Position numbers and translations under genes: made by a program. Positions 1 through 64,000 of a stretch of DNA of 64,000 nt are shown here, in pieces. Source of the DNA: Haloprofundus salinisoli (GTDB taxonomy: Archaea; Halobacteriota; Halobacteria; Halobacteriales; Haloferacaceae); NCBI RefSeq assembly GCF_020097815.1, contig NZ_CP083663.1, positions 2,728,001-2,792,000 of the forward strand, given 5' to 3'. Numbering within the stretch: position 1 is the first letter of the stretch; each line of letters begins with the position of its first letter. The notes under the pieces were generated by a model. It was not told where the DNA came from. It did not search any database and saw only the letters and a list, made by a program, of their open reading frames with translations.

Positions 1-1
1 A

Positions 2-598
2 ACGACCATCTATCGACACCTGATTCGGCCGTGGCACCTGTCGTGGGGTGCGACGACGGCCGAACGCCGGTCGTCGCTGCCCGGCGACGAACTGCTCGAC
101 GGCGTGCTCGCCCAGTCGACGCGGGCGGTGACCATCGCCGCGCCGCCGGACGAGGTCTGGCCGTGGCTCACCCAACTCGGACAGGGTAGCGACGGTTTCT
201 ACAGCTACGACTGGCTGGAGAACCTCCTCGGTGCCGACATCCACAACGCGGACCGAACCCTGCCCGACGAACAGACGCTGGCCCCGGCCGACACCGTCCG
301 CCTCGCGCCGGAGGACTACTTCGTCAGTCCGCCGGTGACGTCGCTCACCGTCCGCGAAGTCGACGCCGGACGCGTGCTCGTGTTGCAAGGGTTCGACGGC
401 GGGACGTGGACGTTCGTGCTCGAACCAATCGCAGCGGAGACGACGCGACTACTCGTTCGCTCGCGGGCGGCTCCGATTCGGAGTCGGGTCGGTCGCTTGC
501 TCTACTTCCTGGTCTACGAACCCGTCCACTTCCTGATGGAGCGGAAGATGCTTCTGAGTCTCAAAGCGCGCGCGGAGCGAGCGCCCCTCGACTCGTGA
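2..598 (+). CDS. SRPBCC-family protein, 5' truncated by window edge
   Basis: The reading frame is open from base 2, so the gene begins before the window; the first internal GTG at 104 is probably not the true start. The visible part of about 198 residues contains the typical opening of an SRPBCC (START/Bet v1-like) fold: a strand with 'TIAAPPDEVWPWL' followed by a tryptophan-rich loop and a late 'GFDGGTWTFVLEPI' strand pair. The family binds hydrophobic ligands in a deep pocket; the ligand here cannot be told. It ends with a basic, hydrophobic helix. Family assignment is from the motif pattern only. Confidence 0.75.
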   Translation, partial: TTIYRHLIRPWHLSWGATTAERRSSLPGDELLDGVLAQSTRAVTIAAPPDEVWPWLTQLGQGSDGFYSYDWLENLLGADIHNADRTLPDEQTLAPADTVRLAPEDYFVSPPVTSLTVREVDAGRVLVLQGFDGGTWTFVLEPIAAETTRLLVRSRAAPIRSRVGRLLYFLVYEPVHFLMERKMLLSLKARAERAPLDS

Positions 599-652
599 TT
601 CGGTCGCCGAACACGGAGCGGTTATAGGGTCGACCCCCCTATCCGGGTCACC

Positions 653-1369
653 GTGACCGAGTTCCCCGACGCCGAACCCGCCGACGACGTAGTGACCGAC
701 CGCGACGAGACCGTCGAGGCGGTCCGCTCGCACGCCGGTCAAATCGCCCGCCAACTCGCGCTCCTGCAGGGCGGCGACTACGGCCAGCGGACGTTCAACA
801 CCGACGAGGGCGAGTGGACGCTGAAGTACGAAGCCGGCGACCTCCAGTATCTCCGCTTCAGCGGGCGCTCCGGCGACGACGTCTACGTCGTCTCGACGAA
901 ACAACCGCCGGAGCCGACCGACCTCCACCGCGCGATGACCGACTACGACGCGTTCGTCGGTTCGTACAACCGCTACGTCCGGTCGCTCGACGGCGTGCTC
1001 GACGATGTGCAGAGCGACTTTCCGACGATCGAACAGACCGACTCGGTGGTCTCCGAGCGGGACCGCTTGGTCGAGCGTATCCGGGACGTCGCCGACGCGA
1101 TTGCGGGCGAACTCCACCGCTACGACGGCACCGACTACGGGACGTTCTCCGCGCGGGTCAACGGCTCTCGCTGGGAGCTGAAACGCGACCACGCACGCGT
1201 CTCGTACCTCCGCGTCGGCGGCCAGAGCGGAACGTATCTCGTCTCGCAGTACGAACCGCCGTCGGCGCCGGACGTCCGCGAACACGCCGACGACTTCGTC
1301 GCGTTCGTCGACGCCTACAACGACCACGTCGCCGAGTTGGAGGCCGACCTCTCGGAAATCACGCTTTAA
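653..1369 (+). CDS. Conserved hypothetical protein with two tandem homologous domains
   Basis: A 238-residue soluble acidic protein starting at GTG 653, 55 bases after the SRPBCC gene. Residues about 20-122 and 138-236 are two copies of one domain: each has an Arg-Asp-rich helix, then 'GGDYGQRTF' or 'GTDYGTFSA', then a W-[ET]-L-K strand, a [SV]-YLR or QYLRF strand with a following G-x-S/GG turn, a V-S-x-x-PP stretch, and finally an F-V-x-[SA]-YN helix. The pattern implies an internal duplication. No catalytic motif or membrane segment is visible and I do not recognise a named function. Confidence 0.8.
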   Translation: MTEFPDAEPADDVVTDRDETVEAVRSHAGQIARQLALLQGGDYGQRTFNTDEGEWTLKYEAGDLQYLRFSGRSGDDVYVVSTKQPPEPTDLHRAMTDYDAFVGSYNRYVRSLDGVLDDVQSDFPTIEQTDSVVSERDRLVERIRDVADAIAGELHRYDGTDYGTFSARVNGSRWELKRDHARVSYLRVGGQSGTYLVSQYEPPSAPDVREHADDFVAFVDAYNDHVAELEADLSEITL

Positions 1370-1432
1370 GCGGGCGTAGCCGCACTCTCTCCCATTTTTC
1401 GCAGTAATCCGAAGTTCACACAAGCGACGTGC

Positions 1433-1440
1433 TTATAAGT
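1433..1440 (+). promoter_or_regulatory. Probable TATA box in the 238-bp gap before the DUF7344-type gene
   Basis: TTATAAGT matches the haloarchaeal TATA consensus and is the strongest such site in the A+T-richer gap 1370-1607. A start near 1460 would give the downstream gene (ATG 1608) a leader of about 150 nt, which is long for haloarchaea. Either the leader is regulatory or a second promoter lies closer to the gene. Nothing else was recognised in this gap. Confidence 0.45.
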
Positions 1441-1607
1441 ATTCGATGATGAATTGAGGGTACGGATTACAGAGATACACAGTACGCGTTCGCCCCAGCG
1501 CACTCAACGTTGGGCAACGACCCTTTCGTGTTTTAATACGGCCCCGTCACGCCTCCACACGTGGTTCGCTTACAGAGTAATTATGTACTCCACGGTGAAT
1601 CACAACG

Positions 1608-1943
1608 ATGTTTAACGCAGCCACGCATTCCGACGTAGATAGCAAAGCAACCGCCACAGAACTCTTCGACGCACTCGCAGACCGCCGTCGTCGCCGGATA
1701 CTCGACGCAGTCGAGAGAGCGGACGACCGAATTCCAGTCGAAGTACTCGCAAAGGCACTGACCGGCGGCGACGCGAACAGCGACGAGAGGGAGATACAGA
1801 TCTCGCTCGTCCACGCCCACCTCCCGAAGCTCGACGATGCCGGTCTGGTGGCGTACGACGCCGACGAACACACCGTCTCGCCGACGGTGCGGACGGAGGA
1901 TGCGCTCTCGCTCGTCGACGCCGCCTGGAAGGTCCCGCAGTGA
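1608..1943 (+). CDS. DUF7344-type winged-helix putative transcription regulator
   Basis: A 111-residue protein with the haloarchaeal DUF7344-like layout: 'ELFDALADRRRRRILDAVE' as the first helix pair, a middle segment 'IPVEVLAKALTG', then 'SLVHAHLPKLDDAGLVAYD' as recognition helix and wing. Such small winged-helix proteins are widespread in haloarchaea and presumed to bind DNA; targets are unknown. It starts at ATG 1608. Its stop codon overlaps the start of the next small Cys-rich gene, so the two are probably translated from one transcript. Confidence 0.8.
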   Translation: MFNAATHSDVDSKATATELFDALADRRRRRILDAVERADDRIPVEVLAKALTGGDANSDEREIQISLVHAHLPKLDDAGLVAYDADEHTVSPTVRTEDALSLVDAAWKVPQ

Positions 1944-2119
1944 ACCGAACGCCGTGTCGATGTCGTGACTGCGGCAGCGTCTACGCCGCCAGAAAACCGA
2001 CCGACCAGTCAACTCAGATAATCGGAACCGACGCCGGTTGTCCGCGCGGGAGCGACGGCGGCGCCCTTCACGAGATAACGAGCGGGAGCTTCAGCGAACT
2101 CGAAGAGAACGCGACGTAG
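1940..2119 (+). CDS. 59-residue Cys-rich protein, translationally coupled
   Basis: A GTG start at 1940 overlaps the TGA of the upstream regulator gene, and the frame runs 60 codons to TAG. The product begins with two closely spaced cysteine pairs (C6, C8 and C11, then C34) in an arrangement like the small zinc-binding mini-proteins common in haloarchaea. The start overlap, acidic C-terminus and Cys spacing support a real gene. Function is unknown; a partner role for the DUF7344 regulator is only inferred from the coupling. Confidence 0.6.
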   Translation: MNRTPCRCRDCGSVYAARKPTDQSTQIIGTDAGCPRGSDGGALHEITSGSFSELEENAT

Positions 2120-2157
2120 AACCGATGGCGTCGAAGGTCGCGCCGACCCGACGTACC

Positions 2158-3345
2158 CTACTCCTGTAACTGCGCCGCCGCCGCGTCCAGTGCCTCGTCG
2201 CTAGAGACGTCGACGTCTTGTGCGTCGAGCGCGTCCGCGAGCGATGCGAGTAGGTACGTGACGTTCTTCGGGCTCGCCGAGTGACCCATGCAGCCGATGC
2301 GGAATATCTCGCCGTCGAGGTCGCCGAGGCCGCTGGCGATTTCGAGGTCGTACTCGCCCAGCAGATACGAGATGACCGCGCCGTCGTCGGTCCCGTCGGG
2401 GACGCGAACGGCGTTGAGACTCGGCAGCCAGTACTCGTCGTCGGCGTTCATCTCCAGTCCCATCGCCTCGACGCCCGCCTTGAGCGCGCCAGCGACGCGT
2501 AGGTGGCGGTCCCAGCGTTCTTCGATGCCTTCCTCGGCCACGAGTCGAAGCGCCTCACGCAGCGCGTAGACGTTCGTGATGGGCGCGGTGTGATGATACG
2601 AGCGGTCGTCGCCCCAGTAGCCCTCCAAGAGCGAGAGGTCGAGATACCACGAGCGCGGTTCCTCCTCGCGGGAGAGCACCTTGTCCATGGCGCGGTCGTT
2701 GAGCGTCAGCGGACTCGCCCCCGGCGGGCAGGAGAGACACTTCTGCGGCCCCGAGTAGGCGACGTCGACGCCCCACTCGTCGGCGCGGAACTCGACCCCG
2801 CCGAGCGACGTGACCGTGTCGGCGACGACGTACGCGTCGTGGCCGTGCGCGATGTCGGTCAGTTCCGAGACGTTCGGCTGAAGGACGCCCGTGCTCGTCT
2901 CGGCGTGGACGAAGCCGAAGATGTCGGGTTGGTGGTCGTCGAACGCCTCCTGTACGTCCGCGGGGTCGAGCGGTTCGCCCCACGGTGCCTCGACTTCGAC
3001 CACTTCACCGCCCGCGCGCTGGGCCATGCTCGCCATCCGACCGCCGAAGTAGCCGTTCGTCGGCACCAGCATCGTGTCGCCCGGTTCGACGAGGTTGCCG
3101 ATGGCCGCCTCCATCGAGGCCGAACCGGTCCCGGAGACGGGAATCGTCCACTGGTTCTCGGTGCGGAACGCGTAGCGAAGCAGTTCCTGCACCTCGTTCA
3201 TGATGTCGATGAACGAGGGGTCGAGATGACCGACCAGCGGCGTGCTCATCGCCCGCAACACACGGGGGTGGACGTCGCTCGGTCCGGGACCCATCAACGT
3301 TCGCTGCGGCGGTGTCAGTTCGTCGACGTCGGGCGCGTCGGACAT
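2158..3345 (-). CDS. Alanine-glyoxylate / serine-pyruvate type aminotransferase (class V PLP)
   Basis: 395 residues, the normal length for the class V aminotransferase subgroup that includes alanine:glyoxylate and serine:pyruvate aminotransferases. The N-terminus 'LMGPGPSDVHPRVLRAM' is the family hallmark; 'SGTGS' (71-75) binds the cofactor phosphate, D176 in 'VVADTVTS' contacts the PLP ring nitrogen, and K202 in 'YSGPQKCLSCPPG' is the Schiff-base lysine. It transfers amino groups between alanine or serine and glyoxylate or pyruvate in the cytoplasm. It lies 87 bases downstream of the FAD/Fe-S oxidoreductase on the same strand. That suggests joint use of glyoxylate, though substrate is not proven. 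Confidence 0.9.
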   Translation of the reverse strand: MSDAPDVDELTPPQRTLMGPGPSDVHPRVLRAMSTPLVGHLDPSFIDIMNEVQELLRYAFRTENQWTIPVSGTGSASMEAAIGNLVEPGDTMLVPTNGYFGGRMASMAQRAGGEVVEVEAPWGEPLDPADVQEAFDDHQPDIFGFVHAETSTGVLQPNVSELTDIAHGHDAYVVADTVTSLGGVEFRADEWGVDVAYSGPQKCLSCPPGASPLTLNDRAMDKVLSREEEPRSWYLDLSLLEGYWGDDRSYHHTAPITNVYALREALRLVAEEGIEERWDRHLRVAGALKAGVEAMGLEMNADDEYWLPSLNAVRVPDGTDDGAVISYLLGEYDLEIASGLGDLDGEIFRIGCMGHSASPKNVTYLLASLADALDAQDVDVSSDEALDAAAAQLQE

Positions 3346-3432
3346 ACCTCCCGGTTTCGCGGACTGCGAGAAAAAGTCATGGGTGTTCGTCGCACGATGC
3401 CGGTTTCTCCAACCTCGAACGCCGCCGCCCGG

Positions 3433-6400
3433 CTATCTGGCCGAGTAGTCAAGCGCCGCCGCGACGAGTTCGACCGGATGCGCCGGGTCTCTCGCGTCGT
3501 CGCGGTCGCCGAGTTGCGTCCGACACGACGCGCCGGGTGCGACAAGGGCGTCGCCGCCGCTCGCGTCCACCTGCTCGACGAGAATGTCCGCGATAGACTG
3601 CGAGAGGTCGTAGTGTTCGGCCTCGTAGCCGAACGAACCGGCCATTCCGCAGCAGCCCGAGTCGAGGTGGTCGACGTCGTAACCGACGTCTCGGAGCACG
3701 TTCGCCGCGTGGTGGTCCTTGTTCAGCGCCTTCTGGTTGCAGTGGCCGTGGTAGGTGAGGCGCTCGCGGACCGCCCGCGACGAGAGACGCTCGCTCAACC
3801 GATACGTGTCGAGGTATTCGAGGACGCCGTAGGCGTTCGCGCCCACCGCCAGCGCCTCGTCGCCGTCGAGCAGGTCCGCGTATTCGTCTTGGAGCATCAC
3901 GGCGTCGGACGGTTCGACGAACACGACGGACCATCCCCGCTCGATGTACGGGTGGAGGCCGTCGACGTTCCGCCTCGCGCGCTTTCGAGCGAGGTTCAAA
4001 AAGCCGCCTGAGTACGCCGCCCGCCCGCTCGGCGCGACGCCGGAGGCGAGTTCGACGTGCACCCCTGCGGCTTCCAGCACCCGGACCGCCGCCTTCCCCG
4101 CCTCTGGGTAGACGTAGTTCGTGTACGTGTCGGGGAACAGCAACACTTTCTCGTCGGCATCCGCCGTCTCGGCCGTCGATTCCCGCTCGTCGAACCACCG
4201 TTCGAGCGACTGGCGGGTGAACGTCGGCAGTTCGCGGTCGGGGGCGAGACCGAGCGCCCGGTTCAGAAGCGGGCGCGCGCCCGGAACTTTGGGCGCGAGA
4301 TTCGACACTGGCGCGGTCGCGCTGCCGACGGCGGCGAGACGGTCGATGTTGGCGAACAGCCGTTCCCGGAGGCCGCTACCCTCCCGTTCGTGGTACTGGT
4401 GTTTGACCTCGGCTTTGAGTTTCGCCAGATCGACGCCGGTCGGACAGTCGTTCGCACAGCCCTTGCAGCCGATGCAGAGGTCCAACACCTCCGACTGGAA
4501 TCGCTCGGAGTACAGTTCCTCCTCGTCCAACTCGCCGGTGATAGCGGCCCGAAGCAGGTTCGCTCGCCCGCGCGTCGTCGCCGCCTCGTCGCGCGTCGCC
4601 CGGTACGTCGGGCACATCGTGTCGCTGCCGGTCTGTCGGCAGGTGCCGCAGCCGTTGCAGAGTTCGACCAGTTCGGAGAAACTGCCGTGCTCTTCGAAGT
4701 CGAGGGTCGTCTCCCACTCCGTCGAGAGGTACTCCGTCCCGTAGCGCAGCGACTGCCGCATGTCGGTCGGATTCTCCTCTCTGAACACGACCTTTCCGGG
4801 GTTCATCCGCCAGTTGGGGTCGAACGCCGTCTTCAACTCCTGGAACGCCGCCCACAGCTGCGGGCCGTACATCTTCGGGTTGAACTCGGTCCGCGCGAGG
4901 CCATCGCCGTGTTCGCCCGAAAAGGAGCCGTGGCGTTCCAACACGAGGTCGGTCACGGCGTCGGAGATCGACCGCATCGTCTCGATGTCCTCGCCGTCTT
5001 TGAGGTTCAGAATGGGTCGGATGTGGAGCGTGCCGACCCCCGCGTGAGCGAAGTACGCCGCCGACGTACCGTGGTCTTCCAGCACCTGCTCGAACTGGGT
5101 GACGTACTCGGCGAGCTCTTCGGGAGGAACAGTCGCGTCCTCGATGAACGGGTACGGCTTCGCGTCGCCCGGCAGCGACATGAGCAGCGGAATCGCCGCC
5201 TTCCTGAGCTTCCACAGCCGCCCCTGCGCCTCGTCGGTGTACGCCTCGACCACGTCGAACGCCTCTCCCTCGACCAGAAACCGGTCGTTCGTCTCCCCGA
5301 TTGCCGCCGGAAAGTCGTCGTGCAGTTCCGAGTCGAACTCCAGCATCAGCGCAGCCGCCGTCCCCTCGGGCATCTGGGCGGCGTACTCGGCGAACTCGCC
5401 GGACTCGCGGGCCAGCCGAAACACCTCGTCGTCCATCAGTTCGACGGCGCTCGTGTCGAACTCCAGCGCCGCCGGAACCGCCGCCATCGCGTCCACGAGG
5501 TCAGAAAAGCAGTACACCGCCAGCGCCGTCTCCTCGGGTTTCGTCACGAGCGACAGTTCCGCTTCGACGACGACGCCGAGGGTCCCCTCCGCGCCGACGA
5601 GGAGTTTCGAGAGATTCATCACCCGCTCGCCGTCGTCGGTCTCTCTGACCGCCTTGTCCAGATTGTAGCCCGAGACGTTGCGTTTGAGGTCGGGGTAACG
5701 ACTCCCAATCTCCGCTTCGTTCTCCTCGACTAGTCGCCGAACCGTCCGGTAGATGTCGGCTTCAAGGTCGTCTTTCTCCACCAGCTCTGTCCACTCCTCG
5801 CCGCCGACGACGACGTCGCGCGTGCGAATCAGCGACCCGTCGGCGAGCACCACGTCGAGCTCCTCGGTGTAGGCGTCGGTGATGCCGTAGCGGACCGAGT
5901 GCGCGCCCGTCGAGTTGTTGCCGATACCGCCGCCGACCGTTGCGCGGTTCGAGGAGGCGGGGTCGGGGGCAAATTTCAACCCGTGCGGGGCGAGCGCGTC
6001 GTCCAAGTCGTCCTGTACGACGCCGGGTTGCACCCGTGCGCGCTTGGCGTCCGGGTCGATATCCAGTATCCGATCCATGTACTTCGAGAAGTCGATGACG
6101 ACGCAGCCAGGGCCGACCGCCTGCCCGGCCAGCGACGACCCCGCGCCGCGAGGGAGCACCGGCACGTCGTACTCGTCGGCGAGTCGTACTGTCGCCCGCA
6201 CGTCCTCGACGGTGCGCGGGAGGACGACTCCCGCTGGACGGGCGCGGTAGATGCTCCCGTCGGTCGCGTACAGCAGTTGGCTGTACTCGTCGAACCGGAC
6301 CTCCCCGGCGACGGCGTCGCGCAGCGCCGCCGCGAGGGCGGCGTACTCGTCCACGTCCGCCGTCGAATCCGATTCGAACGTTCGGAACGCTGCGAGCTCG

Positions 6401-6438
6401 TCGACCGGTTCGACTGTCGGGTGTTCATCGGCTGCCAT
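3433..6438 (-). CDS. FAD-linked oxidase fused to Fe-S/CCG domains (GlcD-GlcF-like, D-lactate/glycolate dehydrogenase class)
   Basis: A 1001-residue fusion. Residues about 60-300 form a PCMH-type FAD-binding domain ('LPRGAGSSLAGQ' near 95-106), followed by the FAD-oxidase C-terminal domain to about 560. Two 4Fe-4S motifs follow, 'CNGCGTC...MCP' near 594 and 'CIGCKGCANDCP' near 657. Two heterodisulfide-type CCG regions ('YHGHCNQKAL' near 898 and 'DSGCCGMAGSFGYE' near 930) close the protein. This order equals GlcD plus GlcF on one chain, which oxidise 2-hydroxyacids such as glycolate or D-lactate and pass electrons to the membrane quinone pool. The substrate cannot be read from sequence; the adjacent glyoxylate aminotransferase favours glycolate. 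Confidence 0.9.
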   Translation of the reverse strand: MAADEHPTVEPVDELAAFRTFESDSTADVDEYAALAAALRDAVAGEVRFDEYSQLLYATDGSIYRARPAGVVLPRTVEDVRATVRLADEYDVPVLPRGAGSSLAGQAVGPGCVVIDFSKYMDRILDIDPDAKRARVQPGVVQDDLDDALAPHGLKFAPDPASSNRATVGGGIGNNSTGAHSVRYGITDAYTEELDVVLADGSLIRTRDVVVGGEEWTELVEKDDLEADIYRTVRRLVEENEAEIGSRYPDLKRNVSGYNLDKAVRETDDGERVMNLSKLLVGAEGTLGVVVEAELSLVTKPEETALAVYCFSDLVDAMAAVPAALEFDTSAVELMDDEVFRLARESGEFAEYAAQMPEGTAAALMLEFDSELHDDFPAAIGETNDRFLVEGEAFDVVEAYTDEAQGRLWKLRKAAIPLLMSLPGDAKPYPFIEDATVPPEELAEYVTQFEQVLEDHGTSAAYFAHAGVGTLHIRPILNLKDGEDIETMRSISDAVTDLVLERHGSFSGEHGDGLARTEFNPKMYGPQLWAAFQELKTAFDPNWRMNPGKVVFREENPTDMRQSLRYGTEYLSTEWETTLDFEEHGSFSELVELCNGCGTCRQTGSDTMCPTYRATRDEAATTRGRANLLRAAITGELDEEELYSERFQSEVLDLCIGCKGCANDCPTGVDLAKLKAEVKHQYHEREGSGLRERLFANIDRLAAVGSATAPVSNLAPKVPGARPLLNRALGLAPDRELPTFTRQSLERWFDERESTAETADADEKVLLFPDTYTNYVYPEAGKAAVRVLEAAGVHVELASGVAPSGRAAYSGGFLNLARKRARRNVDGLHPYIERGWSVVFVEPSDAVMLQDEYADLLDGDEALAVGANAYGVLEYLDTYRLSERLSSRAVRERLTYHGHCNQKALNKDHHAANVLRDVGYDVDHLDSGCCGMAGSFGYEAEHYDLSQSIADILVEQVDASGGDALVAPGASCRTQLGDRDDARDPAHPVELVAAALDYSAR

Positions 6439-6709
6439 TACCCGAAGCTACGACGGAGTGTGACTAAATAGCACGGGAATTGTTCACGGACGTTCGTGGT
6501 TTTTCGACGAGGGGAGCCGACACCTCTCCGCCTCGCACCCGGCGCAGCGTCGTCGCTACCGACCTACGAATCGAAACCCCTTTTCGCCGGTTCGTCCCAT
6601 CCCTCCCCGTGGATTACGGGCGTCCTGACGATGCTCGGCGTGCTCGCCTATCACAACGGCACCGGCGTCCGCGCGCTGACGGAGTGGTGAACGCGGCCGA
6701 CGCGCTCGC
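6439..6709. other. Non-coding gap of 271 bp
   Basis: The gap between the start of the FAD/Fe-S gene and the 3' end of the membrane-protein gene has an A+T-rich start (6440-6500), likely holding the leftward promoter. A short rightward frame ending in 'MLGVLAYHNGTGVRALTEW' at 6688 is open here, but it lacks a convincing promoter or start. I see no RNA gene. Confidence 0.4.
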
Positions 6710-7759
6710 TCAGTCGTCGCCGAAGACGCGGTGGCGAGTTCGGTTCGACGCCTCGACGCGCTGGTTCGCCTGCCGGGCTCGTTCGCTCTCGTCCGGTCGA
6801 ACGGCCCATCCGAGCGCGTAGCCGACGGCACCGACGACGATGCCGGGACCGAGACCGATTCCGACGCTCACCGCGAGAACGCCGCCCAGCGACGACGCGA
6901 TCGACTGCACGGCCCAGACGACCCCGAGGAGCGACGAGACGCCGACGGCGACGGCTAGACAGGCGAAGACGTGCTCACCGTGCGCGGAGCCGTACGCGAC
7001 CATTGCGACCGTGAGTACCACGACGACGCCGTTCAGAAGCGCCGGGTGGGTGAACTGCGAGAGGTGTGCGGCCAGCAGGACGGCGGCGAGCGAGAGCACA
7101 CCCAGTCGGACGTCCCGCTCCCAGTTCCGTCTCCGAGCGTACAGCGCGACGCCGAGGAGCGTGCCGATACCGACCGTGTAGATGGCGGTACTCCACGGGA
7201 GCAGCGACCCCGCGACGACGAGCGAGGCAGTGCCGACGACGGCGAGCGCGCCCACTGCCCAGTCGTAGTCGCTCCTCGCGCGGCCGCGTCGGACGTCGAG
7301 GAGAAACGACAGCGGCGTCACGTCGCCGCGCGAGACCGAACTCTCGCGTCGACGGACGGCGACGCCGGCCACGAAGACGAGGCTCCCGACGACGGCCGCG
7401 AGGCTCCCGGCGTAGCCGATGGCTCTGGCGACGGCGGTGGCCGCCGAACCGTCGGCGACGCCGAGTGAGACGCTGAACAGGTGTTGGCCGTGAAGCGACA
7501 GCGCGAAGAGAACCGCGAACACCGCGGTCCACGCGCCGCCGACACCGCCGCCGCGGACGGCGTAGAGGGTCAATCCGCCGATGCCGACCGTCACGCCGAG
7601 CAGCGCCGGTGCCGAAAAGAGCGTCAGTCCGTACAGCGCCGTCGGGTCGACGAACCCGTAGCTCGCGACTCCGAGCGCAAAGACGACTGACGCGACAGCC
7701 GCTCGATGCGTCAAACTCTCGTTATTTCCGAAGACTATCGACCGCACACGCTGCGACAC
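6710..7759 (-). CDS. Polytopic membrane protein of unknown function
   Basis: 349 residues with roughly ten hydrophobic segments, beginning with 'AAVASVVFALGVASYGFV' near residue 18 and spread through to a final helix rich in Gly and Val near 300. Basic residues cluster at both termini. No transporter or enzyme signature was recognised. The start is GTG 7759, placed about 26 bases beyond a TATA box, so the mRNA is probably leaderless. A palindrome sits between TATA box and start. Confidence 0.75.
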   Translation of the reverse strand: MSQRVRSIVFGNNESLTHRAAVASVVFALGVASYGFVDPTALYGLTLFSAPALLGVTVGIGGLTLYAVRGGGVGGAWTAVFAVLFALSLHGQHLFSVSLGVADGSAATAVARAIGYAGSLAAVVGSLVFVAGVAVRRRESSVSRGDVTPLSFLLDVRRGRARSDYDWAVGALAVVGTASLVVAGSLLPWSTAIYTVGIGTLLGVALYARRRNWERDVRLGVLSLAAVLLAAHLSQFTHPALLNGVVVVLTVAMVAYGSAHGEHVFACLAVAVGVSSLLGVVWAVQSIASSLGGVLAVSVGIGLGPGIVVGAVGYALGWAVRPDESERARQANQRVEASNRTRHRVFGDD

Positions 7760-7766
7760 ACGTCGA

Positions 7767-7792
7767 TAGTGGAGCGACCACTACATATAACT
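7767..7792 (-). promoter_or_regulatory. TATA box with adjacent palindrome upstream of the membrane protein gene
   Basis: On the minus strand a TATA-like element (7783-7792) lies about 26 bases before the expected transcription start near 7761. Directly downstream, 7767-7783 is an inverted repeat with arms TAGTGG and CCACTA around a 5-base spacer. A palindrome between TATA box and start site is where archaeal repressors usually bind. Confidence 0.5.
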
Positions 7793-7845
7793 TAGTCAGA
7801 CAGTACTGGTTCGGAACGAGTCAGAAAAAATACCTATGGGGGCCT

Positions 7846-9774
7846 TCAGTCGAGGAAGTCGGGGGCGACTCGCTTCTCGTCGCGCTCCTCACGGAGGTGC
7901 GCGCGGAACGTATCGCGGTCCACGTCGTTCTCCTCGCGCTCGTTTCGATCGCGGACGGAGACGGTGCCCGCGCCCTCCTCGTTGTCGCCGATGATTACCA
8001 TGTACGGCACGCGGTCGGTGTGCGTGTCCTGAATTTTGCGTCCGATGGTCCACGAGCGGTTCTCGACGCCGACGCGGAGACCCTCCTCGCGGAGCTCGTC
8101 GGCCACCTGCTCGGCGTACCCGAGGTTGTCGTCGCTGATGGGCAGCACGCGAACCTGTTCGGGGGCAAGCCACAGCGGGAACTTCCCGTTGAAGTGTTCG
8201 ATGAGCACCATCAGGAAGCGCTCGTAGCTGCCGTAGAGCGCGCGGTGGATCATCACCGGGCGGTGGTCCTCGTTGTCCTCGCCCGTGTAGGTGAGGTCGA
8301 ACCTCTCGGGCATGTTGAAGTCGAGTTGGACCGTCGGACCGTCCCAACTACGACCGAGGGCGTCCTCGAAGCCGAAGTCGATCTTCGGGCCGTAGAACGC
8401 GCCGTCACCCTCTTCGAGGTGGTAGTCGATGTCGCCGCCATCGAGGACGGCCTTCAACTGCGTCTCCGCCTTCTCCCAGATCTCGTCGCTCCCGACGGAC
8501 TTCTCCGGGCGCGTCGCCAGCGCCACGTCGGCGTCGAGGTCGAACGTCTGGAACACCGTGAGGATGTTGTCGATGATGAGGTTGATCTCCGCTTCGATCT
8601 GGTCGGGGCGGACGAACAGGTGGCCGTCGTCGATGGTGAACGACCAGACGCGCGAGAGCCCCGAGAGCTCGCCGCGCTGTTCCTTCCTGTACACTTTGCC
8701 GTCCTCGAAGTAGCGGACGGGCAGGTCGCGGTAGCTCCACGACTGCTGGTCGAAGATGGTCGCGTGGCCCGGACAGTTCATCGGCTTCAGGCCGTACTCC
8801 TCGTCGTTGACGTCGAGGAGGAACATGTCGTCGACGTAGTTCTCGTAGTGGCCCGACTTCTTCCACAGCTCCGTCCGGAACAGGTGCGGCGTCTCGACGG
8901 GGTCGTAGCCCGCTTCGAGGTTGAGACTCTTCGCGTAGTCGGCGAGTTCGTCGAGGACGCGCTTGCCGTTCGGGTGGTACAGCGGCAGGCCCGGTCCCGT
9001 CACCTCGTCGATGGAGAACAGGTCGAGTTCGCGGCCGAGTTTGCGGTGGTCGCGCTCGGCGGCCTCCTCGCGTCGCTCGACGAACTCCTCCAGTTCCTGC
9101 TCGTCGGCGAACGCCGTGCCGTAGACGCGCGTCAGCGTCTCGTTCGACTCGTCGCCGCGCCAGTAGGCAGAGGAGATGTTGAGGAGTTTGAACGCGCCGA
9201 TCTCGCCCGTCGACTCGACGTGCGGGCCCTTACAGAGGTCCTCGAACTCGCCTTGGCGGTAGAAGCTGATCTCCTCCTCGTCGGCGGCCTCGGTGTCGAG
9301 GATATCCTGTTTGAACGGGTTCTCCTCGTAGTAGTCGAACGCCTCCTCGCGGCTCATCGTAAAGCGCTCGATCTCGTAGTCATCGGCGACGATGTCGGTC
9401 ATCTCCGCTTCTATCTCGCGGAGGTCGCCCTCGTCGAGGTCGACGTTCGTCACGTCGTAGTAGAATCCTTCGTCCGTCCACGGACCGATGGTCAGTTTGG
9501 CCTCGGGACGGAGTCGAAGGAGCGCCTGCGCGAAGACGTGCGCCGCCGAGTGGCGAAGGACGTCGAGATACTCGTCGGAGCCGTCGGTGACGATGACGAG
9601 TTCCGCGCCGTCGTCGAGTTCCGTCGCCTTGTCGACCAGATCGCCGTCGACGACGCCGGCCACGGTGTCCCTGCCGAGGCCCGGTCCGATCTCGTAGGCG
9701 GCGTCCTCTACCGTGGACCCCGCGGAGAGAGACAGCTCGGAGCCGTCCGGCAGGGTCACTACGATATCACTCAT
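7846..9774 (-). CDS. thrS: Threonine--tRNA ligase
   Basis: 642 residues, the length of bacterial-type ThrRS. The order is an N-terminal TGS domain (1-62), an editing domain with the HxxxH motif H75/H79 in 'RHSAAHV', the class II catalytic core with the zinc cysteine in 'LKPMNCPGH' near 330, and the anticodon-binding domain ('[13 protein letters not shown]') at the C-terminus. It charges tRNA-Thr with threonine and clears mischarged Ser. The bacterial-like N-terminal editing module is notable because many archaea carry a different, archaeal-specific editing domain. Start ATG 9774. Confidence 0.97.
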
Positions 9775-9904
9775 GAGAGGACGAAACCGGAGGACGGGGA
9801 TAAGTGTTTTTGACCCGCGCTACCGGGGTAGCGAAAGGAATGTGTCGGCGGTTCCGACCCCGGCGGTCCCTACAGTTAAATCACAGAAGCCGGAACTGTC
9901 TGCC

Positions 9905-11395
9905 ATGCGATTCGACCGCCAAAGCGGCGTCTTTCTCCACGTCTCCTCGCTGCCCGGTCCGCACGGCATCGGCGACCTCGGCGACGGCGCGCGCGCGTTC
10001 GTCGACTTCCTCGCGAAAGCCGACCAGTCGCTGTGGCAGTTCTGCCCGCTCGGTCCGACCTCGCCGGCGCACGGCAACTCGCCGTACCAGTCGTTCTCGG
10101 CGTTCGCCGGCAACCCGCTCTTCGTCGACCTCCGAGACCTGCTCGACCGAGGGTGGCTCACCGACGGAGACCTCAAGCCCGTCCCCGAGTTCGACCCCCA
10201 CGAGACCGATTACCAGCGGGTTTCGGAGTACAAACGCTCGCTGCTCGAAACCGCGTTCGAGCGGTTCGAGTCGGAGGCCTCGAACGACGAACACGAGGCG
10301 TTCGAGGCGTTCCGCGAACGTGAGTCCTCGTGGCTCGACGACTACACGCTGTTCATCTCGCTGAAGGAAGCACACGACCACGTCGCGTGGATCGAGTGGC
10401 CCGAGGAACTGAAGACGAGAGACGAGACGGCGCTCGAACGCGCCCGAGACGACCTCGAAAGCGAGCGACGCTACCACGCGTTCTGTCAGTACCTCTTCGA
10501 CGAACAGTGGCGCGAGCTCAAGTCCTACGCCAACGACGAGGGTATCTCGCTCGTCGGTGACCTGCCCATCTACGTCGCCCTCGACAGCGCGGACGTGTGG
10601 GCGTCGCCGGAGGCGTTCGACCTCGACGAGAACAACGAACCCGCGGCCGTCGCGGGCGTGCCGCCGCAGTTCGGCGACAGCGGCCAGCGCTGGGGCAACC
10701 CTCTCTACGACTGGGACTATCTCCGCGAGACCGACTACGAGTGGTGGCGTCGACGCCTCTCGCGGCTGTTCGACCTCGTCGATACCGCCCGTCTCGACCA
10801 CTTCAAGGGGTTCGACGAGCACTGGGCGATTCCCGCCGACGCCGACGACCCCGCCGCCGGATCGTGGCGCGACGCGCCCGGCTACGACTTCTTCGAGACG
10901 ATAGAGCGCGAGTTGGGCGACCTCCCGTTCGTCGTCGAAGATTTGGGGTTCATCGACGAGCAGCTCGCCGCCTTCCGCGACCACCTCGAGCTCCCCGGCA
11001 TGCGCGTGCCGCACTACGCCGACTGGTGCCGCGAGGGCGACATGAACCAACCGATGCACTACCCCCACGGCAGCATCGGCTACACCGCCACCCACGACAC
11101 CGACACCACGGTCGGCTACTACCAGAGTCTGCCCGACCACCAGAAGGACTGCCTACACTACAACCTCGGCGTCGACGGTAGCGAGATCAACTGGTCGCTC
11201 ATCGAAGCGGTGTGGAACTCAGAAGCCGTCTTGGCGATGACGACGGTACCCGATCTCCTCGGTTTGGGTTCGGAAGCGCGGTTCAACACGCCCGGAACGG
11301 CGGAAGGAAACTGGTCGTGGCGGTGTACGTGCGAGGGACTGGACGAGGGTGTCGCCGAACGGCTTCGGGGCGTGACAGATTTCACGATTCGGTAG
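9905..11395 (+). CDS. malQ: 4-alpha-glucanotransferase (amylomaltase)
   Basis: 496 residues from ATG 9905; the sequence 'GVFLHVSSLPGPHGIGDLG' is the GH77 amylomaltase opening and 'QFCPLGPTSPAHGNSPYQSFSAFAGNP' (split here for reading) continues the donor site. The GH77 catalytic triad is present as the Asp in 'ARLDHFKGF' (about 298), the Glu in 'VVEDLGFI' (about 345) and the Asp in 'THDTDTT' (about 399). It moves maltosyl or longer glucan units between alpha-1,4-glucans in the cytoplasm. It is divergent from thrS, with about 130 bases of shared promoter region. Confidence 0.95.
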   Translation: MRFDRQSGVFLHVSSLPGPHGIGDLGDGARAFVDFLAKADQSLWQFCPLGPTSPAHGNSPYQSFSAFAGNPLFVDLRDLLDRGWLTDGDLKPVPEFDPHETDYQRVSEYKRSLLETAFERFESEASNDEHEAFEAFRERESSWLDDYTLFISLKEAHDHVAWIEWPEELKTRDETALERARDDLESERRYHAFCQYLFDEQWRELKSYANDEGISLVGDLPIYVALDSADVWASPEAFDLDENNEPAAVAGVPPQFGDSGQRWGNPLYDWDYLRETDYEWWRRRLSRLFDLVDTARLDHFKGFDEHWAIPADADDPAAGSWRDAPGYDFFETIERELGDLPFVVEDLGFIDEQLAAFRDHLELPGMRVPHYADWCREGDMNQPMHYPHGSIGYTATHDTDTTVGYYQSLPDHQKDCLHYNLGVDGSEINWSLIEAVWNSEAVLAMTTVPDLLGLGSEARFNTPGTAEGNWSWRCTCEGLDEGVAERLRGVTDFTIR

Positions 11396-11414
11396 CCGGA
11401 TCGGGGCATCCGTC

Positions 11415-12470
11415 TCACCGAAGCTCTCGCAACCCGGCCGAGAGAAACAGCGAACTCAGGCCCCCGACCAGAAGCAGGAACCAGTACGAGCAGAGTCGAT
11501 AGACCAAGACGGCAGCGGCGGCCGTCTCCAATCCGACTTCGGCGAACAGCACGACGGCCGCGGTCAACCCCACTTCGGTCCCGCCCAACCCGCCGGGCGT
11601 CGGCAGCAACGTCGCCAGCCCCGCGGCCGGGACGACGAACAGCACGAGCGCCAGCGGGAGCGACTGACCGACGGCGAGCGACCCCAGATAGAGTGGGAGC
11701 GCGAACAGCACCCACCCGACGGCGGCGTACGTCGCCGCCCAGACGACCGTCCGGCGGTCGCCGGTCGCGCGGTCGAACGTCTCGAAGAACTCGTCGAGGC
11801 CGCGGTCCACTGCTTCGGGAGCGAGACGGCGCTGCATCCGCGGCCCGGCCCGACGGAACACCGTCCGGCCGACCATCGCAACGCCGCGGACGACGCGCCG
11901 AAACGCTGTCCGCCGCTTGACGAATCCAGCGACCGCGAGAGCGACGAGCGTCAGAACGGCAACCAGTCCGAGCGCGGCGAGTTCGGTCCCGGAGGCGACG
12001 CCGTCGGCGACGACGAACCACCCGAAGCCGACGCCGGCGACGGCCAACGACGCGACGAAAACGACGAGCTCGCTCGCGGTCACCGAGGCGAACGTCCCCC
12101 GGTAGTCGAGATCAGTCTCTTCTGCCAGCACGTACGCCATGAGCGGAACCCCGCCAGCGTGACCGAACGGGAGAAGCTGCTTGGCGAACGTCCCCGTGAG
12201 ATACCCCAGCCGAACTCGTCCGGTCGGTACCACGGGGTCGACGGACCGAAGAAACAGCAGCGTCGAACTGCTCCACGCCAACTGCGCGAGGAGACTCGCG
12301 ACGAGCGCCGCTCCCACCAGAAGCGGGTCCATCGTCCGCAACTCGACGAAGACCCCGCGCCAACTCACGCCCGACAGGCCGACCAACGCCGCGAGCGCGA
12401 CGACGACAGCGACACCCGCGACGACGCGCTTGCGCATCGACCCGACGCGAGTGACCCCTGTCGTTTCCAT
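11415..12470 (-). CDS. LPG-synthase transmembrane-region (UPF0104/AglD-C-like) membrane protein
   Basis: 351 residues with about eight transmembrane helices. The signatures of the UPF0104 / lysylphosphatidylglycerol synthase transmembrane family are visible: 'GTFAKQLLPFGHAGGVPLMAYVL' near 90-115 and 'LLPTPGGLGGTEVGLTAAVV' near 290-310. The family includes flippase-type segments linked to lipid or dolichol-glycan export in membranes. There is no attached synthase or glycosyltransferase domain. It converges on malQ and is divergent from the amidohydrolase gene. Confidence 0.85.
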   Translation of the reverse strand: METTGVTRVGSMRKRVVAGVAVVVALAALVGLSGVSWRGVFVELRTMDPLLVGAALVASLLAQLAWSSSTLLFLRSVDPVVPTGRVRLGYLTGTFAKQLLPFGHAGGVPLMAYVLAEETDLDYRGTFASVTASELVVFVASLAVAGVGFGWFVVADGVASGTELAALGLVAVLTLVALAVAGFVKRRTAFRRVVRGVAMVGRTVFRRAGPRMQRRLAPEAVDRGLDEFFETFDRATGDRRTVVWAATYAAVGWVLFALPLYLGSLAVGQSLPLALVLFVVPAAGLATLLPTPGGLGGTEVGLTAAVVLFAEVGLETAAAAVLVYRLCSYWFLLLVGGLSSLFLSAGLRELR

Positions 12471-12591
12471 GCAGAGTGATAGTTTCGGAAGACAGTATGA
12501 GTCTTCTGTCTGTCACGTGTCTGAACGAATCGACTGCGCACGGATAGCCGCGGGGACAAGCGACATACTCGTCCGCCGCAACCACCCGTCC

Positions 12592-13854
12592 ATGCACGTC
12601 GACGCAGACCGCCTCCGGGCGGACATCGAAGCGAACGCCGAGTTCGGCGACGTAGCCGCCGAAGAGGGTCGCGGTCGGACCGTCCTCTGCGGTACCGAGG
12701 CGAACCGCCAAGCCCGCGAGTACTTCGTCGACCGACTCGACGACGCCGGTCTCCACGTCGACATCGACGCCGTCGGCAACGTCTCGGGGACGTGGACGCC
12801 CGATTCCGCGGACGAGACTGCCGCACCCGTCGCATTCGGCAGCCACCTCGATTCGGTGCCGGAGGGCGGCATCTTCGACGGTCCGCTCGGCGTCTACGCC
12901 GCGCTCGAAAGCGTCCGTGCGATGCAGGAGTCGAACGTCGAACCCGAACGCCCCCTCGTCGTCGTCTCGTTCACCGAGGAGGAGGGCCAGCGCTTCGCCG
13001 ACGGCCTGCTCGGTTCCTCGGTCTCGGTCGGCAAGCGCAGCGTCGAGGAGGCGCTCGCGCTCGAAGACAGCGACGGAACAACGCTCGGGGACGCCCTCGA
13101 CGACATCGGCTTCCGCGGCGAGGGACTGCTCGACGCGAGCGAGTGGGACGCGTGGTACGAACTGCACATCGAACAGGACACCCAACTCGAACGCGCCGAC
13201 GTTCCGGTGGGCGTCGTGACGACCATCACGGGTATCACCCACTGCGAAGCGACCGTCGTCGGCGAGGCCAACCATGCCGGGGCGACGCCGATGGACGAGC
13301 GAACCGACGCGCTCGCGGCGGCCGCCGAGTTCGTCCTCGACGTGGAGCGCGCGGCCAACAGCGTGGTCGACGACTCCAGCGACTCCGCGGTGGGTACGGT
13401 CGGGTCGCTCGACGTCTCGCCGAACGCGACGAACGTCGTCCCCGGCCGCGTCGAGATGGGCGTCGACGTCCGCGACGTCGTGTACCAGTCGATGCAGACG
13501 ATCGTTGACGCGGCCCGGGAGAGCCTGACCCGCCTCGAAACCGAGCGCGGCGTCGACACCGAGTTCGCGCGTCCGTTCGACCTCGAACCGACGCCGATGG
13601 CCGACCGACTCCGCGAGGCGGCCCACTCCGCGGGAAAGGCCGCCGGCATCGGGACGATGGAGATGCACTCGGGGGCGGCCCACGACACGATGCACGTCGC
13701 CGACGTGACCGACGCGGCGCTGCTGTTCGCGCCGTCGCGCGACGGTATCTCGCACAACCCGCGCGAGTGGACCGACTGGGACGACTGCGCGGCGGCGACG
13801 CGCGTGCTCGCCGGGGCCGTCGCCGCCGCGGCCGGCGCGAGAGCTGACGAGTAG
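12592..13854 (+). CDS. Zn-dependent M20-family amidohydrolase (allantoate / N-carbamoyl-amino acid hydrolase type)
   Basis: 420 residues from ATG 12592; a longer frame exists upstream but lies in the promoter region. Metal-binding motifs of the AllC/HyuC branch are clear: 'FGSHLDSVPEGGIFDGPLG' near 82-100, 'SFTEEEGQRF' near 125-134, and a dimerisation domain with 'GEANHAGATPMDERTDAL' near 225. These enzymes hydrolyse ureido carbons from N-carbamoyl compounds or allantoate. The exact substrate cannot be told. No urea or purine-breakdown neighbours are present. Confidence 0.88.
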   Translation: MHVDADRLRADIEANAEFGDVAAEEGRGRTVLCGTEANRQAREYFVDRLDDAGLHVDIDAVGNVSGTWTPDSADETAAPVAFGSHLDSVPEGGIFDGPLGVYAALESVRAMQESNVEPERPLVVVSFTEEEGQRFADGLLGSSVSVGKRSVEEALALEDSDGTTLGDALDDIGFRGEGLLDASEWDAWYELHIEQDTQLERADVPVGVVTTITGITHCEATVVGEANHAGATPMDERTDALAAAAEFVLDVERAANSVVDDSSDSAVGTVGSLDVSPNATNVVPGRVEMGVDVRDVVYQSMQTIVDAARESLTRLETERGVDTEFARPFDLEPTPMADRLREAAHSAGKAAGIGTMEMHSGAAHDTMHVADVTDAALLFAPSRDGISHNPREWTDWDDCAAATRVLAGAVAAAAGARADE

Positions 13855-13918
13855 CCGCCTCCGGTCGCCGCCGCCGAACATCGAAACCCGCAAGCCCGCG
13901 GGAACTAACGGAGAGACG

Positions 13919-14848
13919 ATGGAGCGAGGGACGATTCCGCTCGACGACCTGGCCGGGGAGTTCGACCTCCAAGCGACCGTCGAGAGCGGTCAGTCGTATC
14001 TCTGGGACCGCGCCGACGGCGGCATGTACGAGACGATAGTCGCCCACGGCGGCGACCACTGGTACGAGACGGTCGTGCCCCGGATAGACGGCGTGAGCGA
14101 CGAGCAGGCGGTTTTGCGCGTGCGACAGGTCGGCGACCCCGCCACCGGGAGATTGGAGTGGGAGTCGAACGTCGACGCCGTACCGCTTCTCACCCACCTG
14201 CTGCGCCTCGACGACGACCTCGACGCGATTCTCGGCGCGACCCCAGACGACCCGCTGCTCCGCCGGGCCTACGACGCTTACCGCGGCATGCGACTCGTCC
14301 GCGACCCGCCGTTCGCCTGTCTCATCTCGTTCATCTGCTCGGCGCAGATGCGCGTCTCGCGCATTCACGGCATGCAGACGGCGATGGCCCGCGAGTTCGG
14401 CGACCGGTTCGAGTTCGACGGCGAGACGTACTACGCGTTTCCGACGGCCGCGCAGCTGGCCGAGCGGACCGAGGACGAACTCCGGGAGCTGAAACTCGGC
14501 TACCGCGCGCCCTACGTCCGACGGAGCGCGGAGATGGTCGCTTCGGGCGAGGCGCACCCCGACGAGGCGCTTGGCCTCGATTACGAGGACGCCCGCGAGT
14601 CGCTGACGCGGTTCGTCGGCGTCGGCGACAAGGTGGCCGACTGCGTCCTCCTCTTCTCGCTGGGCTTTCTGGAAGCGGTCCCGCTGGACACGTGGATTCA
14701 GACGGCCATCGCCGACCACTACCCCGACTGCGAACGGGGCAGCTACCGCGAGACGTCGCGGGCGATACGCGAACGGTTCGGCGGCGACTACGCGGGCTAC
14801 GCTCAGACGTACGTCTTCTACTACCTGCGCGCCGGCGGCGCGATATAA
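13919..14848 (+). CDS. OGG1-type 8-oxoguanine DNA glycosylase / AP lyase
   Basis: 309 residues. The N-terminal half has the OGG1 opening 'LDDLAGEFDLQATVESGQSYLW', and residues about 120-290 are the HhH-GPD fold with 'FICSAQMRVSRI', the hairpin 'FVGVGDKVADCVLLF' (catalytic Lys about 238) and 'VPLDTWIQ' (catalytic Asp about 258). It excises oxidised guanine and nicks the abasic site, protecting the chromosome from oxidative damage. It lies 64 bases after the amidohydrolase on the same strand. Confidence 0.9.
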   Translation: MERGTIPLDDLAGEFDLQATVESGQSYLWDRADGGMYETIVAHGGDHWYETVVPRIDGVSDEQAVLRVRQVGDPATGRLEWESNVDAVPLLTHLLRLDDDLDAILGATPDDPLLRRAYDAYRGMRLVRDPPFACLISFICSAQMRVSRIHGMQTAMAREFGDRFEFDGETYYAFPTAAQLAERTEDELRELKLGYRAPYVRRSAEMVASGEAHPDEALGLDYEDARESLTRFVGVGDKVADCVLLFSLGFLEAVPLDTWIQTAIADHYPDCERGSYRETSRAIRERFGGDYAGYAQTYVFYYLRAGGAI

Positions 14849-14968
14849 CACCGTCGGCGACGCTCGAGGCACCGGACCCGTCGAGTTTGCTTGACTGTCC
14901 GCCTCCGGTGACGAACACGCGACACCGAGCGAAAGTCTATGCGTTTCGATGAGTTACCACTACCCACT

Positions 14969-15436
14969 ATGGACTGCAGAGTCGTCGTAGAGGCGGCCGT
15001 GCCCGTCTACGACGTGGGGACGACGGACGAAGCGGTCCGCATCGCTATCTCCAAAACCGGCGAGATGCTCAACCCGGACCTCAACTACGTCGAGATCAAT
15101 ATGGGGAGCCGACAGTCGCCGTCCGGCGAGGAACTCCCGCCGGCGTTCATCGCCGCCGACGAGGCGCTCGTCGCTCTCGAACTGGAGATGACCGTCTTCA
15201 ACGTCGAACGCGAAGAGCACGCGTCGAGAATCGCCCGAAAAGAGATCGGCCAGCGTCTGGACAACATCCCGCTCAAGGTGCTGGAAGTAACCATCGTCGC
15301 CGACGAAACGGACGAAAACGAGGGAGAGAACGCAGAGGGGTCGCCCGACGGGGACGCGCAGAACGACTCCGAGTCGGACGACGACGAGTTGCTGCCGGAG
15401 TTCGAGGAGATGGTCGACGAAGAGAGCGACGGCTGA
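14969..15436 (+). CDS. DUF555 / UPF0212 family protein
   Basis: 155 residues from ATG 14969; an in-frame ATG at 14939 is possible but the family begins 'MDCRVVVEAAVPVYDV'. The conserved core, including 'ISKTGEMLNPDLNYVEI' and 'NVEREEHASRIARKEIG', runs to about residue 110. A highly acidic tail of about 45 residues follows. The family is archaeal and of unknown function. It is followed by a convergent UPF0058 gene. Confidence 0.88.
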   Translation: MDCRVVVEAAVPVYDVGTTDEAVRIAISKTGEMLNPDLNYVEINMGSRQSPSGEELPPAFIAADEALVALELEMTVFNVEREEHASRIARKEIGQRLDNIPLKVLEVTIVADETDENEGENAEGSPDGDAQNDSESDDDELLPEFEEMVDEESDG

Positions 15437-15475
15437 CCTGTCGAGGTAGATTCGAGAGAACCTGCAGTCGACGAC

Positions 15476-15712
15476 TCAGTCGGCTTTCGGCGCGACGGTC
15501 TCCGGCTCGGTCTCTTCCATCGAGGCCGTGATGCCTTTTGCGAGTTTGAAGACGGCGGCCTTGTGGTCTGTTTTCGACTTGTGAATAGATGTCGGACGAA
15601 CGCCAAGTTCGTTGTATTCAGTGAGGTCGAGTTCGGTGTCTTTCCAATGTTCCTGCTGGCTTCGTACCTCTGCAAGCAGGCCGTGAAGGTGAATGAGCTC
15701 CTGCTTCTTCAT
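15476..15712 (-). CDS. UPF0058 family protein
   Basis: 78 residues beginning 'MKKQELIHLHGLLAEVR', the typical UPF0058 N-terminus with its conserved HLH segment; a second ATG two codons upstream (15718) is less likely. Helical and acidic, with 'RPTSIHKSKTDHKAAVF' in the middle. Function is unknown; the family is common in euryarchaea. The start lies about 31 bases after a good TATA box, so the mRNA should be nearly leaderless. Confidence 0.85.
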   Translation of the reverse strand: MKKQELIHLHGLLAEVRSQQEHWKDTELDLTEYNELGVRPTSIHKSKTDHKAAVFKLAKGITASMEETEPETVAPKAD

Positions 15713-15739
15713 GAGCAAATTCTCGTTGATACTCGATGC

Positions 15740-15747
15740 TTATAGTA
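15740..15747 (-). promoter_or_regulatory. TATA box of the UPF0058 gene
   Basis: Minus-strand TACTATAA centred near 15743, about 31 bases before the ATG at 15712. With the usual 26-base spacing to the start site, the leader would be about 5 nt. This supports the chosen start codon. Confidence 0.6.
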
Positions 15748-15873
15748 CTATCTTGAGTCTCGTTAGCACAGTGCTGTGCGAGAGACTCTCTATCTCCCGA
15801 TAGTGGTGTTTCTATGAGGTGAGGGAGTTTCCGGTCGTGAACGTTTTACCGTCCGCGTGTTGACCGGTGAAAT

Positions 15874-16278
15874 ATGGAGTACGACGACCAACTCGAGAGG
15901 GCGCTCGCGGAGTCTCCCGACATCGAAAGCACCGGTAGTCGGTTCGAGGTCCCCGACCCGAACGTCCGACCGGAAGGAAACATGACGGTTTTCGAAAACT
16001 TCCAGTCGGTGGTCGACAAACTCGACCGCGACGAGTCGGACGTCCTGAAGTTCCTCCAGACAGAACTGGGGACGAGCGGACAGATCGACGAGAGCGGGCG
16101 CGCCCGCCTGACGGGAGATTTCCGCCGGGACCGCGTCGCCCGCGCCGTCGAGGAGTACACCGAGGCGTTCGTCCTCTGCCCGGAGTGCGGGCTTCCGGAT
16201 ACGCGCCTCGTCGACGAACGCGAGGCGACGATGCTGAAATGCGACGCCTGCGGCGCGCTGTCGTCGATGGGTCAGTGA
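15874..16278 (+). CDS. Translation initiation factor 2 subunit beta
   Basis: 134 residues, the usual length of archaeal aIF2-beta. The middle holds 'GNMTVFENFQSVVDKLDR' and 'LKFLQTELGTSGQID', and the C-terminus carries a C4 zinc ribbon (C102, C105, C123, C126, 'LCPECGLPDT' and 'LKCDACGA'). It is part of the aIF2 heterotrimer that brings initiator tRNA to the ribosome. It converges with a small zinc-ribbon gene downstream. Confidence 0.95.
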   Translation: MEYDDQLERALAESPDIESTGSRFEVPDPNVRPEGNMTVFENFQSVVDKLDRDESDVLKFLQTELGTSGQIDESGRARLTGDFRRDRVARAVEEYTEAFVLCPECGLPDTRLVDEREATMLKCDACGALSSMGQ

Positions 16279-16314
16279 CGCCGCTCGTGGCGACAGGAAC
16301 CTGAGGAAGAGACG

Positions 16315-16494
16315 CTATTCGAACTGCTTTACGGTGTTCAGGTCGGATTCCGTCCGCATGAATTCGGCCAACCGACGCGTCGCGTGACAGTTAGGGCAAC
16401 TGAAGTTCGCGCGATGGCCGGGCAACTCGCTGGGACCGGACTCCCAGTCTTTTCCACACTCGGGACACAACAAGCGAACGAACGCTTCGACCAT
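16315..16494 (-). CDS. Small zinc-ribbon protein (59 residues)
   Basis: The chosen start is the ATG at 16494, giving 'MVEAFVRLLCPECGKDW'; an ATG nine codons upstream adds a basic extension less typical of the family. Two CPxC knuckles (CPECG and CPNCH) about 23 residues apart form a classic C4 zinc ribbon. The protein ends 'DLNTVKQFE'. It resembles a group of conserved haloarchaeal mini zinc-finger proteins; function is unknown. Confidence 0.75.
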   Translation of the reverse strand: MVEAFVRLLCPECGKDWESGPSELPGHRANFSCPNCHATRRLAEFMRTESDLNTVKQFE

Positions 16495-16548
16495 ACGCCT
16501 GACCGACGGGAGCGACTTCAATAAAAGTTTGTGCCGCTCTCACACGCT

Positions 16549-17517
16549 TCAGGCGAACAGCCCGGCGTCTTCGGCTTCTAGGAGCTCCTTGTACCGGTTG
16601 CGGATGGTGACTTCGCTGATGTTGGCGACGTCACTGACCTCGCTCTGGGTCACCTTCTCGTTGGTCAGCAGTGCGGCGGCGTAGACGGACGCCGCGGCGA
16701 GACCGACGGGCGACTTCCCGGAGTGGATTCCCTTCTCCTTGGCCGTCTTCAGCAGCTGGCGGGCGCGGCGTTCGGCCTCGTCGGAGAGGTCGAGCGCCGA
16801 GGCGAACCGCGGCACGTACTGCTCGGGGTCGGCGGGCTGAATTTCGAGTTTCAGCTCGCGGACGACGTAGCGGTACGTCCGGGTGAGCTCCATCTTCTCG
16901 ACGCGGGAGACGATCGCGATCTCGTCGAGGCTGCGGGGCATCCCGGCCTGACGCGCGGCGGCGTAGAGACTCGCCGTGGCGACGCCCTCGATGGAGCGAC
17001 CGGGGAGCAGGTCCTCTGCTAACGCACGGCGGTAGATGACCGAGGCCGTTTCGCGGACGTTCTCGGGAAGTCCGAGCGCAGAGGCCATGCGGTCGATCTC
17101 GCCGAGCGCCTGCTTCAGGTTGCGCTCTTTCGAGTCGCGGGTGCGGAAGCGCTCGTTCCACGTGCGGAGTCGCTGCATCTGCTGGCGCTGGCGGCTCGAC
17201 AGCGAGTTGCCGTAGGCGTCCTTGTTCTGCCAGCCGATGTTCGTCGACAGCCCCTTGTCGTGCATCATCTTCGTCGTCGGCGCACCGACGCGGGACTTCG
17301 AGTCGCGCTCTGCGCTATCGAAGGCGCGCCACTCGGGGCCGCGGTCGACGGAGTCTTCCTCGACGACGAGGCCGCAGTCGGTACAGACGGTCTCACCGTG
17401 TTCGGTGTCGCTGACGAGTTGGCCGCCACACTCGGGACAGGTGCGTACCGACTCGCTCTCTCGTTCTCGTTCTGATTCCGTTTCTCCGGTGTAGGTACGG
17501 ATGGTTGTGTCGGTCAT
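16549..17517 (-). CDS. tfb: Transcription initiation factor TFB (TFIIB homologue)
   Basis: 322 residues. The N-terminal zinc ribbon uses C27, C30, C45 and C48 ('CPECGGQLV', 'CTDCGLVV'), followed by the B-finger region 'DRGPEWRAFD', and two cyclin repeats. The second repeat ends in the BRE-reading helix 'NISEVTIRNRYKELL'. It bridges TBP-bound promoters to RNA polymerase. Haloarchaea usually carry several TFBs with different promoter preferences; this is one of them. Its own promoter has a striking perfect palindrome, described separately. Confidence 0.96.
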   Translation of the reverse strand: MTDTTIRTYTGETESERERESESVRTCPECGGQLVSDTEHGETVCTDCGLVVEEDSVDRGPEWRAFDSAERDSKSRVGAPTTKMMHDKGLSTNIGWQNKDAYGNSLSSRQRQQMQRLRTWNERFRTRDSKERNLKQALGEIDRMASALGLPENVRETASVIYRRALAEDLLPGRSIEGVATASLYAAARQAGMPRSLDEIAIVSRVEKMELTRTYRYVVRELKLEIQPADPEQYVPRFASALDLSDEAERRARQLLKTAKEKGIHSGKSPVGLAAASVYAAALLTNEKVTQSEVSDVANISEVTIRNRYKELLEAEDAGLFA

Positions 17518-17582
17518 GGTGGTCCTCGTATTAGTGGCGGACCGCTATCCGGAAGGAGAAATATGGAGAATACGCCGGATCG

Positions 17583-17603
17583 GTCCTTACCCACAGTAAG
17601 GAC
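17583..17603 (-). promoter_or_regulatory. Perfect palindrome at the tfb start site (candidate operator)
   Basis: Arms GTCCTTAC and GTAAGGAC are perfect inverted repeats around the spacer CCACA. The minus-strand TATA box at 17609-17618 places transcription start near 17588, inside the palindrome. A bound regulator would block initiation. Confidence 0.6.
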
Positions 17604-17608
17604 GCAAC

Positions 17609-17618
17609 CTTTATAAAT
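17609..17618 (-). promoter_or_regulatory. tfb TATA box
   Basis: ATTTATAAAG on the minus strand is a near-consensus archaeal TATA box. It is the only one within 100 bases upstream of the tfb start at 17517 and implies a leader of about 70 nt. Confidence 0.6.
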
Positions 17619-17829
17619 GTTTCGCGCCGAATCCCCGAGAGACGGTCTCAAACCGACGATTACGTGAGTATTCAGTATTCGAGAATTTCCGATTGGCCTA
17701 TCTGAGAGTATTAAAGTTGACGGTGAGTCGGATCGCAAACAGCCGGGCTCTTCGCCTGTTCCGGCCGACGTCTCGGGCGGGTCCCGTCTCGAGCGTCCAC
17801 CCGTCGACCGAGTTCCGGCTCCGACCCGT

Positions 17830-18477
17830 TTACGCCGGGTGCTGAACCGACTCGAACAGCGAGACGATGTTCGACTCCTCGCCGCTCAACTGCTGGGGGT
17901 AGACGCCGAGCGCGATGACGAAGTCGTCCTCGTGGCGCACCTTTGTCACGTGGACGAACACGTCCACCTGCTGGCCTTCGACGTTCGAGGTCGCCTCGTA
18001 CTTCGTCACCTCCGTCTCGGTTCCGAGCATCGTCAGCGTCTGCGAACTCACCTCGCTGACGTTACTCAGTCCCTCGTACTGACTCGTCAGCATCTGGACG
18101 AGGTCCTCGTTGCTGTAGTCCTTCAGCGGGTTGAGCGTCCGACTCGCGATTTCGACGGCCGGCGAAGAGATGGCGGCGAAGACGCCGAGCTTCTGCTCGG
18201 CGAGCAGACTCAGGCTCAAACTCTTCTCGTACGTCGAGATCTGGTTCGTCACTTCGACGCTTCGCGTCTGCCCGGCGGCGCTGAACTCGCGGGTGATGGT
18301 CTGGGCCTCGGTGCCGTCGAGCTCGTAGCCGGTGTCGTTCGCCACCGACTCCTCGGCCAGCGCGGGGTCCGCCTCGAACGAGAGCGCTTCCTGGCCCGTG
18401 ACGAAGTTAAGACAACCGCTCGACGCGACCAGCGCGCCGAGTGCCGCAGTCGCTACCTCGCGTCTCGTGTGTCTCAT
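17830..18477 (-). CDS. DUF6517-like lipoprotein
   Basis: 215 residues from ATG 18477; an ATG six codons upstream is possible. The N-terminus has 'MRHTRREVATAALG', basic then hydrophobic, and a lipobox 'LVASSGC', so the mature protein should be lipid-anchored outside the membrane; the two arginines are compatible with Tat export. The mature part has a mixed alpha/beta pattern ending 'SIFESVQHPA'-like. It resembles the haloarchaeal DUF6517 family by overall order. No enzymatic motif is seen. Confidence 0.75.
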   Translation of the reverse strand: MRHTRREVATAALGALVASSGCLNFVTGQEALSFEADPALAEESVANDTGYELDGTEAQTITREFSAAGQTRSVEVTNQISTYEKSLSLSLLAEQKLGVFAAISSPAVEIASRTLNPLKDYSNEDLVQMLTSQYEGLSNVSEVSSQTLTMLGTETEVTKYEATSNVEGQQVDVFVHVTKVRHEDDFVIALGVYPQQLSGEESNIVSLFESVQHPA

Positions 18478-18574
18478 CGCACCCGTCTCTCTCACTCAGC
18501 GTTATAAGTCTCTCGGCTGGACTGTTGTCGTCTACGGCCGCTCTCGGAGAATCCGATCTCGGTCACGCACTCGC

Positions 18575-19399
18575 TTACTCACCGCGCCAATCGGGGTCTC
18601 TTCCCTCCAGAAACGCGTCGATGCCCTCGTTCTTGTCGTGGCTGTCGAAGAGGCCGACGAACAGTTCGGACTCGTACGCTAGCCCCGAATCGAGGTCCAT
18701 CCGGGTCGCGGCCCGAAGCGCCTCCTTCGCCCGCGCCAGCGCGAGCGGACTCTTCGACGCCATCTTCCCGGCGAGGTCCGAAACCCGGTCGTCGAGCTCG
18801 CCGGCCGGGTGGGCCTCCTCGACGAGCCCGATCTCGGCCGCCTCCGTTCCGTCGACGAGTTCGCCAGACAGGACGAGTTTTCGCGCCTGGCCGGTCCCGA
18901 CCAGTCGCGTCAGTCGCTGGGTGCCGCCGCCGCCGGGGATGATGCCGAGGCTGATCTCGGGTTGTCCGAGTTTGGCGTCCTCGCGGGCCAGTCGGATGTC
19001 ACAGGCTTGGGCGAGTTCGCACCCACCGCCGAGCGCGTGGCCGTTGACGCGGGCGACAACGGGCTTCGAACAGTCTGCGACCGTCTCGTAGATGCGCGGT
19101 CGCTCGCTCGCTTCGTGCTGTTCGACGGCGCTTCGCTCGCGGAGTTCCTTCACGTCCGCGCCGGCGACGAACGCCTTCGCCTCGTCGGACCCGGTGAGCA
19201 CGACGACTCGTACGTCGTCGTCAGTCTCGACCGTCTCGAATACCTGCGTGAGTTCCGCCCGGACCTGCGCGCTCAGCGCGTTGCGGGCGTCGGGTCGGTC
19301 GATGGTGACCGTGAGCACGTGGTCGCCGTACTCGCCGTACTCTGTGCGGACGAACTCGGCGTCCGCCGCGGCGTCGACGCTCGACTGCTCTTCACTCAT
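18575..19399 (-). CDS. Enoyl-CoA hydratase/isomerase family protein
   Basis: 274 residues, a typical crotonase. Family motifs: 'TIDRPDARNALSAQVRAEL' near 31-49, the oxyanion loop 'AFVAGADVKELRE' near 75-87, and 'ARVNGHALGGGCELAQACD' near 116-134, followed by 'FGxPE'-equivalent 'LGQPEISLGIIPGGGGTQRL', which carries the catalytic Glu positions. It hydrates enoyl-CoA to 3-hydroxyacyl-CoA or isomerises the double bond. It overlaps the upstream dehydrogenase gene by 8 bases, so both act in one beta-oxidation-like step pair. It may serve phenylacetate degradation. Confidence 0.92.
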   Translation of the reverse strand: MSEEQSSVDAAADAEFVRTEYGEYGDHVLTVTIDRPDARNALSAQVRAELTQVFETVETDDDVRVVVLTGSDEAKAFVAGADVKELRERSAVEQHEASERPRIYETVADCSKPVVARVNGHALGGGCELAQACDIRLAREDAKLGQPEISLGIIPGGGGTQRLTRLVGTGQARKLVLSGELVDGTEAAEIGLVEEAHPAGELDDRVSDLAGKMASKSPLALARAKEALRAATRMDLDSGLAYESELFVGLFDSHDKNEGIDAFLEGRDPDWRGE

Positions 19400-20273
19400 C
19401 GCCGCCCCCCGAGACGCCGACGATTTCGCCGTCCTCCCAGACGTAGAACCCCTCGCCGGTCTTCTTGCCGAGTTTCCCGGCGCGGACCTTCTTGCGCAGG
19501 AGCGTCGGCGGGCGGAACCGCTCGCCCAACTCTTCGCGCAGGTGTTCGAGGATGTCGAGGCGGACGTCCAACCCGACCACGTCGCCGAGTTCGAGCGGTC
19601 CCATCGGGTGGTTGTAGCCGAGTTCCATCGCGGCGTCGATGTCGCGGGGGCTGGCGACGCCGGATTCGACCATCCGAACCGCCTCGACGCCGAGGGCGAC
19701 GCCCAACCGCGAGGTGGCGAACCCGGGGGTGTCCTCGACGACGACGGCGGTTCTATCGACTCCTTCGACGAACGACTCGCCGAACTCGCGCGTCTCTGGG
19801 CCCGTCTGCTCGGCCAGCACGACTTCGACCAACTGCATGATATGCGGCGGGTTGAAAAAGTGCAGGCCGAGACAGCGCGAGGGGTCCGAGAGCGCGCTGG
19901 CGATGCTCGTCACCGGCAGCGACGAGGTGTTCGTCGCCAACACGGCGTCGGTCGGCGCGTGGTCGGCAACGTCCGACAGCACCTGTTTTTTGAGTTCCTC
20001 GTCCTCCGGTACCGCCTCCACGACGAGGTCCGCGTCGGCGACGGCGTCGGCGAGGTCCGTCGTGCCGTCGAGTCGCGCGAGCGTCGCCTCCCGCTCCGTT
20101 TCGCTCACCTTCCCGCGTTCGACGCCCCCGTCGAGATTCGCCTCGATGGCCGCGAGTCCGTCGGCGACGAGTTCGTCTTCGATGTCGCGGAGCGTCACGT
20201 CGTGACCGCCCATCGCGCTCACCTGCGCGATGCCGTGGCCCATCGTCCCCGCACCAATTACACAGACGTTCAT
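19392..20273 (-). CDS. 3-hydroxyacyl-CoA dehydrogenase
   Basis: 293 residues, the length of single-function short enzymes (Hbd/PaaH type). The Rossmann motif is 'VIGAGTMGHGIAQVSAMGGHDV' at residues 5-26, 'ATNTSSLPVTSIAS' near 113 is the substrate-loop signature, and 'GLHFFNPPHIMQLVEVV' carries the catalytic His. It oxidises 3-hydroxyacyl-CoA with NAD+. The gene overlaps the enoyl-CoA hydratase start and faces paaK across a shared promoter region. Confidence 0.93.
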   Translation of the reverse strand: MNVCVIGAGTMGHGIAQVSAMGGHDVTLRDIEDELVADGLAAIEANLDGGVERGKVSETEREATLARLDGTTDLADAVADADLVVEAVPEDEELKKQVLSDVADHAPTDAVLATNTSSLPVTSIASALSDPSRCLGLHFFNPPHIMQLVEVVLAEQTGPETREFGESFVEGVDRTAVVVEDTPGFATSRLGVALGVEAVRMVESGVASPRDIDAAMELGYNHPMGPLELGDVVGLDVRLDILEHLREELGERFRPPTLLRKKVRAGKLGKKTGEGFYVWEDGEIVGVSGGGDE

Positions 20274-20388
20274 GAACGATGTGGCTCGGGTCAGCGATTA
20301 AATCATTCCCATTGGATCACATCTCGTTCCGTCAAATATCAACAGAGACGAACTCTCCCGCTTATTTGGGGTTCACGCTGGGGACGGT

Positions 20389-20496
20389 ATGGTCTGCGTC
20401 ATACTCGACGCAGAGGAGATGAGTCGCGAAGACGCGGCGGCGCGTCTGGAAGAACTGGCGCAGGAACTCCGCGACGGCGACGACCGCTCGGAGTAA
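20389..20496 (+). CDS. 35-residue acidic peptide ahead of paaK
   Basis: ATG at 20389 lies about 28 bases after a TATA-like block ('cttatttgg', 20360-20368), matching a leaderless start. The frame ends at TAA 20496, 32 bases before paaK. The product contains an amphipathic stretch, 'MSREDAAARLEELAQELRDG', similar to the first helix of small haloarchaeal amphi-Trp-type proteins, but it is shorter. It may be a real short protein or a leader affecting paaK. Evidence is positional only. Confidence 0.4.
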   Translation: MVCVILDAEEMSREDAAARLEELAQELRDGDDRSE

Positions 20497-20528
20497 CCGT
20501 TTTGTACCGCCTCTCCGAGCGAATCATC

Positions 20529-21812
20529 ATGGTTTACAATGAGGTAGAACGCACCGACCGCGACGAGGTACGGGCGATGCAGGACGAGCGACTGCGAACG
20601 ACCGTCGAACACGCCTACGAGAACGTTCCCTTCTACCGCGACGCCCTCGACGAGGCGGGCGTCTCACCCGGTGACATCCGCGGTATCGACGACATCTCGC
20701 TGCTGCCGTTCACCTCCAAGGAGAATTTCCGCGACCACTACCCGACGGGCCTCGTCGCCGTCGACCGCGAGGACTTGCGCCGCATCCACGCCTCGTCGGG
20801 GACGACGGGCAAGCCGAAAGTCGTCGGCTACACCGAAGGCGACCTGCACGTGTGGGGTGAGGTGGTCACGCGGTCGCTCGCGGCGGCGGGCGTCACCGCC
20901 GGCTACACGGTCCAAAACGCCTACGGCTACGGTCTCTTCACCGGGGGTCTGGGCATCCACATGGGCTGTGAGACGCTCGGCGCGAACGTCATCCCCATCG
21001 GCGGCGGGCAGACCGGCAGACAGCTCGAACTGCTCTCGGACCTCGGGTCGGACGTACTGACCTGCACGCCCTCGTACGCACTCTATCTCGCAGAGACGGC
21101 GGAAAAGAAGGGCCTCGACCCCCGCGAGTGGAATCTCTCGACGGTCGTCATCGGCGCGGAACCCTGTACCGAGCCGATGCGCGCCGAGATAGAGGAGGCG
21201 CTCGACGTGACGGCGCTCGACATCTACGGTCTCTCCGAAATCGTCGGCCCCGGCGTCTCGATGGAGTGCGAGGCCAAGTCGGGCCTACACGTCTGGGAGG
21301 ACCACTTCTACCCCGAGATCGTCGACCCCGAGACGGGCGACCCGCTCTCGGAGGGCGAGGAGGGCGAACTCGTCTTCACGACGCTCACGAAGGAAGCCGT
21401 TCCAGTCCTCCGGTATCGGACCGGCGATCTGGCGACGCTGACGCGCGAGACCTGCGAGTGCGGGCGGACGATGGTCCGCATGTCGCACGTCACTGGCCGG
21501 AGCGACGATATGCTCGTCGTCCGCGGCGTCAACGTCTACCCGAGCGAGATCGAGTCGGTCGTGCTGGAGTTCGACGCCGTCGCGCCGTACTACCGCATCG
21601 ACCTCCGACGCGACGGCCAACTCGACACCATCCACATCACCGTCGAGCGGACCGAGGAGTTCGACGGCGACGCCGACGAACTGGCCGACCGACTCCGCGA
21701 CCGGCTCCAGACGGTGCTCTCGCTGTCGCCGGACTCGCTCACCATCGCGATGCCCGGCGGTATCGAGCGTACCGAAACGGGAAAAGTAAAGCGCGTCTTC
21801 GACCACCGCTGA
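20529..21812 (+). CDS. paaK: Phenylacetate--CoA ligase
   Basis: 427 residues from ATG 20529, the normal PaaK length. The AMP-binding motif 'SSGTTGKPK' is at 89-97; 'YGLFTGGLGIHMG' and 'DIYGLSEIVGPGV' (near 235) are the PaaK-specific segments; 'LRYRTGDLATLTRE' and the C-terminal lid with the lysine in 'ERTETGKVKRV' complete the ANL fold. It converts phenylacetate, ATP and CoA to phenylacetyl-CoA. Its product is the substrate of the PaaABCD epoxidase encoded 10 kb downstream. Confidence 0.95.
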   Translation: MVYNEVERTDRDEVRAMQDERLRTTVEHAYENVPFYRDALDEAGVSPGDIRGIDDISLLPFTSKENFRDHYPTGLVAVDREDLRRIHASSGTTGKPKVVGYTEGDLHVWGEVVTRSLAAAGVTAGYTVQNAYGYGLFTGGLGIHMGCETLGANVIPIGGGQTGRQLELLSDLGSDVLTCTPSYALYLAETAEKKGLDPREWNLSTVVIGAEPCTEPMRAEIEEALDVTALDIYGLSEIVGPGVSMECEAKSGLHVWEDHFYPEIVDPETGDPLSEGEEGELVFTTLTKEAVPVLRYRTGDLATLTRETCECGRTMVRMSHVTGRSDDMLVVRGVNVYPSEIESVVLEFDAVAPYYRIDLRRDGQLDTIHITVERTEEFDGDADELADRLRDRLQTVLSLSPDSLTIAMPGGIERTETGKVKRVFDHR

Positions 21813-21841
21813 CCGGCACGCGACACGCCGGTCGTTCGGTT

Positions 21842-22294
21842 TCAGGCGTCTGAGGACGTCGCCACCGGGTCCCCAGTCGGACTGTCGTCTACGCCCGCCG
21901 ACCCCTCACGAGCGTCTCCGTCCTCAGAGGTGTACTTCTCGCGTCGCCGCTCGTTCTCGGCGCGGATGCGTCGTCCGCTGTAGAGGTAGTACGCCGGAGC
22001 GACGAACGGGAGCGCGAACGCCGCGCCGAACCAGAGGTGGCGCGTCCAGCCCCACTCGTACCCCTGTCGCCGCATCGCCTTGATGTCCGAGCGGACGAAC
22101 CCGGCGATGAACAGGTGCGTGACGAGCATCACGACCAACCCCGCGCCGTCGCCGACGGGAATCGAGAGCACGAGAAGCGGGATGCCGAGCACCCAGATGA
22201 GAAGCACGAGTTTGCGGTACGGCGCGACCAATCGGCGCTCGCTCCACCCGTCGCCGCCGCGGTCGGCGTCGCGTCCGCGTCTGTAGCTGTCCAT
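21842..22294 (-). CDS. Small membrane protein with two or three TM segments
   Basis: 150 residues from ATG 22294 ('MDSYRRGRDADRGGDGW'); longer in-frame extensions upstream overlap the neighbouring promoter and were not used. Hydrophobic segments near 28-50, 51-68 and 86-105 are followed by a 'YYLYSGRRIRAENERRREKY' basic stretch and an acidic tail. I do not recognise a domain with confidence. It converges on paaK and is divergent from the broken ASCH gene. Confidence 0.65.
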   Translation of the reverse strand: MDSYRRGRDADRGGDGWSERRLVAPYRKLVLLIWVLGIPLLVLSIPVGDGAGLVVMLVTHLFIAGFVRSDIKAMRRQGYEWGWTRHLWFGAAFALPFVAPAYYLYSGRRIRAENERRREKYTSEDGDAREGSAGVDDSPTGDPVATSSDA

Positions 22295-22453
22295 GCGTCG
22301 AGATGGCCACCGCCGGAGCAAAAGCGATTCGCCCGCCGCCATCCCCTTGACCGGCGTTCGTCGCTCATCCCCTCGGTCGGTGTTCGTCGCCCATCGCCGA
22401 CGCTCGGAGACGGCGGCCCCGCCGCTTTTCTTCGCTCCGGCCGAAGGGCTCGT

Positions 22454-22790
22454 ATGGCAGAGATCGACGCCGCGAACGTGTTGCCGACCGAGCGACTCCA
22501 GTCGATGGTCGCCGAGGGTCGAGTAACGCAACTGCACCGCGGGCACGCTTACGCCGAGACGGGCGACACCTTCGAGGTCGACGGGCGACACCTTCGAGGT
22601 CGACGGGCGACGGTTCGAGGTCGTCGCCGTCGACACCCGGACGCTCGGGGATCTGACCGAGGAGGACGCCCGCGCAGAAGGCTCGGAGAACTTGGACGCG
22701 TACCGCGAACGCCTCGAACGCGCTCACGGCGACTTCGAGTGGGACGACGACACCGAAGTCGTCCGCCACCGCTTCGAGCCGGTCGAGTAA
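22454..22790 (+). pseudogene. ASCH-domain protein gene, frameshifted by a 22-bp tandem duplication
   Basis: ATG 22454 opens a frame whose first 42 codons match an ASCH-domain protein ('LPTERLQSMVAEGRVTQLHR'), but the frame then runs into an unrelated Arg-rich reading. The cause is visible: 22 bases (22559-22580) are immediately repeated at 22581-22602. Removing one copy restores an uninterrupted 104-residue protein ending at TAA 22790, with 'LGDLTEEDARAEGSENLDAY' and 'DDDTEVVRHRFEPVE' at the C-terminus. ASCH domains bind RNA or modified bases. As read, the gene is broken; a sequencing or assembly error is the other explanation. Confidence 0.8.
22559..22623 (+). repeat. 22-bp tandem repeat disrupting the ASCH gene
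   Basis: Two identical 22-base units (22559-22580, 22581-22602) start acgggcgacacc and end gaggtcg. A third, diverged 21-base unit (22603-22623) follows. The older two-unit state probably favoured slippage that added the extra copy. Confidence 0.85.
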
Positions 22791-22804
22791 CCGAATTTCC
22801 CCGC

Positions 22805-23269
22805 CTATCCTAGCCGTTTAACCGCGATTTCGTGTTGGCCGCTCTCGGTTTCGACAGTCACCGCCTCGACGATGGCATCTTTCGCCGTCTCGCGCCACCG
22901 CCGGACCGCCTCCGCGTGTACGTCACGGTGGGCGTCGACCGAGTAGTCGCCCGCCTCACGGAGGCGGTCTTCGGTCTCGTCGGGGTCCGGAAACGCCGGA
23001 ACGTCGGCCACGAGACGCTCGGGGTCGAGGTGAATCGGGTCGGTCGGTCCCTCGTAACTCCCTTCACTCCCGGCGAGGTGGAGGCGAGCGCGCATCCGTC
23101 CCGCGAACGGCGGTGTCACGCGCAGAACGGCGGGCACGCCTTTTCGCCGCCGCGCCTCCAAGGCTGTGACGACGTCGTCACCGGTGACGGCGATGGAGCG
23201 AATGCGCGCGGGGTCGCTGTCGCCGGCCGTCTCGTTGTTCTCGGCCGTCTCGCTTTCGTCGCGCGTCAT
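22805..23269 (-). CDS. Conserved hypothetical haloarchaeal protein
   Basis: 154 residues from ATG 23269; another ATG nine codons upstream is possible. An acidic N-terminal 25 residues is followed by an alpha/beta core with 'DDVVTALEARRRKGVPAVLR', 'VTPPFAGRMRARLHLAG', and a Trp/Arg helix 'AVRRWRETAKDAIVEAV'. It lacks membrane segments and cysteines. I do not recognise the function. It is the last-read gene of a leftward pair with the small zinc-ribbon gene. Confidence 0.65.
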   Translation of the reverse strand: MTRDESETAENNETAGDSDPARIRSIAVTGDDVVTALEARRRKGVPAVLRVTPPFAGRMRARLHLAGSEGSYEGPTDPIHLDPERLVADVPAFPDPDETEDRLREAGDYSVDAHRDVHAEAVRRWRETAKDAIVEAVTVETESGQHEIAVKRLG

Positions 23270-23357
23270 CGCTCTCGGTTCGGCGGTGAGAGCCAAGGCG
23301 TTTTCGTGCTCCCGTCGGTGACTCGACGACCGAACTCGGTTCGACGGCCGAACCCGC

Positions 23358-23471
23358 TCACGAGGGGGCCGACCGGAGGCCGCCGCCGCACTCGGGGCAG
23401 AGCGCGTAGTACGAGCGTGGCGTCACTCGCTGGTCACACTGCTCGCAGACGAACACAGAACGTTCCGTCAT
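23358..23471 (-). CDS. 37-residue rubrerythrin-like zinc-ribbon protein
   Basis: Start ATG 23471 gives 'MTERSVFVCEQCDQRV' and a second knuckle 'LCPECGGGL'. Two CxxC pairs 15 residues apart make a rubredoxin/rubrerythrin-like zinc or iron knuckle, a common type of haloarchaeal mini-protein (DUF7129-like). A longer frame upstream begins inside an A+T-rich promoter region and was rejected. Function is unknown. Confidence 0.65.
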   Translation of the reverse strand: MTERSVFVCEQCDQRVTPRSYYALCPECGGGLRSAPS

Positions 23472-23566
23472 CGTCCCCACTGGTCGCTGCTTCGTGTTAA
23501 ATGCTACCATGAATCGGATGGCGGATAGTACACAAATTTTTATCATCGATAGGAGAACCGGGAGAC

Positions 23567-24028
23567 GTGCCATACAGCTACGAACCACAGTACTTCGAGG
23601 AGTACGAGGTCGGTCAGACGTTCGAGAGCGCCGGACGCACCGTGACCGAGACGGACTTCGTCATGCACTCGGCGCTGTCGGGCGACTGGACGGAACTCCA
23701 CACGAACCGTCACTACGCCGACGACGAGTACTTCGGCGAACGCGTCGCCCACGGACCGATGACGTTCGTCCTCGCCACGGGATTGGTCTTCCGCTGTGGC
23801 TTCCTCGAACGCACCGTCGTTGCCTTCCTCGGTATGAACTACATGGACATCCCCGCGCCGGTCAAGATGGGCGACACCATCTCCTTGGATCTGGAAGTCG
23901 TCGAGACGAAACCGTTCTCCAGTCGTGACGACGCCGGACTCGTCGTCATCGACTCCGAGATGACGAATCAGGACGGCGAAACGGTGTTCGCCGGCGACAT
24001 GAAGTTCATGATAAAGACCGAACCGTAA
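23567..24028 (+). CDS. MaoC-family hot-dog hydratase/dehydratase
   Basis: 153 residues from GTG 23567, with 'caaatttttatc' as TATA element about 29 bases upstream. The hot-dog fold is seen in 'YFEEYEVGQTFESAGRTVTE' and the hydratase motif 'DWTELHTNRHYADDEYFGERVAHGPM' (shown in two parts: D-W-T-x-L-H-x-N and F-G-E-R-V-A-H-G), which gives the catalytic Asp and His. It hydrates enoyl-CoA thioesters. Its position beside acyl-CoA genes fits fatty- or aromatic-acid metabolism. Confidence 0.88.
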   Translation: MPYSYEPQYFEEYEVGQTFESAGRTVTETDFVMHSALSGDWTELHTNRHYADDEYFGERVAHGPMTFVLATGLVFRCGFLERTVVAFLGMNYMDIPAPVKMGDTISLDLEVVETKPFSSRDDAGLVVIDSEMTNQDGETVFAGDMKFMIKTEP

Positions 24029-24138
24029 TCCCAACACGTTTTCTTTGGTCATCGACGGGTGCGGGAGTTCCGAACGCGAGTCTCGCACCGCTCCGAAATC
24101 GGTGGCCTCAGTCGTAAGCGGTATGAAACGAAGCGCTT

Positions 24139-24154
24139 GCTTGCTATGGCAAGC
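24139..24154 (+). promoter_or_regulatory. Inverted repeat before the acidic operon
   Basis: Arms GCTTGC and GCAAGC flank the loop TATG, 40 bases before the ATG of the first acidic gene. It could be an operator or a small hairpin; no clear TATA box was located with it. Confidence 0.35.
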
Positions 24155-24194
24155 CGAATCACCATGAACGACGGTGTGGACATCTTACAAAGCA

Positions 24195-25166
24195 ATGGAT
24201 TCGGAACGTTCACCCGAGCGAGTCGGACGGCTAGCAGCAGACGAAGTCGAACAGAGAGTACTGCCGGACGGCGGGCAGTCAGCCGAGGCGGAAGACGAAG
24301 AGGAGGACGACGAGTCGGAGACGTCCGAATCCGCCGAGGAGACCGAACAGTCCGAGGAGTCCGCAGACGAGGAAGAGTCGGAAGCCGAGGCCGAACCCGA
24401 AGGCGAGGAAGCCGAAGAAGGTGGAGAAGGCGAAGAAGGCGAGGAAGGCGAAGAAGGCGAGGAAGACGAAGAAGACGAAGAAGGCGGAGAAGATGAAGAA
24501 GGTGGAGAAGACGAAGAAGGCGGAGAAGATGAAGAAGGTGGAGAAGACGAAGAAGGCGAGGAGTATCCCTCCGAAACGGCCAAAGAGAAGGAAGAGGCCT
24601 CCGACAAGCGACAGGAGGCGATGCGGGGTGAGGACGAGACCGGAGTTCTCTTCTTGGACCTCGAAGGCCTGCATCTCGACCTACTCGGACTGGAGGTGGA
24701 CCTCGGCGACGTCGTCTTGGACATCTCCGCCCAAGAGGGCGAGGGGAACCTCGTCGGCAACCTACTGGCGGCCGTCGCCGGACTGCTCGACGACGGACTC
24801 GGCAACATCGCGGACAAACTCCCGGGCATCCCCGAACTCCCGGAGATGGGTGACCTCCTCCCGTCGCTCGGCGGCGAGGGCGAGGACGGCGAGGGCGGTC
24901 CCCTCTCGTCGGCGGCGGACGCCACCAAGAACACGCTCAAATCCGCCGCGAAGGAGCTCCCGCTCCAGGAGATTGCGGTCCAACTCGTCGTCGGGGTGGT
25001 GAACCAACTGTTCGGTGACACCGACGAGGAGGAGGAAGCCGAGGCTGACGAAGAGGAAGAAGCCGAGGCTGACGAGGACGGAAGCGACGAGAGCGAAGCC
25101 GAAGAGACCGAAGGCGAGGAGACCGAATCGAGCGACGAAGAGGACGAGGGGGACGACGAGTCGTGA
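24195..25166 (+). CDS. Extremely acidic repeat protein with an LLGL-VDL-DI domain (acidic operon gene 1)
   Basis: 323 residues from ATG 24195 ('MDSERSPERVGRLAADEVEQ'). Residues about 27-135 are nearly all Glu, Asp, Ser and Gly, with GGEDEE repeats near 97-120 encoded by an 18/36-bp DNA repeat. Residues about 150-222 form an ordered domain, 'LDLEGLHLDLLGLEVDLGDV' then 'GNLVGNLLAAVAGLLDDGLG', resembling a domain of unknown function I know mainly from actinobacterial surface proteins. A second acidic tail ends the protein. No signal peptide is seen. It is the head of a four-gene operon; its stop overlaps the next start. Function unknown. Confidence 0.8.
   Translation: MDSERSPERVGRLAADEVEQRVLPDGGQSAEAEDEEEDDESETSESAEETEQSEESADEEESEAEAEPEGEEAEEGGEGEEGEEGEEGEEDEEDEEGGEDEEGGEDEEGGEDEEGGEDEEGEEYPSETAKEKEEASDKRQEAMRGEDETGVLFLDLEGLHLDLLGLEVDLGDVVLDISAQEGEGNLVGNLLAAVAGLLDDGLGNIADKLPGIPELPEMGDLLPSLGGEGEDGEGGPLSSAADATKNTLKSAAKELPLQEIAVQLVVGVVNQLFGDTDEEEEAEADEEEEAEADEDGSDESEAEETEGEETESSDEEDEGDDES
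24483..24554 (+). repeat. 36-bp minisatellite (two perfect units) coding GGEDEE repeats
   Basis: Units 24483-24518 and 24519-24554 are identical, each made of two near-identical 18-base halves that differ by third-position changes. The repeat is in frame, so unit number can change without breaking the gene. Confidence 0.85.
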
Positions 25167-25411
25167 GCGAGTCGTCGATTCTCGGTCGCCTAGACGTGAC
25201 CGAGCTGCTGACTAGCCTCGACTACGACGAACTGCTGGCCGACACGAAGTGGGACGGAATTCAGGACGAGGACGGTCTCGGCGAGCAGCTCGGTGGCCGG
25301 GGCGGCGAAGTCCTCGGTGCACTCGTCGGCTCCGCGCTCGGCGCACTGCTCGGTGAACGCGTCGTCAAAGGCGCGCTGACCCGATTTACCGGAGGGAGCG
25401 GCGATGAGTGA
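25163..25411 (+). CDS. Glycine-zipper small protein (acidic operon gene 2)
   Basis: 82 residues from GTG 25163, which overlaps the TGA of gene 1 by 4 bases. Residues about 40-72 form a Gly-rich amphipathic helix, 'LGEQLGGRGGEVLGALVGSA' then 'LGALLGERVVKGAL', with small residues every third or fourth place as in glycine zippers that pack helices or insert into membranes. The N-terminal half has 'LDVTELLTSLDYDELLAD'. It is conserved in style with the opening of gene 3. Function unknown. Confidence 0.75.
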   Translation: MSESSILGRLDVTELLTSLDYDELLADTKWDGIQDEDGLGEQLGGRGGEVLGALVGSALGALLGERVVKGALTRFTGGSGDE

Positions 25412-26225
25412 CTCGTCGTCCTCCTCGTCGTCTTCGATACAGAGCGTCGTCGCCGACGAAGTCGGAGACCAGATAGACGGCCGGCAGGTCGGCGAGAGCG
25501 TCGGCCGAAAGATCGGCAGTCGACTGGGTCGCGAACTCGGCAGACGGCTCGGCCATACGGTCGACGAGACCGTCCGAGAGGGCGTCGAAGCGGGAAAGAA
25601 GCCGTTCGAGATTCTCGGCGACGTCAAAGAGACGCTCAAACAGGCGATCCTGAACTCGCTCGGGACGCGCGAGGCGGTCGAGGAGAGCGCCAGCGTGCTA
25701 CGCGACGCGGTCTCCGAACCGAGCGAAATCGAGCAGACGGCCGAGGAAACCGCGGAGACGGCCACGGAGTCCGCCGAGAGCGCCAAAGAGCAAGCGACGG
25801 ATACGGCCGAGAGCGCCGCCGAGAAGACGACCGACACCGCCGAGAAAGCCACCGACCAAGCGGCGGACGCCGCCGAGAGCGCTACGGAACAGGTGACCGA
25901 CACCGGCGAGAGCGCCGAAGAGACAGCCGAGGGCGACGAGGAGACGGCCGACGAAGCCGAGTCCCGCGCGACGGGCGGCGTCCCCGACAACCTCAGCGAC
26001 GTCCGGCGGGAGACGTACCGGGAACTGCTCGAAACCGTCTCCTACCGGGAACTGCAGTCGATGGCGAAGGACGCCGAGATCAAGGCGAATCAGAGCCGCG
26101 AGGAACTCGTCGACGACCTCGTCGAGCAGTTCGACCAGGAGACCGACGAGGACGACGAAACCGACGAAGCCGACGAGACCGACGAGGCAGACCAGTCCGA
26201 CGACGGGGGTGACGGAGACGAATGA
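25404..26225 (+). CDS. Acidic LEA-like repeat protein with a SAP-like C-terminal motif (acidic operon gene 3)
   Basis: 273 residues from ATG 25404, overlapping gene 2. Residues about 12-60 have 'GDQIDGRQVGESVGRKIGSR' and continue as a Gly-spaced amphipathic helix like that of gene 2. Residues about 108-180 hold T-A-E-[ST]-A-x-E repeats reminiscent of LEA-type 11-mers. Residues about 195-235 carry 'TYRELLETVSYRELQSMAKD' and 'IKANQSREELVDDLVEQF', a SAP/Rho-N-type helix-extended-helix often used to touch nucleic acid. A Glu/Asp tail ends it. Nucleic-acid binding is inferred from that motif only. Confidence 0.75.
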   Translation: MSDSSSSSSSSIQSVVADEVGDQIDGRQVGESVGRKIGSRLGRELGRRLGHTVDETVREGVEAGKKPFEILGDVKETLKQAILNSLGTREAVEESASVLRDAVSEPSEIEQTAEETAETATESAESAKEQATDTAESAAEKTTDTAEKATDQAADAAESATEQVTDTGESAEETAEGDEETADEAESRATGGVPDNLSDVRRETYRELLETVSYRELQSMAKDAEIKANQSREELVDDLVEQFDQETDEDDETDEADETDEADQSDDGGDGDE

Positions 26226-27046
26226 CCGACGCCGCCGAGAACGTCAACCGCCTCCTCGAAGAAGCGACCCAGGCGCTCTCGGCGCCCGACGACGAGCGCG
26301 ACGACCGACTCCGCGAACTCGCCGACGAGACGGCGGCGTTCGTCGACGAGACGTCGACCGCCGACCTCATCGAAGGCGTCGGCCTCACCGACGACGACGG
26401 CGGGCAGGTGAAGACGATTCCGAACGCCCTCGCCGTCGGCAGCGAGGACTCTGTGCTCGGCCTCAAGACGATTCTGGCGCTGTCGAACGCCGAGAACCTC
26501 GACGACCCCGACGCGATGAGCAACCTTCGTGAACGGCTCTCCGAACTCACCGGCGGGTCCGAGCAGTCGGCGGACGAGGACCCGACCGACGAAGGCGAGG
26601 AACCCGAGCAAGCCGACGAGACGACGGCCGAGGCGGACGAGGTCGAAGAGACCGACGCCGAGTCGGCCGAGGAACCGGCAGTCGAGGGCTCCGGAGAAGC
26701 CGAAGCGGACGAAGAAGACGGGCCGCTTCTCACGGAGTCGCTGCAGTCGCAACTCGACGAGGCGGCCGACTCGATCAGAGCCAGTATCGAACAGATGCAG
26801 GCCGACGACGAGGGGGCCACGGACGAGGAGGCCGAAGCCGAAGCCGAAGCCGAGGCCGAGGCCGAGGCCGAAGCCGAGACCGAAGAAGAGGACGACGGTC
26901 TTCTCGACGTCGGCCGCGACGACATCGGCGACGACGTCGGCGACGACCGCGATTCCCGGGGACGTGCGACGATGCACTCGACCGTGCCGAAGTCACGCCG
27001 CGACATGAACGGCGTCGCCCGTCATTCGACCGTTCCGAAGCGGTGA
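26222..27046 (+). CDS. Acidic protein with duplicated HSTVPK C-terminal motif (acidic operon gene 4)
   Basis: 274 residues from ATG 26222, overlapping gene 3 by 4 bases. Residues 1-115 are a helical domain beginning 'MTDAAENVNRLLEEATQALS'. Residues about 118-165 and 195-240 are Glu/Asp/Ala tracts, the second with a run of EA dipeptides. The last 27 residues are basic and carry the motif HSTVPK twice, separated by 'SRRDMNGVAR', a short signal that looks like a conserved docking or targeting tail. No enzymatic motif. Last gene of the operon. Confidence 0.75.
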   Translation: MTDAAENVNRLLEEATQALSAPDDERDDRLRELADETAAFVDETSTADLIEGVGLTDDDGGQVKTIPNALAVGSEDSVLGLKTILALSNAENLDDPDAMSNLRERLSELTGGSEQSADEDPTDEGEEPEQADETTAEADEVEETDAESAEEPAVEGSGEAEADEEDGPLLTESLQSQLDEAADSIRASIEQMQADDEGATDEEAEAEAEAEAEAEAEAETEEEDDGLLDVGRDDIGDDVGDDRDSRGRATMHSTVPKSRRDMNGVARHSTVPKR

Positions 27047-27094
27047 GCGGGTACGCTCCGACGACCGCGGCCCGTTCGTAATTTTCCACTCGAG

Positions 27095-28309
27095 ATGATA
27101 CCACACCTGTCGACTGTCCGGGCGACGCTGACGAACGTCGTCGCCGAGTTTCGCTCGAAGAACGTCGCGTTCATGGCCGGCAGCATCGCCTACAACGCGT
27201 TCGTCTCGCTGCTCCCCCTGCTTCTGTTGCTCGTCCTCTCGGTGTCGGTCGTCGGCAGCGCCGCGCTCGAACGCCGGGTTATCGAACTCGCGGCGACGTA
27301 TCTCGCTCCCGGCGTCGGCGAGACGCTTCGGGAGGTGCTGCGGGAGGCCAACGACAACACCGGCTTCTCGCTCGTCGGCATCGTCGTGCTGCTGTGGGGG
27401 ACGCTGAAGATATTCCGCGGGCTCGACACCGCCTTCGCCGAGATATACGAGACCGAGGACACGGACGAGTTCGTCGACCAACTCCGCGACGGACTCGTCG
27501 TCTTCGTCGCGCTCCTGGTCGCCGTCGTCGCCATGATCACGACCGGGTCGGCCTTCGCCGCGCTCGCACAGCGACTCGCCATCGGCGTCCTGAACCCGCT
27601 GTTTCTCGTCGTCGCCCTCAGTATCGCGTTCTTCCCGCTGTACTACATCTTCCCGAACGCCGACCTCTCGATCAGAGACGTCGTTCCGGGACTCGTCACC
27701 GCCGCCGCGGGGTGGGCGGCGCTCCAGGCGCTGTTTCAGGTGTACGTCGCCGCCTCCGCGAAGACGGACGCCTACGGCGTCCTCGGCGGTATCGTCCTCC
27801 TCGTCACGTGGCTCTACTTCGCCGGCCTGCTCCTGTTGCTCGGGGCAGTCATCAACGCCGTCGTCGGCGGGTACGTCGGCGACGGCGTTGACGACGGTTC
27901 GGGTCCCGAGCAGGCTGACCTTTTCGACGTCATCGACGCCCGCGGCGTCGGAAACGCGGCACCCCACCGAACGCATCGGAAAACGCGGCTGACGCCGGAC
28001 GAAACGGCGACGTACCTCGACCGCTTCCGCGAGGACCTGACCGATCGATATCGCGGCATGCGACCGACCGACGGCGAACGGTCTCACCGGTCTCCCGCCG
28101 CAGCGACCGAAATCGGATTGCTCGAACGCTCGTACGAGACCGACGGCGACCCCGTCTACGAGACGTGCTTCCGGTGGCGCGTCCCCGAGCGAGAGTCCGA
28201 AATCGACGCCGACGCCACCGCCGACACGCCCGGCACCGCCGACACCGCCGACCCCGGTGAAGCGGACGAGTCCGCGCCGGCCGACGCGCGGCGAGCGGAG
28301 GAGAACTGA
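27095..28309 (+). CDS. YihY/virulence factor BrkB family membrane protein (copy 1)
   Basis: 404 residues with about six transmembrane helices, starting ATG 27095. Family hallmarks are 'VAFMAGSIAYNAFVSLLPLL' near 28-47 and 'GIVLLVTWLYFAGLLLLLGA' near 232-251. Long historical annotation as RNase BN is doubtful; the family is a membrane protein of unclear role, possibly transport. A soluble acidic C-terminal part (about 290-404) is unusual in the bacterial family. It is followed directly by a close paralogue. Confidence 0.9.
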   Translation: MIPHLSTVRATLTNVVAEFRSKNVAFMAGSIAYNAFVSLLPLLLLLVLSVSVVGSAALERRVIELAATYLAPGVGETLREVLREANDNTGFSLVGIVVLLWGTLKIFRGLDTAFAEIYETEDTDEFVDQLRDGLVVFVALLVAVVAMITTGSAFAALAQRLAIGVLNPLFLVVALSIAFFPLYYIFPNADLSIRDVVPGLVTAAAGWAALQALFQVYVAASAKTDAYGVLGGIVLLVTWLYFAGLLLLLGAVINAVVGGYVGDGVDDGSGPEQADLFDVIDARGVGNAAPHRTHRKTRLTPDETATYLDRFREDLTDRYRGMRPTDGERSHRSPAAATEIGLLERSYETDGDPVYETCFRWRVPERESEIDADATADTPGTADTADPGEADESAPADARRAEEN

Positions 28310-28373
28310 ATCCGAGGACAGACACCGGCGACTCCCGGCGAAACGCTTTCCGCCGGGGCGTCGACTGGATGGT

Positions 28374-29522
28374 ATGAGCACCCGGCGCTCCCCTATCGCG
28401 GTGGGCAGAGGCGTCCTCGCGGAGTTCCGTTCGAAGAACGTCGCGTTCATGGCCGGCAGCATCGCCTACAACGCGTTCGTCTCGCTGATTCCGCTTTTAC
28501 TTCTGGTCGTGCTCCTCGTGTCGCTTCTCGGCTCCGAGCAACTCGAAGGACGGGTCTCGGGTCTGGTCGCGTCGTCGCTGACTCCCGCGACGGGGGAGCT
28601 GGTCTCGAACGCCCTCGACAGCGCGAGCGAGGGTACCGGACTCTCCATCGTCGGCGTCGTCGTCCTCCTGTGGGGGACGTTGAAGATATTCCGCGGGCTC
28701 GACACCGCCTTCTCGGAGATTTACGAGACCGAAGGGAGCAACGAGTTCGTCGACCAACTCCGCGACGGACTCGTCGTCTTCGTCGCACTCCTCGTCGGCA
28801 TCACGGCGATGGTCGCCGCCAGCACCGCCTTCGCCGCCTTCGAATCGCTACCCTGGGTCGGACTGCTCAACCCGCTCGTGTTAATTCTCGGGCTGAGCAT
28901 CGCGTTCCTCCCGCTGTACTACGTGTTCCCCGACGCCGACCTCTCGGTCCGGGGGATCCTTCCCGGCGTGCTGACGGCGGCGGTCGGGTGGGCGCTCCTC
29001 CAAGGCGTGTTCCAGTTCTACATCGCCTTCTCGGACAAGTCCGAGGCGTACGGCGTGCTCGGCGGCGTCATCCTCCTCGTGACCTGGCTCTACTTCGGCG
29101 GCCTCGTCCTCCTGCTCGGCGCAGTGGTCAACGCCGTCGTCGGAGGTTACGCGACCGGTGCGTCGGGCGGCGTCGGCCGCGGTGCCGCCGAGCGTGCGGC
29201 GAACCGCGAACTGCTGCGCGAAGACCGCCTGAACCGCGACCAGGCGGCGTCGTACCTTCGACGACTCCGTGAGGACGTCGCGCGGCGCTACGAGGGGATG
29301 GAACCGATGTCCACCGACGGGACGCCCGGTCGTTCTCGGATGCCGGAGACCGGCACGCTCGAAGTCGAAGAGCGAGCGTTCGAGGAAGACGACGGGCGGA
29401 CCTACGAGGTACGACTCCGGTGGGAACTCGGAGAGAGCGACGCGCACACCGGGGCGGCTGCGGCGACGGACACCGCCGACGCGGACTCACCGGACCGGTC
29501 GTCGACGCCCGCAGACGACTGA
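28374..29522 (+). CDS. YihY/virulence factor BrkB family membrane protein (copy 2)
   Basis: 382 residues from ATG 28374 ('MSTRRSPIAVGRGVLAEFRS'). It repeats the architecture of the gene before it, with the same 'VAFMAGSIAYNAFVSLIPLL' and 'GVILLVTWLYFGGLVLLLGA' segments and an acidic C-terminal soluble part. 57 bases (28431-28487) are identical to the first copy at 27155-27211. The gene pair is a tandem duplication. The intergenic gap is 64 bases, so joint transcription is likely. Confidence 0.9.
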   Translation: MSTRRSPIAVGRGVLAEFRSKNVAFMAGSIAYNAFVSLIPLLLLVVLLVSLLGSEQLEGRVSGLVASSLTPATGELVSNALDSASEGTGLSIVGVVVLLWGTLKIFRGLDTAFSEIYETEGSNEFVDQLRDGLVVFVALLVGITAMVAASTAFAAFESLPWVGLLNPLVLILGLSIAFLPLYYVFPDADLSVRGILPGVLTAAVGWALLQGVFQFYIAFSDKSEAYGVLGGVILLVTWLYFGGLVLLLGAVVNAVVGGYATGASGGVGRGAAERAANRELLREDRLNRDQAASYLRRLREDVARRYEGMEPMSTDGTPGRSRMPETGTLEVEERAFEEDDGRTYEVRLRWELGESDAHTGAAAATDTADADSPDRSSTPADD

Positions 29523-29548
29523 GTTCGCCGACGACTGACGCCGACCGG

Positions 29549-30190
29549 CTAACCCCGACCGAGAATCTGTCCCAACACTCCAGACTGCCCGCGCCGGAGT
29601 CGTTCGAGAAACGCCGACTTGCTGATTTCCAGCTCCTCGGCCACTTCCGACGCCGTCGCCGCCTTCGGCACCGAGAAGTAGCCCATCTCCAGCGCCGCCC
29701 GGAGCGCCGCCTCCTGAGCGGGTGTCACGTCCCACCGTGCGGCGGCCGACTCCGCCTGCGGTCCGAGCGGGTAGACGCGTTCGAGCGTCACGCCGACGGC
29801 TTCGCCGGCAGCCGCCAGCACGCCCTGCAGCACGTCGTAGCCGACGACCGCGCCCGTGAATCGCTCCTCGCCGTCGCGGTAGCTCAGCGTCTCGGCGACG
29901 AACCCTACGTCTGTCAGTTCGTGGACGATGCAGGGATGCTTCGAGAGACAACGGTACGTGTCCCGCCCCTCGGCCGTCGCGCGGTGGAGGTAGCGCAGTC
30001 GTTCGTCGTCGTCGAGCGCCGCCGCGAGTTCGCCGCTCGTCGGCGCGCCGAACCGGAGGAGGACGTTCCCGTCACCGCGCAACTGCGGCGGTTCGCACTC
30101 GATAGTCGCGTTCGTCGCGCGTGACGCTGCCGCCAGCGGGCAGTCGTCGCCGGTCACCCGGAACTCCACGACCAAACACTCCTCGCGCAT
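29549..30190 (-). CDS. HTH_10 (bacterio-opsin activator-like) regulator, likely of the paa genes
   Basis: 213 residues from ATG 30190. The C-terminal 55 residues are the HTH_10 domain of the Bat family: 'WDVTPAQEAALRAALEMGYF' followed by 'ATASEVAEELEISKSAFLER'. The N-terminal 150 residues are a ligand-sensing half with 'CPLAAASRATNATIECEPPQ' and conserved Cys/His spots. It is divergent from paaA with one shared 85-base promoter region, which makes control of paaABCD the natural guess. The effector could be phenylacetyl-CoA or a related compound, by inference only. Confidence 0.85.
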   Translation of the reverse strand: MREECLVVEFRVTGDDCPLAAASRATNATIECEPPQLRGDGNVLLRFGAPTSGELAAALDDDERLRYLHRATAEGRDTYRCLSKHPCIVHELTDVGFVAETLSYRDGEERFTGAVVGYDVLQGVLAAAGEAVGVTLERVYPLGPQAESAAARWDVTPAQEAALRAALEMGYFSVPKAATASEVAEELEISKSAFLERLRRGQSGVLGQILGRG

Positions 30191-30212
30191 CGACCGCTAA
30201 TCGTCCGGCGGA

Positions 30213-30226
30213 AACATATAAATACC
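30213..30226. promoter_or_regulatory. Shared TATA region between regulator and paaA
   Basis: An almost symmetric A+T block (acatataaata) lies between the divergent genes, 25 bases from the regulator start and about 50 bases from paaA ATG 30276. It can serve as TATA box in both directions, coupling the two promoters. Flanking CCGGCGG and CCGCC-type sequences form a loose inverted repeat. Confidence 0.5.
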
Positions 30227-30275
30227 GCCTATAGCCGGGTGAACGGGTAAGCCGGAGAATCTATAATGAACGACC

Positions 30276-31220
30276 ATGGACCTCGACACCGTCAAAGAGC
30301 GGGCCGGACCGCGGCAGTTCAGCCCGAAAGACGACATGCCGGAGGAGTACCGGAAAGCGGCGACGCGGATGATCCAGTTCCACGCCAACTCCGAGGTGAT
30401 GGGCGGTTACCTCGACAAGGTGTTCACGCGCATGGCCCCGAGTCTCGATCGGAAACTCGCCTGCACGGCGAAGACGCAAGACGAAATCGGTCACGCGCAA
30501 CTGCTCTACCGCGCCGCCGAGACGCTCGGCGTGAAGACGCGCGAGGAGATGTTGGACGAGTTGGAACGCGGCGACGGGAAGTTTCTCAACTGCTTTCACT
30601 ACCCGGTGAGCTCGTGGTACGAAGCGCCGATGATCGACTTCTTCGTCGACGGCGGCGCGATGCGCCGACAGGCGACGCTCAAGAGCACCTCGTGGGAGCC
30701 GTACGCGCACGCGATGGACAAAGTCTGCTTCGAGGAGGGCTTTCACGTCAAACACGGCGAGGACATCCTTCGGGAACTCATGCGCTCCTCGAAGGCGAAC
30801 CAGGAGCGAACCCAGGAGGTGTTCGACACGTGGTGGCCGCGCATCCTCCAGTTCTTCGGGCCGATGAACAGCCAGAGCACGCACAACGACTTCGCCCAGC
30901 AGGTGGGACTGAAGACCGTCTCGAACTCCGAGCTCCGGCAGGCGTTTCTGAACGCCTACATCCCGAAAGCCGAGAAGTACGGCCTCGAAATCCCCGACGA
31001 ACCCAGAATCGAGTACGACGAGGAGACCGGCAAGTACGCCGTCGTCGAAGAGGACCTCGACTGGGACGAGTTCTGGACCATCGCCAAGAACGACTACGAG
31101 GGTAGTTACGAACAGATCGGCTCGCGTCGTCAGCGCCACGAGGCCGTGGCGTGGGTACGCGAGGCGATGGACGGCTGGGAGCACAACTCCGCGGGCACGA
31201 CCCCACAGGCGGCCGATTAG
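30276..31220 (+). CDS. paaA: 1,2-phenylacetyl-CoA epoxidase subunit PaaA
   Basis: 314 residues from ATG 30276, full length for PaaA. This catalytic subunit holds a di-iron centre; ligands visible are E70/H73 in 'TAKTQDEIGHAQLLYRA' and the E153/E154-x-x-H157-x-x-H160 cluster in 'CFEEGFHVKHGED'. Also typical: 'KSTSWEPYAHAMDKV' and 'WWPRILQFFGPMN'. It epoxidises the ring of phenylacetyl-CoA with O2. Head of the paaABCD operon. Confidence 0.95.
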   Translation: MDLDTVKERAGPRQFSPKDDMPEEYRKAATRMIQFHANSEVMGGYLDKVFTRMAPSLDRKLACTAKTQDEIGHAQLLYRAAETLGVKTREEMLDELERGDGKFLNCFHYPVSSWYEAPMIDFFVDGGAMRRQATLKSTSWEPYAHAMDKVCFEEGFHVKHGEDILRELMRSSKANQERTQEVFDTWWPRILQFFGPMNSQSTHNDFAQQVGLKTVSNSELRQAFLNAYIPKAEKYGLEIPDEPRIEYDEETGKYAVVEEDLDWDEFWTIAKNDYEGSYEQIGSRRQRHEAVAWVREAMDGWEHNSAGTTPQAAD

Positions 31221-31221
31221 A

Positions 31222-31548
31222 ATGATCTGGGAAGTGTTCAGACAGGAGAAACCCGGGAAGTACCACCAGCACTGCGGCAACGTCCACGCGCCGGACCGCG
31301 AGATGGCGCTGATGTTCGCGCAGATTCAGCACGGCCGCCGCATGCAGACCAACAGCCTCTGGGTCGTCCCGCGCGACGAAATCGGCGAGGTCGACGCCGA
31401 CGAGGCGAAGTTCGGCGGCACGACCGACAAGGCGTACCGCTGGGCGATGACGTACAACAACGTCGACGCCAGTTTCGCCGCCGAGGTCGAGGAGAGCGAG
31501 GACGAACAGCGCGAGGCGGCCAAGAAGCGCAAGGAGGCCCAGTCGTGA
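31222..31548 (+). CDS. paaB: 1,2-phenylacetyl-CoA epoxidase subunit PaaB
   Basis: 108 residues, starting one base after the paaA stop. It carries the PaaB core 'WEVFRQEKPGKYHQHCGNVH' and 'DREMALMFAQIQHGRR', with 'NSLWVVPRDEI' and a charged C-terminal extension. PaaB is the small subunit that bridges A and C in the epoxidase complex. Its TGA overlaps the paaC start by 4 bases. Confidence 0.95.
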   Translation: MIWEVFRQEKPGKYHQHCGNVHAPDREMALMFAQIQHGRRMQTNSLWVVPRDEIGEVDADEAKFGGTTDKAYRWAMTYNNVDASFAAEVEESEDEQREAAKKRKEAQS

Positions 31549-32378
31549 GCTCTCCACGATTCGCCGGTCCCGACGACCTCGGCGACCGCGAACGGGCGGC
31601 GCTCGAAGCCCTCCTCTTTCGGATGGCCGACGACGAGTACGTCGCCGCCGAGCGCTACGTCGAGTGGCAGATCTTCGCGCCGACGCTCGAATCCGACCTC
31701 GCGCTCGCCAACGTCGCCCAGGACGAGTACGGCCACGCCCGACTCTGGTACGACTTGCTCCAGGATTTGGGCCACACTGAACAGGAACTCATCTGGGAGC
31801 GCCCGCCCGAGAGCTGGCGGCACGCGACGCTCGTCGAACTCGAAACCGAACCCGGTGACTGGGCGGACACGATGGTCCGGACGTACCTCTACGACACCGC
31901 CGAGCAGCTGCGCATGGAGGCCATCGTCGACTCGTCGTACGCGCCGCTGTGTGACCGCGTCGAGAAAGTGCTCGCAGAGGAGTCGTACCACCGCGAGCAC
32001 GCCCAGAACTGGCTGGACCGCCTCGCCGACGAGGGCAGCGAAGAGAGTCGCGCCCGCGTCCAGACCGCGCTGGACCGCCTGTTCCCCCACGCGCTGACGC
32101 TGTTCGCACCCAGTCCCCGCGAGGACGACATCGTCGACCTGGGACTCCGGACCGAGACGCTGTCTGACCTCCGCGCCGAATGGCTGGATATCGTCGTCCC
32201 GTATCTCGAATCGCTGGGCCTGGACGTGCCCGAGCCCGAGGAAGTCGAACGAGTGCAGTCGACCGGCCGCGACGGCGACCACACCGACGACTGGTTCGAC
32301 CTCTACGAGGAGTTCACCGCGACGTACCGCCAACTCGACTTCGAGAGGCCGACCACGCTCAGGGGTGAGGGCGCGTGA
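31545..32378 (+). CDS. paaC: 1,2-phenylacetyl-CoA epoxidase subunit PaaC
   Basis: 277 residues from GTG 31545. The structural subunit keeps the ferritin-like fold of PaaA, with 'NVAQDEYGHARLWYDLLQDL' and 'LAEESYHREHAQNWLDRL'. It stabilises PaaA and does not itself carry out the epoxidation. Overlaps paaD by 4 bases. Confidence 0.94.
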   Translation: MSSPRFAGPDDLGDRERAALEALLFRMADDEYVAAERYVEWQIFAPTLESDLALANVAQDEYGHARLWYDLLQDLGHTEQELIWERPPESWRHATLVELETEPGDWADTMVRTYLYDTAEQLRMEAIVDSSYAPLCDRVEKVLAEESYHREHAQNWLDRLADEGSEESRARVQTALDRLFPHALTLFAPSPREDDIVDLGLRTETLSDLRAEWLDIVVPYLESLGLDVPEPEEVERVQSTGRDGDHTDDWFDLYEEFTATYRQLDFERPTTLRGEGA

Positions 32379-32794
32379 GCGCGGACGACTTCGAAGGCAA
32401 CGAGTTCGAGTCGGAGGCGTGCGCCTACACCGACTACACGTCCGGCGAGGCCCACGAGCAGTACCCGAAGACCGGCGGGGGAGCGACCGGCGTCGAGCGC
32501 GACGTGTGGGACGCGCTGTACGAAGTGGAAGACCCCGAGATGCCCGTCAGCATCGTCGACTTGGGGCTCATCTACGGCGTGGAAGTCGCCGACGACGTCG
32601 CGCGCGTCGAGATGACGCTCACCTACACCGGCTGTCCGGCCCGCGACATGATTCTCAACGACGTGCGCTGTGCCGCGCTCGCCGCCGGCGTCGCCGACGC
32701 CGAGGTGACGCTACGGTACTCGCCGCCGTGGAACGTCGAGATGGTGACAGAGCGAGGGAAAGAAGACCTTCGGGAGTTCGGGCTGAGCGTCTGA
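32375..32794 (+). CDS. paaD: PaaD, MIP18/DUF59 domain half
   Basis: 139 residues from GTG 32375. The DUF59 domain spans about 45-139, with 'DVWDALYEVEDPEMPVSIVD' and 'MTLTYTGCPARDMI', and the conserved Cys near 86. Bacterial PaaD has a second, C-terminal zinc domain; here the protein ends before it, and that domain is encoded by the next gene. PaaD is needed to mature the epoxidase, probably in Fe-S or di-iron assembly. Stop and the next start share TGATG. Confidence 0.92.
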   Translation: MSADDFEGNEFESEACAYTDYTSGEAHEQYPKTGGGATGVERDVWDALYEVEDPEMPVSIVDLGLIYGVEVADDVARVEMTLTYTGCPARDMILNDVRCAALAAGVADAEVTLRYSPPWNVEMVTERGKEDLREFGLSV

Positions 32795-32958
32795 TGCGCT
32801 TCGACCCGAGCACCCGCGGCGAAGGCCCCGAAACCGGCGTCGAGTGTCCCTACTGCGAGTCGACGAACACGGTGCGCGACCACCCCAAGGGACCGGGACT
32901 CTGCCGGTCGATGCACTACTGCGAGGACTGCGAACAGCCGTTCGAGCGGTTCGGCTGA
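32794..32958 (+). CDS. PaaD zinc-ribbon half encoded as a separate small gene
   Basis: 54 residues from ATG 32794, which overlaps the paaD stop by one base. Cysteines C18, C21, C37, C43 and C46, in 'GVECPYCESTNTV' and 'LCRSMHYCEDCEQPFERFG', match the C-terminal zinc-binding tail of bacterial PaaD, which ends in the same CxxCxxPFExF pattern. Thus the one-chain bacterial protein is split in two here. It is coupled by translation to paaD. The operon ends here; no paaE-type reductase gene follows. Confidence 0.8.
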   Translation: MRFDPSTRGEGPETGVECPYCESTNTVRDHPKGPGLCRSMHYCEDCEQPFERFG

Positions 32959-33004
32959 CGGCGGAGTCGACCCCTTTTAACCCTCGGCGCGTCCACCTCC
33001 GACC

Positions 33005-33847
33005 ATGACCGAAGACGCGTGGTTCGCCGGCGTCGACGTCGGCGACACCGAGACGGCGGCGTCGCGCATCCGTGAGGGGAGCGCCGACGCGCCCGCTGAC
33101 TGGCCCGCCGCGGCCGTCGACAGCGGGTTCGCCGCCGACGGGGACGAGTACTACGAGCTGTTTCGAGCGGCGAGCATCGAGGCCGCCCGAACCGCCGCTG
33201 CGGAGGCCGAGCGCGCCGACGACAAGCAGTTGATGCACGCCGTCCGCGCGATGGACGACGCCGAGCGCACGGCCAACGAGCTCGCCGAGCGCCTCGGCGA
33301 GTGGGCCGGGAGCCTCTTCGGGGACGCCGGAACGGGCGTCGACTACGCCCGCGACCTCGCCGACCGCGACCCGCAGGACGCCACCGAGGAGCGCGTTGTC
33401 TCGCTCGCCGAGCGCGTGACCGGACTGGCCGACGAGCGAGACGCGCTCCGCGAGTACGTCGAGCGCCGCGCCCCGGAAGTCGCGCCGAACCTCGCGGAGA
33501 TGGCCGGACCGGTGCTCACCGCCCGTCTCATCTCGCTGGCCGGCGGTCTGGACTCGCTGGCGAAGAAACCCAGCGGAACGGTGCAGGTGCTCGGCGCGGA
33601 GGACGCGCTGTTCGCGCACCTCGCCGGACGCGCGTCGTCGCCGAAACACGGCGTCATCTACGTCCACGAAGCGGTCAGGGGAACTCGACCGCAGGACCGC
33701 GGGTCGGCCGCCCGCGCGCTCGCGGGCAAACTCGCCATCGCCGCCCGCATCGACCACTACAGTGGCGATCTCAGGCCGGAGGTACACGAGGAACTCCGCG
33801 AGCGAATCGAGACGATTCGCGCCCGTGCGGAGGAGGAAGGCGAATGA
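33005..33847 (+). CDS. nop5: NOP5/NOP56-family C/D-box RNP protein
   Basis: 280 residues from ATG 33005. Residues about 140-270 are the Nop domain, with '[20 protein letters not shown]', '[20 protein letters not shown]' and '[16 protein letters not shown]', ending '[15 protein letters not shown]'. Nop5 holds fibrillarin on C/D-box guide RNAs with L7Ae to direct 2'-O-methylation of rRNA and tRNA. The fibrillarin gene overlaps its stop codon. Confidence 0.94.
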
Positions 33848-34476
33848 CTGCGCTTCCCGAGGGCGTCGAGCGCCGCTCGTTCGACGGCCGCGAGCGACTC
33901 GCCACGCGGGGCGAGACCGTCTACGGCGAACCCACGGACGGGGAGTGGCGACTCTGGGACGCCGGACGATCGAAGCTCGGCGCGATGCTCGAACTCGAAA
34001 TGGAGACGGGCCTCGCGGGCGACGAGTCGGTCCTCTACCTCGGCGCGGCGTCGGGGACGACGGTGAGCCACGTCGCCGACTTCGCCGGCCCGACGTACGC
34101 CGTCGAGTTCGCGCCCCGCCCCGTCCGCGACCTCGTCGACGTCGCCGAGGACAGAGACAACCTCTTCCCACTGTTGAAGGACGCTCGGAAACCCGAGACG
34201 TACGCCCACGCCGTCGAAGCCGACCTCGACGTCATCGTCCAGGACGTGGCGACGCGCGGACAGGCCGACGTCGCGGTCCGCAATCGCCAGTTTCTCACCG
34301 ACGACGGGCGACTGCTCATGGCGGTCAAGGCGCGAAGCGAGGACGTGACCAGCGACCCCGACGAGGTGTTCGACGGCGTCGTTTCCCGACTCGAAGACGC
34401 CTACGAGGTGCTGGAGACGAAGCGTCTGGACCGCTTCCACAGCGACCATCTCGGAGTCGTCGCCCGACCGAGATAA
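33844..34476 (+). CDS. flpA: Fibrillarin-like rRNA/tRNA 2'-O-methyltransferase
   Basis: 210 residues from ATG 33844, overlapping nop5 by 4 bases. The SAM motif is '[18 protein letters not shown]' near 63-80, with '[18 protein letters not shown]' and '[19 protein letters not shown]' following; the Lys-Asp-Lys-His tetrad region is seen in '[12 protein letters not shown]' and '[12 protein letters not shown]'. It is the catalytic part of the C/D-box RNP. Confidence 0.96.
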
Positions 34477-34583
34477 CGCGGAAGCGCCGTTCGGTCCGCC
34501 CGCGGATGGGCGTATCGCCCGCACTCCCGGTCGCTGCGGCCGACTTCACGAACTATTTACTTCGAGGTTCCGAAAGGCGAGCA

Positions 34584-35660
34584 ATGGAGGAGTTGGGCAC
34601 GCGCGAGGCGTTCGACCGGATGGGAACCCTCGGCATCGAAGAGGAGTTTTTCATCGTCGACGACGCAGGGCGTCCCACGTCGGGTATCGACGAGTTAGTG
34701 TACGGCGACGACCCGCCCGAACTACTCGAAGACCGCATCGACCACGAACTGTTCCAGTTCACGATCGAGACGCAGACGCCGCTCATCGAACGCCCCGGCG
34801 ACGCCGCGGACGCCCTCGCCGACGTCCGCGAGGCGCTCGTTGACCACGCCGAGACCCACGGCTTCGGTATCGCCGCCGCGGGTCTCCACCCGGCGGCGAA
34901 GTGGCGCGAACTCGACCACGCTCGGAAGCCGCGCTACCGTGCGCAACTCGACCGCATCCAGTATCCGCAGCACCGAAACACGACCGCGGGACTCCACGTC
35001 CACGTCGGCGTCGACGGCGCCGACAAGGCCGTCTGGGTCGCAAACGAACTCCGCTGGTATCTCCCGGTCCTGTTGGCGCTGTCGGCGAACTCGCCGTTCT
35101 GGGACGGTTTCGACACCGGCCTCGCGTCGGCGCGGGCGAAGATATTCGAGGGACTGCCGAACACGGGGATGCCGACTCGGTTCTCGGACTTCGAGTCGTA
35201 CGCGCGGTTCGAGCGTCGGATGGTCGAGACGGGGTCGATAAACGACAGGGGCGAGCTCTGGTACGACGTCCGCCCCCACACCGGCCACGGAACCGTCGAA
35301 GTCCGGACGCCGGACACCCAGCGCGACCCCGAGGTGGTGTTGGCGTTCGTCGAAGCGGTCCACGCGCTGGTCGTCGACCTCGCCGAGCGCTTTGAGGACG
35401 GCGAACCCGGCACCGACATCCGCCGGGAACTGCTCGACGAGAACAAGTGGCGCGCGATGCGACACGGCCACGACGCCTCGTTCGTCGACACGGACGCCGA
35501 GTCGGTCGTCGACCTCGAAACCGCCGTCGACCGCGTCTGTGACCGACTCGACATCTCCGGACTTCGCTCGGTTCTCGCCGACGAGAGCGGTGCGTCCAGA
35601 CAGCGGCGGGTTCTCCGCGAGGGCGATCTGGACGCGCTCTGTGCGTCGCTGCGCCTCTGA
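34584..35660 (+). CDS. gshA: Glutamate--cysteine ligase
   Basis: 358 residues from ATG 34584, preceded by 'aactatttactt' as TATA element about 30 bases upstream. '[17 protein letters not shown]' near 15-31 and '[12 protein letters not shown]'-like '[18 protein letters not shown]' near 133 are GCS2-family signatures. It joins glutamate and cysteine into gamma-glutamylcysteine, which haloarchaea use as a main low-molecular-weight thiol. No glutathione synthetase is nearby. Confidence 0.93.
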
Positions 35661-35726
35661 GTCGTCAGACGACCGAGGGGCCAAACGCTTTTTCCGACTG
35701 TAGTTCTGACCTCCGAACCGAGACAT

Positions 35727-36239
35727 ATGTCTGCCGAGGACACCTCCGACGAGCCGCGGAGCGACGACAGGGCGGCCGAGGAAGACGACCAGTCGACGAC
35801 TCGGGAACGACTCGGCGACGGCGCAGACCGTGCCGTGACCGAGTTCGACCAGAACGTCGTCGACTTGCTGGCCTGGGTGCTCGACACGGAGACGCGAGCG
35901 CGCATCTACGTGTACCTCCGTCAGCATCCGAACAGCACCAGCGACGAGGTCTCCGAGGGGACCGGACTGTATCCGAGCACCGTCCGCGAGGCGCTCGCGG
36001 AACTACACGCCGAGGAGCGGGTGACGCGACAGAAACGCGAGAGCGCCGGTGCGGGCAACAACCCCTACGAGTACGAGACCATCGCGCCGAGCGATCTCGT
36101 CCGCAGCGTCACCGAACAGGTCCAATCGGAGCTGAACACGGTGTTCAACCTCGATTCGCAACTCCGCGCCGACGGCGACGACGCCGCCGAGTCGACGCCG
36201 GTGACCATCACCGTCGACAGCGACGACGCCGACGACTAA
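35727..36239 (+). CDS. Winged-helix transcription regulator
   Basis: 170 residues from ATG 35727. The acidic N-terminus (1-40) is followed by an HTH region: 'NVVDLLAWVLDTETRARIYV', 'HPNSTSDEVSEGTGLYPSTV' and 'REALAELHAEERVTRQKRES', the pattern of haloarchaeal ArsR/TrmB-like winged helices. The C-terminal part has a helix 'SVTEQVQSELNTVFNLDSQL' likely for dimer contact. Target unknown. It lies between gshA and coaD on one strand. Confidence 0.82.
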   Translation: MSAEDTSDEPRSDDRAAEEDDQSTTRERLGDGADRAVTEFDQNVVDLLAWVLDTETRARIYVYLRQHPNSTSDEVSEGTGLYPSTVREALAELHAEERVTRQKRESAGAGNNPYEYETIAPSDLVRSVTEQVQSELNTVFNLDSQLRADGDDAAESTPVTITVDSDDADD

Positions 36240-36290
36240 CTGTCCGACGAAGCCGACCTTTTTAAGTGAGCAGACGCCGACACGAGGATT

Positions 36291-36785
36291 ATGCACGTCG
36301 CGCTCGGTGGCACGTTCGACCCGGTTCACGACGGCCACCGCGCCCTGTTCGAGCGCGCGTTCGAACTCGGTGACCTCACCGTCGGGCTCACTTCCGACGA
36401 GCTCGCACCGAAGACCCGACACGTCGACCGGTACGTTCGGTCGTTCGAGGACCGAAAGCGGGAGCTGATTGACGAACTCGAACCGCTGGCCGCCGAGTAC
36501 GACCGCGAGTTCGAGATACGAGAGCTGTCGGAGCCGACCGGTATCGCCACCGAGCCCGGGTTCGACGTGCTCATCGTCTCCCCCGAGACCGAACGCGGCG
36601 GCGAGAAGGTCAACGAGATCCGGCGCGAGCGCGACCTCGACCCGCTCGAAATCGAAGTCGTTGACCACCTCGCCGCCGAGGACGGCGAACGCATCTCCTC
36701 GACGCGTATCGTCTCGGGCGAAATCGACCGCCACGGCAACCTCACGCCCGAGCGCGAGGGCCGCGGCAAGACGCCGCCGGAGTAA
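36291..36785 (+). CDS. coaD: Phosphopantetheine adenylyltransferase (archaeal type)
   Basis: 164 residues from ATG 36291. The nucleotidyltransferase signature is 'LGGTFDPVHDGHRALFERAF' (HDGH as the HxGH motif, residues about 14-17), and the C-terminal '[IS]SSTRI' equivalent is 'ISSTRIVSGEIDRHG'. It transfers AMP to 4'-phosphopantetheine to give dephospho-CoA. The TATA element 'tttttaagtg' is about 30 bases upstream, so the mRNA is nearly leaderless. Confidence 0.93.
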   Translation: MHVALGGTFDPVHDGHRALFERAFELGDLTVGLTSDELAPKTRHVDRYVRSFEDRKRELIDELEPLAAEYDREFEIRELSEPTGIATEPGFDVLIVSPETERGGEKVNEIRRERDLDPLEIEVVDHLAAEDGERISSTRIVSGEIDRHGNLTPEREGRGKTPPE

Positions 36786-36790
36786 CTAGC

Positions 36791-37099
36791 TCACCACGAG
36801 GGCGGGCGGAAGCCGGCGTCTTCTAAGATGTTCTTCCAGCGTTTCTGTATCGAGAGCCGAGTCACGTCCATCGCGTCGGCGACGGCGGTCTGCGAGCGCT
36901 CCTCGCCGGCGATGAGCGCGCCGGCGTAGAGACTGGCGGCGGCCGTCGCGGGCTTCGAGCGGTCCTCGTCGGGGACGTGGGTGAGAAACAGGTCAGTCGC
37001 GTTCGACCGCGACTCCGAGCCGAGGTCGAGGCTGTCGGCCGCCCGTTCGAGTTGGGTGAGCCACTCCTCGTTGTCGACGCGGTCACGTGCGCGGTACAT
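36791..37099 (-). CDS. One-repeat TFB-related protein
   Basis: 102 residues from ATG 37099. It covers about one cyclin repeat of TFIIB: 'NEEWLTQLERAADSLDL', 'KPATAAASLYAGALIAGEER' and the BRE-type helix 'AVADAMDVTRLSIQKRWKNIL'. There is no zinc ribbon or second repeat, so it cannot replace TFB; it may compete with it or act as a specialised DNA-binding factor. It converges with coaD with a gap of only 5 bases. Confidence 0.85.
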   Translation of the reverse strand: MYRARDRVDNEEWLTQLERAADSLDLGSESRSNATDLFLTHVPDEDRSKPATAAASLYAGALIAGEERSQTAVADAMDVTRLSIQKRWKNILEDAGFRPPSW

Positions 37100-37193
37100 A
37101 GTTCCCGTTCCGTCTCAGCGGCTATAAACTGACCGCGTGACGCCGCTTTGGGAACGACAGCTACTTACTGCACTTTCCAGTAGTGGAGGGTGC

Positions 37194-37277
37194 GCGTGGG
37201 TAGCCAAGCCAGGAAACGGCGCAGCGCTTAGGACGCTGTCTCGTAGGAGTCCGCCGGTTCAAATCCGGTCCCACGCA
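37194..37277 (+). tRNA. tRNA-Leu (anticodon UAG)
   Basis: 84 bases. The acceptor arms GCGTGGG and CCCACGC pair fully, the anticodon stem CAGCG/CGCTG encloses CTTAGGA with anticodon TAG at loop positions 34-36, and the variable arm is long (class II). The T arm is GCCGG-TTCAAAT-CCGGT-like. CCA is not encoded and A73 fits leucine. The gene lies 95 bases after a TFB-related gene start. Confidence 0.95.
37255..37277 (+). repeat. att-like repeat, copy 1 (tRNA 3' end)
   Basis: These 23 bases, from cggttcaaatcc to the discriminator A, recur exactly at 37357-37379. The first copy completes the functional tRNA. This is the pattern left by tRNA-targeting integrases. Confidence 0.75.
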
Positions 37278-37356
37278 TTTTCTGCCCGAGCGGAGCGAGC
37301 ACGAAAATCGTCCAGTGCGGATTCTGAACCCAGAGGACGAGCGAAGCGAGTCCTCG

Positions 37357-37379
37357 CGGTTCAAATCCGGTCCCACGCA
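37357..37379 (+). repeat. att-like repeat, copy 2
   Basis: Exact 23-base copy of the tRNA-Leu 3' end, 102 bases downstream of copy 1. Between them are G/A-rich 'gagcggagcgagcac'-type sequences and an inverted repeat with arms GAGGAC and GTCCTC. The sequence on either side of this copy bears no other resemblance to the tRNA. Confidence 0.75.
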
Positions 37380-37380
37380 C

Positions 37381-37479
37381 TACGACCTTGGTATCGCCGT
37401 CACACTGGTAGCCCTCATCGAAGTCGGAATTGGCCTCGAACGGTTGCTCCGGGAAACCAGTCGTCGAAACACAAACTGA
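37381..37479 (+). pseudogene. Possible C-terminal remnant of a small membrane protein
   Basis: A 32-codon fragment directly after the second att-like repeat has no start codon. It reads as a hydrophobic helix 'LGIAVTLVALIEVGIGLERL' ending in a charged tail. That resembles the end of a truncated protein left behind by an element. The support is composition and context only. Confidence 0.3.
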
Positions 37480-37677
37480 ATCTCTCCTTCCTGATACACT
37501 CGCCTAACACGTCGAACAGATATCATTACTGCGCCATCGGCAGCGAACTCCCTACTCGATTCGCTCACCACAAACAACTTAACTCTCTTATTTCTTGATG
37601 CATAATAACGAGAATCGCCAAACGGCGTTAGGCACGCGCCACAACTTCTATAGGCACTCCTTGAGAGGTATCGGACA

Positions 37678-38487
37678 ATGTCAATGCTGGCTGACTTCTT
37701 GAACGACCTCGTCGCCGACGTGGACGGTCTGTTTCTGTTCTCTCCGAGCAGTTCGTTCTACGAACGGTTCGAGAGCGTCGAGACGGGTCTCGTGGTCGTT
37801 GCCCCCCAAAACAGCGTCGGTGCCGACCAGTTCGTCGAGCTCCCCTTGGAGTTCGAGAACGTCCGCGACCGCGTCCGCTTCGGCATCGAGGGCGCGATGG
37901 ACGAGGACCTCGTCGACGCCGGCGACGCCATCGCCTGCGCTCTCGGGACGTTCGGCGACGACAGCGACACGCTGCTTCGAGTCCGCGCCGACGAGAAGAT
38001 GCACTCGGGGATGTACGACCTGTTCACGAACTCCCGCGCGGACCCGAGCGTCATCCGCGACGTGTTTGAGGTGGCCATCGAGTTGGGGAAGAAGGGCCAG
38101 AAGGGCAGCCCCGTCGGCGCGCTGTTCGTCGTCGGCGACGCGGGCAAAGTGATGAACAAATCGCGCCCGCTGAGCTACAACCCCTTCGAGAAGAGCCACG
38201 TTCACGTCGGCGACCCCATCGTCAACGTGATGCTCAAGGAGTTCTCCCGACTCGACGGCGCGTTCGTCATCTCCGACTCGGGGAAGATCGTCTCGGCGTA
38301 CCGCTACCTCGAACCCGGCGCGGAGGGCGTCGACATCCCGAAAGGTCTCGGTGCGCGCCACATGGCCGGTGGCGCGATAACCCGCGACACGAACGCGACG
38401 GCCATCGTGCTCTCGGAGTCGGACGGTCTCGTCCGAGCGTTCAAGGGCGGGCGGTTGATTCTCGAACTGGACCCGGAGGATTACTGA
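37678..38487 (+). CDS. dacZ: Diadenylate cyclase (c-di-AMP synthase)
   Basis: 269 residues from ATG 37678. The DAC (DisA_N) domain is in the C-terminal 130 residues: 'FSRLDGAFVISDSGKIV' (DGA near 195) and 'GLGARHMAGGAITRDTNATA' (RHx motif near 227), followed by 'IVLSESDGLVRAFKGGR'. The N-terminal part is archaeal-specific and shows no membrane segment. It makes c-di-AMP from two ATP; the same gene is essential and tied to salt stress in Haloferax volcanii. An MscS-like channel gene begins one base after its stop. Confidence 0.95.
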   Translation: MSMLADFLNDLVADVDGLFLFSPSSSFYERFESVETGLVVVAPQNSVGADQFVELPLEFENVRDRVRFGIEGAMDEDLVDAGDAIACALGTFGDDSDTLLRVRADEKMHSGMYDLFTNSRADPSVIRDVFEVAIELGKKGQKGSPVGALFVVGDAGKVMNKSRPLSYNPFEKSHVHVGDPIVNVMLKEFSRLDGAFVISDSGKIVSAYRYLEPGAEGVDIPKGLGARHMAGGAITRDTNATAIVLSESDGLVRAFKGGRLILELDPEDY

Positions 38488-38488
38488 G

Positions 38489-39268
38489 ATGCAGGCGCAG
38501 CTGGGTCAGCTCTACAACGCGGTGCCGCCGCGCATCTGGCTCGCCCTCGGTGTCCTCGTGCTCGGCGTCATGCTCAGTATCATCGTCGGCGTGGTCAACC
38601 GCCGACTGCTCGAACGGGCGGGGCTGGCGGGCGTCATCGAGGGAACCGGTTTCGAGCGCCTCGCGCAGGGGATCGGCACCTCCACCATCGCCATCGTCGC
38701 CCAACTCAGCACGTACTTTCTCATCGGGCTCACCATCGTCGTCGCGCTCACCGTCGCCGACGTCGGCTACACCGATACCTTCTGGACGCGTCTCGTCGCG
38801 TTCCTGCCGCGGCTGTTCGTCGCGCTGCTCATCCTCATCGTCGGCATCCTCATCGGCGACAAGGTCGAGTTGCTCGTCGCCGAGCGGCTTCGGGGGGTCA
38901 AACTCCCCGAAATCGGTCTCCTCCCGACGCTGGCGAAGTACAGCGTCTTCTACCTCGCAATCCTCGTCGCGTTCAGTCAGGTGAAGATCAACACGCTCGC
39001 GCTCGTCGTCCTCCTGGCGGCCTACGCGTTCGCGCTCGTCGTGTTCACGTCGCTCGCGCTCAAGGACATGCTCTCGTCGGCGGCGGCGGGCATCTACCTG
39101 CTGTTGAACCAGCCGTACACTATCGGCGACGAGGTCAAACTCGGCGAGCAGTCCGGCATCGTCCAGGAGGTCGACATGCTCGTCACGCGCGTCGAAACCG
39201 ACAACCGCGAGTACATCATCCCCAACCGCGCCGTCTTCGAGGAAGGCATCGTTCGCCTCTACGACTGA
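38489..39268 (+). CDS. MscS-family mechanosensitive channel, short form
   Basis: 259 residues from ATG 38489. Transmembrane helices lie near 15-38, 50-85, 100-125, 140-160 and 167-190; the pore helix and beta domain follow with 'FTSLALKDMLSSAAAGIYLL' and 'PYTIGDEVKLGEQSGIVQEV'. The protein stops at 'NREYIIPNRAVFEEGIVRLYD', so the large C-terminal cytoplasmic cage seen in E. coli MscS is missing. It should release osmolytes on hypo-osmotic shock. Its position after dacZ links it to c-di-AMP control of turgor, by inference. Confidence 0.9.
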   Translation: MQAQLGQLYNAVPPRIWLALGVLVLGVMLSIIVGVVNRRLLERAGLAGVIEGTGFERLAQGIGTSTIAIVAQLSTYFLIGLTIVVALTVADVGYTDTFWTRLVAFLPRLFVALLILIVGILIGDKVELLVAERLRGVKLPEIGLLPTLAKYSVFYLAILVAFSQVKINTLALVVLLAAYAFALVVFTSLALKDMLSSAAAGIYLLLNQPYTIGDEVKLGEQSGIVQEVDMLVTRVETDNREYIIPNRAVFEEGIVRLYD

Positions 39269-39879
39269 GTCGCGTCCTCGGACTCGTCTTCGCTCGATTC
39301 GCCCGGTTCGTCCCCTTCTCTCGCTTTTCTCGATTCGTCGGCCTCGCCTCTCGTCTCGTCGCCGCCACCACGACCGCCGCTCCGCGAGACGGGTTCGGCG
39401 GGAACGCCAGCGACCGTCGCACCGGGCGGAACGTCCTCGACGACCAGCGAGTTCGCCGCCACCTGCGCACCCGCGCCGATGTGGACCCCTGGGAGGACGA
39501 CCGCCCCCGCGCCGATCATCGCGCGTTCGCCGACGACGACCTCGCCGGTTCGGTACTCGTCTTGGAGGAACTCGTGACACAGAAGCGTCGCGTCGTATCC
39601 GATTATCGCGTGGTCTTCGACGGTAATGAGGTCCGGCCAGAACACGTCCGGCGTCGACTCCAATCCCCAGGAGACGCCCTCGCCGACGGTGACGCCGATG
39701 CGGCGGAGCAACCAGTTTTTCACCCGGAGGCTCGGCGAGACGCGGGCGGCGACGATGGCGGTGTAGTTCCGAGCGACGACGAGCGGAGACCGGGCGTTCG
39801 GCCACGACTGTAACGAGTTTCGAGGACCCGGTGTCGGATGTCTCGCGAGTCGGTCGTGCCGCGTACCTTCGTCTGTCAC
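39259..39879 (-). CDS. Left-handed beta-helix (hexapeptide) acyltransferase
   Basis: 206 residues from GTG 39879. Hexapeptide repeats occupy about 68-160, with 'ITVEDHAIIGYDATLLCHEF', 'VGERAMIGAGAVVLPGVHIG' and 'AGAQVAANSLVVEDVPPGAT', the His of 'CHEF' being a candidate catalytic residue. The end reads 'TVAGVPAEPV', a family hallmark. An acidic low-complexity tail of 40 residues follows. It overlaps the mscS gene by 10 bases at the shared 3' ends. The acyl acceptor is unknown. Confidence 0.85.
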   Translation of the reverse strand: MTDEGTRHDRLARHPTPGPRNSLQSWPNARSPLVVARNYTAIVAARVSPSLRVKNWLLRRIGVTVGEGVSWGLESTPDVFWPDLITVEDHAIIGYDATLLCHEFLQDEYRTGEVVVGERAMIGAGAVVLPGVHIGAGAQVAANSLVVEDVPPGATVAGVPAEPVSRSGGRGGGDETRGEADESRKAREGDEPGESSEDESEDATQS

Positions 39880-39948
39880 GCCGCGTGCTTTCGCTCGGCG
39901 ACTAATAAAGCGGTAGGACGAGAGAAACGCTCGCCTGCTGCTCCGTGC

Positions 39949-41094
39949 TCAGACGCTCGTGTCCTGCTCGGCGAACGAGAGCCGCCAGTCGTTTCGGTCG
40001 GCGAGGTGCTGTCCGCCGACGATCCACTGGGCTTCCTCTTCGGGGACGAGCGGTCGCGTGACGACCGGGGTCGGCGACCCGACCATCGACATCGGGAAGC
40101 GGTCGTTGCGCAGGAAGTTCAGCCGCGAGAGGACGCTCGGCGGAATCGTGTCCTCGGCGACCGCGATGGCGTCGGCATCCTCGTGGTCGGCGATGGCGAC
40201 GCGGAGCAGGCGGTCGAACGCCTCGCACTCGGCCTCGGCGTCGACCATCGGCAGCGCGTCGAGAATCTTCGTCGTCGTGATGCCGCGGGTTTCCTGCGTA
40301 CAGGCGACGATGCTGGCGACGATCTCGCCGTCGCGCTTGGCGGAGTACGCGGCGACGTCCCACTGTGGGTTGCCGAAGCGCCAGTTGTAGAACGCCTCGG
40401 TTCGCGGGGCGTGGAGACGCGGCGGGACCGCCGACTCGTAGAGGCGGGCGAGGCGCTTGGCCGGAATCTCGGCGTGTCGCGTCACTGTCACCTCGTCGTC
40501 ACTCCGTCGGCGCGAGGCGGCCAGCGTCGCGGCGTCGCGGGCGCGGTATCCGGCCGCGGAGAGCACGTCGGCGACCGGGCCGAATCGTTTCGCTCGGTCG
40601 GATTTGAGGAAGACGGAGGGTTTCTGGATGCGGTACGCCGTCGCCACCTCGCCGACCTGCACCCACCCGAGCTTGAGGAACGCGCCGATGGCGGCCTGGT
40701 TCGGGAAGTTGAAGATGAACGACGGGCCGTTGTCGGTGTAGTAGTCGATGGCGGCCTCGGTGATGCGCGTCAGGAGGCCGTTGCGTCGGTGGTCGGGGTG
40801 GACCATCGCGTCGGCGGGTTGGAGCGCACACACCGTCTCGTTGCCGCCGCGAATCTCGAAGGAGATGAACGGCTCCGCGCCGACGATTTCGCCGTCCTTC
40901 TCGGCGAGGAACATCCGTACCTCGTCGGTGTGGGGGCCGCCGTAGCGCCAGTCGAACCACTCGGGCGTACGCGTCTTCTCGAACACCTCTTCGTAGAGGG
41001 CGAGGAACTTGTCCCGGTCGGCCGGTTCGTACCGGCGTACGATGTAGCCGTCTTCCGCTGGAATCACTTTACTTTGAGGCGATGCGTGTCCCAT
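39949..41094 (-). CDS. GNAT N-acetyltransferase, two-domain form
   Basis: 381 residues from ATG 41094 ('MGHASPQSKVIPAEDGYIVR'). The GNAT core is in the N-terminal half, with 'AFEIRGGNETVCALQPADAMV'-type beta4 and the acetyl-CoA loop 'VHPDHRRNGLLTRITEAAID' near 95-114. The C-terminal half has a second, degenerate fold with 'FYNWRFGNPQWDVAAYSAKR'. The acceptor is unknown. Related two-domain acetyltransferases are often found in polysaccharide or lipid modification clusters. Confidence 0.8.
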   Translation of the reverse strand: MGHASPQSKVIPAEDGYIVRRYEPADRDKFLALYEEVFEKTRTPEWFDWRYGGPHTDEVRMFLAEKDGEIVGAEPFISFEIRGGNETVCALQPADAMVHPDHRRNGLLTRITEAAIDYYTDNGPSFIFNFPNQAAIGAFLKLGWVQVGEVATAYRIQKPSVFLKSDRAKRFGPVADVLSAAGYRARDAATLAASRRRSDDEVTVTRHAEIPAKRLARLYESAVPPRLHAPRTEAFYNWRFGNPQWDVAAYSAKRDGEIVASIVACTQETRGITTTKILDALPMVDAEAECEAFDRLLRVAIADHEDADAIAVAEDTIPPSVLSRLNFLRNDRFPMSMVGSPTPVVTRPLVPEEEAQWIVGGQHLADRNDWRLSFAEQDTSV

Positions 41095-41222
41095 GTACCC
41101 TCGGATTTCACAGCTATCGGCTTTGTTATGCCGTACGTACCGTTCGTAATCGGGCTCATGAGACCTCGTTTGTTCGCTCTTACCGTCGAACGCTGCCCGC
41201 GACGAATCTCGCTTCGGGACAG

Positions 41223-42518
41223 TTATCGACCCCGTAACTTCGCCATGTGGTCGACTCGTCGCTGGACCAACTCCGCAGTACCGATGTCGTGGCGAATTCG
41301 CAGCCCGTCACCCGCCGCCGCGAGTGCGTCGGCGGCGACGGCCTCCGCCGCCGCGATGGTGTCACCGAGCCCGACGACGGCGAACGACCGCGACGTGCTC
41401 GTGTACAGGCCGTCCTCGCGCTCTTCGACGCTCGCGTAGAACAGCAGTCCGTCGCCGGCCCGAGTCACGCTCTCCTCGTCGACATCGATGCGAGCGCCCG
41501 CTTCGGGGTTCGTCGGGTAGCCCTCCGGGACGGCGTACTTACACACCGTCGCCGTCGGCGAAAAGTCGAGCTCGGGCAGCGTCTCGCCGTCGCGGGCGGC
41601 GACGAGCACGTCGAGGAACTTCGTCTCCAGCACGGGAAGTGTGTTCATCGCCTCGGGGTCGCCGAAGCGGGCGTTGAACTCGACGACGCGGACGCCGTCG
41701 ACGGTGAGCATGAACTGGCCGTAGAGGACGCCCCGGTAGTCGGGAAGCGCCGAGACCACCGATTCGAGGACATCGACGGCTTCCTCGTAGTCGCCGTCGT
41801 CCATGAACGGCAGCGACCGTCTCGCGTCGCTGTAACTGCCCATACCGCCGGTGTTGGGCCCCTCGTCACCTTCGTAGGCGCGCTTGTGGTCCTGGACGGC
41901 GGGGGTCGGTCGCACGTCGCCGTTGGCGACGAACGCCTGCACGGTGAACTCCTCGCCGACGAAGCGCTCCTCGATGACGACCTGTTCGTACTTCTCGGTG
42001 CGGAGGTACTCTTTCGCCTCCTCCTTTGTCACCTGATCGCCGGTGACTTTCACGCCCTTCCCGCCGGTGAGGCCGGCGGGTTTGACCGCCACGTCGCCGT
42101 CGTACTGGTCGATGTAGGCACAGGCGGCCTCGATGTCGTGGAACGTCTCGAAGTCGGGGCAGCCGGGAACGTCGTTCTCGACCATGAACCGCCGCTGGAA
42201 CGCCTTGTCCGTCTCGAGGCGAGCGTCCATCTTCTTCGGGCCAAAGGCGTAGACGCCGCGGTTTTCGAGCGCGTCGACGACCCCTGCGGCGAGCGCGGAT
42301 TCGGGGCCGACGACGGCGAGCGTCGCCCCCACCGTCTCGGCGTAGTCGGCGATGGCGTCGGCGTCCGTCTCGTCGACTCGCTCGAACCCCTCGGCGAGCG
42401 CGACGATTCCGGGGTTTCGGTTACTCGCGCAGGCGTACAGGTCGCAGTCGGAGGCGAGCGACCGAGCGATTGCGTGTTCGCGGCCGCCGCCGCCGATGAG
42501 AAGCGCCGTCTCCGTCAT
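41223..42518 (-). CDS. purD: Phosphoribosylamine--glycine ligase
   Basis: 431 residues from ATG 42518 ('MTETALLIGGGGREHAIARS'), the usual PurD length. ATP-grasp motifs are 'DVAVKPAGLTGGKGVKVTGD' near 140-159, 'EERFVGEEFTVQAFV' and 'DHKRAYEGDEGPNTGGMGSY'. It makes glycinamide ribonucleotide in de novo purine synthesis. Longer upstream in-frame starts are unlikely because the ATG lies on the conserved start. It is divergent from the DUF255 gene. Confidence 0.95.
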   Translation of the reverse strand: MTETALLIGGGGREHAIARSLASDCDLYACASNRNPGIVALAEGFERVDETDADAIADYAETVGATLAVVGPESALAAGVVDALENRGVYAFGPKKMDARLETDKAFQRRFMVENDVPGCPDFETFHDIEAACAYIDQYDGDVAVKPAGLTGGKGVKVTGDQVTKEEAKEYLRTEKYEQVVIEERFVGEEFTVQAFVANGDVRPTPAVQDHKRAYEGDEGPNTGGMGSYSDARRSLPFMDDGDYEEAVDVLESVVSALPDYRGVLYGQFMLTVDGVRVVEFNARFGDPEAMNTLPVLETKFLDVLVAARDGETLPELDFSPTATVCKYAVPEGYPTNPEAGARIDVDEESVTRAGDGLLFYASVEEREDGLYTSTSRSFAVVGLGDTIAAAEAVAADALAAAGDGLRIRHDIGTAELVQRRVDHMAKLRGR

Positions 42519-42684
42519 ACGACGACGTGCTGCGCACGACAGTGTAAACCTTGCTGCTTCGACGCCTATTTCTGTGCGAATTCGTGTATATCCGGCTCGG
42601 GGATCGGTCCGGGCGGAGCTCGACCGACGAGGGTCGCTCGCCGGAGCACACGACTTTTCCCCGCTGTGGCTCGTACCTTCTGGT

Positions 42685-44784
42685 ATGACCGACCCGACGG
42701 GCCGAAACCGCCTCGACGAGGAACAGTCGCCGTACCTCCGGCAGCACGCGGACAACCCCGTCAACTGGCAGCCGTGGGACGACGCGGCGCTCGACGCCGC
42801 CCGCGAGCGCGACGTCCCCATCTTCCTCTCTATCGGCTACTCCGCCTGCCACTGGTGTCACGTGATGGCCGACGAGAGCTTCGAGGACGACGCCGTCGCC
42901 GAGGTGCTCAACGAGGAGTTCGTCCCCATCAAAGTCGACCGCGAGGAGCGACCGGATCTGGACGGCGTCTACCAGAGCATCTGCCAACTCGTCTCCGGGC
43001 GCGGCGGGTGGCCGCTCTCGGTGTGGCTCACGCCCGAGGGCAAGCCCTTCTTCGTCGGGACGTACTTCCCGCCCGAGTCGCGCCAGGGGATGCCGGGCTT
43101 TCTCGACCTGCTGGGCGACCTCTCGCGGTCCTGGGAGGAGGACCGAGACGAGATAGAGAACCGCGCCGACCAGTGGACCGCGGCCGTCCGCGACGAGTTG
43201 GAGGACACCCCCGACCAACCGGGCGAACTCGACGACGACCTGCTCGGTTCGGCGGCGCAGGCGGCGCTCAGAAGCGCCGACCGCGAGTACGGTGGCTTCG
43301 GCGGCGGCGGGCCGAAGTTCCCGCAACCGACTCGACTCGACCTCCTGATGCGGACGTACGCCCGCACCGGCCGCGACCAGGCGCTCGCCGTCGTCACGGA
43401 GACGCTCGACGCGATGGCGAGCGGAGGACTGTACGACCACGTCGGCGGCGGCTTCCACCGCTACGCGACCGACCGACAGTGGACCGTCCCGCACTTCGAG
43501 AAGATGCTGTACGACAACGCCGAACTCCCCCGCATCTACCTCGACGCCTACCGCCTCACGGGTCGGCCTCGCTACGCGACCGTCGCACAGGAGACGCTCG
43601 CGTTCGTCGAGCGCGAACTCACCCACGAGGAGGGCGGGTTCTACAGCACGCTCGACGCCCAAAGCGAGGGCGAGGAAGGCAAGTTCTACGTCTGGACGCC
43701 CGACGCGGTCCGAGACGTCGTCGGCGACGAGACGACCGCCGACCTCGTCTGCGACCGCTACGGCATCGCGAAGAGCGGGAACTTCGAGCACGGCACCACC
43801 GTCCTGACGCTCGCCGAGAGCATCGAGAGCCTCGCCGAGGAGTACGACCTCGACGGGGACGAGGTCGAAGAGCGGTTGATGGACGCGCGAACGGCGCTGT
43901 ACGAGGCCCGCGAGGAGCGCGAGCGCCCCGCCCGCGACGAGAAGGTTCTCGCCGGGTGGAACGGCCTGATGATCTCGGCGTTCGCGGCGGGCGCGCGGAC
44001 GCTCAACCCGGCGCTGGCGGCGACGGGCGAGACGGCGCTGTCGTTCGTCCGAGAACGCCTCTGGGACGGAAGCGAGAAGCGACTCTCGCGGCGGTTCAAG
44101 TCGGGCGACGTGAAAGGCTCGGGCTACCTCGAAGATTACGCGTTCCTCGCCCGCGGCGCGTTCGACCTGTACCAGGCGACCGGTGACGTCGACCACCTCG
44201 CGTTCGCACTGGAGCTCGCGCGGACCATCGAAGCCGAGTTCTGGGACGAAGACGAGAAGACGCTGTACTTCACGCCCGAGAGCGGCGAGGCGCTCGTCGC
44301 CCGCCCGCAGGAGCGCCGCGACCAGTCGACGCCGTCGAGTCTCGGCGTCGCCGTCTCCGTACTCCTGGGCTTGGACCACTTCGCGCCCGACGCCGAGTTC
44401 GGCCACGTCGCCGAGCAGGTGCTGTCGACGCACGCGAACCGCCTCCGAGGGAGTCCGCTCGAACATGGTTCGCTCGTGCTCGCGGCCGAAAAACACCGCC
44501 GCGGCGCGCTCGAACTCACTGTCGCCGCCGACGAACTCCCCGACGACTGGTGGGAGGCGCTGGCGAGTCGCTATCTCCCGGCGACGATTCTGACGCGCCG
44601 CCCGGGGACCGACGGCGAACTGGAGGCGTGGCTGGAGGCGCTCGACATCGACGAGGCACCGCCCATCTGGGCCGGGCGCGAGGCCGTCGACGACGACCCG
44701 ACGGTGTACGCCTGCGAGAACTTCACCTGCTCGCCGCCGCAGTCCGATATTCGGTCGGCGTTGGATTGGGCGCTGGAGAACTGA
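42685..44784 (+). CDS. DUF255 thioredoxin-domain protein (YyaL/SPATA20-like)
   Basis: 699 residues from ATG 42685. The N-terminal DUF255 domain is a thioredoxin fold with CxxC residues C55 and C58 in 'LSIGYSACHWCHVMADESFE', which opens with 'NRLDEEQSPYLRQHADNPVN'. The remaining 500 residues form a six-hairpin (alpha/alpha)6 barrel like glycoside hydrolases, with 'FEKMLYDNAELPRIYLDAYR' and 'EDYAFLARGAFDLYQATGD'. Widespread and of unsettled function, probably redox linked. A thioredoxin gene converges on it with a 6-base gap. Confidence 0.92.
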   Translation: MTDPTGRNRLDEEQSPYLRQHADNPVNWQPWDDAALDAARERDVPIFLSIGYSACHWCHVMADESFEDDAVAEVLNEEFVPIKVDREERPDLDGVYQSICQLVSGRGGWPLSVWLTPEGKPFFVGTYFPPESRQGMPGFLDLLGDLSRSWEEDRDEIENRADQWTAAVRDELEDTPDQPGELDDDLLGSAAQAALRSADREYGGFGGGGPKFPQPTRLDLLMRTYARTGRDQALAVVTETLDAMASGGLYDHVGGGFHRYATDRQWTVPHFEKMLYDNAELPRIYLDAYRLTGRPRYATVAQETLAFVERELTHEEGGFYSTLDAQSEGEEGKFYVWTPDAVRDVVGDETTADLVCDRYGIAKSGNFEHGTTVLTLAESIESLAEEYDLDGDEVEERLMDARTALYEAREERERPARDEKVLAGWNGLMISAFAAGARTLNPALAATGETALSFVRERLWDGSEKRLSRRFKSGDVKGSGYLEDYAFLARGAFDLYQATGDVDHLAFALELARTIEAEFWDEDEKTLYFTPESGEALVARPQERRDQSTPSSLGVAVSVLLGLDHFAPDAEFGHVAEQVLSTHANRLRGSPLEHGSLVLAAEKHRRGALELTVAADELPDDWWEALASRYLPATILTRRPGTDGELEAWLEALDIDEAPPIWAGREAVDDDPTVYACENFTCSPPQSDIRSALDWALEN

Positions 44785-44790
44785 GGCCGA

Positions 44791-45174
44791 CTAGGCGGTC
44801 TGCTCGGCTTCTTCGAGCCGCTCGCCGAGGTAAGCCGTCGCCGGAATCGGTTCATCCTCGACGTACCGCGTGATCTCCTCGCCGTCTCTCTCGACGACGA
44901 CGGTCGGGATGTACTCGATGTCGTACTCCTCGACCTGCGGGCCGATCTTGCTGCCGTCGTCTTCCTTCTCGACGGGGAACTGCTCGATCCGCTCCTCGGG
45001 GACGCCCGCCTCTCGCAGCGCCGCCGCGAAGTCGGGCAGTTGCTGGCGGCAGTCCTTACACCAGTCGCCGCCCCAGATTTTGAACGTCAGCCCGTCCCGA
45101 CCGAGCGCTTCCACGGCGTCTTCGTAAGCTGCGGGGCTCCACGTCGGGTTCGGCTCCATCGTGTTCAGTTCCAT
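44791..45174 (-). CDS. Thioredoxin-family protein
   Basis: 127 residues from ATG 45174; an ATG five codons later is also possible. The active site is 'WGGDWCKDCRQQLPDF' (C39, C42), a CxxC with Lys-Asp between the cysteines. 'YIPTVVVERDGEEI' supplies the cis-Pro segment. It should act in disulfide exchange in the cytoplasm, as no signal peptide is seen. The convergent DUF255 gene and the adjacent cysteine synthase make a sulfur/thiol group. Confidence 0.85.
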   Translation of the reverse strand: MELNTMEPNPTWSPAAYEDAVEALGRDGLTFKIWGGDWCKDCRQQLPDFAAALREAGVPEERIEQFPVEKEDDGSKIGPQVEEYDIEYIPTVVVERDGEEITRYVEDEPIPATAYLGERLEEAEQTA

Positions 45175-45362
45175 TGGCCGGGCGTTAGTAGCGGAGGCTT
45201 TTAACCGCCTCGCTGGCGGTGATTCTCCGCACACGGCCGTTTCGGCGGTTCGACGGGCTCGGCGGTTCGACGGTACCCGACCGAAGTTCGCGCGACGGAG
45301 ACGCCGTCGAACGTTGCCGGTGTCCGTCACCGGTTTACGTCATAACCGCTTACCGGTCGGCA

Positions 45363-46388
45363 ATGGACGCGAGCATCCTCGATACTATCGGCTCGCCGCT
45401 GGTGCAGTTGCAGTCGCCCGAAGGGGCAACGGTGGCGGCGAAGATAGAGTCGAAGAACCCCGGTGGCTCGGCGAAGGACCGCCCGGCGCTGGCGATGGTC
45501 GAAGCGGCCGAACGCGACGGAACGCTCTCGCCCGGCGACGAGCTCGTCGAACCGACGAGCGGGAACACGGGCATCGGCTTGGCCGTCGTCGCCGCCGCGA
45601 AAGGCTACGACATCACAATCGTGATGCCCGGCTCGAAATCGCCCGAGCGTCGCCGCATCATGAAAGCCTACGGCGCGACCCTCGAACTCGTCGACGGCGA
45701 CATCTCCGACGCGAAGGAGCGCGCCGACGAACTCGAAACGGAGCGAGGAATGGTCCAACTCCGCCAGTTCGAAAACGAGGCGAACCCGGAGGCGCACTAC
45801 CGCACGACGGCCGAGGAGATTCTCGAACAGGTCGAAGGGAGAGACGTCGACGCGCTCGTCGCCGGCGTCGGCACCGGCGGCACGCTGTCGGGCATCGGTC
45901 GACGCCTCCGAGAGGAGTTCCCCGAGATGGAGGTCGTCGCCGTCGAGCCCGAGGACAGCGCCGTCCTCTCGGGGAAGGAACCCGAAGGCGATAGCTTCCA
46001 GGGGATGGGCCCCGGTTTCGTCAGCCCGAACCTAGACACCGACCTCTTGGACGACGTCATCACGATTTCGCTCGACGACGCCGAGGCCGAGTGTCGCCGC
46101 CTCGCCCGCGAGGAAGGCATCTTGGTCGGCCAGTCCAGCGGCGCGTCGAACCTCGCCGCCCAGCAGGTCGCCGAGCGCCTCGCTCAACCCGAGTTGGACT
46201 GCCCGGAGGCACCGGACGTCACTGCGCAGCGCATCGAGACCATCGAGACCGACGGCGGGGCCGCCGCTGCGACCGACTACGACGACTGCCCGCTCGTCGT
46301 CACCGTCTTCTGGGACAGCGGCGAGCGGTACATGTCGACGGGGATGTTTGAGGCCGGACCCGACCTCGGCAGCGGCGGGTCGCCGTAG
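45363..46388 (+). CDS. cysK: Cysteine synthase family protein
   Basis: 341 residues from ATG 45363. K38 in 'SKNPGGSAKDRPALAMV' binds PLP and 'EPTSGNTGIGLAVVAAAKG' (63-81) is the substrate loop, with 'GVGTGGTLSGIGRRLREEF' near 180 binding the phosphate. It should form cysteine from O-acetylserine and sulfide, or cystathionine/O-phosphoserine analogues. The C-terminal 30 residues, with 'VVTVFWDSGERYMSTGMF', match the CysK end. Divergent from the thioredoxin gene. Confidence 0.93.
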   Translation: MDASILDTIGSPLVQLQSPEGATVAAKIESKNPGGSAKDRPALAMVEAAERDGTLSPGDELVEPTSGNTGIGLAVVAAAKGYDITIVMPGSKSPERRRIMKAYGATLELVDGDISDAKERADELETERGMVQLRQFENEANPEAHYRTTAEEILEQVEGRDVDALVAGVGTGGTLSGIGRRLREEFPEMEVVAVEPEDSAVLSGKEPEGDSFQGMGPGFVSPNLDTDLLDDVITISLDDAEAECRRLAREEGILVGQSSGASNLAAQQVAERLAQPELDCPEAPDVTAQRIETIETDGGAAAATDYDDCPLVVTVFWDSGERYMSTGMFEAGPDLGSGGSP

Positions 46389-46419
46389 CCACGTCGGGCG
46401 TTTCCGCCTCGCTGAACGA

Positions 46420-47478
46420 CTACTCCGACTCCTCCGCCGACAGTCGCCACAGCGTCGAGGAGTACTTCTTGCCCGGTTCGGGACCGCCCGAGACGGCGTA
46501 CAACTGGCCGTCGATGGCCGCGACGCCGAGTCCGTGTCTCCCCTCCGGCATGTCGGGGTACCGCTCCCACGAGTCGCTCTCGGGGTCGTAGGCTTCGACC
46601 GTCGCCTGCGTACCTTCGGGTTTCTCGCCGCCGAGGACGAACACTTTCCCGCTCATCGCGCCGCCGTTGACGCCGCCGCGTTCGGAGGGCATCGGCGTCA
46701 GCTCGGTCCACTCGTTCGTCTCGGGGTCGTACATCTCGTTGGCGCTCAGTTCCTCGCCGAACTCCTCGCGGCCGCCGACGACGTACAGTTTACCGCCGAC
46801 CGTCCCCGAGGTCAGGTGGTTTCGAGCCGTCGGCATGTCGGGGCCTTTCGACCATTTGTCCGCCTGCGGGTCGTAGATTTCGAGCGTCGCCCGGAGCCCG
46901 CCGCCGAGGCCGCCTTTCGTGTACCCGCCGGCGACGTACGCCTTTCCGTTCACGAGCTCGGCCGTCGGCGCGCCGCGACCCGTCGGCATTCGCGCGCGCT
47001 CTTCCCACGAGTCGCTCTGGGGGTCGTAGGCGTACGTCGTCGCCACCGACTTCTCCGCCTCGGTGTAGCCGCCGAAGACGAGAATCTGGCCCTGGTGGGT
47101 GACCGCTTTGACGTGATGGAGCGCCTGCGGCAGCGCCGCGGCGCTGCGCCACGCGTCGTTCTCGGGGTTGTAGACGGCGACGTCGCCGGTGACGCCGTCG
47201 GGGACGTAGCCGCCGATGACGTACAGCTCGCCGTTCAACGCCACCGACTCCACTTCCGTCCGCTCGGGGCCGGGCATCGGCGTCAGTTCGGTCCAGCTCA
47301 TCTCTTCGGCGGTTTGCGTCGCCTGGTTCGGTGCGTCCGTCTGCACCGGTTGGTCGGTCTCTGACGGTTGCTCGGACCCCGACGTCTCACCCGAGCCGCC
47401 GATCTGGTCTGTACATCCGGCGAGCGCGAGGGCTGCCACCACTGTACCGCGTCGGAGGAACTGTCGTCTGTTCGTGCT
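46420..47478 (-). CDS. Kelch-repeat lipoprotein with Tat signal
   Basis: 352 residues from GTG 47478 ('VSTNRRQFLRRG' as MSTNRRQ). A twin-arginine pair (NRRQFLRRG) precedes a hydrophobic stretch and lipobox 'LALAGC', so the protein is exported folded and lipid-anchored. Residues about 60-345 are six Kelch blades, each with a 'YVIGGY...' or 'YVAGGYT' strand, a W near 'DSWEE', and 'MP.GR.' turns. Such beta-propellers usually bind sugars or proteins; the ligand is unknown. Confidence 0.88.
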   Translation of the reverse strand, partial: STNRRQFLRRGTVVAALALAGCTDQIGGSGETSGSEQPSETDQPVQTDAPNQATQTAEEMSWTELTPMPGPERTEVESVALNGELYVIGGYVPDGVTGDVAVYNPENDAWRSAAALPQALHHVKAVTHQGQILVFGGYTEAEKSVATTYAYDPQSDSWEERARMPTGRGAPTAELVNGKAYVAGGYTKGGLGGGLRATLEIYDPQADKWSKGPDMPTARNHLTSGTVGGKLYVVGGREEFGEELSANEMYDPETNEWTELTPMPSERGGVNGGAMSGKVFVLGGEKPEGTQATVEAYDPESDSWERYPDMPEGRHGLGVAAIDGQLYAVSGGPEPGKKYSSTLWRLSAEESE

Positions 47479-47616
47479 CACGGTTTGCTCTCGGCGAGAG
47501 TATACCGACCTCACTCATGGTTATGTCGCGCTTACCCGTCGATTCCGGTCAGAAACACCGAATTTCTCCGCCACTCGCCGAATCGGTTCGGGACGGACGA
47601 CCGCCCCGAAATCGAC

Positions 47617-48069
47617 TCACCCGCCGAACTCGGTTTCGGTCACGCGCACCGTCAGCGTCTCCTCGACGTCGTAGAGGTCGTACTCGGGGACCTGTCCGTC
47701 GACGCGCGCGAGGTACATCGGGTCGAGTAGGTCGTCGTCGTCGACACCGTACACCTTCAGGAAGCGGTCGCTTTCCTCGGGTCGAATCTCGCCCTCGCGG
47801 ACGGCCGTCGCCAGTTTCCGCGAGAGCCACTCCGTCTCGCTGATGCTCGGCGACTGGACCAGCGCCTCGTCGACGAACCGGACGAGATACCAGTTGAGGT
47901 CGTTCAGAAGCGAGACGGCCGCGCCGACGCTCACCGTCTCCAGTTCGAGGCTGTTGCGGTACGGTTCGCGGAGGACGTACGTCGAGAGCGCCGCGCGGGC
48001 GGTGTCGCGCGACAGCAGCTCGTATCGGAGATTCACCTCGGGCGCGCCGAGTAGACAGACCCGCGTCAC
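47617..48069 (-). CDS. DUF5804-like conserved haloarchaeal protein
   Basis: 150 residues from ATG 48069 ('MTRVCLLGAPEVNLRYELLS'). It has a helical core with 'REPYRNSLELETVSVGAAVS' and 'LNDLNWYLVRFVDEALVQSP', and a C-terminal beta segment 'YDLYDVEETLTVRVTETEFGG'. The order resembles the DUF5804 family. No function is known. It lies 61 bases after thiI on the same strand, so it may be cotranscribed. Confidence 0.75.
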   Translation of the reverse strand: MTRVCLLGAPEVNLRYELLSRDTARAALSTYVLREPYRNSLELETVSVGAAVSLLNDLNWYLVRFVDEALVQSPSISETEWLSRKLATAVREGEIRPEESDRFLKVYGVDDDDLLDPMYLARVDGQVPEYDLYDVEETLTVRVTETEFGG

Positions 48070-48130
48070 GGCTGTAGGTACCCGCTGGCGGCTAAAGGGA
48101 TTGCGGTCCCGCGGCAGTTTCGAGAGACGA

Positions 48131-49354
48131 TCAGCCGAACTCCACCACGCGCACCGCTTGCGCTACCTTCTCGGCCCGTCGCAACAACCCGTCCGGTTCC
48201 GCGGCCGCCACGTCTTCGAGCGCCGCGTTCGTCTCCGGGCGCGAGGGCGCGACGCGTTCGCAGCCGACGGGAAGCGTCGAATCGTCGTACGTTCCGATTC
48301 GCCGCGCCTGCGCGACGATATCGGTTTTGTCGCGCGTCAACAGCGGCCGATACACCGGAAGCGAGGTGACCGCGTCGGTGACGGCGAAGTTCGGACCCGT
48401 TTGACTCGATTTCTGGCCGAGCGACTCGCCGGTGACGACGGCGTGCGCACCGACGTCTCTCGCCACCGTTTCACCGATTCGGAGCATCATCCGCCGGAGC
48501 GAGAGCATCCGCGTCGCACCCACCTCGTCGGCGAGTTCGGCGACGAGGTCGCCCGCCGAGACCACCCGAGGGCGAACGTCGAATCCGGGCGCAAAGGTCG
48601 CAAGGCGGCGCATCGTCGACACCGCTCGCGCCTCGTGGTCCGGCCCGCCGAAGTCGCCGAGGTCGACGTAGACGGGAACGACCACGCAACCCCGCTTCAT
48701 CACCTCCCACGCCGCGACGGGCGAGTCGATGCCGCCGCTGACCAATCCGACTGCCGTTCCTTGCGTACCCAGCGGCAGGCCGCCGGGCCCGTCGCGCACC
48801 TCCGTCGAGACGAACGCCTCGTCCTCGCGGGCTTCGACGCGGTAGGTCACGTCAGGGCTATCGAGGTCGACCGGCGCGCCGGTTCGCTCCTCTATCGCCG
48901 CGCCGCCGACGCGTTCGAGCTCTCGACTCCCGAAGTCGTGGGCGTCTTTGGGGCCGGCGCGTGACACCCGAACGGCGAACGATTCCGCCGCCGCCTGGTC
49001 GTCCGCCAGCGACGACAGCAGGTCGAGGAGCGCCTCTCGCTCGGGCGCACAGGTGACGGCCGGGCGGGCGGCGACGACGCCGAACGTGTTCGCCACGGCG
49101 TCGGCGGCGTCATCGGACAACGTCCGATAGGTTGCCGGACTCCGTCCGGCACCGGCGTCGACTTCTTCGAGGTTCCGAAGCCGAATCAACGGCCGCGACC
49201 ACTGGCGTTCCACGTCGGCGTCGACGCCGCGGGCGGCGAGCATCGCTTCGAGGTTCGAGACAAGCGTCCGCTCCATGCGGCCGCGGACCTTCGAACTCTT
49301 CGTTCCGATTTCGCCGTAGGAGACGACGACGGTGTCGCGCTGACGGGTTTCCAC
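48131..49354 (-). CDS. thiI: tRNA 4-thiouridine synthase (tRNA sulfurtransferase)
   Basis: 407 residues from ATG 49354. The N-terminal THUMP region (about 60-170) binds tRNA, and the PP-loop 'GLVSGGIDSPVAAWEVMKRG' near 205 activates the uridine with ATP, followed by 'VVTGESLGQKSSQTGPN'. The rhodanese domain of E. coli ThiI is absent, as in most archaea, so sulfur must come another way. It thiolates U8 in tRNA. Confidence 0.95.
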   Translation of the reverse strand: METRQRDTVVVSYGEIGTKSSKVRGRMERTLVSNLEAMLAARGVDADVERQWSRPLIRLRNLEEVDAGAGRSPATYRTLSDDAADAVANTFGVVAARPAVTCAPEREALLDLLSSLADDQAAAESFAVRVSRAGPKDAHDFGSRELERVGGAAIEERTGAPVDLDSPDVTYRVEAREDEAFVSTEVRDGPGGLPLGTQGTAVGLVSGGIDSPVAAWEVMKRGCVVVPVYVDLGDFGGPDHEARAVSTMRRLATFAPGFDVRPRVVSAGDLVAELADEVGATRMLSLRRMMLRIGETVARDVGAHAVVTGESLGQKSSQTGPNFAVTDAVTSLPVYRPLLTRDKTDIVAQARRIGTYDDSTLPVGCERVAPSRPETNAALEDVAAAEPDGLLRRAEKVAQAVRVVEFG

Positions 49355-49428
49355 GGGCGGAGGGTATCCGGTCGGAGGACAAGAGGGTTCTCACCTCGAA
49401 TCCGAACCGCCGGCCCGAAGCGGCTCCG

Positions 49429-50199
49429 CTACGTCGCGGCGAGCAAGACGCCCGACGCCACGAGCGTCGCCCCGAGAGCAACCTTCAGCCGGGACGCTTC
49501 GACCCGGTGGGCGACCCGCCACCCGACGATGACGCCGAGGAGTTCCGGAACGCCGACGAGGACGACGAGCGGGAGCGAGACGGCGCCCTGCATCACGTAC
49601 GTCGCCGCCGCGAACGCCGAGAGAAACACCGACTGCACCTGTGCGGCGGCGAGCGCGTCGAGCATCGAGATTCCGAGGAGTACCAACACCGGAACGGTGA
49701 TGACGGGGCCGCCGACGCCGAGCAGTCCGCAGAGGACGCCGATGGCGAACCCGAGGACGGCGAAGACCGCCGCGCCGCTCGGCAGCGCGGGGTCGACCGA
49801 CCACCGCGACCCGAGCGCCCGTCGCTCGCGGTAGACGATGCTCGCGCCGACGAGCGCCGTGAACCCGGTCAAAAGCGACCCGAACGCCGCCTCCGAGAGC
49901 ACCGCGTTCGCGAGCGCGCCGACTATCGCGCCGAGCGCACTCGGCGCGGTGACGAGCGTCGCGAGGCGCTTCCCCGCCCGCGTCCGGAGCTCTCCGGACC
50001 GATAGTACGTGTAACTCCCGAGGAGACCCGTGGCGACGAACGTCGTCAGCGCCGTCCCCGCCACGGTCGACGACCCCACGTCGGTCAGCGCAAACAGCGC
50101 GACGGTGACAAAGATGCCGCCAGGGCCGACGGCGGTGATGCCGACGCCGGCCAGGAACGCGATGACGACCAGAAGCACCAGTGTCGAGGTTGGAAGCAT
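49429..50199 (-). CDS. TauE/SafE-family membrane transporter
   Basis: 256 residues with about eight transmembrane helices. Family marks are 'GVGITAVGPGGIFVTVALFA' near 20-39 and a second copy 'GLLGVGGPVITVPVLVLLGI' near 153-172, one per half. These carriers export sulfite or organic sulfur anions. The gene lies 18 bases after the Nramp-like gene on the same strand, so the two probably form an operon. Confidence 0.88.
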   Translation of the reverse strand: MLPTSTLVLLVVIAFLAGVGITAVGPGGIFVTVALFALTDVGSSTVAGTALTTFVATGLLGSYTYYRSGELRTRAGKRLATLVTAPSALGAIVGALANAVLSEAAFGSLLTGFTALVGASIVYRERRALGSRWSVDPALPSGAAVFAVLGFAIGVLCGLLGVGGPVITVPVLVLLGISMLDALAAAQVQSVFLSAFAAATYVMQGAVSLPLVVLVGVPELLGVIVGWRVAHRVEASRLKVALGATLVASGVLLAAT

Positions 50200-50217
50200 G
50201 GGTTTCGGCCTCGTCGC

Positions 50218-51483
50218 TCAGAACCCGCCGGAGGTTACCGTCTCGACGAACCCCGGAAGCGACGTCGCGGCGAGATATATCGAGAGCAGCACGAGCGACG
50301 CGTTCACGAGCGCCATGCGGAGACTGTTCTTGTGTTCGCCCATCGTCTCCCGGTCGTTGACCGCCCAGAAAAGCAACACTGCAGCGATGGGTAGGCTGAC
50401 GATGCCGTTGTAGGCCGGGAACAGGATTATCATGTCGATGACGCTGAGGCCGGCGAACTCGTTGACGAGCGGCGAGAGACTCCCAATGGCGACGCCGACC
50501 GCGTAGATGAGTTTGAACTCGCGGCTTCCGGGGTCGGCGGTGCGCCCGCGGGCGTGCTGGAAGAGGTACGCGGGCGTCCACATGATGGGGACGATGCTGT
50601 TGAACGCGGCGGCGACCGTGCCGAGGAGGAACATGACCATCGCCCAATCGCCGAGCACCTCCGCGAGCGCCCGTCCGGGTGTGATGAACGTCTCGAGGCT
50701 GGTGTATCCCGCCGGCCGGAGAATGGCGGCCGCGACCACGATGATGGCGACGGTGGTCGCCCCGCCGACGAGGTAGCCGATACCGAGGTCGCGGCGAACG
50801 GACGGGAGGTCGGCGGCGCTCGTCCACCCCTTCTCCTCGACGAGGTTCGACTCGAGGAAGAAGTTCGGCCACAGCGCCGTCGTGCCGATAATAGCCGCGG
50901 CGAGCGTCAGCGACCCACCCGGCAACGACGGGACGAACCCGGCGGCGATGCTGCTTAGAGAGGGTGAACTCACCCCCGCGACGGTCACGTAGATCGCCAA
51001 GAGTGCGATCATCATGGCGGTCATGATGCGCTCGACGCCGTCGTAGTTCTGGATGCCGACGACGATGGCGAGCGCGCCGCTGAGGACGGCGAGGGGTTGC
51101 CATCCGACCACACCGCCGAGGAGGATAGAGATGCCCGTTCCGACCGCCGCCGTCAGTTCCAGCGCCCACGCGACGCAGCCGACCGAGAGGATTGCCGCCA
51201 ACACGGTCGCACCGCCGGTCCCCAGCTTTCGACGCGCGAACGTCATCAGCGGGACGCCGAAGATACCGAGTCGCGCGCTCATGTCCTGGCCGATGAAGCC
51301 GATGAAGACGGCGCCGACGACGGCCCAGACGAGGAGGTAGCCGAACTGTACTCCAGCTTGGCTGGCGATGAACACCGACCCTGATCCGAAGTAGCTGGCG
51401 ACCATCACGAACGCGAGCCCGTACTTCTCGAAGAATTTGGACGTTGTACCCCGAATCTTCGCACCGTATGAGTTATATGACAT
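50218..51483 (-). CDS. Nramp-family divalent metal transporter-like protein
   Basis: 421 residues with about eleven transmembrane helices and an Nramp-like order. TM1 reads 'AFVMVASYFGSGSVFIASQA', so the canonical metal-binding DPGN motif is replaced. TM6 reads 'IIGTTALWPNFFLESNLVEE' in place of MPHN. The usual Asp, Asn and Met ligands are therefore missing, and classic Mn/Fe uptake is doubtful; a Mg-type or other substrate is possible. Start is ATG 51483. A small palindrome lies 10-25 bases upstream. Confidence 0.82.
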   Translation of the reverse strand: MSYNSYGAKIRGTTSKFFEKYGLAFVMVASYFGSGSVFIASQAGVQFGYLLVWAVVGAVFIGFIGQDMSARLGIFGVPLMTFARRKLGTGGATVLAAILSVGCVAWALELTAAVGTGISILLGGVVGWQPLAVLSGALAIVVGIQNYDGVERIMTAMMIALLAIYVTVAGVSSPSLSSIAAGFVPSLPGGSLTLAAAIIGTTALWPNFFLESNLVEEKGWTSAADLPSVRRDLGIGYLVGGATTVAIIVVAAAILRPAGYTSLETFITPGRALAEVLGDWAMVMFLLGTVAAAFNSIVPIMWTPAYLFQHARGRTADPGSREFKLIYAVGVAIGSLSPLVNEFAGLSVIDMIILFPAYNGIVSLPIAAVLLFWAVNDRETMGEHKNSLRMALVNASLVLLSIYLAATSLPGFVETVTSGGF

Positions 51484-51756
51484 TTTGTATGGTAGTGGAC
51501 ACTACTTTCGGTTACGAAGTCACAGATAAGTTCACAGCGAGAAGCGGATACTCTCTGGTGCTTGTACTATCAAGCCGTCCTTTCGTCCTCCCTTGGTCTT
51601 ACTGCAGCGCTGGGTGTCGTTCTGCACGCCGGATCCATTCCGCATCCGCTGGTGTCCCGGCGAAATCCCAGCCGTCGGCACCGTCCGCTCGGTTGGACCG
51701 CTGAACGGACTCAGTTACGACCAATTCGCGGTCGAAGTGAAAACGAGCGCCGGCGC
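51484..51756. other. Non-coding gap of 273 bp
   Basis: The gap contains the Nramp-like promoter region, including a 14-base inverted repeat at 51492-51505 with arms GTAGTG and CACTAC around GA. The part nearest the metK 3' end is G+C rich with no convincing open frame. No RNA gene was seen. Confidence 0.4.
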
Positions 51757-52962
51757 TCAGAACGTCGAGATGTCGCCTTCGATGACCGAGCGGGTGACAT
51801 CGGTCACGTCGGCGAGTTCGCGGTCGACGATGGCCTCGACTTCGCCGCGGATCTCCTCGACGTCGACGCCCTCCTCGGTGACGACCTGCGCGTCGGCGAC
51901 GTGCGGGTGGTCGATGGGCCGGCCGATCTGCGAGAGGAGGCGGACCTGCAGATCCCGAATCCCGTCTACCTCGTCGACGACGCTCTCGGCGATTTCGGTC
52001 GACAGCAGGTTGTATATCTTGCCGATGTGGTTGACGGGGTTCTTCCCGCTGGTCGCCTCCATGCTCATCGGGCGGTTCGGCGTGATGAGGCCGTTTGCGC
52101 GGTTGCCGCGGCCGACGGAGCCGTCGTCGCCCTGTTCGGCGCTCGTGCCGGTCGTGGTGAGGTAGACGGAGCCCTCCTCGTAGTCGTCGGCGGTGTTCAC
52201 TTCGACGTTGACCTCGCGGTCGGTGTGTTCGCGCGCGAGACCGGCGACGAACTCTTGGACACGGGTGACCGCGGCGTCGTAGGCGTCGAGATCGGCGACG
52301 TAGGAGTCGACCATCGCGGCGGCGACGGTGATGTCTATCCGGTCGCCCTCGCGTTTGCCCATAATCTTCACGTCCGGACCGAGTTCGGGGTGGTCGGCGG
52401 CGTACGCGCCGTTGAGTTCGCGTTCGGCCGCGAGGACGATCTCCTCGGTCTCCGTGAGTGGGGCGTGACCGACGCCGAAACTGGTGTCGTTGGCCATCGG
52501 CACCTGCACCTCGTCCTCGCCGAAGACGTCCTGGAGGTCCCCCGAGCCTTCGCCGAGTTTCACGTCGACGACGACGTCGCGGCCGTACTCCAGCTCCGGG
52601 ATGTTCTCGTCGAGATACTCGCGGGCGGCCGCGAGCGCCGTCGACCCGACCGGGAGCTGCTGGCCGCCGTACTCCTTGGTCGCGCGGCCGACGATGAGGA
52701 TGTAGATGGGTTCGATGACCTCGCCGCCGCCGTAGGCGGGCGCGGCGGTTCCGGCGACCAGTTGCGTCTCGTCGGTGTTGTAGTGGAGGACCTTGCCGAC
52801 CCGGTCGAGATACAGTTTCGAGAGCGCCCGCGAGACGCTCTCGGCGATGCCGTCGCAGATGGAGTCCGGGTGGCCGATACCCTTCCGTTCGACGATTTCG
52901 ACTTTTTGATCCTCGACTGCGAGTCGGTCGATACCCTCGACCCGAATGTTCCGCTCGCTCAT
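51757..52962 (-). CDS. mat: Methionine adenosyltransferase (archaeal type)
   Basis: 401 residues from ATG 52962, the length of archaeal MAT, which differs from bacterial MetK. It begins '[20 protein letters not shown]' and has the GHPD motif '[20 protein letters not shown]'. '[17 protein letters not shown]' is the family's second hallmark, near 305. It makes S-adenosylmethionine from methionine and ATP. It stands apart from its neighbours, with its own promoter ('ctataacttg' near 52990). Confidence 0.95.
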
Positions 52963-53083
52963 TGTTCGGCGTTCTGCGCCGCAGATGCTATAACTTGCGG
53001 TAGTAATCGGGTGTGGTCGTTATTATCGCAGTGTCGGCGGGCAGTCGCTCTCGTCTCTTGGCTTCCGTTCTTTCGGTCACTGC

Positions 53084-54082
53084 TCACTCTTCGATTCGCG
53101 GGTCGACGAGCGGGTACACCATGTCCTGTAGGAGGTTGCTCGCGACGCCGACGAGAACGACGAGAAACGTCGTTCCTAACAGAAGCGGCAGGTCTCGATT
53201 GAAAATCGCGTCGTAGCTCAGTGTTCCGAGGCCCGGAATCCCAAAGACGTACTCGATGACGTAGACACTCACAACGACGATACCGAGGAGGTCTGAGAAG
53301 AACAGCGTCAGAAGCGGCACCGCCGCGTTCCGGAGGACGTGTTTGACCGTCCGACGCGGGCCGACGCCCATCGCTCGCAGGAGTCGCACGAACGTCGCGT
53401 TCAGATGGATGACGGTCTGCGAGCGAGCGTGCTGCAACTGTCCGGCGGTCAACCCCGTCGCGAACACCGCCGTCGGCAACAGATAGCGTCTGAGGTTCTG
53501 CTCGGTCAGCGCACCGTCGGCGAGCGAGAACTCCGTACTCTCCCATCCCAGTGCGGGCCCGACGACGACGATGAACACCAGCGCCAGCCAGAACGACGGA
53601 ATCCCGAACGCGAGATACGCAAGCAGCGTCACCGCTCTGTCGACGAGGCTGTTGTGACGGAACGCGGCGACCACGCCACCGGAGACGCCGACGGCGACGC
53701 TGGCGAGGACGCCCGGTACGAGGTACAGCAGCGTATACGGCGCGCGCTCTGCGATGAGCGTCGTCACCGGTGCACCCAAATTGTGCGAGTGCCCCCAGTT
53801 CAGCGTTAACACGTTCGTCATCCATTGAACGTACCGGTCGAGGACGGGCCCATCGAGGTTTCGTGCCTCCCGATAGGCGTCGACGGCGGCTTGCTGGGCG
53901 GCCGCGTCTCCGCCCCCGGCGGCGACACCCCACCGCACCGCCGCGACGTTCGGGTCGTTGGTGAGGACGACGACTGCGAACGTCAGCGAGACGACGAGGT
54001 AGACGGTGAAGAAGGCGAATCCGAGACGAGCGGCAGTCCGCGGCCAGTCAGCCATCGTCACCGTGACGTCGCGGACGTTCAC
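53084..54082 (-). CDS. Dipeptide/oligopeptide ABC transporter permease (DppB type)
   Basis: 332 residues from ATG 54082 with six main transmembrane helices. The BPD-inner-membrane EAA loop is 'VRLLRAMGVGPRRTVKHVLR' near 238-257, and 'VTTLIAERAPYTLLYLVPGV' marks the DppB N-terminal half. It would pair with a DppC permease to import peptides or nickel chelates. It is transcribed away from a DppC-type gene across a 73-base gap. No substrate-binding or ATPase gene is present in the window. Confidence 0.88.
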   Translation of the reverse strand: MNVRDVTVTMADWPRTAARLGFAFFTVYLVVSLTFAVVVLTNDPNVAAVRWGVAAGGGDAAAQQAAVDAYREARNLDGPVLDRYVQWMTNVLTLNWGHSHNLGAPVTTLIAERAPYTLLYLVPGVLASVAVGVSGGVVAAFRHNSLVDRAVTLLAYLAFGIPSFWLALVFIVVVGPALGWESTEFSLADGALTEQNLRRYLLPTAVFATGLTAGQLQHARSQTVIHLNATFVRLLRAMGVGPRRTVKHVLRNAAVPLLTLFFSDLLGIVVVSVYVIEYVFGIPGLGTLSYDAIFNRDLPLLLGTTFLVVLVGVASNLLQDMVYPLVDPRIEE

Positions 54083-54155
54083 CGAGAGCTGGTCGTATCA
54101 CTCTGTCAGCATCGTTCAGCATGGTTTATGTCACTTGCGACGACAGCCGTTTGAC

Positions 54156-55316
54156 ATGCCCGCAAGCGACGACTCGTCGGACGTCTCGTGCTCTTCGCGT
54201 CTCCAGGGTCTGCTCTCGGGATTCGACTCCGACGGTCTCCCGTGGAACACCGCGGTGTTCGCCGCCGCCACTGCAGTGTTTATCACCATCTACGCTTACG
54301 ACCTGCTGGTACACCCACCGGACGCACCGCTCGTCGCCAGCTGGCGGCCCACCGCGGTCGACCTCCTCTTCGCTATCTCGCTCGTCGGGTTCGCCGTGTT
54401 CGTCGTCGCACCCCTCCGGACCGATCGTGAGCGGACCGCCCGCTACTGGGGCCGACTCCGACAGAACCGCCTCGCCGTCGTGAGTTCCGCGTATCTCCTC
54501 GTCGTCTTCGTGTTCGGCACCGTCGGCCCTTTCCTGTTCGACTCGGCGGCGAACCCGACTCGAATCCTCCAACCACCGGTCGGTTTCAGTGCCTCCAGTT
54601 ACATCGTCTCCGACTGCGTGGGACCGACGACCGACCTGCTCTGTCACGGGTCGTTCCGGCATCCGCTCGGAACGGGAACGTACGGCCGAGACATGTTTAC
54701 GCTCGTCGTCGAGGGGATGCGCGTCACCGTCGTCATCGGGTTCGTCACGTCGATGTTCGTCGTCCCCATCGCCACCGTCGTCGGCGTGTCGGCGGGTTAT
54801 CTCGGCGGGTGGGTGGACACGCTGACGATGCGCTACGTCGACATCCAGCAGACACTTCCGGCGTTCGTCGTTTACCTCATCGCTATCTACGTCTTCGGTC
54901 GGAGCCTGTTTCTGTTTCTTCTGGTGTTCGGCCTGCTGGGGTGGGGCGGCGTCGCGCGCGTCGTCCGCAGCGAGGTGTTGTCGCTGCGCGAGGAACCGTT
55001 CGTCACCGTCGCCCGCAGTGCCGGGGTGAAGCGATGGAACATCGTCCGACACCACATTCTGCCGCACGTCCGCGAGACGGTCGTCGTCGCGGCGACGCGC
55101 CAGATTCCGCTGCTCGTCCTCGTCGAGGCGGCGATTTCGTTCATGAACCTCAACGACATGACTCTCCTGTCGTGGGGAGAAACCATCGCGCGCGGCACGC
55201 AGGGTGCTCCGACGGTGACGTGGTGGGTATCGACGGTTCCGGTGGTGTTTCTGACACTCACCGTCGTCGCGCTCAGCGTCTTCGGCGACGCGCTACAGGA
55301 CGTGCTCGACGCCTGA
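54156..55316 (+). CDS. Dipeptide/oligopeptide ABC transporter permease (DppC type)
   Basis: 386 residues from ATG 54156 ('MPASDDSSDVSCSSRLQGLL'); a longer frame upstream overlaps the divergent dppB promoter and is not used. The N-terminal 110 residues contain two extra transmembrane helices. 'GTGTYGRDMFTLVVEGMRVT' marks the DppC start of the permease fold, and 'EEPFVTVARSAGVKRWNIVR' is the EAA loop near 290. It would team with DppB encoded divergently. The lack of a shared operon is unusual. Confidence 0.88.
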   Translation: MPASDDSSDVSCSSRLQGLLSGFDSDGLPWNTAVFAAATAVFITIYAYDLLVHPPDAPLVASWRPTAVDLLFAISLVGFAVFVVAPLRTDRERTARYWGRLRQNRLAVVSSAYLLVVFVFGTVGPFLFDSAANPTRILQPPVGFSASSYIVSDCVGPTTDLLCHGSFRHPLGTGTYGRDMFTLVVEGMRVTVVIGFVTSMFVVPIATVVGVSAGYLGGWVDTLTMRYVDIQQTLPAFVVYLIAIYVFGRSLFLFLLVFGLLGWGGVARVVRSEVLSLREEPFVTVARSAGVKRWNIVRHHILPHVRETVVVAATRQIPLLVLVEAAISFMNLNDMTLLSWGETIARGTQGAPTVTWWVSTVPVVFLTLTVVALSVFGDALQDVLDA

Positions 55317-55330
55317 AATCAGTCGATAGC

Positions 55331-55894
55331 TCATTCCCGCTTTTCGAACAACAACCCGAGATACGAGGTCCGAATCTGCTCGTCGGGGTCGAGACCGAGT
55401 TCCCGAAGCACCGCTACCGCGCCGTCGCGAACCGCTTCGAGTTCGGACTCTTTGGCCTCCCGCTCGATTTCGACGAACTCGCCGAGGCCCGCTACGTCGT
55501 CGAGGACGACGGTGTACTCGTCGACGCGGAAGTACTCGCGCTGTTTCTCCACGACGGCGGCCGGTTCGAATCCCAACCCGTCGAAGACACTCGACATCGT
55601 CTCGCCGTCGTCGACGCCCGTCTCGAACTCCTCGCGGGTTTTCGACTCGTTTTCGACGAGCGGGCCCTTGTAGGTCACCTTCGCCGTCTCGGCGGCGTCT
55701 CCGTCGGCCACCGCGTCGGTGCGACGCTCCCGGCGGATGCGGAGCGCCTCGTCGGTCTCCGCGAAGTCGCGGTGCGGCGCGTCGTAGTAGGTGTCCGCCT
55801 GCGCGACGTCGCCGAGTTCCTCCGCGTCGAGCGCTGCGAGTCGCTCCCGGGCGTCGTCGTGGTCGGCGCGGAGTTTCAGTTCGACCTCGTACAT
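55331..55894 (-). CDS. CYTH-domain (class IV adenylate cyclase-like) protein
   Basis: 187 residues from ATG 55894. The ExExK signature (E3, E5, K7 in 'MYEVELKLRA') opens the triphosphate tunnel, and 'YFRVDEYTVVLDDVAGLGEF' and 'VEIERE' complete it. CYTH enzymes act on triphosphate compounds, as adenylate cyclases or thiamine triphosphatases. Which one applies here cannot be told. It converges with the DppC-type gene and is divergent from the FKBP gene. Confidence 0.9.
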   Translation of the reverse strand: MYEVELKLRADHDDARERLAALDAEELGDVAQADTYYDAPHRDFAETDEALRIRRERRTDAVADGDAAETAKVTYKGPLVENESKTREEFETGVDDGETMSSVFDGLGFEPAAVVEKQREYFRVDEYTVVLDDVAGLGEFVEIEREAKESELEAVRDGAVAVLRELGLDPDEQIRTSYLGLLFEKRE

Positions 55895-56077
55895 GGGGAA
55901 CACTCGGTGGTTCGCCCCAAAAGCGTGGCTGTCCCCCTCGCTCTCTGCGTTCGATGTCTCGGCGGTCCGTCGACGCCTCCCGAGTGCAACGGTATCACGA
56001 CCCTCTCGGCTCGAAGGCAGTCGGTTCCGCGGGTACGAAACGTGATTCTTATAGGGCGCACGGGAGACGTAGCCTAC

Positions 56078-57088
56078 ATGAGCGATGAACAACAGGCGGA
56101 ATCGGCCGACGAGCCGGTAGACGCCGACACGCCCGAGGACGTCGAAGAGACCGACGCGGAGGAGAGCTCCGGACTGCAGGACGGCGATTTCGTCCGTCTG
56201 GCCTACACGGTCCGAACCAAAGACGACGGCACCGTCGTCGACACGACGAGCCAGGAAGTGGCCGAAGAGGCCGAAATCGACACGGAGGACTACGAGTTCG
56301 AACCGCGCGTCGTCATCGTCGGCGCGGGTCACGTGTTCGAGGCCGTCGACGACGACCTCCTCGGCAAGGAAGTCGGCTACGAGGGGAGCGTCGACGTACC
56401 CGCCGCCGAAGCGTTCGGCGAGTACGACTCTGACAACCTCCGCACGGTGAGCGCGGACAAAATCTCCGAGGACGACCGCTACCCCGGCGCGCACGTCAAC
56501 GTCGACGGCGAGCAGGGTCACATCGAGACCATCATCGGCGGCCGCGCCCGCATCGACTTCAACCACCCGCTGGCGGGTGACGACCTCGAGTACGAGTACG
56601 AGATTCTCGACGTCGTCGACGACCGCGAGGAGCAGGCGAAGGGGCTGCTCGGCATGTATCTCCAGCAGAGCCCCGAGCTCTGGATCCAGACCGACGAGGT
56701 CGAAGAGGAGATGGCGCTCGAAGGCGGCGAGGACGTCGACCCCGACGAGGTCGAAACCGAGACCGTCACCGAGGAGAAGGAGACGCTGTACATCGAGGCC
56801 ACGCCGCAGATGACGATGAACCAGCAGTGGATGTTCTCCAAGCAGCAGATCGCTCAGGACCTCATGACCCGCCTCGACGTCGACCGCGTCATCGTCCAGG
56901 AGACCATCGACGGGATGGGCATGGGCGGTATGGGCGGCATGATGGGTGGCATGGGCGGCATGGGTGCCGGTGACATCGAGGACGCACTCGACGACGTCGA
57001 CGTCGACGCCGACGAGATCGTCGACGAACTCGAAGCCGAAGGCGACGACAGTCACGATCACAACCACGACCACGACCACGACCACTAA
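56078..57088 (+). CDS. FKBP-type peptidyl-prolyl isomerase with Met/Gly and His-rich tail
   Basis: 336 residues from ATG 56078. An acidic N-terminal 30 residues leads into the FKBP domain 'DFVRLAYTVRTKDDGTVVDT' with an insert-in-flap domain like SlyD ('RYPGAHVNVDGEQGHIETII', 'FNHPLAGDDLEYEYEILDV'). A 140-residue extension follows, ending in a run of Met-Gly repeats ('GMGMGGMGGMMGGMGGM', near 277-297) and a His-Asp tail ('HDHNHDHDHDH'). SlyD-type proteins fold proline-containing chains and bind nickel through a His tail, so metal binding is plausible here. Confidence 0.9.
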   Translation: MSDEQQAESADEPVDADTPEDVEETDAEESSGLQDGDFVRLAYTVRTKDDGTVVDTTSQEVAEEAEIDTEDYEFEPRVVIVGAGHVFEAVDDDLLGKEVGYEGSVDVPAAEAFGEYDSDNLRTVSADKISEDDRYPGAHVNVDGEQGHIETIIGGRARIDFNHPLAGDDLEYEYEILDVVDDREEQAKGLLGMYLQQSPELWIQTDEVEEEMALEGGEDVDPDEVETETVTEEKETLYIEATPQMTMNQQWMFSKQQIAQDLMTRLDVDRVIVQETIDGMGMGGMGGMMGGMGGMGAGDIEDALDDVDVDADEIVDELEAEGDDSHDHNHDHDHDH

Positions 57089-57145
57089 CCGCACCGCCTA
57101 CTGCGAATCCGCGATTTCTTTAGGTCCGCCGTATCACTGGCGAGC

Positions 57146-57394
57146 ATGGACGTTCCCGACGACCTGAAAGTCGCCGCCGTCGCTGCGGGGTGCACTGTCG
57201 GCCTCTCGCTGACGCTTCGATACGGCCTCGACGTCGACGCGAACATCTTCGTGCGCCTCCTGCCGCTCGGCGTCTACTTTCTCTACCTGTTCGCGAAGGA
57301 CGCGCTCTCGGAGACGGCGTTCGGCGAGACGGTGACGTGGTACGCCGTGACCGTCCTCACTACTGTGGGCGCGTTGCTGTTCTACGCCGTATAG
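57146..57394 (+). CDS. Small two-TM membrane protein
   Basis: 82 residues from ATG 57146, with a TATA element ('ttctttaggt') about 30 bases upstream. Hydrophobic segments near 9-22, 31-47 and 61-82 suggest two or three membrane helices. I do not recognise the family. It lies between the FKBP gene and a convergent RecA-fold gene, with no operon partner on its strand. Confidence 0.65.
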   Translation: MDVPDDLKVAAVAAGCTVGLSLTLRYGLDVDANIFVRLLPLGVYFLYLFAKDALSETAFGETVTWYAVTVLTTVGALLFYAV

Positions 57395-57414
57395 CGAACG
57401 CGGAAGAGACGCGC

Positions 57415-58041
57415 TCAGGCGATGTCTCGGCTGGTGTCGATGGTGACCTCGTCGGTCAACCGCAGTTTGATCGTCTCCTCTAACGCCCGGCCGCCGCGGA
57501 ACTTCGGAATCGCCAGCCGATTTTCGATTTCGGAGCCCTTCACCTGCGTCTGCAGCTCGAAGACGGCGTCGGACATGTGCTCGGTCATGTCGCGGTTGTC
57601 CGGGACCGACCGACCGTCGAGCGCGTGCAACACCGCGAGACCGCCGGTGTTCATGACGTGGGTCTGCAGCTCGTTGAGGAAGTTTCGGTAACGCGTCGCG
57701 TCCGTGCGTTCCAGCACGTCGACGACGTCGACGATGAGGTTCGCCCCCTCCGGAAGCGCCTGCACGAGTCGGTTCGCGTGGTCCAACGCCGCGTCGCCGC
57801 CGACGTCGCGCACCGTCGGACGACCGACGCGGGTCGTCACCCGGTTCAGCGCGTCCTGGACCGCCTGGTCGGAGCGGACCGTCGTCAGGTAGAGCGTGCC
57901 GCGCGTCGACGTGAGTTCGTACAGCAGCAACTCCGACTGACTCGCCGGCGTCGCCGCGAGCGTGACGATGCTTCCGGCCGGGATACCGCCGCCTAACTGG
58001 CGGTCGAGTACCGTGATTCCGGTCGGAAGCTTCTCTGCCAT
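57415..58041 (-). CDS. RecA/KaiC-fold protein with degenerate Walker A
   Basis: 208 residues from ATG 58041. The opening 'LPTGITVLDRQLGGGIPAGS' and 'IVTLAATPASQSELLLYELT' follow the RAD55/KaiC pattern, but the P-loop G-x-x-G-x-G-K-[ST] is lost ('ATPASQS'), so ATP binding is unlikely. The Walker B-like strand 'ANLIVDVVDVLE' and 'LAVLHALDGRSVPDNRDMTE' remain. It may regulate a partner rather than hydrolyse ATP. It sits 19 bases downstream of a MinD-like ATPase gene on the same strand. Confidence 0.82.
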   Translation of the reverse strand: MAEKLPTGITVLDRQLGGGIPAGSIVTLAATPASQSELLLYELTSTRGTLYLTTVRSDQAVQDALNRVTTRVGRPTVRDVGGDAALDHANRLVQALPEGANLIVDVVDVLERTDATRYRNFLNELQTHVMNTGGLAVLHALDGRSVPDNRDMTEHMSDAVFELQTQVKGSEIENRLAIPKFRGGRALEETIKLRLTDEVTIDTSRDIA

Positions 58042-58060
58042 ACTCTCTCACGAGCGTGAA

Positions 58061-58681
58061 TCATAATATGTCTTGCTCACGAGAGAGGGCCTCCGCCACG
58101 CGGACGTACGCCGCTCGTCCGCCGTCTGTCCGACTGTTCGGGCTCTTTCGCTCCGGCACCGACGCCAGAACGGGGCAGTCGAGCAACTCCGAGACGCCCG
58201 CCGGGGCGAGCCGCGTCCGGTTGAGAACGACGCCGACCACCCGCGTTCCGAGCGCCCGCGCCATCGCCGCCGTCTTCGCGGTATCCCGAAGCGCGGGCGC
58301 ACAGAGCGTCGTCACCAGAAGCACCGCGTCGGCGACGCCCAGCGGCCCGGCGGCGTCTGGTCCCGCCCCGGCCGGACAGTCGACGAACGTCGCCGCATCC
58401 GTCGATTCGAGTCGGGCGAGCTGTGTCGCGGTGTTGCTGTCGGGACCGCCCGGTGCGGCCGGGAGCACCGAGAGTCCCGGCGACGACTCGTGGGCGACAG
58501 ACAGCGCATCGTCGCCCACGTCGGCCACCGTCGGTTCGCGCGGGACACCCGCGAGCGCGTGGAGATTCGGCATATCCCGGTCGGCGTCGACGGCGAGTAC
58601 GTGACCGTCGAGCGCCGTCGCCACCCCGAGCGTCGTCGTCGTCTTTCCGCAGCCACCTTTCCCTCCGGCGATTGCGAGCAT
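58061..58681 (-). CDS. MinD/ParA-family ATPase
   Basis: 206 residues from ATG 58681 ('MLAIAGGKGGCGKTTTTLGV'); longer upstream frames run through repeats and were rejected. The deviant Walker A is 'GGKGGCGKTT' at 6-15, with the signature lysine, followed by 'VLAVDADRDMPNLHALAGVP' (Walker A-prime Asp), 'AATFVDCPAGAG' (Walker B) and 'VGVVLNRTRLAPAGVSEL'. No C-terminal membrane-targeting helix is obvious. It should partition or position some cargo; haloarchaeal MinD proteins position cell-surface machines. Confidence 0.88.
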   Translation of the reverse strand: MLAIAGGKGGCGKTTTTLGVATALDGHVLAVDADRDMPNLHALAGVPREPTVADVGDDALSVAHESSPGLSVLPAAPGGPDSNTATQLARLESTDAATFVDCPAGAGPDAAGPLGVADAVLLVTTLCAPALRDTAKTAAMARALGTRVVGVVLNRTRLAPAGVSELLDCPVLASVPERKSPNSRTDGGRAAYVRVAEALSREQDIL

Positions 58682-58720
58682 ACGGGCTCTGGCCGCGTTC
58701 TCGGATTTGAACGTTCGGAC

Positions 58721-58764
58721 GGCGGGCGGTGGCAGTACGTGCGGCGGGCGGTGACAGTGCGTGC
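58721..58764. repeat. 22-bp tandem direct repeat upstream of the MinD-like gene
   Basis: Units 58721-58742 and 58743-58764 differ at two bases; a decayed third unit follows. Each begins ggcgggcggtg. They lie 40-85 bases before the start of the MinD-like gene on its promoter side, spaced about two helical turns apart. Confidence 0.7.
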
Positions 58765-58878
58765 GGTGGCCGGTGCTGAAGGCGGGTTGCGGTGCGGAAA
58801 TCGGGGGACCGGTTGTACCGCGAGCGAGGCCGTCAGGCCGAGCGAGCGGCCCTTTTTCATCGACGTTTTTGCAAGGGC

Positions 58879-58895
58879 GGTGCGCGAAGCGCACC
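58879..58895. terminator. Perfect hairpin in the gap before the YlbF 3' end
   Basis: Arms GGTGCGC and GCGCACC flank a GAA loop at 58879-58895, 20 bases beyond the YlbF-family stop codon. A short T run ('cttttt') lies between stop codon and hairpin on the minus strand. It may end transcription from that gene or be a structured element; the T run precedes the hairpin, so a classic terminator order is not met. Confidence 0.4.
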
Positions 58896-58914
58896 CCCCG
58901 CAGTAAAAAGGTCG

Positions 58915-59289
58915 CTAGTCGTGACAGCAGCCGCCGGCCTCGCCGCCGAAGTCGACGGCGAGCGGCTCCGAAATCGCCCTGTTGACGTCTTCGAGGCGGT
59001 TCTGGAGCTCCTCCTGCGCTTCGAGATACTCGGCCATCGTCGGCAGCGAGTGCAGTTCCTGCTGGGCGCGCTGGACCTTCTGGAGCTGTTGTTGGTTCGC
59101 CTCGCCCATCTGGCGTGCGACCATGAACTCCTCGCGGAGCTGTTCGAACTCCGAAATCTGGGCCTGGACCTCCTCGTCGTCTTCGACCGCGGCTTTCGCG
59201 TCTTCGAACGCTTCGTACTCGGGGAGGGCCGCGATGGCGTCGCCGAGTTCGCGGCCGAGTTCGTCCGTTCGCGCCGTTTCGATGCTCAT
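58915..59289 (-). CDS. YlbF/YmcA-family (DUF964) helical protein
   Basis: 124 residues from ATG 59289. It is almost fully helical, with 'LGDAIAALPEYEAFEDAKAA', 'QISEFEQLREEFMVARQMGE' and 'QQELHSLPTMAEYLEAQEEL' matching the YlbF fold; bacterial members act with RNase Y and in competence or biofilm control. The tail 'GGEAGGCCHD' adds two adjacent cysteines and a His that could bind metal. Function in archaea is unknown. Confidence 0.85.
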   Translation of the reverse strand: MSIETARTDELGRELGDAIAALPEYEAFEDAKAAVEDDEEVQAQISEFEQLREEFMVARQMGEANQQQLQKVQRAQQELHSLPTMAEYLEAQEELQNRLEDVNRAISEPLAVDFGGEAGGCCHD

Positions 59290-59384
59290 GGGCGCGCTTG
59301 GTGCCGAAACGGTTTAGGCTTGCCGAATAGCGAATCGAGGTCGGACCACCGGGTTATATTCCCTCTACCGAGAAGCCTCAGGCG

Positions 59385-60407
59385 ATGCAGTCTGCGCTCT
59401 CACTGCTGGGACTCGCCGTCGTTTCGACGGCCGTGGTCTGGTACGGCAGTGACCTGCTCGAATCCTCCAGCGAACGGCTCTCGAAGTACTACGGGCTCCC
59501 GCCCGCCGTCCACGGAGCCGTCGTCGTCGCCGTCGGGTCGAGTTTCCCCGAACTGGCGAGCGTCGTGCTCTCGACGGTACTCCACGACTCGTTCGGCCTC
59601 GGCGTCGGCGCTATCGTCGGGTCGGCCATCTTCAACGTGCTCGTCATCCCGGCGGTGGCGACGCTGTTCTCCGACCGCCTCGAAGCCAACCGAGAGGTGG
59701 TGTACAAGGAGGCGCAGTTCTACATGCTCTCGGTCGCCGTGCTGCTGTTGGTGTTCTCGTTCGGCGTCATCTACTCGCCGGAACCGATTTCCGACGCCGG
59801 CGGACTCGTCACCACCGTCACGCGGCCGATGGCGCTGTTGCCCATCCTCCTCTACGGGCTGTACATCTTCATCCAGTACCAGGACACCGTCGACTACGAC
59901 CCGCCGACGTCCGACGGCGATACTGCGGTCGGCAAACAGTGGGCGCTGCTGGCGGCGAGTCTCGTCATCGTCGTCGTCTCCGTCGAAGGGTTGGTCCACG
60001 CCGCTCGCGGGTTCGCCGACCTGTTCGGTACGCCGGAGTATCTCTGGGGGCTCACCGTCGTCGCCGCCGGGACGAGCCTGCCCGACACGCTCGTCAGCGT
60101 CCGCGCCGCCCGCGACGACCGCGGCGTGACGAGTCTCTCGAACGTGCTCGGAAGCAACATCTTCGACCTGCTCGTCGCCGTCCCCGTCGGCGTGCTCATC
60201 ATGGGCTCCGTCGACTTCGACTACGGCGCGGCCGTGCCGATGATGGGCTTTCTGACGGTCGCCACTATCGTGTTGTTCACCGCGATGCGGACCGATCTCG
60301 AACTGACCGACGGCGAGGCGACGGTACTCTTGACGACCTATCTCCTGTTCGTCGGTTGGATGGTCGCCGAGACGGTCGGTCTCACGTCGTTCGTCCCCGG
60401 GGTTTGA
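59385..60407 (+). CDS. Sodium/calcium exchanger-family protein (YrbG/CaCA)
   Basis: 340 residues with about ten transmembrane helices from ATG 59385. The two alpha repeats are 'VVVAVGSSFPELASVVLSTV' near 45-64 and 'VVAAGTSLPDTLVSVRAARD' near 226-245, each with its acidic residue for cation binding, followed by 'GSAIFNVLVIPAVATL' and 'GSNIFDLLVAVPVGVL'. It should exchange Na+ or H+ for Ca2+ across the membrane. Promoter TATA 'gttatattcc' is about 30 bases upstream. Confidence 0.92.
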   Translation: MQSALSLLGLAVVSTAVVWYGSDLLESSSERLSKYYGLPPAVHGAVVVAVGSSFPELASVVLSTVLHDSFGLGVGAIVGSAIFNVLVIPAVATLFSDRLEANREVVYKEAQFYMLSVAVLLLVFSFGVIYSPEPISDAGGLVTTVTRPMALLPILLYGLYIFIQYQDTVDYDPPTSDGDTAVGKQWALLAASLVIVVVSVEGLVHAARGFADLFGTPEYLWGLTVVAAGTSLPDTLVSVRAARDDRGVTSLSNVLGSNIFDLLVAVPVGVLIMGSVDFDYGAAVPMMGFLTVATIVLFTAMRTDLELTDGEATVLLTTYLLFVGWMVAETVGLTSFVPGV

Positions 60408-60427
60408 CCGCTAGCGGTCCCCTCGCG

Positions 60428-60844
60428 TTATCTCCCGCCGCCGAGCACTGCGTGGAGCTCGTCGTACACACCGTGTTGGTTCGTCCCGTCCCACTGGTTC
60501 GACGCGGGCCAGAGGTCGTAACCGTCGTCGCCGCGGCGCGGCACGAGGTGGATGTGAAAGTGCGGCACCGACTGCTGGGCGGCCTCGCCGCTGGCGTGTA
60601 GCAGGTTGACGCCGTCGTAGCCGGCCGTCTGCAACCGATGCGAGACGTCCCGGGCGTGCTGTGTGACGTCCGAGAACACCTCCTCGGGGACGTCGAACAG
60701 ACTCCGATAGTGGTCTCGGGTGACGACGAGTACGTGTCCCGGCGTCTCCGGCGTTCGAGGAACGACGACGAGTGACTCGGAGCGTTCGTCGAGGACGACA
60801 CCGGGAGCGTCGCCGTCGACGATCGCACAGAACGGGCAGGCCAT
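60428..60844 (-). CDS. HIT-family hydrolase
   Basis: 138 residues from ATG 60844 ('MACPFCAIVDGDAPGVVLDE'). The HIT motif is H95-F-H97-I-H99 in 'SVPHFHIHLVPRR'; the first of the later residues makes the nucleophile His. The N-terminal CxxC 'CPFC' is a zinc pair found in many HIT proteins. It hydrolyses nucleotide phosphoramides or dinucleoside polyphosphates. It lies 33 bases downstream of the esterase on the same strand. Confidence 0.92.
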   Translation of the reverse strand: MACPFCAIVDGDAPGVVLDERSESLVVVPRTPETPGHVLVVTRDHYRSLFDVPEEVFSDVTQHARDVSHRLQTAGYDGVNLLHASGEAAQQSVPHFHIHLVPRRGDDGYDLWPASNQWDGTNQHGVYDELHAVLGGGR

Positions 60845-60877
60845 CGCCGCAACGATTCGGAGCAGACTAGTTGAGCG

Positions 60878-61534
60878 TTACGACAGTCGGCTCTCGACGA
60901 ACTCGACGAGGTCGCGGAGTTCGTCCTGCCCGACGCCGTGACCCACCTGATACACCGAGAACGAGACGTCCGCGCCGAGTTCTTGCAGGCGCTCTGCGGC
61001 CGCCTCGGCGCGCGCCTCGGGGATTATCTGGTCGGCGCTGCCCGCCCCGACGAACACCGGCTTTCCGGTGAGTTCGGGCGGTTCGAGGTCCGCGTGCGAC
61101 TCCGCGAGGTAGCCGTGCAACGCGACGACCCACGCGAACCGCTCGGGGTTCTCCAAGAGGAGTGCGAGACTCGTGATAGACCCCTGGCTGAACCCGAGCA
61201 GTCCGAGGTCCCCCGCGTCGAGGTCGTACGCCTCGACGGCGGCGTCGATGCTCTCGGAGACCAAGTCGAGACTCCGGCGGAACTCCTCCGCGTGCGGTTG
61301 GCTCTGGTGGAGGCCGCCCGCGGACGTGTCGAGTTCGTACCACGTGTACCCGCCCATCAGTCGGTCCGGTGCCCGGAGGCTGACGACGTGCAGCGTGTCG
61401 GGCAGCTGCTGGGCGATGGGAAGCAGGTCTTCTTCGTCGGCACCGCGCCCGTGGAGAACGAAGACGGCGGGTGCGGGGCCGTCGCTCGATTGTTCCGGTT
61501 CGACGTGGACGTGTTCCAACGGAATGTCGGCCAT
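60878..61534 (-). CDS. Alpha/beta-hydrolase, phospholipase/carboxylesterase family
   Basis: 218 residues from ATG 61534 ('MADIPLEHVHVEPEQ'); an ATG three codons upstream is possible. The nucleophile is S116 in 'LLGFSQGSI', the acid is the Asp in 'FVGAGSADQIIPEARA' and the base the His in 'VYQVGHGVGQDE'. 'FVLHGRGADEEDLLPIAQQL' gives the oxyanion-hole region. It cleaves short acyl esters in the cytoplasm; the natural substrate is unknown. Confidence 0.9.
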   Translation of the reverse strand: MADIPLEHVHVEPEQSSDGPAPAVFVLHGRGADEEDLLPIAQQLPDTLHVVSLRAPDRLMGGYTWYELDTSAGGLHQSQPHAEEFRRSLDLVSESIDAAVEAYDLDAGDLGLLGFSQGSITSLALLLENPERFAWVVALHGYLAESHADLEPPELTGKPVFVGAGSADQIIPEARAEAAAERLQELGADVSFSVYQVGHGVGQDELRDLVEFVESRLS

Positions 61535-61715
61535 CGACCCCACGTACGGGTTCGTCGCCCTTCAATCGGGGAGTGTCGCCGACGTAACCGGTCGACCCGC
61601 GCTTCTCGGCGTCGCTGCCGCGCGAGGGAGGCTCCCGTTTCGGGCGTGAGCGGCGCGGGGCTGAGCGAATCCCCGAAACGCCGAGGTTAAACGTCCCGGC
61701 ACGCAAGAGAGGCCA

Positions 61716-62762
61716 ATGAGCCAGGACGCCTTCTCCGAAGGGGATCTCCGGAACACGGGCATGGCCCTCCGCCACGACCGAGAGTGGGACTACGAACTCG
61801 AACGAATCATCGACGCCATCGAGGAGCGCGACGCCAAGAAGGTGGGACTGCAGTTCCCCGAAGGCCTCAAGCGTCGCGGCCCGGCGGTCGCCGACGACCT
61901 CCGACAGCTCTGCGACGACGACGTGACGTTCCTCCTGTCGGGACAGCCGTGTTACGGCGCGTGCGACCTCGACACCTACCTGATGCGCCGCACCGACGTG
62001 TTCGTCCACTTCGGCCACTCGCCGATGAAGGAGTCGGAGAAGATCATCTACGTCCCCCTCTTCTCGAACGTCGATCCCTTCCCCATCATGGAGGAGTCGC
62101 TGGAGGAACTCGACGACCCCGCCGAAAATCCCGATGTCGGCCTCGTCACGACGGCCCAGCACATGAACCTCTTCGAGGACATGTGCGAGTGGCTCGAAGC
62201 GCGCGGCTTCGAGGTCCACACCCGACGCGGCGACGACCGACTCACTCACGAAGGCCAAGTCTTGGGCTGCAACTACGCCTCCGCCGACATCGACGCCGAC
62301 CAGGTGCTGTACGTCGGCGGCGGGAAGTTCCACCCGCTCGGTCTGGCGATGGAACACCCCGACAAAAACGTCGTCATCGCAGACCCCGTCAACAACGTCG
62401 TCACCCTCGCAGATACGGAAAAGTTCCTCAAGCAGCGCTACGGCGCGGTCCACCGCGCGATGGACGCCGACAAGTGGGGCGTCATCTTCTGCACCAAAAT
62501 CGGGCAGGGGCGCTGGGAGAAAGCCGAGGAGATCGTCGAGAACAACGACAACGCCTACCTCATCACTATGGACGAGGTGACGCCGGACCGCCTGCGTAAC
62601 TTCGACATGGACGCGTTCGTCAACACCGGTTGTCCGCGTATCACCACCGACGACGGCCCGCGCTTCCACAAGCCGATGCTGACGCCCGGCGAGTACGAGA
62701 TCGCCGTCGGCAACAAACCGCTCGAAGATCTGGAGTTCGACACGTTCCACGGCACGTGGTGA
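61716..62762 (+). CDS. dph2: Diphthamide biosynthesis enzyme Dph2
   Basis: 348 residues from ATG 61716. The archaeal radical-SAM-like homodimer has its 4Fe-4S cysteines as C83 (in 'SGQPCYGACDLDTYLM', which also has C79), C185 ('EGQVLGCNYASADI') and C306 ('AFVNTGCPRITTDDG'). It transfers the 3-amino-3-carboxypropyl group from SAM to a His of elongation factor 2, the first step of diphthamide formation. Divergent from the esterase. Confidence 0.95.
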   Translation: MSQDAFSEGDLRNTGMALRHDREWDYELERIIDAIEERDAKKVGLQFPEGLKRRGPAVADDLRQLCDDDVTFLLSGQPCYGACDLDTYLMRRTDVFVHFGHSPMKESEKIIYVPLFSNVDPFPIMEESLEELDDPAENPDVGLVTTAQHMNLFEDMCEWLEARGFEVHTRRGDDRLTHEGQVLGCNYASADIDADQVLYVGGGKFHPLGLAMEHPDKNVVIADPVNNVVTLADTEKFLKQRYGAVHRAMDADKWGVIFCTKIGQGRWEKAEEIVENNDNAYLITMDEVTPDRLRNFDMDAFVNTGCPRITTDDGPRFHKPMLTPGEYEIAVGNKPLEDLEFDTFHGTW

Positions 62763-62837
62763 GGTCGGGTTACCCCTCACTCGGCGTCGGTCTCTGACTC
62801 CACAAAACATTTCACACCGTTGTTCTTTCTCTCACGT

Positions 62838-63380
62838 ATGGTCTCCAGACGAACCCTCCGCATCGCCGGGTCGGCGACGGTCGCGCTCGCCGCGCTGACC
62901 GGCGTCGTCGCCGCACAGCAACCGCCCTCGACACCGAGTACTCCACAGATATCGCCCGTCGTGGGCTTCGTTGTCTCGCTCGCGATTAACCTCGTCATCG
63001 GCGGTATCGTCGTCGCCGTCGCGCCGAACTACCTCCGGCGGACCACCGCCCGCGTCCGAAATAACCCCGTCTCGGCGTTTCTCTGGGGTCTTCTCACCGT
63101 TGTTGGGTTGGTAGTTGCCTCTATCCTCCTCATCACGCTCATCGTGACGATTCCGGCGCTTCTCGTCCTCGGTCTCGTCGGAAACGCCATCGTGGCCGTC
63201 GTGGTCGGTATGGCCGTCACGAGAAGCGCGAGCGGCGACAACCTGTTCGTACCGCTCGTCGTCGGCGTCCTCATCGTCTCGCTTATCGCCCAGATTCCCA
63301 TCCTCGGCGGCGTGGTGAACTTCATCCTTGGGATGATGGGCGTGGGCGCGATAGTGAACGAGTTCCGCGAAGGTCGCTGA
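62838..63380 (+). CDS. Membrane protein with signal peptide, four TM helices
   Basis: 180 residues from ATG 62838 ('MVSRRTLRIAGSATVALAAL'). A basic, hydrophobic N-terminus ending near 'GVVAAQQ' is a plausible signal peptide. Transmembrane segments near 44-66, 81-105, 106-127 and 137-160 follow, with a final 'GVVNFILGMMGVGAIVNEFR'. The order is like DUF8173-type haloarchaeal proteins, which are often attached to bactofilin-like domains. Function unknown. Confidence 0.75.
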   Translation: MVSRRTLRIAGSATVALAALTGVVAAQQPPSTPSTPQISPVVGFVVSLAINLVIGGIVVAVAPNYLRRTTARVRNNPVSAFLWGLLTVVGLVVASILLITLIVTIPALLVLGLVGNAIVAVVVGMAVTRSASGDNLFVPLVVGVLIVSLIAQIPILGGVVNFILGMMGVGAIVNEFREGR

Positions 63381-63555
63381 ACTCGCTTTCGGGTTCTCGT
63401 TTTCCCCTTGATTCGGTAGTACTCGCCTTCGTACTCGATAGTGTAACGGCTCTTTCGCGCGAAACAGCGGCCGCATAAATGTCTCGTGGTCGACTACTGT
63501 TCGACTCCAAAATCGTCTGCGGACGCGGTGTTCGAGACCGTTCTCCGCCCCCTGT

Positions 63556-63705
63556 TCAGTCCGTCTTCACGAACTCGACGAGGTGAACCATCGGATCGTC
63601 GCCGCAGTTCGTCTGGTAACTCTCGATTACGTCGTACACCTCGTCGGTGTTCCCTGCGACCGTCTTCTCGAACGAACAACCAGTGCAGGTCAGTTCGTAC
63701 GACAT
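63556..63705 (-). CDS. 49-residue Cys-containing mini-protein, coupled to the HalOD1 gene
   Basis: ATG 63705 overlaps the TGA of the HalOD1 gene (TGATG). The product opens 'MSYELTCTGCSFEKTVAGNT' and ends 'PMVHLVEFVKTD', with a CxxC and one later Cys near 34 and His near 40. It resembles a class of haloarchaeal zinc mini-proteins. The coupling supports a common transcript and possibly a shared role. Confidence 0.65.
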   Translation of the reverse strand: MSYELTCTGCSFEKTVAGNTDEVYDVIESYQTNCGDDPMVHLVEFVKTD

Positions 63706-63989
63706 CAGCTCGGCGACGGGTACTCTGTCTCCTGTCGGGTCGGGTGTTGAGAGACCTGTACCGAGTCACCGTCGACGGTCACCTCGTAGCCGTGGTAGGT
63801 GAACGTGTGAGACGTCGACGGTTCGCGGGTGCGTTCGGATTCCAACCCGAATAGCGATTGGCGCAGCTCCGACCCGAGCGCGTGATACAGCGGGGAGAGC
63901 TCCAGTGGGTCGACGTTCTCGCGGTCGGCGACTGCCGTGACTATCTGCTCGCAAATACTCTCGGAACGGTGTTCGGCAGAGATGCTCAC
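63705..63989 (-). CDS. HalOD1 output-domain protein
   Basis: 94 residues from ATG 63989. The HalOD1 domain is present: 'SICEQIVTAVADRENVDPLE' and 'LSPLYHALGSELRQSLFG', then 'SHTFTYHGYEVTVDGDSVQV'. The domain is a haloarchaeal output module seen in many signalling proteins, often alone. It is probably a regulatory protein; target unknown. Near the window end, so the upstream promoter is only partly visible. Confidence 0.85.
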   Translation of the reverse strand: MSISAEHRSESICEQIVTAVADRENVDPLELSPLYHALGSELRQSLFGLESERTREPSTSHTFTYHGYEVTVDGDSVQVSQHPTRQETEYPSPS

Positions 63990-64000
63990 GAGAGTAATAC

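Follow-up and report, generated by a model that had tools for sequence, protein, structure and literature searches.

A conserved four-gene operon as a probable accessory gas-vesicle module of haloarchaea whose gvp clusters lack gvpC, gvpD and gvpE

Gas vesicles are hollow protein floats of microbes, and GvpC is the classical external protein that stabilises them. Knowledge of haloarchaeal gas vesicles has come mostly from Halobacterium, Haloferax mediterranei and Haloquadratum, the clusters of which carry gvpC. Loss of GvpC leads to long, weak vesicles and loss of GvpI to very long ones (PMC7688916, PMC9501494); in Halobacterium, loss of GvpN leaves tiny vesicles (PMC7688916). GvpI binds GvpH, GvpL and GvpC (PMC7688916, PMC9501494) and promotes the formation of GvpJ, GvpK and GvpM oligomers (PMC7688916). 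Reviews also list vac regions without gvpC, gvpD and gvpE, and the species concerned are said not to form vesicles (PMC4390858). According to a study of Natrialba magadii, such clusters encode a long protein resembling GvpI and have one additional gene (Nmag_0337/Htur_2371); this gene lies in the cluster, and the paper describes no four-gene operon elsewhere in the genome (PMC3403918). A description of the four-gene operon analysed below was not found in the open-access literature.

This operon, here designated g1-g4, is located in a 64,000-nucleotide stretch of the 3.42-Mb genome of Haloprofundus salinisoli (the window). A previous examination of the letters alone (the sequence-only reading) had described four genes overlapping by 4 to 8 bases, and the overlaps were confirmed as 4 (GTGA, g1/g2), 8 (ATGAGTGA, g2/g3) and 4 bases (ATGA, g3/g4), all genes lying on the + strand between 24195 and 27046. 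The features are as follows.

24139..24154, strand not applicable: perfect 16-bp palindrome GCTTGCTATGGCAAGC, 41 nt 5' of the g1 start
24195-25166, + strand: g1, ATG start; acidic protein of 323 aa (D+E 40.9%) with a conserved core
24636..24833, + strand: conserved core of g1 (ETGVLFLDLEGLHLDLLGLEVDL...GNLVGNLLAAVAGLLDD...), with invariant positions in 11- and 63-sequence sets
25163-25411, + strand: g2, GTG start; glycine-zipper protein of 82 aa (D+E 19.5%)
25292..25354, + strand: glycine zipper of g2, G44-G48-G52-G56-G60-G64, one glycine every 4 residues, invariant or nearly so
25404-26225, + strand: g3, 273 aa (D+E 28.9%); glycine zipper, long amphipathic helix and SAP-like C-terminus
25491..25553, + strand: glycine zipper of g3 (G30-G50), related to that of g2; model helix 26-62
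25731..25904, + strand: long helix of g3 with 11-residue amphipathic repeats; model helix 110-167
25992..26162, + strand: SAP/Rho_N-like domain of g3, from the AlphaFold model, Foldseek and weak Rho_N matches
26222-27046, + strand: g4, 274 aa (D+E 31.8%); acidic protein assigned as a GvpI paralogue
26972..27043, + strand: basic tail of g4 (MHSTVPKSRRDMNGVARHSTVPKR), a GvpI signature matching NPAAHSTMPP...HSTVPK of Halobacterium GvpI

All four proteins had been credited with Glu/Asp-rich tracts. This was borne out for g1, g3 and g4 (29-41% D+E), the acidity of which is exceptional even among haloarchaea, but not for g2, which is ordinary; six neighbouring proteins contain 12-23% D+E. A MaoC-like dehydratase gene and a paaK-like gene lie 5' of g1, and two YihY/BrkB genes and paaABC-like genes lie 3' of g4. 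A link of g1-g4 to these adjoining genes was rejected, given that the paa/YihY neighbourhood is common to congeners only. The YihY/BrkB genes encode membrane proteins, occur side by side directly 3' of g4 (27095-28309 and 28377-29522), and are reduced to a single copy in some congeners. All five Haloprofundus genomes keep the palindrome GCTTGCTATGGCAAGC 5' of g1, and the window genome has no other such site (1 match in the window against 0 expected); it was not found in the genome's gvp cluster. It is possibly an operator or a 5'-leader element of the operon.

The sequence-only reading had proposed that gene order be compared across haloarchaea. A scan of the genome collection with the g1 core retrieved 55 loci, which were haloarchaeal without exception, and the order g1-g2-g3-g4 was kept at 48 of 65 distinct g1 loci, again all haloarchaeal. 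Because the same order recurs at so many loci, the set goes far beyond chance. Conserved synteny, which the sequence-only reading had named as support, was thus found.

One tie of the operon to gas vesicles was found in g4. Its C-terminal end is a doubled HSTVPK motif (MHSTVPKSRRDMNGVARHSTVPKR); this duplicated basic tail, picked out earlier from the letters, turned out to be the signature found in GvpI of Halobacterium salinarum (NPAAHSTMPP...HSTVPK). Among the 9483 ORFs of the fetched loci, 31 contained a doubled STxP motif, and 28 of these were g4 or GvpI. When g4 was compared by hhalign with the long proteins at the GvpI position, the two aligned over 234 columns (probability 99.3, E 1.2e-20); against the Halobacterium form of GvpI, the tail alone aligned (probability 60, E 9e-5). 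Used as a control for g4, g1 was rejected as a GvpI homologue by the same kind of profile comparison. At the loci inspected, GvpI of GvpC-class clusters was short and basic (117-144 aa), and GvpI of the other clusters was long and acidic (about 263-383 aa). In the C-terminal STxP...STVPK signature g4 resembles Halobacterium GvpI, and over the 234 columns it resembles the GvpI of clusters without gvpC, which is long and acidic; g4 is acidic (pI 4.05), whereas Halobacterium GvpI is basic (pI 10.8; PMC9501494). In Natronorubrum bangense, the long GvpI is annotated as a hypothetical protein, and the name gvpF has been given to a GvpG-like gene (84 aa).

Two defining features of GvpI proper are its location between gvpH and gvpJ and a RIYGxRF stretch past the signature. 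In contrast, g4 stops at STVPKR without this stretch and lies outside the gvpH-gvpJ position, the window copy being 1.85 Mb from the gvp cluster; moreover, that cluster has a regular GvpI of its own. Because of this location, and because the gvp cluster has its own GvpI, g4 was filed as a GvpI paralogue and not as GvpI, an assignment based on sequence comparison in which two defining GvpI features (location and the RIYG stretch) are missing. No named family was assigned to g1, g2 or g3.

In g1, a long acidic linker surrounds a core of ~50 residues with the pattern VLxLDLxGLxLxLLGLEV.L..V.LD.SA..G..L.GNLL..V..L, many positions of which are invariant. The LDLLGLEVDL block, noticed previously as a domain of the first gene, is its most conserved part. 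Pfam and profile searches matched g1 to no known family, and the core was rejected as a GvpA/J/M-like shell protein (hhalign probability 0.2). AlphaFold modelled the core with a pLDDT of 52 from a 63-sequence alignment, from which one plasmid-record row had been left out. Sequence searches of the PDB returned nothing relevant. The conserved core would be the likely partner-binding part of g1.

The Gly-spaced helices ascribed to two of the genes were located in g2 and at the N-terminus of g3, which matched each other with an hhalign E of 9.6e-8 (about 1e-7). Both share G-x3-G repeats with the Pfam Glycine zipper family PF05433, but the Pfam scores remain below the cut-off (for g2, E 3.8e-4 and 20.7 bits against 24.2). 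In the long helix of g3, identity peaks at lags of 11 and 22, and the hydrophobic period is 3.62; in this amphipathic repeat helix g3 resembles GvpC. However, PF05465 repeats, which characterise GvpC, occur neither in g1-g4 nor elsewhere in the genome, there is no homology between the two proteins, and g1-g4 form a four-gene operon that is usually unlinked to gvp genes. No sequence similarity links g1-g3 to GvpC or to any other Gvp protein, which counts against a gas-vesicle role. The candidate identity of g3 as a PHA-granule phasin was rejected (phasin_2, E 0.78, 10 bits against a cut-off of 99.7), as was a PHA-granule role for g1-g4 as a whole, for which a family match and supporting gene context were not found.

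The SAP/Rho-N-type end seen in the letters corresponds to a putative C-terminal three-helix, SAP-like domain of g3 (AlphaFold pLDDT mostly >90). Its best Foldseek matches were SAP-domain entries (3'hExo, DEK and Tho1) with weak E values of 0.4-3.6, and Pfam Rho_N matched g3 homologues at E 0.003-0.02; the likeness to SAP/Rho_N domains lies in the fold, and the Pfam scores fall below the cut-off. The same tail also occurs in other haloarchaea as a fusion, once with ribosomal protein S3 and once with an Hsp20-like protein (loci L018:8223-9167 and L020:7955-8548). Matches to g3 in genomes G031 and G033 were rejected as g3, being SAP-like tails on Hsp20 and ribosomal S3. Through this domain, g3 might tether vesicles to nucleic acid (DNA or RNA) or to some other partner, thereby positioning or clustering them in the cell. 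We consider this improbable: because ribosomal S3 and an Hsp20 carry the tail elsewhere, it is not specific to positioning, and a tether leaves unexplained the exclusion with gvpC documented below. As for the nucleoid- or envelope-associated structure imagined earlier, no family match or gene context spoke in its favour, despite the SAP-like end.

Co-occurrence with gvp genes was determined in 293 genomes of the order, with the gvpA family scored as PF00741. Homologues of g1 were present in 100 genomes, 98 of them strong, and 97 of these 98 contained gvpA-family genes; the sole exception was a 70% complete MAG. Conversely, g1 occurred in 1 of 172 gvp-negative genomes (P = 4e-53, a value that overstates independence because the sampled genomes are related). 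At the genus level, g1 was found in 37 of 48 gvp genera, compared with 0 of 39 genera lacking gvp.

GvpC was counted only where genuine repeats were present at the gvp locus (eight genomes); three weak single PF05465 matches distant from gvp genes (G068, G075 and G090; E 4-7e-4) were not counted. By this measure, gvpC was absent from 113 of 121 gvp-bearing haloarchaea. Whereas 97 of the 113 gvpC-less genomes carried g1, none of the eight gvpC-positive genomes did (P = 8e-7, again overstated by kinship). GvpD was counted only at E below 1e-70 (PF07088), and raw counts were dropped because weak matches were to other RecA/KaiC-type ATPases; g1 was found in 0 of 7 genomes with genuine gvpD. GvpN above the cut-off was absent from the window genome and from 14 of 19 other g1-bearing genomes tested, and present in 8 of 8 GvpC genomes. 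Because gvpC, gvpD and gvpE occur together, these data are silent on which absence matters, and the gvpC exclusion, being inseparable from the rest, is a weakness in linking the operon to a gas-vesicle role. The 16 gvp-positive, gvpC-negative genomes without g1 also weigh against such a role. In one of these 16, G260 (locus L093), gvp genes are present, g1 was not detected and g3 is interrupted by a TAG codon and a frame change, which suggests, from the sequence, decay of the operon.

The position of g1-g4 relative to gvp clusters was also determined. Within the fetched stretches, gvp genes were found at 13 of the 65 g1 loci. Homologues lie within gvp operons at L019, L037, L039-L041 and L050, and beside a gvp cluster at L017, L043, L061, L078 and L092; at L017, a complete g1-g4 operon adjoins the cluster. 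Halocatena and its relatives carry g1 in the gvpH-gvpI interval of the gvp operon. This interval holds g1 and a glycine-zipper gene at L019 and L039-L041, and g1 sits between gvpH and gvpI in Halocatena salina (L037). The gvp cluster of the window genome (L021:7623-12557; C1, about 895-901 kb) lacks gvpC, gvpD, gvpE and gvpN. In the window and in most genomes, however, the operon is distant from the gvp cluster, which argues against a shared role, and in Natronorubrum bangense (L068, L036) it is chromosomal and a plasmid carries a gvp cluster. Both arrangements favour the reading that g1-g4 are a separate system which merely travels with gvp, for example through a common habitat, and acts in another process. 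We regard this as highly unlikely, since g4 is a GvpI paralogue, some copies lie within gvp operons, and g1 tracks gvp even inside genera: in genus g49, G078 has gvp and g1, G085 has gvp, gvpC and gvpD without g1, and G049, G093 and G100 have neither. Such contrasts inside a genus go some way to offset the kinship of the sampled genomes.

Taken together, gene order, a near-absolute dependence on gvp, exclusion with gvpC and gvpD, the paralogy of g4 and GvpI, and homologues inside gvp operons lead us to conclude, with a probability of roughly 85%, that g1-g4 are an accessory gas-vesicle module accompanying haloarchaeal gvp clusters without gvpC, gvpD and gvpE. The proposal of an undescribed system stands insofar as no account of g1-g4 as a unit was found, but not as something apart from known systems such as gas vesicles, to which profile comparison and co-occurrence do link the genes, an outcome that the sequence-only reading had counted as refutation. 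In this changed form, g1-g4 are a module not yet described among the parts of the gas-vesicle system.

How the module might act can be outlined. The proteins would act at the GvpA shell, with g4 using its STxP tail to dock on the assembly complex, much as GvpH, GvpL and GvpC are bound by GvpI. The glycine zippers would let g2 and g3 form oligomers, and the amphipathic helix of g3, long and acidic, would lie along the shell and contribute some of the external reinforcement or control of shape for which GvpC is responsible in other systems. That g1-g4 substitute for GvpC at the shell is a tentative suggestion, somewhat short of even odds, drawn from the exclusion (gvpC and g1 occupy complementary gvp genomes), the amphipathic repeats and homology. 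Nearly as likely is a purely assembly-stage role, in which g1-g4 would be chaperones or nucleation or length-control factors working with GvpF-M, like GvpH and GvpI, and remain outside the finished shell. The kinship of g4 with GvpI, which promotes GvpJ, GvpK and GvpM oligomers and the loss of which yields very long vesicles (PMC7688916), agrees with such a role, as does the placement of g1 and a glycine-zipper gene among assembly genes in integrated clusters; the g1/gvpC exclusion and the likeness of the g3 repeats to a surface-lying helix point instead to the shell surface.

The report that GvpC-less species are vesicle-free (PMC4390858) speaks against an accessory gas-vesicle module, and because of it the function of g1-g4 may not show in the laboratory. 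A bolder and rather unlikely extension is that there is a second archaeal class of gas vesicle, with GvpA shells lacking GvpC, GvpD, GvpE and often GvpN, in which g1-g4 supply the missing functions. If so, the product may differ from classical vesicles in shape, strength or contents, which could explain why widespread GvpC-less clusters have been thought silent. Clusters without gvpC are those of most gvp-bearing haloarchaea sampled, and most of these genomes carry g1, with the whole operon at most loci. The operon gives four candidate Gvp-associated proteins, possible new parts for gas-vesicle engineering, and a defined gene set with which to address the apparent silence of GvpC-less clusters under laboratory conditions.
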